From: Opitutales bacterium
Lineage (GTDB): Bacteria > Verrucomicrobiota > Verrucomicrobiia > Opitutales > JAJFLR01
Length of the DNA stretch: 35,401 bases
Reading direction: 5' to 3'
NCBI GenBank assembly: GCA_021772565.1
Contig: JAJFLR010000106.1
Coordinates: forward strand, 1-35,401
In this document: piece by piece, positions 1-35,401 of the stretch
Position numbering within the stretch: position 1 is the first letter of the stretch
How the letters are laid out: the number at the start of each line of letters is the position of its first letter
Notes under the pieces: model-generated
The model's input: the letters and a program-made list of their open reading frames with translations, nothing else
What the model was told of the DNA's origin: nothing
Database searches by the model: none
Translations under genes and position numbers: made by a program

Positions 1-136
1 ATTTGTAATTTGTAATTTGTAATTTGTAATTTGTAATTTGTAATTTGTAATTTGTAATTTGTAATTTGTAATTTGTAATTTGTAATTTGTAATTTGTAAT
101 TTGTAATTTGTAATTTGTAATTTGTAATTTGTAATT
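1..136. repeat. heptamer tandem array (ATTTGTA)n, about 19 copies
   Basis: Uninterrupted 7-base unit ATTTGTA from the first base of the window to about 136, so the true length is unknown. It ends 9 bases before the start of the receiver gene at 145. On the + strand every frame meets TAA within 21 bases. On the - strand the unit is open in all frames (a 7-residue periodic peptide), but no start or gene context is visible. Arrays of this kind can change copy number by replication slippage. Confidence 0.97.
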
Positions 137-144
137 AAACAAAA

Positions 145-612
145 ATGTTTGCTGAACAACATCCTTTATATAACAGTCTCAAAAAAATAAAGAACGTATT
201 TATTGCAGAGGACGATCAACTATTACGAGAATTATTTCATCAGTTTGTCGCTATAATTCCAAATCTAAAAGTCATTGGAAGCTCCGGCGATGGTAAGGAT
301 GTAATAAAAAAATGTCTGGAAATAAAACCTGATCTGATAATATTGGATATTAATATGCCGGAAATTAATGGGTTGGAAATAATTTCATATCTTAAATCCA
401 AACAATTAAAATCAAAAATTCTGGTCGCATCCGGTAATATTAATCTTGAAAATATAACACTTGCTACTTCAGCTAATGTGAATGGTATTGTGTCAAAATC
501 CGACGGCTTGGATGAATTGAAAATTGGTATTGATGCCGTACTTAATGGTCGTTACTATTACAGCAGCAGCGTTTTAGAATTAATGCCGGAATTATTAGAT
601 AAATTAAGGTAA
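145..612 (+). CDS. single-domain response regulator (receiver only)
   Basis: 155-residue CheY-like receiver. Visible residues: acidic pair in AEDD near 21-24, phospho-acceptor Asp68 in LILDINMP, Ser96 in the Thr/Ser position (VASG), and Lys118 in GIVSKSD. The pattern resembles the receiver of NarL/FixJ regulators, but the protein stops where the linker would begin, so there is no helix-turn-helix. It probably passes a phosphate to or from other proteins. It follows a heptamer array directly and is convergent with the hybrid kinase at 723-2621. There is no clear ribosome binding site. The ATG at 145 is the only Met start that keeps the whole domain. Confidence 0.85.
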   Translation: MFAEQHPLYNSLKKIKNVFIAEDDQLLRELFHQFVAIIPNLKVIGSSGDGKDVIKKCLEIKPDLIILDINMPEINGLEIISYLKSKQLKSKILVASGNINLENITLATSANVNGIVSKSDGLDELKIGIDAVLNGRYYYSSSVLELMPELLDKLR

Positions 613-722
613 TTTTGCAAATTGTGCTCAAACTGGATCAAAGTACCATTGAACAATTACTTCAGTTTTTATAAGGCATATTTTTTAATATTAGTCTACT
701 AATGATATTCTCAGGGATTAGC

Positions 723-2621
723 TCATGATTTAAACACTTCCTTTAGTTTAACAGCTAAATCAAAATGTGAAAACGGTTTGCGAATAAAATTTTCCTCTTT
801 ATCGAACACTCCCCGATAGGCCATCACGCCAGACATCAACAGTACCTTTATTCCCGGATAGATGGTCTGTAATTGCTTAGCTAATTCCCTACCATTCAAC
901 CATGGCATTACTATATCGGTCATCAACAGGTCGAATTTGCCGTTTTGCTCCTTTGCCAATCGCAATGCATCCTGCGGTGTATTCGCAGCGATAACCCCAT
1001 ACCCCATACTTTCGAGCATGACCTGCATCAATCTCAATATGGCAATTTCATCATCAACCAGCAATATGATCTCGCCATTACCTGAGGGTAATTCCATCTC
1101 TCTATCTACCTGATCTTCAAAATCTGCTCCATTGTGACGGGGAAAGTATATTTTAAACGTTGTCCCTAGTCCAGGTTTACTGTAAGTGTGAATTAACCCC
1201 TCATTTTGCTTAACAATACCATACACAACCGCCAGACCCAACCCGGTTCCTTCGCCTACTGCCTTTGTGGTAAAGAACGGATCAAAAATCTTTAATAACA
1301 TTTCCTCATCCATTCCACAGCCGTCATCACTGATTGTCAGCATCACATAAGAACCTGGTTTGGCATAAGCATGTGCCTGGCAATAAACTTCATCAAGTGT
1401 AACATTTTCAGCCCGGATGATTAAATTACCGTTGTCGGCCATAGCATCACGAGCATTTATACATATATTCATTAATATCTGATCAATCTGAATGGGATCC
1501 ATATAGATCGGCCATAGATTGGCTCTTGGTGTCCAGATCAATTTGATTTCTTCACCAATCAAACGGTACAGCATTTTAAGTATATCATTGATTGTATTGT
1601 TCAAATCAAGTAATCGAGGTTCGATAGGCTGCTTACGGGAAAATGTCAGTAATTGTCTAGTCATATTCGCTGAGCGATAACCGGCGTTATTGATTTCCCG
1701 AAACTCCTCATACCACTTATCAGTGGAGGCTAAAGAACTCAAAGCATGTTCTGAATAACCATTGATAATCGTGAGCATGTTGTTCAAATCATGAGCCACT
1801 CCACCAGCCAGTAAACCTATAGACTCCATCTTTTGTGCTTGTTGAAATTGTTGCTCCAATCTTTCTTCTTTAGTGATATCATGCATCACTGCAACATAAT
1901 TGGTAATACAGCCAAGCGTATTGAATACTGGAGAAATTGAAATTTTTTCTTTGTACAGACTACCATCTTTAGCACGATCAACTATTTTCCCATGCCATAT
2001 TCGACCACTTAAAACTGTATTCCATAGTTCTTCATAAAGTGACTGGTTTTGCTTTCCACTCTTAAGAATTCGCGGATTTTTTCCCAGAATTTCAGTGCTT
2101 GAATATCCTGTAATATGCTCAAAAGCCGGGTTGACATATTCTATTTTACCTTGCGTATCCGTAATTATTATAGCTTCACCTGACTGATGAACTGCAGTGC
2201 TCAACCGCATATTGACCATCTCAGCATTTCTTTGCGCCAGTTTCATCTTTTTCTTTTGTATTGCATTCAAAACTGCAGGAGCCAGGCGTTTAATACGATC
2301 TTTAATGACATAGTCATCAGCACCGGCCTTCATACACTCAACAGCGGTATCTTCATTTATAGAACCGGTTAAAATTATAAAAGGTATAAATGAATTATAA
2401 CCCCGGGCAAGTAGCAATGCGGACAATCCATTGAAAGATGGCAATTGATAATCAGATAAAATCAGGTCCGGATTAAATGCCTTCAGGGAATTCAGGAAAT
2501 CTTCTTCAGTCTCTACCACTTCAACCGTAAATTTTTCTAAAACAGTTTTTAGTTCACGTTGGGCAAGTTCAGCGTCGGAAGGAACGTCTTCTAATATTAA
2601 AACTCGTAATTCTTTGCTCAT
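723..2621 (-). CDS. hybrid histidine kinase REC-PAS-HisKA-HATPase-REC
   Basis: 632 residues, no membrane segment, so cytoplasmic. An N-terminal receiver (about 5-125) has Asp57 in LILSDYQLP. A PAS domain spans about 140-255 (AIIITDTQGKIEYVNPAFE). The dimerisation helix carries His277 in GGVAHDLNNML, the HDLNN variant also found in NtrB-like kinases. The ATPase domain shows an N-box (NICINARDAM, about 385-394), G1 DDGCGM and G2 GTGLGL. A second receiver (about 517-632) has Asp569 in LLMTDIVMP. The N-terminal receiver could accept phosphate from the sensor kinase or lone receiver encoded just upstream on the same strand (117-base gap). No output domain is present. Confidence 0.92.
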   Translation of the reverse strand: MSKELRVLILEDVPSDAELAQRELKTVLEKFTVEVVETEEDFLNSLKAFNPDLILSDYQLPSFNGLSALLLARGYNSFIPFIILTGSINEDTAVECMKAGADDYVIKDRIKRLAPAVLNAIQKKKMKLAQRNAEMVNMRLSTAVHQSGEAIIITDTQGKIEYVNPAFEHITGYSSTEILGKNPRILKSGKQNQSLYEELWNTVLSGRIWHGKIVDRAKDGSLYKEKISISPVFNTLGCITNYVAVMHDITKEERLEQQFQQAQKMESIGLLAGGVAHDLNNMLTIINGYSEHALSSLASTDKWYEEFREINNAGYRSANMTRQLLTFSRKQPIEPRLLDLNNTINDILKMLYRLIGEEIKLIWTPRANLWPIYMDPIQIDQILMNICINARDAMADNGNLIIRAENVTLDEVYCQAHAYAKPGSYVMLTISDDGCGMDEEMLLKIFDPFFTTKAVGEGTGLGLAVVYGIVKQNEGLIHTYSKPGLGTTFKIYFPRHNGADFEDQVDREMELPSGNGEIILLVDDEIAILRLMQVMLESMGYGVIAANTPQDALRLAKEQNGKFDLLMTDIVMPWLNGRELAKQLQTIYPGIKVLLMSGVMAYRGVFDKEENFIRKPFSHFDLAVKLKEVFKS

Positions 2622-2738
2622 AAAAAAACTTTTTTATTAATTTATTTTAACCAGGCATACTACAGTTTCCGGAGAGACAGTTCCAATTAATATATCGTTT
2701 AACTACCATCCCCATTGTTCTTTGCCTTTTATAGCTGA

Positions 2739-3179
2739 CTATCTTGGCTTTTCATTAACTACCAACCAATATAAACCTAATTGGTTTATCGTCTTTAAAA
2801 AATCATCGAATTCGACAGGTTTGACAACGTAACTGTTGGCACCTAATTTATAGGCAGTTTCAATATCCGGGTCTTCCTTTGAAGATGTTACTATAACGAT
2901 TGGTATTGTCCGGGTTTGTTCATTCGACTTCAACTGTCTAAGGACTTCCAGCCCGTCAACCTTTGGTAACTTGATATCCAGGAAAATCACTTTTGGCAGG
3001 CTGGATAAATTCCTTGCAGTATATTTACCACGACAAAAAATAAAGTCCAACGCATCTTCACCATCTTCAAGAACAATCAGCTGATTAGCCAGATTTTTTT
3101 CTTTCAATGATCGAACCATTAATTCAGCATCATACGCATTATCTTCAACAATAATAATTTCATATTGTTCAATTTCCAT
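2739..3179 (-). CDS. single-domain response regulator, Rcp1-like
   Basis: 146 residues, receiver only. Acidic residues VED at 11-13, phospho-acceptor Asp68 in VIFLDIKLP, Thr98 in VIVTSS, and Lys120 in NSYVVKPV. The long loop before beta-3 (FIFCRGKYTARNLSSLPK) is typical of Rcp1-type receivers that pair with phytochrome-like kinases of the HisKA class seen in the next gene upstream (3358-5268, same strand, 178-base gap). The most likely role is phosphate acceptor for that kinase. It is one of the few genes here with a strong Shine-Dalgarno sequence. Confidence 0.9.
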   Translation of the reverse strand: MEIEQYEIIIVEDNAYDAELMVRSLKEKNLANQLIVLEDGEDALDFIFCRGKYTARNLSSLPKVIFLDIKLPKVDGLEVLRQLKSNEQTRTIPIVIVTSSKEDPDIETAYKLGANSYVVKPVEFDDFLKTINQLGLYWLVVNEKPR

Positions 3180-3186
3180 TTTTGAG

Positions 3187-3195
3187 ATCCTCCCT
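3187..3195 (-). promoter_or_regulatory. strong ribosome binding site of the Rcp1-like receiver
   Basis: AGGGAGGAT on the - strand, with GGGAGG ending 9 bases before the ATG at 3179. It fixes the start of that gene. Most other starts in the window have no such motif, so this receiver may be translated more strongly than its neighbours. Confidence 0.75.
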
Positions 3196-3357
3196 TTTAT
3201 TAATATTCTACTTAAAAATAAAATGTCATTATAACTATTTAACCGCTACGCCAGAACTTGATGTCTTAAGGTTTATATTATAAATCGTTAAATTCCTTTC
3301 TTGATTAATATACATTTAACTTGAAATACCAGCCTGTTTTTACATTTAAATTCTCTG

Positions 3358-5268
3358 TTAACCAATGCAGTTTTGTTTTTTTGGTAACGAGAAGTAGAAA
3401 GATGCTCCCTTATTTTTTTCCCCTTCCCCCCAAATCTGTCCACCGTGGCGCAGAATAATACGTTGTGCTATAGCCAGCCCCACACCGGTACCTTCAAATT
3501 CTTTTTCACTGTGCAATCGCTGAAATACCCCAAACAGCTTATCCTTGTATTTCATATCAAATCCAACCCCGTTATCCTTTATACAATAAATTAACTCATC
3601 GCCTTCTTCTCTGCAAGTAACAGAAATTACCGCTTGCTTGTGGTTGGAGGAAAACTTTAGCGCATTGGATATGAGATTTATCCATACTTGGCGTATCATG
3701 TTAGTGTCGCCCTCTACTTTGCATAAATCGCCGATATTAAACCTAACCCGCTGTCGATTTTCCGGTGTGGATGCTTCGTCGAATACGGTGTTAGCCAAGT
3801 TTTGCATGTCAATCCGTGAACAGTGCATGCTTGTCCTCCCCATACGGGAAAAAGCTAGCAGATCATCAATCAGATTACTCATTTTTCGGCTGTTTTTCTG
3901 GATAACCGATCCAAGCCGCTTCCCTTCATCATCGAACTCTGCTACATACTGTTTCATCAGAATGCTGGTAAATCCTTCAATAGCACGCAACGGTGCCCGC
4001 AAGTCATGAGACACAGAATAAGAAAAAGCTTTTAATTCTTTATTGGCAGTTTCAAGCTGTGTGGTACGTTCACTAACCAGGTCTTCCAGATTATCACGGT
4101 ATTTCTTAAGTTCCTCCTCCACCCTCTTGCGATCGGTAATATCTATCAAAATTGCACTTAAACACTGATCTCCCTGTATTCCCGTTTCAGCTACTGATAT
4201 TAACAATTCCACCGTAGAACCATCTTTTTTCCGTCCGGTTAGCTCACGCCCCATGCCAAAAGTCTTTTTATCAACCATACTGGAAAAACCATCCCGGTAA
4301 CCCTCTTTGTTAGTTTTATAGCCATCGGTCATCAGCATACAGGCATTTTTGCCAATAACCTCCTTCGCGGTGTATAGGAATATCTTCTCTGCTACAGGAT
4401 TAAAACTATCTATAATACCTCTTTCATCTGTGGTAATGATAGCATCGGGAGCCGTTTTGAAAATAGTGTCATATCGTTTATTACTTATTTCAAGGGAGGA
4501 AAGTCGCTCATTAAGCTGTACCATCATCTCATTAAAAACTGTTCCCAGACTTGCAAGCTCACCGTTACCTGTGATACAGCAGCCTCCATCAGATTCACCT
4601 CTGGAAAATCGTTGAGTTGATAAAATAAGATGCTGCATTGGGCTATCAACAAATCGGTTTATAAATATAATCATTAAAATCATTAAAATCAGTGCCCCCA
4701 TCAATAACGGCCAATAGACCTGCCATACCTGTCCCCATATTTTTTGCTGAGCACTACTCAGGTCATACACAAGAAACAATATGCCGGTATCGACTGCGCG
4801 TATTGCGTCAGGGCGCCGCGATAGTGTGATGGGAAAATAAGCAGTTATTAATTGATGTTTGTCGTTATGGATAACTACGGTTTTATGGTTATGTTTCAGA
4901 GCGGAAAGATATTGCGAGTCAAAACCCGGCAGCACGTCTACAGCCAACTGACCAACCAGTTCAAATCGTGTGGCATACTGAATTCGTCCCTGCTCATCTG
5001 TCGCTATCAGCACCCTGTATTCAATATTTACTCCCCTGGCCAATAACGCTTGTCTTGCTTCTAAAGGCTGGTTCGTGAGTATTTCTTTTTCCATCTCCCG
5101 CTTCAGGGAGGCCATATCGTAGGTAATAAATTCCTTCCTTGTTTTTATCAAATCTGATTCCCATACAATCTTTTCTTGAACCATCAGCCCTGCAGACAGG
5201 AGTATAAATGCGATCAAAATTAATGAGGGCAGCCAGAATTTCAGCGAAACGGATTGGATTGATTTCAT
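3358..5268 (-). CDS. membrane sensor histidine kinase (TM-sensor-TM-HAMP-PAS-HisKA-HATPase)
   Basis: 636 residues. TM1 at about 11-29, an extracytoplasmic region about 30-184, TM2 about 185-205, HAMP about 205-258, PAS about 262-380 ending in the ILIDITDRK PAC motif, a coiled linker (RTTQLETANKELKAF), His421 in VSHDLRAPLRAI, N-box around 531-535, G1 DNGVGFD (565-571), and G2 GTGVGLAI (593-600). The kinase core is of the type that pairs with Rcp1-like receivers, one of which follows at 2739-3179. The start codon overlaps the stop of the substrate-binding protein gene (ATGA, 5265-5268), so the two are translationally coupled. This suggests the binding protein presents the ligand to the extracytoplasmic domain. 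That functional link is inference. Confidence 0.92.
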   Translation of the reverse strand: MKSIQSVSLKFWLPSLILIAFILLSAGLMVQEKIVWESDLIKTRKEFITYDMASLKREMEKEILTNQPLEARQALLARGVNIEYRVLIATDEQGRIQYATRFELVGQLAVDVLPGFDSQYLSALKHNHKTVVIHNDKHQLITAYFPITLSRRPDAIRAVDTGILFLVYDLSSAQQKIWGQVWQVYWPLLMGALILMILMIIFINRFVDSPMQHLILSTQRFSRGESDGGCCITGNGELASLGTVFNEMMVQLNERLSSLEISNKRYDTIFKTAPDAIITTDERGIIDSFNPVAEKIFLYTAKEVIGKNACMLMTDGYKTNKEGYRDGFSSMVDKKTFGMGRELTGRKKDGSTVELLISVAETGIQGDQCLSAILIDITDRKRVEEELKKYRDNLEDLVSERTTQLETANKELKAFSYSVSHDLRAPLRAIEGFTSILMKQYVAEFDDEGKRLGSVIQKNSRKMSNLIDDLLAFSRMGRTSMHCSRIDMQNLANTVFDEASTPENRQRVRFNIGDLCKVEGDTNMIRQVWINLISNALKFSSNHKQAVISVTCREEGDELIYCIKDNGVGFDMKYKDKLFGVFQRLHSEKEFEGTGVGLAIAQRIILRHGGQIWGEGEKNKGASFYFSLPKKQNCIG

Positions 5269-6296
5269 TGTATATCCGGGAGGAAACTGCCATCAAGTAG
5301 ATCTTTAGTAGCAACTGAACGACTGATCAAATTATTCTCCAGCATAAATTGCAGAAGTTCATCCACAGTAGTTTGCAGAGGTACTGGATTACCGGTAAAA
5401 AGCCGGTGATTTGCCGCCAATCCCGGCAGGCTGATATAGTCATAAGAGGCAATTACCTCCCCAGGTGACAGTCCAAGCCGAACTACCATTCGTTTTGCCG
5501 CATCATCCGGGTGAGTTCTTAAATATTCAAGTGCATTGACGTATCCAATCAGTAAGCGCCTGAGCGCATTTGGATGTGTCCTAATGGTATCTGCATGCAC
5601 TACAAGAACATCAATGATCCGTCCTGGAATTTGGCTACTGTCAAACAAAAGCCGTGCTCCCTGATTCATTAACATAGTTTTGACCGGCTCAAAGGTAACC
5701 ACAGCATCGACTGACGAATAACATTTAATATGCTCATCCAGCATACACGCAATAATTTCAACATCAGATACGTGCATACCGACCGAATCAAGAGCGGCAT
5801 TCAGAAGTATGGCACCAACCGCTGTGTATTCAACAGCAATTCGCTTGCCTCGAAGCTCTGCGAGTGAACTAATTTCAGGTTTGGCAACCAGAGCATCCCC
5901 TCCATTCGAGTAGTCCATTACAAGAATAATCCGCAGGTCAAATTCATCCTCAACAACAGTCAATGCTTCGTCCAGTGTCAATGCTGCTCCCTCCAAAGTT
6001 TTGCTGCGCAAGGCATGAATAACTTCCGATGCGTTGGAAAACTCAATCAGCCTTACCGAGGATTCCTCATACTCTCCAAGGCTGCGAGCCAGGTAAAGTG
6101 GCTCGTAACCCGGCCAATTGTTAGTGCCTATTCTCAATGCCGATTCCGGCTTTGGTCCGCAAGCCGATAAAATAAAAACTCCTGCAACACAGCAAATTCC
6201 GATCCAACGTATGCCATGATTACTGCCTGCTTTAACTACCGCTGTGCTAATTGCTACAATAAACGATAAATTTTTTGAAGTTTTTGTTTTATCCAT
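5265..6296 (-). CDS. lipoprotein ABC-type substrate-binding protein (NMT1/SsuA-like)
   Basis: 343 residues. Hydrophobic segment about 29-45 followed by lipobox LSAC with Cys46. The N-terminal extension before it is unusually long, but no closer Met exists. The mature part begins RIGTNNWPGYEPLYLARSLG, the signature opening of NMT1/SsuA/TauA-type periplasmic binding proteins, and contains the hinge strand LRGKRIAVEYTAVGAILLNAAL. Such proteins bind small organic ligands such as sulfonates, nitrate or pyrimidine precursors; the ligand cannot be read here. No permease or ATPase gene is nearby. The next gene is a sensor kinase overlapping by 4 bases, which points to ligand sensing. Weak AGGA lies about 12 bases before the ATG. 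The gene is richer in G+C than the atp genes next to it (line 5461-5520 counts 32/60 G+C against 18/60 in 6601-6660). Confidence 0.87.
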   Translation of the reverse strand: MDKTKTSKNLSFIVAISTAVVKAGSNHGIRWIGICCVAGVFILSACGPKPESALRIGTNNWPGYEPLYLARSLGEYEESSVRLIEFSNASEVIHALRSKTLEGAALTLDEALTVVEDEFDLRIILVMDYSNGGDALVAKPEISSLAELRGKRIAVEYTAVGAILLNAALDSVGMHVSDVEIIACMLDEHIKCYSSVDAVVTFEPVKTMLMNQGARLLFDSSQIPGRIIDVLVVHADTIRTHPNALRRLLIGYVNALEYLRTHPDDAAKRMVVRLGLSPGEVIASYDYISLPGLAANHRLFTGNPVPLQTTVDELLQFMLENNLISRSVATKDLLDGSFLPDIQ

Positions 6297-6446
6297 TTTA
6301 TTGAAGTATCCTGCTATATCATTCGTATATCATGAAAATTTTTAACTTACATTCAATTTAAATACTTCAATCAATTTATCAAGTTCAGAAAACTGACTGC
6401 TCCACCTTGTTGATAAATCAGTTCCGGTAAAGCCAAAAATAACCGA

Positions 6447-6860
6447 TTACCTCCTTCTTTCTTTCATCAATTTCTGAACAAGAGAAAACCTGACTACGGT
6501 CTCAAGTTGCTCAATTTCACTCGGATCTTCTCCTTTTTGTTTTGCTTCAGCTAATGCTTTAGCAGCTCGTTTATGAGCTTCATCAATTTCGTTAGGATCA
6601 ATTTTATCAAAATTTATTGCTCCTTCTGTTAACACAGATACTTTATCACCCAACACTTGTGCAAATCCTTTATCGACTGCCAGCAATTCAATTTTACCAT
6701 TTGCCGACACTTGTAATTCACCTGCATCAAGAATAGAAAGTAGTGGAACATGACCTGGCAAAATACCTACTTCACCCTCCTGCGTTGGTAATACAACACC
6801 CTCTACCTCATCACTATAAACTTTTTCTTCAGGTGTAACAATTTCCAATAATAATGACAT
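6447..6860 (-). CDS. atpC: ATP synthase F1 subunit epsilon
   Basis: 137 residues, normal length. N-terminal beta-sandwich (LEIVTPEEKVYSDEVEGVVL, then the GEVGILPGHVPLL motif) and a C-terminal helical pair (about 85-137). The subunit belongs to the central stalk and can inhibit ATP hydrolysis. It is the last gene of the operon, 39 bases after atpD. No convincing terminator follows in the 150 bases before the substrate-binding protein gene. Confidence 0.95.
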   Translation of the reverse strand: MSLLLEIVTPEEKVYSDEVEGVVLPTQEGEVGILPGHVPLLSILDAGELQVSANGKIELLAVDKGFAQVLGDKVSVLTEGAINFDKIDPNEIDEAHKRAAKALAEAKQKGEDPSEIEQLETVVRFSLVQKLMKERRR

Positions 6861-6899
6861 AATATTTAGATTTTTTCCATGACCTACGGCTACAATGAA

Positions 6900-8342
<1,443 letters not shown>

Positions 8343-8378
8343 TTATAATCAATTTGCCAGCATTAAATATTATTAACT

Positions 8379-9248
8379 TTATGAGGATTGCCCTGCCGCT
8401 ATTTCTAATATCTCTTGAGTAATTGCAGCCTGTCGAGCTTTGTTATATTGCAGAGATAAATCATCCACTAAACTTTTTGCGTTATCTGTCGCTGTCTTCA
8501 TCGCTACCATCCTAGCACTGTGCTCTGATGCTTTTGCTTCCAGAATAGTATGATAAATTTCATTCTTCAAAAACAGATCCAGTAATGTATCAATGAAATT
8601 ACTCGCAGCAGGTTCAAACTGAATTTCTCTGGTATCGTGTGTAACAGATTTCAGATCATTCTCTTTCACATATTCATCAAATGCTTCTTTTAAATTTTTT
8701 AAAGGAAGCATCGGTCTAATTAGAGGTTCCTGCTTTAAAGTATTTTCAAAGTGAGAATAAATAATTTCAATCGTATCAATCTGCCCCTCTAAATATGCTT
8801 TAATCAAATACTCTATTGGCAATCGGGCTTCTGAAAATCTAACTTTATCACTCATAGAAAATTCTGCCAAAACCTCGCGGTCTGTTCGAGTTAGAAACTG
8901 CGTGCCTTTTCTGCCAATTGTTACAAATTTTGTTGGCGTTTTAATTTCAGTGATTTTCCTGAACAAATTGCCATTGAGTCCACCACAGAGCCCTTTATCA
9001 GTACTTATTAAAAGTACGCCACGATTTTCAACTTTGCGTTCAATTAAAAAGGGGTGTGTGATATCATCTAACTTACCGTCCAGTGAACTAATAATTTCAG
9101 CCATTAATTGCGCATAGGGACGACCAGCCAACGCACTGTTTTGTGCTCGCTTCATTTTAGAAGCAGCAACTAACTGCATTGCTTTAGTGATCTGGCCTGT
9201 ATTTTTTACAGACTTAATTCTTCGCCGTATGTCTCTGGTATTCGCCAT
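8379..9248 (-). CDS. atpG: ATP synthase F1 subunit gamma
   Basis: 289 residues. The conserved N-terminal helix (IRRRIKSVKNTGQITKAMQL) and C-terminal helix (NAKSLVDDLSLQYNKARQAA, ITQEILEI) form the rotor coiled coil; DKGLCGGLN lies in the central domain. Full length and apparently intact. It is separated from atpA by a 490-base gap, most of it occupied by an inverted-repeat-bounded element (9277-9728), so transcription into atpG, atpD and atpC must read through that element or start within it. Confidence 0.97.
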   Translation of the reverse strand: MANTRDIRRRIKSVKNTGQITKAMQLVAASKMKRAQNSALAGRPYAQLMAEIISSLDGKLDDITHPFLIERKVENRGVLLISTDKGLCGGLNGNLFRKITEIKTPTKFVTIGRKGTQFLTRTDREVLAEFSMSDKVRFSEARLPIEYLIKAYLEGQIDTIEIIYSHFENTLKQEPLIRPMLPLKNLKEAFDEYVKENDLKSVTHDTREIQFEPAASNFIDTLLDLFLKNEIYHTILEAKASEHSARMVAMKTATDNAKSLVDDLSLQYNKARQAAITQEILEIAAGQSS

Positions 9249-9276
9249 ATATTTTAACTTTTCACTCTAAATTTTA

Positions 9277-9728
9277 GCCACGGATTAAACACAGATTAAA
9301 CGCGGATTTTTTTCTTTTTCTGTTAAAATCATTCTTTTGTATTCAACCGTTTTACTCCCAAAATTTATTAATAGACCAATTTCATTATCTATTCCTTTCA
9401 ATTCATTTAACAGCTGAGCTTCATCTTTTTTTACGTAACTTTCATGAGCTTTAATTTCAACAATTATTTTTGCATCGACAAAGATATCTGCATAGTAATC
9501 TCCAACTATCACACCTTTATATTTTACTTTTAAATGTGGCTCTAAGACTGCAGTTAAATTACGATTTTGAATCTCTACTTGCATAGCCTTTTGATAAACC
9601 TTCTCAAGAAATCCATAACCAAGAATATTATAGACTTCAAAAGCCGATCCTATAATTTCTCTAGTTATCTCTTCGTATTTTAAATTCATAGTTAAAAATC
9701 CGTGTTCAATCTGTGTTTAATCCGTGGC
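9277..9728. mobile_element. 452-base element with 35-base terminal inverted repeats, inserted between atpA and atpG
   Basis: Left end 9277-9311 and right end 9694-9728 are inverted copies matching at 33 of 35 positions (outer sequence GCCACGGATTAAACACAGAT, inner CGGATTTTT). They enclose a single ORF, the GxxExxY protein, whose last codons and stop lie inside the left repeat. The right repeat lies just upstream of its ATG. I saw no convincing target-site duplication. Neither atp gene is damaged. The bounded structure and its position in an otherwise canonical operon support insertion; mobility itself is inference. Confidence 0.7.
9285..9689 (-). CDS. GxxExxY protein (PD-(D/E)xK nuclease-like)
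   Basis: 134 residues. The name-giving motif is G26-x-x-E29-x-x-Y32 in GYGFLEKVYQ. A nuclease-like core follows: GDYYADIFVDAKIIVEIKA with Asp68 and E78-x-K80, then Gln92 in a helix and the strand GLLINFGSKTVEYKR. The family is assigned to the PD-(D/E)xK superfamily; its biological role is not established. The C-terminal residues NPRLICV and the stop codon are encoded by the left terminal inverted repeat, tying the gene to the element. It has the same orientation as the atp genes, so it would be co-transcribed with them. It has no role in ATP synthesis that I can suggest. Confidence 0.88.
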   Translation of the reverse strand: MNLKYEEITREIIGSAFEVYNILGYGFLEKVYQKAMQVEIQNRNLTAVLEPHLKVKYKGVIVGDYYADIFVDAKIIVEIKAHESYVKKDEAQLLNELKGIDNEIGLLINFGSKTVEYKRMILTEKEKNPRLICV

Positions 9729-9737
9729 CAAATAAAA

Positions 9738-11273
9738 TTAGCAAATGAAAGATTTTTTCCAGTCTTCTATAGCAGTTTTTAATTCAGCGGTAATTTCGTC
9801 ATTCAATTTTTTCTCAGCCACAATTGTTTTCATCAAATCTTCTTTACGAGTCAGTAAGTACTCCTGCATGTTGTTACTTGCTTCGACAATTTTCTTGGTA
9901 TCAATATCATCAAACTGATTATTTTGCACCGCCCACAATAAACTGATTTGTATTTCTACAGGTCTAGGACTAAAGGCGGGTTGTTTGAAAATTTCTACGA
10001 TACGGGCGCCGCGTTCCAACAGTGCTTTTGTTCTGGCATCCAAATCAGATCCAAACTGTGCAAAAGCTGCCATCTCACGATACTGTGCTAACTCAAGTTT
10101 AACTTTTCCGGCCACCTGTTTATAAGCCTTTATCTGAGCTGCAGATCCCACACGAGATACAGACAATCCAACAGAAATCGCCGGCCTGATTCCCTGATTG
10201 AATAAATCAGTTTCCAAAAAGATCTGGCCGTCTGTGATAGAAATAACGTTTGTCGGAATGTAAGCAGAAACATCACCTGCCTGAGTTTCAATAATAGGCA
10301 GTGCAGTTAGTGAACCACCTCCATTTTTTTCATTCAGACGTGCAGAACGTTCAAGCAAACGAGAATGCAAATAAAAAACATCACCCGGGAAAGCTTCACG
10401 CCCTGATGGACGTTTTAGAACCAAAGAGATATGGCGATAAGCCACAGCATGTTTCGAAAGATCATCATAAACTATCAATGCATCCATGCCGTTATGCATA
10501 AACCACTCACCCATTGATGTACCGGCATAAGGTGCCAAAAATTGATTGGCCGGATTATCTGCAGCTGGTGCAGATACTACAATAGTATATTCCAAAGCAC
10601 CGTTTTTTTCCAGCACACCGATGGTTCGGGCAACGTTAGAATTTTTTTGCCCAATCGCTACATAGATTGAATAGAGAGGCCGAAATTCAGGATCGCCGCT
10701 TTCGAGGCCAACTTTATTAATTCTGGCCTGATTGATAATTGTATCTATAGCGATTGTTGTTTTGCCGGTTTGACGGTCACCAATAATAAGTTCTCTTTGG
10801 CCACGACCGACAGGTATCATCGCATCAATCGGCATGATACCGGTTTGTACCGGCTGACTAACAGATTTTCTTGGAATGATTCCGGGTGCAATTTTTTCAA
10901 TTGGATATGTCTCCTCTGACTTAATGTCGCCTTTTCCATCAATTGGATTTCCAATGGCATCAACAACACGCCCGAGTAATCCTTTGCCAACAGGCACAGA
11001 TAAAAGTTTACCTGTAGTGCTCACCTCATCACCTTGTTTCAATCTACTTGGATCACCTAAAATAACGCAGCCAACTTCATCTTCCTCTAAATTTAAAGCT
11101 ATCCCGTAAATTCCACCGGGGAATTGAACCATTTCATTATACATCACTTCTGACAATCCGTCGATCTTGGCAACACCATCCGCAAGGGTAACAATATTTC
11201 CGGTATTTTTCTTTACCGTTGAAGTTGATATATTTTCTATTTCTTTTTCTATTTGTTCAGTAATTGTGCTCAT
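9738..11273 (-). CDS. atpA: ATP synthase F1 subunit alpha
   Basis: 511 residues, full length. P-loop GDRQTGKT at 165-172 for the non-catalytic nucleotide site, and the [10 protein letters not shown] segment with the arginine that completes the catalytic site on beta. The N-terminal helix (about 1-20) that binds delta is present. Follows atpH by 22 bases. The 3' end lies 9 bases from the right end of the inserted element. Confidence 0.98.
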
Positions 11274-11295
11274 AATTATAACTTTTTAAAATTTA

Positions 11296-11694
11296 TTATC
11301 TGACAGCATTTGAAAGTGCATTAAGTCGACTGATCGCAGAATTATCAAATATATCATCTCCAATAATAACGCGCAATCCGGCAATCAACTCCGGGTTTTC
11401 TTTTTTAATAATATTAATCTTTCTATTGTATCTTTTAGAGAATTCCTCTTCTACGTTCTTCACAGATTCATCTGAAATTTCACCGGCATATTCCAGTATT
11501 GCTTCGGATTTACCTAACTCTCGCCGAATATAAATTAGATAAAGTTTTAATATCCTTTTCAGCTTTGGATGATTTTTTGATCTAAGAATTTCTAAAACAG
11601 CACCGACTTTTTCCTTAGACACCACGCCCTCATCAAGACTAACTACTGTTAGCTTTTTAGCATATTCCTTAAGTTGTTTGTCGACGTTTAACAT
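11296..11694 (-). CDS. atpH: ATP synthase F1 subunit delta, short form
   Basis: 132 residues against about 175-180 usual for delta/OSCP. The C-terminal conserved part is clear (NPELIAGLRVIIGDDIFDNS, AISRLNAL), which contacts subunit b. The N-terminal helical domain that caps F1 through alpha appears reduced to roughly 75 residues. No upstream in-frame extension is evident; the 193 bases before the ATG hold an inverted repeat. Either a compact lineage-specific form or a gene shortened at its 5' end. Position between atpF and atpA supports the call. Confidence 0.85.
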   Translation of the reverse strand: MLNVDKQLKEYAKKLTVVSLDEGVVSKEKVGAVLEILRSKNHPKLKRILKLYLIYIRRELGKSEAILEYAGEISDESVKNVEEEFSKRYNRKINIIKKENPELIAGLRVIIGDDIFDNSAISRLNALSNAVR

Positions 11695-11755
11695 TTTACT
11701 TTATAAAAATTAAGTTACTAAATGGCATGACTCATAATTGAGTTATTTTTCGTTA

Positions 11756-11844
11756 TCGGTATCAGTGAAACGGCTATCGGTATCGCTTTCGAATATTTCG
11801 ATACCGATACCGATAGCCGCAAGCCTTCAGCCTGCTGATACCGA
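11756..11844. repeat. nested inverted repeat between atpF and atpH
   Basis: Inner arms 11771-11785 and 11805-11819 (CGGCTATCGGTATCG and its exact complement) are perfect over 15 bases with a 19-base loop. Outer arms 11756-11765 and 11835-11844 (TCGGTATCAG / CTGATACCGA) add 10 more bases. The unit is built from iterations of ATCGGT. It is in the longest gap (193 bases) between intact atp genes apart from the element gap. It may act as an mRNA processing or stability hairpin, or be a small inserted repeat. Confidence 0.85.
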
Positions 11845-11887
11845 ATTGGATATTTAAATTTTTTATTCATGCTGAGTATTTATAAGT

Positions 11888-12460
11888 CTACACTGTTGTT
11901 AATTCTCTAGCAGCAGATTCACTAAACGTAGTTTTATCAGTTGCAGTAAGCTCCTTGTTCAATACTTTTTCAGTGGTTTTCACAACCAGGCTGGCAACTT
12001 CCTGACGCACTTCAGTCAACATTTTATCCTTTTCAATTTCGATGTTTTGTTGAGCTTTATCCAAAATATCCTGTGCTTTTTCTCCGGCTTCTTTTGTTTG
12101 TTTTTCCAATAAAATCTTGGCACTGTCACGCGCTTCCTGCATAATCTTTTGCGCATCCTGCTGCGCTTCACGTAAAGTTTCTGTCTGTCTTTTTTCTGCT
12201 TCGGCTAATTTATGTTTCCACTCTTCTGCATTTTGCAAACCTTCAGCAATTTCATTCTGTCGTTTTTCAATCGTTTGCAAAATTGGTTTAAAGGCAAATT
12301 TGTAAAGCAAGAATGCAACGACACAAAAATTTATAATTTGAGCAATTAACAATCCTGTCTCTACATGAAAATAACGTGCAATTTCCAATATAGGATTTTC
12401 ACCTGAAGAGTGTTCCGCTGATGCCTGAATTGCTGTGGCAAATAATGTTTGATGTATCAT
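11888..12460 (-). CDS. atpF: ATP synthase F0 subunit b
   Basis: 190 residues. A short N-terminal segment, one membrane span at about 33-54 (ETGLLIAQIINFCVVAFLLY), then a long highly charged coiled coil rich in Ala/Glu/Gln/Lys (about 60-175). This is the stator that links F0 to F1. Only one b-type gene is present, so a homodimer is likely. The gene lies 77 bases after atpE, beyond a terminator-like hairpin, and has no visible Shine-Dalgarno sequence. Confidence 0.94.
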   Translation of the reverse strand: MIHQTLFATAIQASAEHSSGENPILEIARYFHVETGLLIAQIINFCVVAFLLYKFAFKPILQTIEKRQNEIAEGLQNAEEWKHKLAEAEKRQTETLREAQQDAQKIMQEARDSAKILLEKQTKEAGEKAQDILDKAQQNIEIEKDKMLTEVRQEVASLVVKTTEKVLNKELTATDKTTFSESAARELTTV

Positions 12461-12483
12461 ATTAATTTAAATTTGAAATCATT

Positions 12484-12526
12484 AAAAAGATCAACCGGCG
12501 TGATTACAAAAGCAAGCACGCCGATT
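12484..12526 (-). terminator. terminator-like hairpin between atpE and atpF
   Basis: On the - strand, AATCGGCGTG (12526-12517) pairs with CACGCCGGTT (12502-12493): 10 base pairs, one of them G-U, with a 14-base loop. After four bases (GATC) comes TTTTT (12488-12484). It sits 11 bases after the atpE stop and inside the operon. It may terminate part of the transcripts or protect the 3' end of the atpBE message, raising subunit c over the rest; that effect is inference. Confidence 0.65.
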
Positions 12527-12537
12527 GAGTCTTAAAC

Positions 12538-12747
12538 TTATTTTCCAAGAAACAAGGCATAAAAGGCAACAGCTTCTGCTAACGCCATCCCAATAATCGA
12601 TTGAACCAGAATTTTACCTGATGCACCTGGGTTACGACCCACTGCTTCTGCGGCTTTCATTCCGACTAATCCTACACCTATTGCTGCACCAATACAACCG
12701 AGGCCACCTTGTATACTTCCTGATATTTCTGCTATTATTTGTATCAT
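12538..12747 (-). CDS. atpE: ATP synthase F0 subunit c
   Basis: 69 residues, two membrane helices joined by the polar loop GRNPGA (37-42). The ion-binding carboxylate is Glu58 in GMALAEAVAFYAL. By alignment to the Na+ type, the Gln of helix 1 corresponds to Val25 and the Ser after the Glu to Ala59, so H+ coupling is expected. The protein forms the c-ring of F0. It lies 125 bases after atpB and is followed by a terminator-like hairpin. Confidence 0.95.
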   Translation of the reverse strand: MIQIIAEISGSIQGGLGCIGAAIGVGLVGMKAAEAVGRNPGASGKILVQSIIGMALAEAVAFYALFLGK

Positions 12748-12872
12748 CTTTATATTTTGTTAGATGTTATCATTTTAACTATTTACTCAACCGCCCACAC
12801 TTGTGCATTTCTGCTTTGTATAGTCCCGATTGCGAAAGGTTTAATTGAAAATATATTTTCATAATAAAATAT

Positions 12873-13745
12873 TTATGCGTGTGCGTGTTCATCATCTCCA
12901 TGGTTGCATATGAGCCCGATGTAGACTGCCACTAGCAAAGTAAATACCAATGCCTGAACAAAGCCGATTAACATTTCTAAAAAGTAAAAAGGAATTGGTA
13001 AGATATAGGCAAAAATATTGCTCATACTAATCAACAAATTCTCTCCTCCAAAAACATTGCCAAACAAACGGAATGAAAGTGAGACTGGACGAAAGGCTAT
13101 AGAAATAATCTCAATCACTCCAACAACTCCAAATATGAAAAATAAAATATAATATAGCACAGCGGGCACTTCTGATTTCTCAGCTTTGTTGCCAAATAGA
13201 TCGAGAAAAATTGCTTTAGCACCGGCGTATTTAAATATAAAATATAACCATGCTGCAAAATGTATGATGGCCAGAGCCAAAGTCATATTTAAATCAGCAT
13301 TTGCCGGTCGGAAGAAATAAAAGAAATGCCCCAATTCGCCTTCTTCTTTCAAACCGATAGTTCCAACACCTGGCAATAACCCACTCCAGTTGTGCATTAA
13401 GATAAAAGTAAAAAATCCGATCAAAATTGGAAATGTCGGCTTAATCATCCGATTACCAACTATTGGCTCGATGATTCCTCTTATTCCTGTTACTAAACTT
13501 TCGACAACAATTTGACCACCCCCGGGAATCATTTTTGGTTTTGTACCAACTGCCCAGCGAATCAGTAAAATTAGTGAGAGTGAAATGACCCAACTCATAA
13601 TCATCGAATTGGTGATCGGCAGCCCGAAAATTTCAGTAATTTTATAGGCATACGGCGAAACACTACTATCCCCCTCAGATGCGCTAGCTATCGAGGCTGA
13701 CCCCAGACCGATTAGGATAAAAACTATTTTTCTTATAAACTCCAT
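12873..13745 (-). CDS. atpB: ATP synthase F0 subunit a
   Basis: 290 residues. The N-terminal hydrophobic stretch (about 5-22, IVFILIGLGSASIASAS) looks like a cleavable signal peptide, as in several other phyla. Then about five membrane spans, including the proton-channel helix with the essential Arg226 in SLSFRLFGNVFGGE. The C-terminus is His/Asp-rich (HGDDEHAHA). First gene of the operon; no atpI or atpZ is visible before it. The region upstream is long and repeat-rich, so the operon promoter should lie in the first 100-200 bases upstream. Confidence 0.95.
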   Translation of the reverse strand: MEFIRKIVFILIGLGSASIASASEGDSSVSPYAYKITEIFGLPITNSMIMSWVISLSLILLIRWAVGTKPKMIPGGGQIVVESLVTGIRGIIEPIVGNRMIKPTFPILIGFFTFILMHNWSGLLPGVGTIGLKEEGELGHFFYFFRPANADLNMTLALAIIHFAAWLYFIFKYAGAKAIFLDLFGNKAEKSEVPAVLYYILFFIFGVVGVIEIISIAFRPVSLSFRLFGNVFGGENLLISMSNIFAYILPIPFYFLEMLIGFVQALVFTLLVAVYIGLICNHGDDEHAHA

Positions 13746-14130
13746 TAATTTGAATAGGGATGTATGAAATACCTTTGATTACAGATCAAGTTAATTTTGT
13801 TAACTATCTCTGATTTAAGACAATCCAAGCCAGACCTACTATTAGTAATTCTAATACTAAAATCATTTTACTATTAGATATACTTAAGTCACATTTTGAG
13901 TCAACAATTATTTAATTTACCGACTCAAGCTGGTAATTTCTAAAAAAGTAGCTATGGCTTTTGTTATAGCAATTGCCGAAATAAATGAAACGTGTTATTT
14001 CCAACGTGTTCGGCAGAATTTTAAATTGTAATCAAAAAGCGACTTGAAATGAACCCACATTCTCTGATTTAAACTTCATTTCGGTACCGAAATAAGTCAG
14101 TGTCTGCAATCAATAGACGTACGTCAGATA

Positions 14131-14227
14131 GATTGCCACACTCTGCTTTCGCAGAGCTCGCAATGACAATTAGGTTTTTACTTTGTCATCGCGAGGAGCA
14201 GTGCGACGTCCCGACAAGTCGGGATGA
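14131..14227. repeat. REP-like repeat pair, divergent (GTCATYGCGAG family)
   Basis: Two copies of a short element beginning TGTCATYGCGAG and ending near TGGCAATC or equivalent. One is on the - strand at 14131-14170, with internal hairpin TCTGC/GCAGA. The other is on the + strand at 14182-14227, with internal hairpin TCCCGAC/GTCGGGA. A second pair in the opposite arrangement is at 23361-23457. The layout resembles BIME/REPIN pairs. Confidence 0.75.
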
Positions 14228-14282
14228 CTTTTTTAGCCTCGATACAGACAGAACTTTTGCGAAATGCTAAACAACTTTTTTT

Positions 14283-14325
14283 TATAGCACCTGCCATTAG
14301 AAATTGGAAGATGTCGTTTTCAACT
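14283..14325 (+). repeat. dispersed hairpin repeat, copy A
   Basis: Core TATAGCACCTGCCATTAG followed by AAATTGGAAGATGTCG and TTTTCAAC. Copies B (19591-19632, inverted) and C (25362-25397) share most of it; A and B differ at only about three positions in the 41 shared bases. The half-sites CACCTGCCA and TGGAAGATG are weakly complementary, so the repeat can fold. Confidence 0.8.
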
Positions 14326-14391
14326 CGGTACCGAAATAACGGAAAGTTCTTTTTATAAATTAATTCGAAAATTTACCTGCTAATTCTCAAC

Positions 14392-14652
14392 CTATTTTTT
14401 ATAGACTTTGCTGCGATACCCTACTTTGACAGCGCTGATAATTAATTCTTCATCGCGAATCTCGTAAATCAAACGATAGATTCCAATTCTAATTCTATAT
14501 AACTCTTCACCTTTTAATTTTTTACTGCCTAGTGGTCGAGGATTGAGAGCTAGCTCACTGATAGTTCTTAAAATTATTAAAACATATTCTTTATTTATTT
14601 TTTTAAGATCTTTTCTAACAGAAGATTGAAAACAAATATTATATCGTACCAT
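14392..14652 (-). CDS. RelE/ParE-family toxin
   Basis: 86 residues, the normal size. Features of the RelE/ParE fold: VRKDLKKI helix, NPRPLGSKKLKG turn, YRIRIGIYRLIYEI beta strands, and the basic C-terminus VGYRSKVYKK. Members either cleave mRNA on the ribosome or act on gyrase; which applies is not decidable here. Its start overlaps the end of the antitoxin gene by 14 bases, giving coupled translation with the antitoxin first. Confidence 0.87.
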   Translation of the reverse strand: MVRYNICFQSSVRKDLKKINKEYVLIILRTISELALNPRPLGSKKLKGEELYRIRIGIYRLIYEIRDEELIISAVKVGYRSKVYKK

Positions 14653-14860
14653 CTTTTTTCAACTGTTCTAAAAATTCTTCGTAGCCAAAAGACTTATCAC
14701 CTTTTCTTTCTTTCCAATCTTTAATATCTTCAAGATCTTCAGATAATAATATTTTCAATGCATCATTAACGAGTTCTGACATTGTTTCTTTTGTTTCAGC
14801 TGCTTTCATTCGCAGGGCATCATGTACAGTATCATCAAGGTATAGTGTCGCTTTGCTCAT
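14639..14860 (-). CDS. antitoxin of the RelE-type pair (ribbon-helix-helix)
   Basis: 73 residues. The N-terminus MSKATLYLDDTVHDALRM with the following helices (ETMSELVNDALKILL) matches ribbon-helix-helix DNA-binding antitoxins; the acidic, probably flexible C-terminus would wrap the toxin. It usually represses its own operon, so an operator is expected within 14861-14900, but I do not see a clear palindrome. Confidence 0.82.
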   Translation of the reverse strand: MSKATLYLDDTVHDALRMKAAETKETMSELVNDALKILLSEDLEDIKDWKERKGDKSFGYEEFLEQLKKDGTI

Positions 14861-15379
14861 AATTCAAATTTGTGACATTAAAGCGTCATGCTGTCAAGGT
14901 GCTTTCACAACATCATCCTATTCAATTTTAACAATCAGTAACTACCACTATGAATTGTAGGGCTCGAACTCTTGACTAGCAGTAGCACTGTATCCAGTTG
15001 AACTGGTTTTAGCAGAATGAAACAAATGTAGGGCTTCAGCTTGCTGAATGCCTTGTAAAAAGACTTGGGATGGAAAGAGAAAGGCGCTTCGCAAGCGAAG
15101 GCCCTACAATTTCTTGATCTTTATTAATCGTAATTGGACGAAATTAATTCTTGTCACAGAAGAGAGCTTTGCGAAGGCTGTTGTTCGATGCCATGTATGA
15201 AGACTCAGTTAATTCGAGGCGCTCCGTCAAGCGGAGGCCCTACAAGAAAGAATAGAATTAATAAAATTACTACGTAGTGAAAAAATTTAACAAAAAAATA
15301 TTTTCCCTAAACTGCATCGATTTAATCAGCTCAATAATAAATCGTGCATTGGACAATTTTACTCTTTAGGTATTTTCTC
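14861..15379. other. intergenic region with hairpin repeats, 519 bases
   Basis: No gene. Contains the CCCTACA hairpin-repeat cluster (14955-15245) and a tRNA-like remnant on the - strand (14957-15006). The last 135 bases, before the methyltransferase ATG, are AT-rich and show nothing distinct. Confidence 0.7.
14955..15245. repeat. cluster of short hairpin repeats ending in GCCCTACAA
   Basis: Four partial or full copies: 14955-14972 (TTGTAGGGCTC, +), 15027-15048 (TGTAGGGCTTCAGC then TTGCTGAA, +), 15084-15109 (GCGCTTCGCAAGCG then AAGGCCCTACAA, -), and 15219-15245 (GCGCTCCGTCAAGC then GGAGGCCCTACAA, -). Each full copy has a hairpin next to the constant end, for example CTTCGC/GCGAAG. The stem sequences differ while pairing is kept, which suggests selection for structure or an inserted palindrome family. 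Confidence 0.75.
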
Positions 15380-16597
15380 ATGCCCAGAAAACAAAATAAA
15401 ATTTTTAATGATAATCCATATGCTTATCACCAGGAATTGATAGTTGAAATAACCAGCATGACAAATCTCGGTGTTGGAATTGGACGTCATGAGGGTTGGG
15501 TCATCATGGTTCCATATGCCTTAGCAGATGAAACTGTAAAAGTTAAAATTTGGCGCAATCATAGTAATTACTCTGACGCCGATTTGGTTGAAGTCGTAAA
15601 ACCCTCACTCTTAAGAGTTGAACCCCAATGCGCATTATTTGGAAAATGTGGCGGCTGCCAGTATCAAAACTTGCAATACGATGCCCAACTCAAAATGAAA
15701 AGAGCTCATGTTGCTGAGATTTTCAAAAATATTGGTGATTTTGATTTTAATGTAAACGAGGTAATTCCATCTCCGCAAATTTATGCATACCGATCAAAAA
15801 TAACACCGCATTTTCAAAAATTAAAAAGGGAAAAATTCAATCCCATCGGATTTTTAAAATCAAATACGCGGCAAATTGTCGATGTGCCTCACTGTCCAAT
15901 TGCCACTGACGCGATCAATAATAGTTTACCCGAAGAGAGAGAAAAAGTTTTAAGCTATGAAAAAAAATTTCGTCGAGGGGGGACATTACTTTTGCGAGAC
16001 ACATTAGAGGGAGTGGTCACTGACAATAATGATATTGTGTCAGAAAAAGTCGGCGATTTAGTTTTTCAATTTCAAGCAGGAGAATTCTTTCAAAACAACC
16101 CATTCATTTTAGCAGAAATGGTAAACTATGTTATAGACCAAGCCAAATCTGAGAACAGCCGATTTCTAATTGATGCATATTGTGGTGTAGGAGTTTTCAG
16201 TATTACAGCCAGTAAATTTTTTGAACGATGCACAGGAATTGAGATCAGCGCACTATCAATTCATTGGGCAAATGGTAATGCAAAAATTAACGCAGTAAAT
16301 AACTGTAATTTTATCATAGGAAAAGCAGAATCAATATTTGAAAATGTAGAATTTAATTCAGCTGAAACTACAGTTATTATAGACCCACCCCGCAAAGGCT
16401 GCGATAAAGATTTTATTGACCAACTGCTCGGCTATAAACCGGCAAAAATTGTTTATGTGTCTTGTGACCCGGCAACCCAGGCTCGTGATTTAAATTTTCT
16501 GATCGAAAATTATATCGTTACAAACATTCAACCGTTTGACCTCTTTCCACATACAAGACATATCGAAAATGTTGTGACGTTGAGTTTGAATAATTAA
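15380..16597 (+). CDS. RNA (uracil-5-)-methyltransferase, RlmD/TrmA family
   Basis: 405 residues from the ATG at 15380, which has TTAGG 9 bases upstream. An upstream in-frame GTG (15344) would add 12 unconserved residues. N-terminal TRAM-like domain (about 17-75). Iron-sulfur cysteines C84, C90 and C93 (CALFGKCGGCQ) plus C172 (PHCPIA). SAM motif DAYCGVGVFSI at about 265-275; IIDPPRKGC at about 333-341; nucleophile Cys362 in YVSCDPATQARDL. It adds a methyl group to C5 of a uridine in rRNA or tRNA; RlmC/RlmD/TrmA cannot be told apart from sequence alone. Confidence 0.92.
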   Translation: MPRKQNKIFNDNPYAYHQELIVEITSMTNLGVGIGRHEGWVIMVPYALADETVKVKIWRNHSNYSDADLVEVVKPSLLRVEPQCALFGKCGGCQYQNLQYDAQLKMKRAHVAEIFKNIGDFDFNVNEVIPSPQIYAYRSKITPHFQKLKREKFNPIGFLKSNTRQIVDVPHCPIATDAINNSLPEEREKVLSYEKKFRRGGTLLLRDTLEGVVTDNNDIVSEKVGDLVFQFQAGEFFQNNPFILAEMVNYVIDQAKSENSRFLIDAYCGVGVFSITASKFFERCTGIEISALSIHWANGNAKINAVNNCNFIIGKAESIFENVEFNSAETTVIIDPPRKGCDKDFIDQLLGYKPAKIVYVSCDPATQARDLNFLIENYIVTNIQPFDLFPHTRHIENVVTLSLNN

Positions 16598-16632
16598 ATT
16601 ACAAACTCCAATTTTTTTTGAAGTAAGAAAAT

Positions 16633-17031
16633 TTAACTTATTGAAAACTTCGGCATTGTCTTTCGAAGTTTTAATCGAGGAATACGGTCAAAATGAGCAT
16701 CGTTACTTATTACAGTTGCATCTATCTCCAGAGCACACGTTGCAATTACAATATCAGTTAATGGTATCACCCTACCTTTCCGATCCAAATGCCATGCTAA
16801 ATTTGAAGATTTTTCCCAGAATTGATTATCAATTTTAAATTCTGGAATGCTATTAAATAAATCATTTACTTTATCTTTTTGATTTAAATTTATTATACCT
16901 CTAACGACTTCAATTCGGATAACACCACAACTAAATATTTGATCTGTTCTCAACCACGGCTCTATAATTTTGTGCGGCTCTATTCGATTTCTGATCCAGT
17001 TTATATAAATATTAGAGTCAACGAGTATCAT
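16633..17031 (-). CDS. vapC: VapC-type PIN-domain toxin
   Basis: 132 residues. PIN nuclease acidic residues are visible: Asp5 (MILVDSNIYI), Glu41 (IRIEVVRG), Asp93 (LTDIVIATCA) and Asp111 or Asp115 (SNDAHFDRIP). Such toxins cleave specific RNAs in a Mg2+-dependent way. It follows the antitoxin gene with a single base between stop and start, a standard VapBC operon. The 3' end is convergent with the methyltransferase gene, 35 bases away. Confidence 0.92.
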   Translation of the reverse strand: MILVDSNIYINWIRNRIEPHKIIEPWLRTDQIFSCGVIRIEVVRGIINLNQKDKVNDLFNSIPEFKIDNQFWEKSSNLAWHLDRKGRVIPLTDIVIATCALEIDATVISNDAHFDRIPRLKLRKTMPKFSIS

Positions 17032-17032
17032 A

Positions 17033-17257
17033 TTATGAAGGTTTTTCTAAATTGCGTAGGTTTATCGGATCATAATCAGGATCAACTATATCACCTTTAA
17101 TATCTTGAAAAAACGGCTGACTAAATAGTTTGTTAATTTTAGCTATTCGCTCTGCCTCCGAGAGTGCAAATTCAATTGCCTTTTTTCGAGTTTTGATCCC
17201 GGTAAGTTTCATGACCCTTTTTAATTTCGATTCATCAAGTTCAATTGTTGTTTTCAT
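17033..17257 (-). CDS. vapB: VapB-type antitoxin
   Basis: 74 residues. Opens MKTTIELDESKLKRVMKLTG, the pattern of the DUF2191/VapB ribbon-helix-helix group, with TRKKAIEFALSEA as the following helices. The C-terminus (SQPFFQDIKGDIVDPDYDP) is acidic and likely fills the toxin active site. First gene of the vapBC pair. Autoregulation is expected but no operator is evident. Confidence 0.88.
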   Translation of the reverse strand: MKTTIELDESKLKRVMKLTGIKTRKKAIEFALSEAERIAKINKLFSQPFFQDIKGDIVDPDYDPINLRNLEKPS

Positions 17258-17371
17258 ATGGGAATATTTATGGGGTTTTCTACCTTACGTCAACCCATAA
17301 TCTAAATTATTTAACTGGACAGTAACTTGAAACTCTCAACAATTCGATTATCAAAATAATAAACCAAATTA

Positions 17372-17578
17372 ATGAATACTAAAAAAATAGAAGAATTACT
17401 GGCTACAATTGTAGAAAAAAACTGCGATTCTGACAAAGATGAGATGTTAAACGCGCTTAAAGAACTCGATTCTATCGTTCAACAAAATGAAGGACTGGAT
17501 CCGAGACTGCAGCATTTTCTTCAACGACGCAGTTATCAAAAAGCACTTGATTGGATTAACAGCGAAGAAAACAATTAG
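17372..17578 (+). CDS. small hypothetical protein, helical
   Basis: 68 residues, not recognised. Charged and predicted helical throughout (KKIEELLATIVEK, EMLNALKELDSIVQQNEG, RSYQKALDWINSEENN); no signal, membrane segment or metal motif. Its stop overlaps the stop of purS on the opposite strand by a few bases, a tight convergent arrangement that favours a real gene. Its regular composition and its own intergenic leader also support it. No function is proposed. Confidence 0.65.
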   Translation: MNTKKIEELLATIVEKNCDSDKDEMLNALKELDSIVQQNEGLDPRLQHFLQRRSYQKALDWINSEENN

Positions 17579-17820
17579 TCCGCTTCTATCTCGTAACGAT
17601 AATCTTCAATTATTGGGTTGCTCAATAACTCATTGGATAATTTATCCAAAGCACTCCGCAACTCTGGTGTATCCTCTTCAGCCAAATCAAAGGTTATTGT
17701 TTTACCAACTTTAACATTAGAAATATTTGTATGCCCCATACTTTCAATTGCCTGCTCAACAGCCGCACCTTGAGGATCGAGAACATTTTTTTTTGGATCA
17801 ACATATACAGTAACTTTCAT
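17575..17820 (-). CDS. purS: phosphoribosylformylglycinamidine synthase subunit PurS
   Basis: 81 residues, the usual length. Typical pattern: KVTVYVDPKKNVLDPQGAAVEQAIESMGH, then the VKVGKTITFDL strand and LSNELLSNPIIEDYRYEIE. PurS bridges PurL and PurQ in the step from FGAR to FGAM in purine synthesis. Neither partner gene is adjacent, so it is encoded alone here. No Shine-Dalgarno sequence is visible. Confidence 0.93.
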   Translation of the reverse strand: MKVTVYVDPKKNVLDPQGAAVEQAIESMGHTNISNVKVGKTITFDLAEEDTPELRSALDKLSNELLSNPIIEDYRYEIEAD

Positions 17821-17833
17821 AATAAACTAAAAT

Positions 17834-17865
17834 TTCACCATTCACCATTCACCATTCATAATTCA
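17834..17865. repeat. heptamer micro-array TTCACCA x3 plus variant
   Basis: Three exact TTCACCA units, then TTCATAA and TTCA, in the short gap between the DUF481 gene (upstream on the - strand) and purS. It has the same 7-base period as the arrays at 1-136 and 32348-32400 but a different sequence. Confidence 0.85.
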
Positions 17866-17866
17866 A

Positions 17867-18916
17867 CTAGTCCCAGGACAAAATCATGCGAGTATAATAT
17901 GAAGTGTCCAATTTTTTTACACCGGCAGCCGGCTTACTATTATAATCGTTAGCCAGACCGATACGCAGTTTCCAAAATTTTGACAACCCGAGTGGAATTT
18001 CAACTCCGGTATCCTGAACAAATCTGTAATCAGCAGTGTCTTCAATAGATGGAGTAAATTGAATATTTGTTTTAACACGACCCCATTTTGAAAATTGATA
18101 GTTGTGATCAACGCCAATATCCAAGCCAACAGTTTCAGCATTTGGTGCAGTATTAAAACTTTCATTTCTATAACTGATCCCCAGTTTTCCAACAAGACTG
18201 TGTTCCGGCTCTTCAAAAAAACGATAACTCAAACCGCCGGCAACTGTAGTTCTTAAATCCAAATCTTCGAATTCATCGGTTTCAATTTCCATGCGCGTGA
18301 ACCAACCGACTTTCTCACTGAAATAAGCTGTGTAACTGACACCGGCTTTTACTTCATCAGAAGTTTTAGTATTATCATTTTTGGCTCGATCAATCAGGCC
18401 ATAAAAATTTAAATTATCTTCTGGCCCTTTTAAGGTAGATGAAATTTTAATCGTTGTACCTGTTTCGTCACTGTTACCCTTCTTACCGGCAATATCAACA
18501 GAGACCTCGTGTTGCCATTTACGAAGAAGTTTTTCAGCTGCTTCTTTTTCTCTGGTAATTTCCGGATCTTCACTCTCTTTAGTCCACGACTCAACTACAT
18601 CGCCCAATGATGCTTTTAAAGTCCCTTCTTGTCCGTCAATTTTAATTAACCGATCAGAATCGATACCTACCTTGCCCAAAATTTTTGATCCGCTTTTTAC
18701 TCGAACAAAAATTGGGTTATCAGTGACAATATTTTTTACCTCACTCTGCTTAATTTTAATCTCTTCAGAATAATCAGTTGCCAGATGAATCGTGCCATTT
18801 TCAATTTTGGTAATGACACCAACTATTTGTGAACCATTGTTGGTCTCAACCATATCTCCGTAGGCAATGGTTAATAAAGATAAAATTCCGATTGATAGAT
18901 TGAATATTCGTTTCAT
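17867..18916 (-). CDS. DUF481 outer-membrane beta-barrel protein
   Basis: 349 residues. Signal peptide about 1-20 (RIFNLSIGILSLLTIAYG). Residues 22-110 form small beta repeats (NNGSQIVGVITKIENGTIHL, VRVKSGSKILGKVG), like the domain that commonly precedes DUF481. From about 133 on, alternating amphipathic strands (HEVSVDIAGKKGNSDETGT, KISSTLKGPEDNLNFYGLIDRA) end at YYTRMILSWD, as expected for an outer-membrane barrel. Function of the family is unknown. Lies upstream of purS on the same strand with a 46-base gap that contains heptamer repeats. Confidence 0.87.
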   Translation of the reverse strand: MKRIFNLSIGILSLLTIAYGDMVETNNGSQIVGVITKIENGTIHLATDYSEEIKIKQSEVKNIVTDNPIFVRVKSGSKILGKVGIDSDRLIKIDGQEGTLKASLGDVVESWTKESEDPEITREKEAAEKLLRKWQHEVSVDIAGKKGNSDETGTTIKISSTLKGPEDNLNFYGLIDRAKNDNTKTSDEVKAGVSYTAYFSEKVGWFTRMEIETDEFEDLDLRTTVAGGLSYRFFEEPEHSLVGKLGISYRNESFNTAPNAETVGLDIGVDHNYQFSKWGRVKTNIQFTPSIEDTADYRFVQDTGVEIPLGLSKFWKLRIGLANDYNSKPAAGVKKLDTSYYTRMILSWD

Positions 18917-19008
18917 GATTAAATGGGTATTAATGGTTAAAATTTAAGGCATATAAGTTTTTACAAAGATATGTTTCAAACAAAAATTTAGATAAAAGAA
19001 AAGAACCT

Positions 19009-19373
19009 AATGAGTTAACTGTAACCGGGGTGTGCAAAAAAAAAGTCATTGCCCAACGCCTTAAACTCCCGGGTTTGGCGCGAGACGTTTGGTTAAAGAA
19101 GTTTGATCTACCACTGAGTCATAATGCGGCTACGCACATTATCAAACAGTTTGATTTGCTACGGCGCAAACGACGCAAGAAGTCAAAAAGAAGCGGGATT
19201 TAAGAGAAATTAAAGTAGCCTACAAACCCTTTACTCCATTCATGTTCGATGCCAAACTTCTCAAAGAAATCCCTCATTATTAGCCGCAAATGCTTCGTTC
19301 GAAATTGCCTCAATTTCAATATACTATTCGCGAGTTATCCACGGGTGCTCCTGTCTCTGAAACGGAGGACTGA
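19009..19373 (+). pseudogene. decayed transposase/integrase (rve-type) fragment
   Basis: Frame with codons at 19030 reads KKKVIAQRLKLPGLARDVWL, then FDLPLSHNAATHIIKQFDLL and a basic tail, ending at TAA 19201. The next frame continues RDLREIKVAYKPFTPFMFDA, KLLKEIPHY, then TAG at 19281 and PQMLRSKLPQFQYTIRELST to TGA 19371. The first part looks like a helix-turn-helix N-terminus. The second resembles the start of an integrase-core domain, where the Asp of FDAK could be the first catalytic Asp. At least one frameshift and one internal stop; the catalytic core is lost. Confidence 0.65.
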
Positions 19374-19433
19374 GGCTTTGACCTGATTTCAACCAACGGC
19401 CAGTCTTCCCTATCTTATCAACCTTATAAAAAT

Positions 19434-19459
19434 AAATCTGCGTTCAATCTGTGTTTCAT
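19434..19459 (+). repeat. solo partial copy of the GxxExxY-element terminal repeat
   Basis: AAATCTGCGTTCAATCTGTG followed by TTTCAT. It matches the right terminal repeat at 9697-9720 with three differences and an identical 15-base core GTTCAATCTGTGTTT. No partner end and no ORF are nearby. Likely a remnant of the same element family. Confidence 0.6.
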
Positions 19460-19519
19460 TGTTATGGAATACATGTCACTACGTTCGGAACTCATTTCAT
19501 TCGTTGAGGTGTCGCTTTG

Positions 19520-19592
19520 CTTATAGTAGTTCCAGCAAGAAAATATAATAATAATAATTAATATTATATTTTCTTGCTGGAACTACTATAAG
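19520..19592. repeat. 31-base perfect inverted repeat with AT-rich loop
   Basis: Arms 19520-19550 and 19562-19592 are exact complements over 31 bases (outer end CTTATAGTAGTTCCAGCAAG, inner part AAAATATAATA) with an 11-base A+T loop. It lies between the decayed transposase and the ATPase gene and directly abuts hairpin repeat copy B. Could be a MITE-like element or a very strong bidirectional hairpin. Confidence 0.9.
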
Positions 19593-19632
19593 TTGAAAAC
19601 GACATCTACCAATTTCTTATGGCAGATGCTAA
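19591..19632 (-). repeat. dispersed hairpin repeat, copy B
   Basis: Inverted relative to copy A. It shares the core TAGCATCTGCCATAAG, AAATTGGTAGATGTCG and TTTTCAACT. The half-sites CATCTGCCA and TGGTAGATG pair at 8 of 9 positions. Confidence 0.8.
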
Positions 19633-19829
19633 ATATCGTTGTACAAGGTATATTAAGTTGAGGTAAATTTTTTTTAATTATTAATGTCCTCTGGAAGACT
19701 TTAAATTTTTTACATGATTTATTATTGATAAACAAATTCCAGAAAAATATTGCATTTATAGCATTATAATGACAAATAGTTATACTTATATATTATTTCA
19801 TTGGCCAATAATCAATTTTTGCTAAATAG

Positions 19830-20981
19830 ATGATCACGCGAACAATATTGAAAAGTCTCCTCAATCGTTTACAAAACGGTAAGGCTTTAATAATTCTTGG
19901 CCCAAGACAAAGTGGAAAGACAACTTTAATAAAGAGTGTAGCTCAAAAATCGGCTGAAAAATTTATATTATTTGATTGTGACGAACCCGATATACGACGG
20001 TTACTTGAAGCTCCAACATCTACACAATTAAAAAATATAATTGGTGAGAATAATTTGGTACTGATTGATGAAGCACAGAGAGTAAAAAACATCGGTCTGA
20101 CTTTGAAATTGATTGTTGATAAAATTAAGTCTGTAAAATTAATAGTTACAGGTTCTTCGGCGCTGGAACTTGCTGATGAAATTAATGAACCGCTAACGGG
20201 AAGAAAATATGAATATTTTCTATTGCCAATTTCCATTGAAGAAATGCTTGGCACTCATGGTGCACTCGAGGAAAATAGACTGATTTCTACTCGTGTAGTC
20301 TTTGGAATGTATCCTGATGTAATAAATAATCCCGGAAAAGAGAAAGAATTATTAAAAAATCTGAGCAGCAGTTATCTTTATAAAGACCTTTTTTCTTATC
20401 AGGATATTCGCAAACCGGAAATATTAGAACGACTATTAGAAGCGCTTGCTTTACAACTAGGTTCAGAAGTGTCTTTTAATGAGTTATCTCAAATAATTGG
20501 TGTAAACAAAGAAACTATAAAGCGTTATATAAATTTGCTGGAAAAAACTTATGTAATTTTTCAACTACGTTCTCTGAATCGAAATCTACGCAATGAGCTT
20601 AAAAAAAGTCGTAAAATATATTTTTATGATAACGGAATAAGAAATTCAATTATATCTAATTTTCAACCGGTCAAATTAAGACAGGATATAGGAGCTTTAT
20701 GGGAAAATTTTTTAATCAGTGAACGCCAAAAATATTTAAACAATAATCAGGTATATACTAAAACTTTTTTCTGGAGAACAAAGCAACAGCAAGAAATTGA
20801 CTACATTGAGGATTTAGATGGCAAAATAAATGCTTATGAATTTAAATGGATGTCAGGCAAAAGAGTAAAATTCTCAAAGACATTTATTAATGCTTATCCT
20901 GTACAGCAAACAAAAGTTATAACACCCGACAATTATTTTGAATTTTTAACCGATTCGAATATTCCTTTGGTGGAAGTTTAA
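19830..20981 (+). CDS. AAA_14/DUF4143 ATPase
   Basis: 383 residues. Walker A GPRQSGKTT (24-32), Walker B LVLIDEAQ (76-83), sensor TGSSA (107-111). A winged-helix-like region lies at about 200-250 (SFNELSQIIGVNKETIKRYI). The DUF4143 part has IYFYDNGIRN (about 263-272) and a nuclease-like signature, EIDYIED with Asp324 followed by YEFKW with Glu337 and Lys339. Such proteins are common, often strain-variable, and of unknown role. It stands alone, downstream of decayed mobile DNA, with no Shine-Dalgarno sequence. Confidence 0.9.
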   Translation: MITRTILKSLLNRLQNGKALIILGPRQSGKTTLIKSVAQKSAEKFILFDCDEPDIRRLLEAPTSTQLKNIIGENNLVLIDEAQRVKNIGLTLKLIVDKIKSVKLIVTGSSALELADEINEPLTGRKYEYFLLPISIEEMLGTHGALEENRLISTRVVFGMYPDVINNPGKEKELLKNLSSSYLYKDLFSYQDIRKPEILERLLEALALQLGSEVSFNELSQIIGVNKETIKRYINLLEKTYVIFQLRSLNRNLRNELKKSRKIYFYDNGIRNSIISNFQPVKLRQDIGALWENFLISERQKYLNNNQVYTKTFFWRTKQQQEIDYIEDLDGKINAYEFKWMSGKRVKFSKTFINAYPVQQTKVITPDNYFEFLTDSNIPLVEV

Positions 20982-21320
20982 TTTGGAAGATCATTTAAAT
21001 TGCCAAGCACTGCTTTAGCTGATCTCGCCAGGATAGTTGGGTAAATTTCGTCACAGCGAGATATGACGCAATGTTACTATCAATGACTATTTTTGAAAAT
21101 GTCGACCATCAGCCTTGGGATGGATAACAGTTTTACCATTTGGACCACATAATGTCAAACCGCGCTAAATCCATAAATCATTTATTTCCAGTATCATCTA
21201 ATCTTACAATCGGATAATTTCTAATTCAACTTAATGCTTTGTAAACATAGGGCTTGATTAATATTTCAATTTCACTAAGTCCGATGGCTTTGTAAATTTT
21301 AACATTAACATTATAAAGAC
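20982..21320. other. 339-base intergenic region, no feature recognised
   Basis: Between the ATPase gene and the aldolase gene. One weak inverted match GATCTCGC/GCGAGAT near 21021-21062; otherwise no hairpin, repeat or credible small gene. It should contain the aldolase promoter. Confidence 0.6.
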
Positions 21321-22355
21321 ATGCCAGTTGCGACACCGGAGCAGTACACTAAAATATTAAATAAAGCACAGGAAAGTTCTTATGCACTTCCTGCTATTAA
21401 TTGCACATCGATTATTACGATCAATGCTGCACTTAAAGCCTTTTCTGAATTAAAATCAGATGGGATTGTGCAATTTTCCACCGGAGCCGGGCAATTTGCT
21501 TCCGGACTTACATTGAAAGATTCGGTTTTCGGCAATATAGTTTTGGCCGAAGCAACGCATCGACTGGCTGAAAAACATAATGTCTTAGTTGCTCTGCACA
21601 CTGATCACTGTCAGCCTGAAAAGGCAGCAAGTTTCCTAAAACCTCTTATCGCTGAGACAACAGCTAGAAGAAGCAAGGGTTTGAATAATCTTTTCCAGGG
21701 ACACATGCTTGACGCATCAGCTTTACCGTTAGCTGAAAATATGACTCTATCACAAGAGTATCTCAAACTTTGTGCCGAAAATGAAATTATTTTAGAAGTT
21801 GAAGCCGGTGTTGTCGGCGGAGAAGAAGATGGTGCAGCAGGTACTGAAGATACACCTGAAGATAAACTCTACACAACACCTGAAGATATGTTGGAAGTCC
21901 ATGATTCACTAAATGGCCTTGGACGATACATGCTTGCTGCAACTTTTGGCAATGTTCACGGCCATTACAAACCGGGTGCGGTAAAACTTCGCCCTGATAT
22001 TTTATCGTCGGGACAAAAAGCTGTTATTGAAAAATATGGCAAAGACGCTGAATTCGATTTAGTTTTTCATGGTGGTTCAGGCTCAAGAAAAGATCAAATT
22101 CATGAGACACTCGATTACGGTGTCATCAAAATGAATGTTGATACTGACACACAATATACCTTTACACGTCCTATTGTTGATCACGTTATGAAAAATTATG
22201 ACGGCATACTTATGGTTGATGGAGAAATCGGTAACAAAAAAGCCTATGATCCACGTGGTTACTTAAAGAAAGCTGAAGAATCGATGGCAGAAAGAGTAAA
22301 AGTCGCTTGTCGTGATTTAAAGAGCGAGGGTAAAACTTTGTTTGGATCGATTTAG
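21321..22355 (+). CDS. fba: class II fructose-bisphosphate aldolase
   Basis: 344 residues, normal for the zinc-dependent class II enzyme. Visible active-site residues: Asp95 and His96 in LHTDHCQ, Glu161 in ILEVEAGVVGGEEDG, His213 in TFGNVHGHY, His250 in VFHGGSGS, and the NVDTDTQY phosphate/substrate segment. It splits fructose 1,6-bisphosphate into glyceraldehyde 3-phosphate and dihydroxyacetone phosphate in glycolysis and runs in reverse in gluconeogenesis. Apparently monocistronic, convergent with the methyltransferase gene. Confidence 0.96.
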   Translation: MPVATPEQYTKILNKAQESSYALPAINCTSIITINAALKAFSELKSDGIVQFSTGAGQFASGLTLKDSVFGNIVLAEATHRLAEKHNVLVALHTDHCQPEKAASFLKPLIAETTARRSKGLNNLFQGHMLDASALPLAENMTLSQEYLKLCAENEIILEVEAGVVGGEEDGAAGTEDTPEDKLYTTPEDMLEVHDSLNGLGRYMLAATFGNVHGHYKPGAVKLRPDILSSGQKAVIEKYGKDAEFDLVFHGGSGSRKDQIHETLDYGVIKMNVDTDTQYTFTRPIVDHVMKNYDGILMVDGEIGNKKAYDPRGYLKKAEESMAERVKVACRDLKSEGKTLFGSI

Positions 22356-22368
22356 GTAATAGATTAGG

Positions 22369-22390
22369 AAGAAAGTCTTACAGATTTCTT
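22369..22390 (+). terminator. possible weak terminator after the aldolase gene
   Basis: Nine base pairs (AAGAAA and TCT pairing with AGA and TTTCTT) with one bulged G and a 3-base loop TAC, followed by TGTCTGTTT. It starts 13 bases after the stop codon. Low G+C in the stem makes it marginal. Confidence 0.35.
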
Positions 22391-22424
22391 TGTCTGTTTA
22401 ATATATTCAATTTCGTTCTTGTGC

Positions 22425-23201
22425 TTATCTCGTCTTCATCCACTGACAGACAACATAACACGATGTAAATTTTCCCTGCAGTTTTTCAATTAATGATTCT
22501 AACCAAATTATCGGTGGTGAATAAATTGGTTTTACACGTAAAGGAATTCGAAAGATCATGGAATTTAAAACAAATAAATGGGCTATGTTTCCTTTGTATT
22601 CTTCCTTTATGAATTTAAATTTTTTGGAAAATTCAATCTTTGCAGCTGTTAAATCAATACCTGCTTCATTCTCTGCAAACATATGGTCAGATCTATACCA
22701 CAACTTTCTAAATTTGTCAGGAATTGACCCTTTGTGAGGTTCCATAAAACAGAAGTAACCACCAACTTTTAATATTCGATGCATCTCACTAATTCCTCCT
22801 ATAACATTTGGATGAATATGATGTAATCCACCCACTATAACAACACAGTCATAGTAATTACTTTCAAGACCAGTCGATAATATTGAACTACAAATACCAA
22901 TGCTTCCAGAAAAACGCTTTTTGAAATTATCAATTTCTTCTTGTGATATATCAACACCTGTTACGTGTGCACCTTTAGAGATTAAGTAACCTGTTGTTTC
23001 ACCATTACCACAAAGTGCATCGACTACTTTAGTGCCGGTTAGATTAATATTTTCAAGCAGTGGCTCATTGATGAATCTTGTACGATATTTTTGACTCCAT
23101 TTGTCACCATAGTGAGCTGAGTATTTTGAGGCAATATCATCAAAGTGTTGCCTCTGTAATTGTTCTGATTGACTATCTCCTGGCATATATTTCAATTTCA
23201 C
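22425..23201 (-). CDS. class I SAM-dependent methyltransferase
   Basis: 258 residues from the ATG at 23201; Met6 is an alternative start. SAM-binding motif I VVDALCGNGETT (59-70), acidic Asp84 in VTGVDIS, then the DCVVIVGGLHHIH segment and the RILKVGGYFCFMEPH motif typical of Methyltransf_11/UbiE-like enzymes. The C-terminal 80 residues are not recognised, so the substrate is unknown. Flanked by the aldolase gene (convergent) and a repeat-containing gap. Confidence 0.87.
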   Translation of the reverse strand: MKLKYMPGDSQSEQLQRQHFDDIASKYSAHYGDKWSQKYRTRFINEPLLENINLTGTKVVDALCGNGETTGYLISKGAHVTGVDISQEEIDNFKKRFSGSIGICSSILSTGLESNYYDCVVIVGGLHHIHPNVIGGISEMHRILKVGGYFCFMEPHKGSIPDKFRKLWYRSDHMFAENEAGIDLTAAKIEFSKKFKFIKEEYKGNIAHLFVLNSMIFRIPLRVKPIYSPPIIWLESLIEKLQGKFTSCYVVCQWMKTR

Positions 23202-23634
23202 CTAACACGTTCGATAGCTCGAACATTCCAAACACGATTAAACAACTCAATTAACTATTGTCAATTATTATTACACGGATTGATCATCATTGGGGTTAAG
23301 TAAAACATGGAGAAATCAGGTTTCTAATCCGGCGTAGCCGGAACTAAAAAATTTAAAATAATTGTCATTGTGAGATCACGAATGTGAGCGTGGCAATCAA
23401 TGTAGATAAAAGAAAAGTCATGGATCGCCGCGTCGCGTTGCTCCTCGCGATGACAAAATACTGGTATAAACTTACTAAACATTAACCATTAGCTAGGACA
23501 GCCCTGTAAAGTAATACTGAAAAATATTTAAGTTTTGATTCTATGCCTATGTTTATATAGTTTGATCACAAATGAGTAATACATCAGATACAGAGAATTA
23601 ATAATACCATTATTCACACCGAATTAAATAATAA
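23202..23634. other. 433-base intergenic region with REP-like pair
   Basis: Divergent promoter region between the methyltransferase (-) and the membrane protein (+). Apart from the repeat pair at 23361-23457, nothing is recognised. Confidence 0.65.
23361..23457. repeat. REP-like repeat pair, convergent (GTCATYGCGAG family)
   Basis: Copy on the + strand at 23361-23398 (ATTGTCATTGTGAGATCACG, ending GTGGCAATC). Copy on the - strand at 23417-23457 (reads TTTGTCATCGCGAGGAGCAA, then CGCGACG). They face each other, the reverse of the arrangement at 14131-14227. Confidence 0.75.
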
Positions 23635-25230
23635 ATGTTAAAAGAACATCCAAAATTAGTAGATATTTTAACAAAGATTATTGTAATTTATGTTATTATT
23701 TTAGGATCACTTAGTATTGCCCAACACTACCGACTTATTACTTCACCGGGCCAACTTGAATATAGAGAAAGCTCAATAATTTCAACAACTGACTTACTGC
23801 TTAAAGGTGAAAATCCATATGCTCTTAAAAATCTGCCGCAACACACTAATGTCTACGGCATTGTCTATAATTTAGTCACGCTGCCCTTCACAAAAATTTT
23901 TGGAGCTACTTTTTTAACGCACAGAATTATCACAGCCATCTTCATATTTGGGTCTGCAATAGTCATCTATCAATTTATCCGTTGGAGTGGAAACTCTCGA
24001 TCAATAAGTATAGTTGGAGCACTGATATTTTATATTTTAATTATAAGAAGTTATACAACAATTGCCCGACCGGATAGTTTAGGACTCTTTCTTTTTCTTG
24101 TTGGAATATTAATTCCATGGCGACTCAATTACACAAATTCAAGTTTAGCAATTAGCATAGTTATTGGTCTATTGGCTTTTTTAACCAAACCGTATTTTCT
24201 TTTTGGCATACCGTGTATTGCACTCTATCTGTTTCTTTCAAAATCCAAAATAAAAGGGGTTATATATTTTATAATTTCAATCCTTTGCGCTGCTGTTCCT
24301 ATCTTTATAATTCATCATTACCTTCCCTACTACTGGCATTGTACTTATTTAATTCATGTGACAATGATTGCAGTAAAGTTTGACTACATGCTACTGCAAT
24401 CAGCGGTTTTTATGAAATTTCATATTGGCTTATTACTATTAATAGCAACTGAAGGTATTTTTTATTTTAGAAACAAACAAAATAGAAATTGGAGATTCAC
24501 ACAGCATCTCGGTGAATTAAATTTATTAAATCCCAACAAACCGTTATTATCGAATGAATTTGGCCTGATAACAGGAGGACTTATATCAGCGGGGCTAGTT
24601 TTAATTCTGAAGTTAGGATGGAATACCGGAGCTTACATGATCTACTATTATCATTTAGCTACACCGTTATTGATCATTTATTCATTAAAGTTTTTAAAGA
24701 CTCATACAACTTATAGAGTACTACAACACAGCTTTATATTATTAAACCTGATTATATTAAACTTACATCAGCCAGTAAAACCGCAATTTACAAATATTGA
24801 ATATGAGAAATGGAAGAGTCTGATAAATAAATATTCAAAGGTATATACGTCACCGCCTTTAGTTCATTTTTTAGTTAGTTTAGAAAAACCAATTTATGAT
24901 AATGGGCAAACAGAATATTTTGCTCACGCCATTCCTGATTTTAATAATAAGAACCTGGTAGCAAAAACCCCTGATTACTTACGGGTGAAAGAGTTCATCC
25001 TCGATCTACGTGGTAAAATATATTCAGGATCATTCGATCTAGTTCTAATTGCCAGGGGCATTGAAATCAATTTTTTTGATGAATCAAGATTGAATGAAAA
25101 ATACAAAATGACTGAACTTCGTTATCTCCCAGGTTATTACAGTGGCAGTCCTGATTATAAGGCTGGAACTTTTCACACAGCAATTGAAGTTTGGGTAAAT
25201 AAAAAATACATTCAGGCTATTGAGTTCTGA
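23635..25230 (+). CDS. multi-spanning membrane protein, GT-C glycosyltransferase-like
   Basis: 531 residues. About ten hydrophobic spans in the first 370 residues, followed by a soluble C-terminal part of about 140 residues. The first periplasmic loop (SPGQLEYRESSII) carries acidic residues where GT-C enzymes keep their catalytic acids, and GENPYAL with VYGIVYNL and ARPDSLGLFLFLVG resemble GT39/GT87-type proteins that use polyprenyl-phosphate sugars. The assignment is by pattern and not certain. The last codons overlap the truncated antitoxin on the other strand. Confidence 0.65.
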   Translation: MLKEHPKLVDILTKIIVIYVIILGSLSIAQHYRLITSPGQLEYRESSIISTTDLLLKGENPYALKNLPQHTNVYGIVYNLVTLPFTKIFGATFLTHRIITAIFIFGSAIVIYQFIRWSGNSRSISIVGALIFYILIIRSYTTIARPDSLGLFLFLVGILIPWRLNYTNSSLAISIVIGLLAFLTKPYFLFGIPCIALYLFLSKSKIKGVIYFIISILCAAVPIFIIHHYLPYYWHCTYLIHVTMIAVKFDYMLLQSAVFMKFHIGLLLLIATEGIFYFRNKQNRNWRFTQHLGELNLLNPNKPLLSNEFGLITGGLISAGLVLILKLGWNTGAYMIYYYHLATPLLIIYSLKFLKTHTTYRVLQHSFILLNLIILNLHQPVKPQFTNIEYEKWKSLINKYSKVYTSPPLVHFLVSLEKPIYDNGQTEYFAHAIPDFNNKNLVAKTPDYLRVKEFILDLRGKIYSGSFDLVLIARGIEINFFDESRLNEKYKMTELRYLPGYYSGSPDYKAGTFHTAIEVWVNKKYIQAIEF

Positions 25231-25353
25231 AGCAGGCAACATAACAACATCTTCATGTCCTCTTCTATGAATTACCAGAGGCTCACGTTCATCAATTACT
25301 TGATCCCAAAGTGAGGCAAAATTAGATATTGTTTCAGTATATGTTGCTTCCAT
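25213..25353 (-). pseudogene. truncated YefM/Phd-type antitoxin
   Basis: The first 47 codons, MEATYTETISNFASLWDQVI then DEREPLVIHRRGHEDVVMLP and ASELNSL, match the DNA-binding and fold core of YefM-like antitoxins. Family members normally continue for about 30 more residues that bind the YoeB toxin. Here the reading frame runs into the antisense of the membrane-protein 3' end (25084-25212) and becomes unrelated sequence. No YoeB toxin gene is present. Confidence 0.7.
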
Positions 25354-25361
25354 AGTACGTA

Positions 25362-25397
25362 TATAGCATCTGCCATAATAAATTGGCAGACGCTATA
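25362..25397 (+). repeat. dispersed hairpin repeat, copy C
   Basis: TATAGCATCTGCCA (25362-25375) and TGGCAGACGCTATA (25384-25397) pair at 13 of 14 positions around the loop TAATAAAT. It shares the TAGCATCTGCCAT and AAATTGG core with copies A and B but lacks their TTTTCAAC tail. It sits 9 bases upstream of the truncated antitoxin start, in its promoter position. Confidence 0.8.
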
Positions 25398-25546
25398 AAT
25401 GCTTTGTCAAATATTTAATGCAAAGAATTTAAATTCCAGAAAAACATACAATACTTATCGAATGTAGTCTTTAAAAAGACTGAAATTCAACATTAAAAAT
25501 AATAAATTTGAACTCAAAAAAATAATACATAACTTCTAAATACAAT

Positions 25547-26665
25547 ATGCAAATAAAACCGGAACAAGCGTTATTGGTTCTCAATGGATTACCTAAAATT
25601 GGCCCAATTACTATCAAGAAATTATTAGAATATTTTTCTCATGATTCTGTTGCTATTCTAAATGCAAATAAAAGTGAGCTTAATAAAATATCTGGTATAG
25701 GCGATGCAGTAGTGAATTCTATTTCCAACTGGTCTGAAAATTTTAATTTGGAAAAAGAACTATCGTTGTTCAAAAATTATGACAGTGAATATATTTCAAT
25801 CTTATCATCTGATTATCCAGAACTCTTAAAAGAGATATACGATCCTCCGACAATTTTGTACTGGCGTGGAAAGTATAAAATCAAGAATCCCTGCATAGCG
25901 ATTATCGGCACACGCCGCCCTACTCTCTATGGTAGAGGAATCGCCAGAAAAACTGCCGAAGAATTATCGCGACTCGGATTTTGCATTGTCAGTGGAATGG
26001 CTAGAGGTATTGATAGCGAAGCGCATCAGGGTGCACTCGATGCAAATGGAAAAACCATTGCCGTTCTAGGAAATGGATTAGACATAATTTATCCTCCTGA
26101 AAATTTAGAATTGTATCGAAATATTTGCAAAAATGGGGCTGTAATTTCGGAGTTCCCATTTGGCAGAAAAGCCGACAGACGAACTTTCCCAATGCGCAAT
26201 CGTATCGTCTCAGGTCTATGTCAGGCAATTTTAGTTGTAGAAACTAATTCTAATGGAGGCAGTATGATTACAGCAAAATTCGCTGCTGAACACAATAGAC
26301 AGGTATTTGCTTTACCCGGAAGAATAGATCAAGCCTCAAGTAAGGGGTGTCATCAACTTATTCGTGATGGAGCCGCACTGTTTACTTCAGTAGATGATAT
26401 ACTCGAAGAACTGAATTTTCTTCAACCGAACTCAAATCCTTCTCCAAATCATGACTCACTAGATAAGCCAAATTCAGATAGTGACTTATCAGAAAAAGAA
26501 AAAATAATTATGCACTGTTTCACTGATTACCCCAAATGCTCACAAGACAAAATTTCTACCCTAACTAAATTATCACTATCTGATGTCGCATCAAATTTAA
26601 TTATGCTGGAGTTAAAACACAGAATTTCCAAGCGAGCAGATGGGGAATTTGAAAAAAGGTTTTAA
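25547..26665 (+). CDS. dprA: DNA-processing protein DprA/Smf
   Basis: 372 residues. N-terminal helix-hairpin-helix region (GLPKIGPITIKKLLEYF; KISGIGDAVVNSI), Rossmann-like core about 115-285 with IAIIGTRRPTLYGRG, IVSGMARGIDSEAHQGAL, FPMRNRIVSGL and GSMITAKFAAEHNRQVFALP, and a C-terminal winged helix about 312-368 (SEKEKIIMHCF). It loads RecA on incoming single-stranded DNA during transformation. No other competence genes are in the window. Confidence 0.95.
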   Translation: MQIKPEQALLVLNGLPKIGPITIKKLLEYFSHDSVAILNANKSELNKISGIGDAVVNSISNWSENFNLEKELSLFKNYDSEYISILSSDYPELLKEIYDPPTILYWRGKYKIKNPCIAIIGTRRPTLYGRGIARKTAEELSRLGFCIVSGMARGIDSEAHQGALDANGKTIAVLGNGLDIIYPPENLELYRNICKNGAVISEFPFGRKADRRTFPMRNRIVSGLCQAILVVETNSNGGSMITAKFAAEHNRQVFALPGRIDQASSKGCHQLIRDGAALFTSVDDILEELNFLQPNSNPSPNHDSLDKPNSDSDLSEKEKIIMHCFTDYPKCSQDKISTLTKLSLSDVASNLIMLELKHRISKRADGEFEKRF

Positions 26666-26684
26666 ATAGTTACTAATAAACTGC

Positions 26685-28034
26685 CTAAATATGTATCTGA
26701 GATTGAGCCTTAACTAAGGCTTCATGGAGTTTATTTATTTTAAATGGTTTTGAAATATAATCATTCATACCGGCCCACAAACACATATCTCTACTTCCAA
26801 CAAGTGAGTAGGCTGTCACGCCAATAATATAGACATTAGAGTTAATCAAGCCATCTTCACCGGATCGAATTTTTCTAGTAGTATCCAGGCCATCAAAATT
26901 TGGCATATGAACATCCATTAATATTATATCATAATTCTCGGAATGTAATTTTTCCAATGCTTCTAATCCGTCAATAGCAAATGTTGCTGTCAACCCGAGT
27001 TTTTTGAGCATCGTTTTAATCAAGTTCTGATTCGAATAATTATCTTCAACACATAAAATTTTTAAATCCGGTTTAATTTTGATTTTAATTTTTGCATCAT
27101 CACCACCCGATGGTTCAAGCAAATCATCATCCTCTGTTGGTTCGACAAACACATTAAAATTAAATGTAGTACCTTTGCCAAATTTACTTTTGCAGGAAAT
27201 ACCCCCACCCATTGTAGTAACTAACTGCTTACAAATTGCCAAACCCAAACCAATACCTTCAATACTTTGTTCTTTCGATTTACTAATTTGAAAATAAGGT
27301 TCAAAAATATTTTTTTGGTTTTCTTCTGAAATGCCTTTACCGGTATCTGAAATAGAAAATAATAAATTATACTTATTTACAGTATTAAGAAACACAACAT
27401 CCACCGTTACTTTAATAATCCCGCTCACTGAATATTTGATAGAATTCTGAACTAGATTTGTAATAATTTGACAAATTGAAACACTATCTCCAACTACTCT
27501 AGTTGGGCAATCAGGATCGATAGTAAACTCCAAGTCCAACCCTTTATCCATAGCACTAATCTTTAGTGTTTCAATGACATCACAAAGCTCACGAACCAGG
27601 TGAAATGGCTTTGCATCCATTTTAAGTGCTTTATAATCAAGCTGTGAAAAATTTAAGATGTTATTGATAATTGAAAGTAAACTTTCGCTACCGGAAACAA
27701 TTCTGTCCACATACTCTGATTGTTCATCATTGAGTGTTGTTTCTGAAAGTAAATCGGAAAAACCAATAATTGCATTAATCGGTGTCTTAAACTCATGGCT
27801 GATCATCGCCATATATTGGTTTTGTGTCCGATTGGTATGATCTGTATCGGCAGCCATATCAATCACCTGATGATATGTGGCGTCCAACTTTTTAATCTGC
27901 TGCTCTTGTAGTTTATTTACGCTTATTAGATGTGATATTTTAGATTTAAGACTCTCTACTAGCGACTGAGGCTTAATTATCTCACCAGGCTTTTTACTGG
28001 TTAGCTTACTAAAAATAACAGGTGTATTGTTCAT
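26685..28034 (-). CDS. cytoplasmic hybrid histidine kinase (coiled coil-HisKA-HATPase-REC)
   Basis: 449 residues with no membrane span and no PAS or GAF domain. An N-terminal coiled coil (about 22-75) precedes His80 in MISHEFKTPINAIIGFSDLL. The ATPase domain shows the N-box NLVQNSIKYS (193-202), DTGKGIS (230-236) and GIGLGLAI (260-267). The receiver (about 323-447) has Asp374 in ILMDVHMPNFDG and Lys428 in YISKPF. The input must come through the coiled coil or a partner. It is convergent with dprA (19-base gap). Confidence 0.92.
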   Translation of the reverse strand: MNNTPVIFSKLTSKKPGEIIKPQSLVESLKSKISHLISVNKLQEQQIKKLDATYHQVIDMAADTDHTNRTQNQYMAMISHEFKTPINAIIGFSDLLSETTLNDEQSEYVDRIVSGSESLLSIINNILNFSQLDYKALKMDAKPFHLVRELCDVIETLKISAMDKGLDLEFTIDPDCPTRVVGDSVSICQIITNLVQNSIKYSVSGIIKVTVDVVFLNTVNKYNLLFSISDTGKGISEENQKNIFEPYFQISKSKEQSIEGIGLGLAICKQLVTTMGGGISCKSKFGKGTTFNFNVFVEPTEDDDLLEPSGGDDAKIKIKIKPDLKILCVEDNYSNQNLIKTMLKKLGLTATFAIDGLEALEKLHSENYDIILMDVHMPNFDGLDTTRKIRSGEDGLINSNVYIIGVTAYSLVGSRDMCLWAGMNDYISKPFKINKLHEALVKAQSQIHI

Positions 28035-28091
28035 GTATAATGAAGTAATAAACGATTAAAAATGTATTAAGCTAGTAGTGCGTTATTTAAT

Positions 28092-28439
28092 TTATTCAAA
28101 TGTCTTAGAATCCCAGCCCCAATTAGAGCGTTCGACATTGATAAAATTTATATAAATTCTGTCTTTATTAATCTTAAGAAAATTTGATACAATATCACAA
28201 ATCAACGGAGATAAATTTTTGGGAGCTTCATCGGATAAACTAATTGCCCTTAGTTCGACAAAGGCCATTGCCGCCGCCTCACCTCCAAATGCCATATGAC
28301 TGGCCGGACTTATCGATACAGACATATAATCTTCCGGTTTACTGAGAGCAGCAGAACATTTTTGCGACAACTCTTTGATCAATCCAACTTGATCGTTATC
28401 AGAACTTTGTGAGTTCGTTGTGATACTGATATAAGGCAT
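28092..28439 (-). CDS. MIF-like tautomerase
   Basis: 115 residues, the standard length. After Met removal, Pro is the N-terminal catalytic base (MPYISITTN). Conserved Lys in ALSKPEDYMSVSI, and MAFGGEAAAMAFVELRAIS and KDRIYINFINVERSNWGWD as in macrophage migration inhibitory factor homologues. Such proteins tautomerise keto/enol phenylpyruvate-type substrates in vitro; the cellular role in bacteria is unclear. Follows the hybrid kinase start by 57 bases on the same strand, so they may be co-transcribed. Confidence 0.92.
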   Translation of the reverse strand: MPYISITTNSQSSDNDQVGLIKELSQKCSAALSKPEDYMSVSISPASHMAFGGEAAAMAFVELRAISLSDEAPKNLSPLICDIVSNFLKINKDRIYINFINVERSNWGWDSKTFE

Positions 28440-28896
28440 AGTATAAATTTCTGTATATAGATAATCTTAATTTTGTAAATCCGAGAATTTATCTCAGCCT
28501 AACTTTTACTCATTCTTTACAAGAATTTTTTGGCAATTAACCCCATCCCTCAAGCCGCTCTATCAGATTGATTCGTGCATTATTCAATAGATAGCCTACT
28601 ATTTATTTCTAACGCTATTAAACTAGATTTAAAAACTTAACTTGTTGAAATGAACTATGATACTAACTATTTAACTAATTTTCTATTTATTGTCTTATAA
28701 GTTTGATAACATCTTCTAAAGTAACAAACCTTCGCAGCAAGTTACAAAACCTTCATTATCCTACAGTGAATAAAAATTGTTGGATAAAATTTATCAGTTA
28801 TAAACTGCATAGTGAAGATCATTAATAATCATGGCTTCCTATTACAATTTATCTTTTTAATGAAATAGCTTCTTCGACAATTCGGAAAAGCTTCAA
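28440..28896. other. 457-base intergenic region, nothing recognised
   Basis: AT-rich. A near-repeat GTAACAAACCTTC/GTTACAAAACCTTC lies close to 28713-28753. No hairpin followed by T-run on the - strand that would serve the protease gene upstream, and no credible small gene. Confidence 0.6.
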
Positions 28897-31800
28897 TTAT
28901 AGTGCATTAACAACCAAACGAAAGAACATTTGTGAATCTCCATTTAACGGCATACGTAGTTTAACCATCCTGAAAGTATCGTTATTATTGGCGGACGTAT
29001 TATTTATTGGTTCTTCATAAAAATGTCTGGATCTTATGGGAAACCAATCTTTTAAATTTGTTGAATAGTAAACTTCATAATTCAGGTCTTCAGCCAATTT
29101 ATTTCTTCGATAAATATACATAGCATTATATTGTTTTTCTCCACTCTCTTCTTCAAATTCAGATGTTGGCAGAGGGTTCTCTTCATCTTCTAATTCAGAT
29201 ATTGGCAGAGGTATCACTTCAACCTCTGTAGATGGAAGATCGATTACTGAAGGTGTGAGAGGATCAAGACCTAACGCATACTCCATCAGGTTTTTTATGT
29301 TATCCGAATCGGGATCTGAATATTTGGCTGGATTGTTCGTTTCCCATGGAATGCTCAATCCCCATTTGTCATAGGTTAAATAATTTGCCTCAGGTCTACT
29401 CAAAATAACAAACTCCCCATACTCAGAGCCGGCGTAAACGCGATGATTTGAAAAAGCGGCGGAATAAATTTTCCCATTCAACCCATATCCGTCAATAGTA
29501 ACCGGTGCAGTCTCATCGGTTATATCAATAATGCGCACACCGTCGGACAAATCGGCGATAATGAGCAAGTTATCTTGCTTCGTAATTTCTTTGCCATGAT
29601 TCGGCAATTGCAGGCTACTAATCCGGGTGATTGGATTTTTGTTTGTTATATCGAAAATTCCTAACCAACTTGTGGCAAAGATTGTGCTACCACCATAAGT
29701 GACATAAGCTCGATTGTCTTCTACTATTATATCATCGATATGAATTCTTGAGCCCAATGTAAAAGAGCCGACCAAAGTTGGGTTGGTTTTGCTGCTGACA
29801 TCCAGAATTTTTATCGAAGAATTTTCACTAACATAGATGAAATTATCCAATACATCTATGGCTTCTGAAAAAAAGTTTAATTGGTAGCTGCCGACTTCGA
29901 CAGGCTGGGCGCCATCACGCACATCGATAATGGATACGCCAAAATCGCCGATGCCATACTGGCCTATCGCATAAGCGTAACCGCTCTCAACAGCGATTTC
30001 AGTTTGGGTTTTCAAGGTGGTATTTTGACCCTTGATAGTGGGATTGGCCTTATCGCTTACATCAATGATATAGAGACCGTTAGAAGTTCCGGTGGCTACG
30101 TAGAGATAATTCCCATCGAGAACTCCATCATTTATATCGTTAGAACCTGGTAAGTCGAGATGACTGGACAGCGTAACGGGATTGGCTTTTTCCTGCAAGT
30201 CGAGAATGTTAAGTTTATTTCCGACAAAAAGGTATGCATAGTTATCATCAGCCAGAGTTAATTGAATTTTTTTGGCAAAACTTGAACGATGACTTTTATG
30301 AAGATCAGTTACTTGAATTTCGACGTTGTCTGTAGAATTCAATTCACCATCTGAAGCTTTTAATTGCAGGACATAACGTCCGGGTTCGGAAAAACTCACC
30401 GTAGTAGTGAGCAGTTTATTATTTCCAAAAGTTATATTAGCCGGACCGGAAAATTGACTCCAATTATAGCTTAGATTATTACTCGGACGGTTATCGTCAT
30501 TGACAGATCCTTGCAGTCTGGTGGCGCTCCCTACTGAAATTGTCTGATCTTCACCTGCTTCAACGACCGGTTTCAAGTTTATATCCAACAAGTGCAGTGC
30601 TGCAGCTTTTAAATCAATTGCCGGCCCTATAAGAACTGAATCCTCTGAATGAATTCCTGTATCAACAAGTAGATTACGCATCTCTTCGGGTGAGAGTCTT
30701 TTATTCAAATTTTTTATGGCAAGCGACTGAATAGAAACAGACGCGGCAGCCACTAATGCGCTGGCAGAACTTGTCCCGCCAAAGAAATCAGTGTAACGCT
30801 GGTTAATGTCTCCGCCAACAGTCTCAAGGTTTCCATAACCGAGAGTAGCAACACTTATACCCCATGATTGTACGTTGATACGCGATCCATAACTACTCGT
30901 AGTAAGCCTGCTATGCGATGAATTTGCATTATTGGCACCCACTATAATTGCACCACTATCGCCTCTGCTATGATAGGCCGAAAATTTTTGTGCGTCAGTA
31001 TTGACATTACCGTTACCTGCAGCCGCAACGACGATAATACCGGAATCTGTCGCCGTTTTTACAAGATCCCAAACCACCGGATGGTATTCCGCCATGACAA
31101 ATTCACTTGTCGGTCCCCATATCTGCATTTCCAGTAAAATGACATCACCGGGAGTAGCGGAAGCTATCGCATCGGCAATCGCAGAAGGCCTGTCCCAGCC
31201 GGCTTCAACTGTCGATTCAGGGAAAGTAAAGACTTCTGCATCCGGGGCGACCCCTGTCATCCCATAAGCATTTACCGCCGCTATGGTGATACCAATGACT
31301 GCCGTACCGTGATCATCAAAGTCGTGCGAGGCAATGGTTTTGCCGGGTTGAGGATGCAGTTGCGATGCAGGTAAATCTTCATGTGAATAATTCCAGCCAA
31401 ATTCACAATCAAGCAGCCGGACACCTGCTCCCGAAGCTCCCAATGAAGTAATATAATCAAAATTCAAGCCGGGGTCTGCACCTTTGTAGGTTTGATGAAA
31501 TGAAAAGTCAGGTGTTGTCGGCGGTATATCTACCGGCGGCGGCGGCGGAACTCCCTTTGTCTGAATAAATACATACTCAACTTCTGGAAGATCTGATAGT
31601 ATCTTCGCCGTCTCAATGACAAATATTCTATCTTTTCCCGGAAGATTACATTTCAAGATGTCATCGAGTCCTCTATCCGAATGACCACTCTTAATAGAGC
31701 GTGCTTTTAGTTTAGAAATTTTGGAGGGTGAAAGTTTAAGAAGCTTTGCAAAAGTAATTTCACGCGAGTGTATTATTGTGCGAATTTTATTTAATCGCTT

Positions 31801-32070
31801 CTTGCTTAAAATATCTGATGAGATTGATCGAGTTTTCCGATCAGCCTGTAGCTTGAACTTCGGTCTGAATTTTACGATAATCTCATATTCCGCCCCTTCT
31901 GCTATATCGGAAAAATTATCTTCCAGGTATATACGTGCATTGGGAAGCTTTTCTTCAGGGATTGAGTTTGCTAAAAGGCGGACTGGCTCAGTCGAAGAAA
32001 ATGCCGTTAGCCCTAAAAATAAATACAAGAGAGAAGTAAATAACGTTAAATCTGTTTTGGTTCTTTGCAT
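28897..32070 (-). CDS. secreted subtilisin-like serine protease with PKD and LVIVD repeats
   Basis: 1057 residues. Signal peptide about 1-25, a propeptide-like region to about 170, Pro-rich linker (175-184). S8 domain about 205-495 with Asp221 (RLLDCEFGW), His254 (DDHGTAV), oxyanion Asn353 (AAAGNGN) and Ser434 (GGTSSASA). PKD domain about 500-590. At least six LVIVD-type repeats about 605-890 (LYIIDVSDKANPT, VRIIDITDETAPV), probably a beta-propeller. Then NLMEYALGLDP (927-937), an acidic stretch with an internal duplication (PLPISELEDEENPLPTSEFE), and a beta-rich C-terminus that may be a sorting or surface module. Likely extracellular proteolysis. Confidence 0.92.
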   Translation of the reverse strand: MQRTKTDLTLFTSLLYLFLGLTAFSSTEPVRLLANSIPEEKLPNARIYLEDNFSDIAEGAEYEIIVKFRPKFKLQADRKTRSISSDILSKKRLNKIRTIIHSREITFAKLLKLSPSKISKLKARSIKSGHSDRGLDDILKCNLPGKDRIFVIETAKILSDLPEVEYVFIQTKGVPPPPPVDIPPTTPDFSFHQTYKGADPGLNFDYITSLGASGAGVRLLDCEFGWNYSHEDLPASQLHPQPGKTIASHDFDDHGTAVIGITIAAVNAYGMTGVAPDAEVFTFPESTVEAGWDRPSAIADAIASATPGDVILLEMQIWGPTSEFVMAEYHPVVWDLVKTATDSGIIVVAAAGNGNVNTDAQKFSAYHSRGDSGAIIVGANNANSSHSRLTTSSYGSRINVQSWGISVATLGYGNLETVGGDINQRYTDFFGGTSSASALVAAASVSIQSLAIKNLNKRLSPEEMRNLLVDTGIHSEDSVLIGPAIDLKAAALHLLDINLKPVVEAGEDQTISVGSATRLQGSVNDDNRPSNNLSYNWSQFSGPANITFGNNKLLTTTVSFSEPGRYVLQLKASDGELNSTDNVEIQVTDLHKSHRSSFAKKIQLTLADDNYAYLFVGNKLNILDLQEKANPVTLSSHLDLPGSNDINDGVLDGNYLYVATGTSNGLYIIDVSDKANPTIKGQNTTLKTQTEIAVESGYAYAIGQYGIGDFGVSIIDVRDGAQPVEVGSYQLNFFSEAIDVLDNFIYVSENSSIKILDVSSKTNPTLVGSFTLGSRIHIDDIIVEDNRAYVTYGGSTIFATSWLGIFDITNKNPITRISSLQLPNHGKEITKQDNLLIIADLSDGVRIIDITDETAPVTIDGYGLNGKIYSAAFSNHRVYAGSEYGEFVILSRPEANYLTYDKWGLSIPWETNNPAKYSDPDSDNIKNLMEYALGLDPLTPSVIDLPSTEVEVIPLPISELEDEENPLPTSEFEEESGEKQYNAMYIYRRNKLAEDLNYEVYYSTNLKDWFPIRSRHFYEEPINNTSANNNDTFRMVKLRMPLNGDSQMFFRLVVNAL

Positions 32071-32399
32071 AAATAACTATATTACTAATTACTCACTTCG
32101 ATGTGCAAGCGAATAAAATGGTGGTTCTCTAATTGGAATTGTTATTTACAGTCGCACTATTACTTGCTCTAAGTCACCATCAAGATCAATATCGACATAA
32201 GCCAAATTGATATCGTTTCCATTGAGCGTTTATGGGGTTTGTTCGGCGTCTTGAGCGAAGCGGAAAATGCTTAATAACCCCATTGACATTGACCCAAATT
32301 TAACTTTTAGATTTTAAAGAATGATATTTTTAGCAGCATTGTTTAAATTCAGGATTCAGGATTCAGGATTCAGGAGATAGGAGATAGGAGATAGGAGAT
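32071..32399. other. 329-base divergent intergenic region
   Basis: Between the protease (-) and the DUF1501 gene (+). Contains a possible gene remnant (32146-32229), inverted 8-base arms ATGGGGTT/AACCCCAT at about 32232-32239 and 32275-32282, and the heptamer array (32348-32400). Confidence 0.6.
32146..32229 (-). pseudogene. possible 3' remnant of a gene with an acidic Asp-rich end
   Basis: 28 codons reading TLNGNDINLAYVDIDLDGDL then EQVIVRL and stop, preceded in frame by TAA. DIDLDGDLE resembles calcium-binding DxDxDG loops found in secreted proteins of this phylum. It lies just upstream of the protease start on the same strand. Too short to be certain; it could be chance. Confidence 0.25.
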
Positions 32400-32400
32400 A
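32348..32400 (+). repeat. heptamer arrays TTCAGGA x4 and GATAGGA x3.5 ending at the DUF1501 start codon
   Basis: TTCAGGA at 32348-32375 and GATAGGA at 32376-32396, with a final partial GATA that supplies the A of the ATG at 32400. The array repeats AGGAG four times (32372-76, 32379-83, 32386-90, 32393-97). The third lies 9 bases from the ATG, an ideal Shine-Dalgarno spacing. Confidence 0.92.
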
Positions 32401-33878
32401 TGAAAAAGCCGATGTTTACTAATGGAGAGAATTCGCTTTGTACTGGGGCGGAGTCGAGTTTTGGGTTGTCGCGTCGCGGTTTCCTCAATAAATTTGGGAT
32501 GGGGCTTGGAGGAATGGCGCTGGCGGATATGATAAATCCTGCGTCATCAGTTCAAGCAGCGGCTGATCGTGGGATTCTCGGTTCAAGTCACGCTCCGGCC
32601 AAAGCCAAGCGGGTGATATATTTATTTCAAGCGGGTGGACCTTCGCAAATTGACTCGCTTGATTACAAGCCGGTGTTAAAACAAAGGCATGGTCAGGAAT
32701 TACCTGATAGTGTGCGCAAGGGGCAACGTCTGACGGGTATGTCGGGGAACCAATCGAGCCTTCCGCTGGCGGGTTCGCCATTTGAATTTCATCAGCATGG
32801 AGAGAGTGGTGCCTGGGTCAGTGACGTTTTGCCGCACACGGCGAAAATTACGGATGATATTTGTGTGGTGAATTCGATGTTCACCGAGGCAATCAATCAT
32901 GACCCGGCGATCACATTTTTGCAGACTGGGTCTCAGATTGCGGGCAGGCCGAGCATGGGGGCATGGTTGAATTATGGACTTGGCAGTGATAATAAAAACC
33001 TGCCGAGCTTTGTGGTATTGATCACCAAAGACAAAGGAGGGCAGCCGCTATATTCCCGTTTGTGGGGCAGTGGTTTTTTGCCCTCACGCTATCAGGGTGT
33101 GCGTTTTCGTGCGGATAAAAATCCGGTTTTATATCTAGGTAACCCAGATGGGGTCAGTGCATCAAGTCGACGCAAGATGCTCGACAGACTAGGGGAATTG
33201 CATCAGCTGGAATTGGAAAAAACAGGGGATTCTGAAATCGAAACACGGATCTCGCAGTATGAAATGGCCTATAAAATGCAGTCATCGGTGCCAGAGGCGA
33301 CAGACATCAGTGGCGAGCCAGAGTATATTTACGACCTTTATGGTCAAGATGCGAAAAAGCCGGGGACCTTTGCTTACAATTGTTTGCTGGCTCGCCGCAT
33401 GGCGGAGAGAGGAGTAAAATTTACTCAACTTTATCATCAAGGGTGGGATGCCCATGGTGGGGTGAAAGGCAGTATGGAACGTCAATGCAAGGAAACAGAT
33501 CAGGCATCGGCCGCATTGGTTTTGGATCTTAAACAGCGAGGTATGCTGGAGGATACATTAGTGGTGTCGGGAGGTGAATTCGGACGGACGAACTATTCAC
33601 AGGGGAAACTCAATGGAGATAATTTTGGTAGGGACCATCACCCACGTTGTTTTTCGATGTGGTTTGCCGGTGGAGGAGTGAATGCTGGAACCACTTATGG
33701 GAAGACCGATGATTTTGGCTATAATATCGCCGAAAATCCGGTTCATGTGCATGACTGTCACGCGACGATGATGAAGCTGCTTGGTATTGATCATGAGCGA
33801 TTGACCTACAAATTCCAGGGATTACGTATGCGTTTGACGGGTGTCGCGGGCAATGTGATTCCGGGTATGATGGCGTGA
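32400..33878 (+). CDS. DUF1501 protein, Tat-exported
   Basis: 492 residues. Twin-arginine signal [20 protein letters not shown] (about 23-42). The mature part opens [23 protein letters not shown], the usual start of DUF1501 proteins, which share the alkaline-phosphatase/sulfatase fold, and contains [26 protein letters not shown] and [15 protein letters not shown]. Function unknown. In Planctomycetes and Verrucomicrobia it usually follows a DUF1549/DUF1553 cytochrome-type gene; here that partner is missing. Codons and composition are richer in G+C than most of the window (32461-32520 counts 33/60). The Shine-Dalgarno sequence lies inside the heptamer array. Confidence 0.93.
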
Positions 33879-33993
33879 GTGCAGGGATTCTAAAACGAAG
33901 CGGGGCTTCGGGTTAGGAGTGGAGATTATTTTCATCGCAGAATTTAAGCGATGATGATAGAGATGGGGCAATCAAATATTGCCAATCCATCTT

Positions 33994-34614
33994 ATGAAAA
34001 ATTCTCAATCCACCCGTATCTTGTTTGTGTTTATCGCCGGTTTTTCGGCTGCCTGGTATCTTAGCGGGCGTTCATTATTACCCGTTGAAGAGGTGAAAGC
34101 TCAGGCAGCCAACACAACGTTGGAGGCTCAATTTGCTCAAATGGTGGCTGACTTTGATCGCATGCTTTCACGTGGTGAAAATGTAGGAGTGGTAGGAAAC
34201 ACAAATGCAGCCGTGTATAGCTACCGATCAGGAAAGTGGATTACGGCAAGGCTTGCAGGAGGCTATCGGATTATGGAATCTGATGGTAACTTCTGTGCTT
34301 TAGGGAATGCGTCCGCTGCCGTATGGAGCGATAAAAAACAGGAATGGGAATATCAGAACCTTGCCGGAGGGAGGAGTATAGTCAGTTCCCAGGGTAGTTT
34401 TTGTGTGATTGGCAGTGGGTCAGCTGCCGTATGGGATGTGGATACCCAGTCGTGGTATCAGGAAAACCTTCGTGCAGGTACTGCCCTTACGGTTTCTCAG
34501 GGAACCTTCTGCGCAATGGGTGAAAACAAAGCGCTTGCCTGGAACAAAAAAAACAAAACCTGGGTCTCTCAGGCGATCCCTGCGGCGGCGAGAGTAGCGG
34601 GTTCCGGCGGCTAA
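33994..34614 (+). CDS. exported protein of four 36-residue repeats
   Basis: 206 residues from the ATG at 33994; an in-frame TTG at 33979 would add five. Hydrophobic segment about 8-24 (RILFVFIAGFSAAWYLS) serves as signal or anchor, then a helical linker to about 60. Residues 63-98, 99-134, 135-170 and 171-206 are four repeats of exactly 36 residues with the pattern xFCxxGxxxAAVWxxxxxxW, and the protein ends at the end of the fourth. Repeats 2-4 each have a Cys in FC; repeat 1 has Val-Gly there. The Trp and Gly spacing suggests beta-propeller-like blades. Not recognised as a named family. Follows the DUF1501 gene by 115 bases. Confidence 0.75.
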   Translation: MKNSQSTRILFVFIAGFSAAWYLSGRSLLPVEEVKAQAANTTLEAQFAQMVADFDRMLSRGENVGVVGNTNAAVYSYRSGKWITARLAGGYRIMESDGNFCALGNASAAVWSDKKQEWEYQNLAGGRSIVSSQGSFCVIGSGSAAVWDVDTQSWYQENLRAGTALTVSQGTFCAMGENKALAWNKKNKTWVSQAIPAAARVAGSGG

Positions 34615-34634
34615 TGGTCAAGCGAAAGACTTTC

Positions 34635-35303
34635 TTACTCTTTTGTAAACAGTTTGGAATATTGTTCCAAGCCTTCTTCTTTCAATTTTTCCACTGGGAC
34701 GAATCGTAGAGAAGCTGAGTTAATGCAATAACGGAGACCGGTGGGTTGAGGGCCATCGTTAAACAAGTGGCCAAGGTGAGTGTCGCCGGTTTTTGATCGC
34801 ACTTCAGTTCGGGTCATGCCCAAGCTGGAGTCTACGATCTCCAATACTTCGCTTTTGTCGATGGGTTCGAAAAAACTGGGCCAGCCGGTCCCGGATTTGA
34901 ATTTTGAGTTTGATGCGAACAATGCCTTACCGGAGATAATGTCGACGTAAACGCCGGATTTTTTATTGTTCCAGTAATCGTTTGAGAAGGGGCGCTCGGT
35001 TCCGTTTTCAACCGCGACCTTATATTGGATGTCTGTCAGCGTTTCTTTGAGTTCTTTTTTGTCAGGTCTTTTGAAGGTCGACTTGGCACTTGGCGCAGTA
35101 GCGGGAGGATTGTCAGGTGTTGCTGCTGGTTTATCGTCAGCTTTCTTGTCTGGCGGTGGCATTTGCGTGCCTGAGCCTTTGGGCATCTGAGTGCCGGACC
35201 CCTTTGGCTGGGGCGCTGATTTTTCCGTTGAGGGTTTTTGATCGCAGGCGACAAATAACAGTGTTGTGCCGGCGATCATAGTAGAGGCGAGTAATGATTT
35301 CAT
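34635..35303 (-). CDS. msrB: lipoprotein peptide-methionine (R)-S-oxide reductase
   Basis: 222 residues. Lipobox LLFVAC with Cys20, then a Pro/Lys/Ala-rich tether (21-75) that contains PKGSGTQM twice, then the MsrB domain about 82-215: [49 protein letters not shown] and the catalytic Cys193 in [11 protein letters not shown]. The zinc CxxC pairs are absent, and the common resolving-Cys site (SGCGWPSF) is Thr139, so no second Cys is available in the domain. It likely repairs oxidised Met in periplasmic proteins. Convergent with the repeat protein, 20-base gap. Confidence 0.93.
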
Positions 35304-35401
35304 AGATAGAACGATTTATGTCAATAAACTGCAATTGAGCGGGATTTCAAAGCCACTTTTAAAGATTATGGGTATTACCTTTAGAGCAGTGGGAAATTTG
35401 T

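Follow-up and report, generated by a model that had tools for sequence, protein, structure and literature searches.

The window analysed here, the whole 35,401-nt stretch of contig JAJFLR010000106.1 from the Opitutales bacterium assembly GCA_021772565.1, carries a run of atp genes on its minus strand that is interrupted by a single foreign open reading frame (ORF). This ORF (9285..9689, minus strand) encodes a 134-aa protein of the GxxExxY family, a PD-(D/E)xK (Cas4/RecB-like) nuclease family, and lies between its downstream neighbour atpG (ATP synthase gamma; 8379..9248, minus strand) and its upstream neighbour atpA (ATP synthase alpha; 9738..11273, minus strand). It is bracketed by the two arms of an inverted repeat, each of 39 nt and three iterons, on the left at 9273..9311 (plus strand) and on the right, as the reverse complement, at 9694..9732 (minus strand), and the whole unit measures 460 bp. 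With an 11-bp pitch, the left-arm iterons are CACGGATT (9279-9286), CACAGATT (9290-9297) and CGCGGATT (9301-9308), and those of the right arm are CACGGATT (9726-9719), CACAGATT (9715-9708) and CACGGATT (9704-9697); the layout is CACGGATT-AAA-CACAGATT-AAA-CGCGGATT, with its mirror image on the opposite side. The end of the gene overlaps the left arm, such that the last codons and the stop codon (9285-9287) lie inside it. A sequence-only reading of the window had described 35-base inverted repeats matching at 33 positions around an ORF between atpA and atpG. Both the site and the repeat (9277-9311 / 9694-9728) are exactly as it claimed, and the repeat extends to 36 matches in 39 positions (92%) over 9273-9311 / 9694-9732. 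A chance origin of the arms is excluded, since their inverted-repeat score is 31.5 compared with at most 12 in 60 shuffles of the flanks, and only 0.01 chance matches to the two-iteron core are expected per 35 kb at up to three mismatches. A second, gene-free arm of the same type with two iterons is located at 19434..19458 (minus strand). After this arm, within 19434-19592, come a variant outer end (TTGTTAT...CGTTGAGGTGTCGCTTTGCT), which recurs elsewhere in the source genome, and a 36-nt near-perfect palindrome at 19520-19592.

The window ORF scores well above the cut-offs of two profiles, TIGR04256 (119 bits, cut-off 35) and PF13366 PDDEXK_3 (117 bits, cut-off 22), and these are its sole profile matches, in agreement with the earlier description of a PD-(D/E)xK-like protein that bears no transposase signature. 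In an alignment of 49 sequences including that of the window, residues E29, Y32, D68, E78, K80 and Q92 are invariant, and the clade of the window protein has QLLNE in place of the QxxxY motif of the family. The AlphaFold model of the protein (pLDDT 92) has its best structural match in the Cas4-type nuclease SSO0001 (4ic1; Foldseek E 1.4e-3; Z 9.6 over 105 residues), followed by restriction-endonuclease-like folds including RecB-like nuclease domains, MGME1 and the Holliday-junction resolvase Hjc. A search of solved structures by sequence gave weak matches only (E 0.2-0.4, T7 endonuclease I among them), and PADLOC and PHROGs gave no family for the protein. With Cas4/RecB nucleases the family shares the fold and the conserved D, ExK and Q; it differs in its size of 134 aa, in having no adjoining CRISPR context that could be seen, and in that its nuclease role is a predicted one. 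From the modelled fold, the activity may be directed at single-stranded or branched DNA. Comparison of three species at the same Flavobacterium site gave dN values of 0.04-0.09 against dS values of 1.3-3.4, which indicates that, at fixed sites, strong purifying selection acts on the gene and its function is conserved. Across several Flavobacterium species, elements with a GxxExxY gene occupy the same two intergenic sites (L112, L118, L124, L127 and L074, L081), with the protein conserved and the arms drifted.

Inverted arms are found around GxxExxY genes throughout the family. Most of the first 34 loci, taken from the order of the window, have an inverted repeat of tandem units in their flanks. 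A scan of the wider collection yielded 80 named loci, drawn from numerous groups of both bacteria and archaea; they lean to one protein clade (the G-type clade described below) as the scan used a narrower alignment, the diverse one being too varied. Among the 77 of these with enough flank, 60 have an inverted-repeat score above the 99th percentile of 341 shifted flanks drawn from the same loci, and scores above 15 occur in 48 of the 77 compared with one of the 341 controls. In the order and phylum of the window itself, 59 of 70 genes have inverted-repeat flanks above controls, and with these loci added a score above 12 is reached by 119 of 148. The expectation that GxxExxY genes generally lie within such ends is thus borne out, and repeats do surround other members of the family. 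Each arm comprises about three tandem iterons of 9-11 bp, the general unit being C-R-C-N-R-A-K, and has TT[A/C]ACC as its outer end, arm ends reading TT[A/C]ACC-CRC. In 69 elements, no inverted symmetry was found beyond ~6 bp outside the arm end and no exact junction was recognised, and the target duplications anticipated for a mobile unit were found in none (14 matching 5-mers compared with 11.7 in shuffled data). Reading frames of up to 599 aa around some members raised the possibility of an intein-like in-frame insertion, which was dropped as the gene at L179 is a separate one, in an intergenic gap after a fumarase-like gene.

The type of the arm follows the clade of the protein. Units ending in G (CACRGAG, CGCAAAG) occur at 84 loci, and units ending in T (CACRGAT, CACGAAT) occur at 12, the window included. 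Mapped onto the protein tree, the two types require one change, on a branch with a support of 97, compared with a mean of 11.5 changes for shuffled labels, none of 500 shuffles reaching the observed value. A label-free comparison of protein identity with arm k-mers also gave a correlation (Mantel r = 0.35, 0/5000 permutations). Within the source genome, two related GxxExxY proteins (66% identical) have a CACRGATT arm and two others have different arms. As the G-type clade spans bacteria and archaea, and arms differ within this one genome, the match is not explained by host lineage. In a rough check at the level of genomes, T-type arms made up 23 of 27 in G034 and 15 of 15 in G070, each with one T-type gene, compared with 4 of 31 in G019 (two G-type genes) and none of 28 in G131 (best gene G-type). 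We consider an association of the GxxExxY protein with recognition of its arms to be likely.

Arms are also dispersed without a gene. In the source genome, which has five gene-bearing copies, few and diverged, the outer decamer occurs 42 times compared with 2 for the reversed pattern. Six gene-free inverted pairs of 154-198 bp were identified there, and their interiors are unrelated to one another. They were accordingly rejected both as deletion derivatives with a common interior and as MITEs of a parental element; one gene relic was found, at C101. Across 145 genomes of the phylum, the strict three-iteron pattern was matched 1232 times, in 63 genomes, compared with once for its reversed control. 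Gene and arms occur together in 59 of the 145 genomes, the gene alone in 10, arms alone in 4 and neither in 72 (p=6e-25), a co-occurrence that is partly built in because the arms flanking genes are counted too. The association holds at the genus level (45/6/4/27 in the same order; p=6e-12) and is significant in every genome-size class. Arms exceed two per gene in ~30 genomes and often far outnumber the genes, with 48 arms and one gene in G111, 88 and two in G133, and 101 and six in G086. In genus g65, the gene is present in one of 11 genomes (G070) and arms occur only there (15 copies); likewise in genus g49, gene and arms are both confined to one genome of 15 (G096). Ten close gene-free arm pairs in G054 are all convergent, eight of them with a spacing of 8-19 bp; in one further pair, arranged alike, a GxxExxY gene lies between the arms. 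In viral contigs from IMG/VR (L350-L429), three-iteron G-type arms were detected in at least 120 stretches, the reversed pattern in none, and close pairs were convergent in 15 cases and divergent in none; no GxxExxY gene was found in 80 arm-bearing stretches of these contigs, which may include host DNA.

Arms of genus g66 take the form of a 61-nt repeat comprising three iterons, a six-pair hairpin and CAGGACTGCCAG; G192, G066, G185 and G091 carry tens of copies of it. Among 20 copies of the hairpin, both sides have changed in four of the six pairs, with 19 double changes and 99.1% of cells paired; none of 500 shuffles reaches the observed value, and slid partners are only 24-54% paired. These compensatory changes suggest that folded single-stranded DNA or RNA is likely to be the recognised form in g66. 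They were seen in this genus only, the arms of the window bearing no such evidence. By eye, iterons within one g66 copy tend to co-vary, being CAGAT, CGGAT or CCGAT throughout.

The presence of elements differs between close relatives. A 616-bp element of G091, between genes judged by eye to encode an ABC-transporter-type ATPase and an alanine-racemase-like protein, is present in G192 and has left a decayed arm in G074. The congeners G122 and G107 lack it entirely; in both, no more than ~20 bp separate the flanks, and the empty sites contain no arm. In G066, the orthologous site (L227, ~267-425) is occupied by an inverted repeat of 158 bp whose iterons are of a different type (AGAGAACAGAGAACGGAAAACAG). 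Three genomes differ at a further g66 site: a repeat of the GxxExxY type lies there in G091, an insert judged by eye to be S23-like in G122 and a third repeat type in G194. The flanks of gene-free arms in this genus are a mosaic of several repeat types in which only presence or absence is readable. In the order of the window, none of 29 relatives has a GxxExxY gene between atpA and atpG, the gap measuring ~8-150 bp in 27 of them, so that the gene is not a fixture of this gap; as these relatives are remote (53-64% identity in AtpG), the comparison documents absence and not an exact empty site. Among plasmid records, GxxExxY genes were found in 8 of 72,556, and among phage records in 0 of 50,697.

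The arrangement is not unique to GxxExxY, as genes of an unrelated family show the same architecture. In G012 (L245, ~2376-2826) and G037 (L265, ~990-1504), the atpA-atpG gap contains an S23-type four-helix-bundle gene (TIGR02436) bounded by inverted arrays of short iterons. At TIGR02436 loci more widely (L297-L326), 19 of 30 flanks have inverted repeats scoring above 12 compared with 1 of 104 shifted controls, mostly built of 7-bp units. S23 genes have been described in intervening sequences of 23S rRNA that are selfish and end in inverted repeats (PMC4990558). These sequences resemble the window element in being ~430 bp long with a small ORF between inverted terminal repeats, and in having been called selfish (PMC4990558), but they encode a four-helix bundle, lie in rRNA and are excised by RNase III, whereas the window element occupies the space between two genes of an operon. 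Assignment of the latter to the 23S rRNA intervening sequences was thus rejected: its ORF is of the PD-(D/E)xK type, it is located in the atp operon, and the window has no Rfam match. The S23 genes found here outside rRNA have their iteron architecture in common with the GxxExxY elements. That two unrelated proteins share one architecture and the same sites is the main caution on any reading of these elements. Since the S23 family has the same architecture, the nuclease may not be the maker of the arms, which may stem from a host process exploited by both families.

The proposal from sequence alone was that of a minimal mobile unit. Its strictest form, an autonomous transposon in which GxxExxY is the transposase, the arms are its terminal inverted repeats and the gene-bearing unit jumps, would account for the repeats that bracket the gene, the presence and absence of elements between congeners, the patchy spread over phyla and the existence of decayed copies. 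It is nevertheless unlikely, and as a minimal transposon the unit is not borne out: target duplications are lacking in all 69 elements, the copies within one genome are few and diverged (five in the source genome), the gene is nearly absent from plasmids and phages, the gene-free elements have no shared interior, and Flavobacterium species retain elements at the same sites at dS >1, with purifying selection on the gene at these fixed sites. The absence of duplications and of a shared interior, together with this strong selection, argues against a classical insertion sequence in general. Insertion sequences and MITEs share with the present elements the inverted repeats around a gene and the gene-free derivatives with the same ends, but a transposase match, target duplications and a common gene-free interior are all lacking here. 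Supported parts of the proposal are the family-wide ends, strongly so, the lack of a GxxExxY gene in the atpA-atpG gap of relatives and the absence of a comparable element from congeners. The part that multiplies is the gene-free arm and not the gene.

It has also to be considered that the repeats came before the gene. If the nuclease cut existing iteron repeats and the gene were copied into them by recombinational repair, in the manner of homing, the repeats would be its targets; the abundance of arms in gene-bearing genomes, the match of arm type to protein clade and the recurrence of different elements at the same intergenic sites would all be expected. However, to cut at tens of sites in each genome would carry a high cost, no arm is present at the empty sites of G122 and G107, and homing splits one site whereas here the gene lies between a pair of inverted arms, such that we regard this explanation as very doubtful. 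Alternatively, the arms could be repeats made and used by the host in a structural, regulatory or mRNA-level role, originating by replication slippage or template switching and not through the encoded protein, with GxxExxY and S23 as passengers or autoregulated genes. The S23 genes with the same architecture (7-bp iterons) and the same sites speak for this possibility, as do the three iterons of one g66 arm that vary in concert, as slippage would give. Against it, arm type goes with the GxxExxY clade in different phyla, elements of one genome differ in it, and the presence of arms tracks that of the gene within genera; the combination of host repeats with an origin by slippage consequently appears rather improbable.

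The reading that we consider the probable one is that the 460-bp unit belongs to a widespread system of REP-like elements whose enzyme is an unrelated PD-(D/E)xK nuclease. In REP/RAYT systems, dispersed repeats are tied to an enzyme whose gene is near-domesticated (PMC2817692, PMC8266576), and convergent doublets of the repeats are the forms called REPINs (PMC3116915). Since what multiplies here is the gene-free arm, this logic fits better than that of an insertion sequence. Both systems have a small gene between two inverted repeats with further repeats elsewhere as singles and inverted doublets, and both have unrelated inter-repeat segments, co-evolution of protein and repeat, and a chromosomal location (PMC2817692, PMC3116915, PMC8266576). 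Compensatory palindrome changes are a further likeness, here in g66 only. The differences lie in the enzyme, which is a Y1 HUH transposase (IS200/IS605-like) in RAYTs and a PD-(D/E)xK nuclease here, and in the repeat, which here has three tandem iterons starting from TT[A/C]ACC, a hairpin in some lineages only and no GTAG-type head. Classification of the window gene as a RAYT was rejected for the same reasons, as it has neither an HUH transposase nor a GTAG head. In a REP-like system of this kind, a Cas4/RecB-type nuclease would be encoded between inverted arms, with gene-free single arms and convergent doublets dispersed in the same genomes. The protein would bind its own iterons as a multimer and act on the arms when these are folded or single-stranded, as on the lagging strand, and this action would help to spread the arms at low frequency. 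The gene itself would move rarely and, like RAYT genes, persist as a near-domesticated copy. Both movement and nuclease action are deduced here, and we judge the proposed mechanism of dissemination to be about as likely as not.

Although GxxExxY is annotated as a family, very little has been published on it, and the papers found to name it concern other matters; nor was any description of CACAGAG-, CGCAAAG- or CACGGAT-type repeats found in a search covering mostly open-access papers. If correct, a REP-like system would give the family a function and a substrate, and would explain very common intergenic tandem repeats of these three types in many phyla. It would also add an independent second example in which a chromosomal enzyme and a population of repeats are linked, so that the spread of REP-like repeats, a question of long standing, becomes testable with an unrelated nuclease, and it would be categorically new if the nuclease does spread its arms. 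More tentatively, Cas4-like PD-(D/E)xK nucleases that recognise inverted tandem-iteron arms in bacteria and archaea might represent a third route of short-repeat spread beside DDE and HUH enzymes and, together with S23, an entire class of one-gene elements with iteron boundaries that could make up much intergenic repeat DNA.

In several arms of the source genome (L009 at 1014, L010 at 995, L022 at 1080 and L015 at 1013), among them the left arm next to the other GxxExxY gene of the window type, ~44 bp (TACCGAGC...GAGAATAACA) separate GCCAC from the second iteron.
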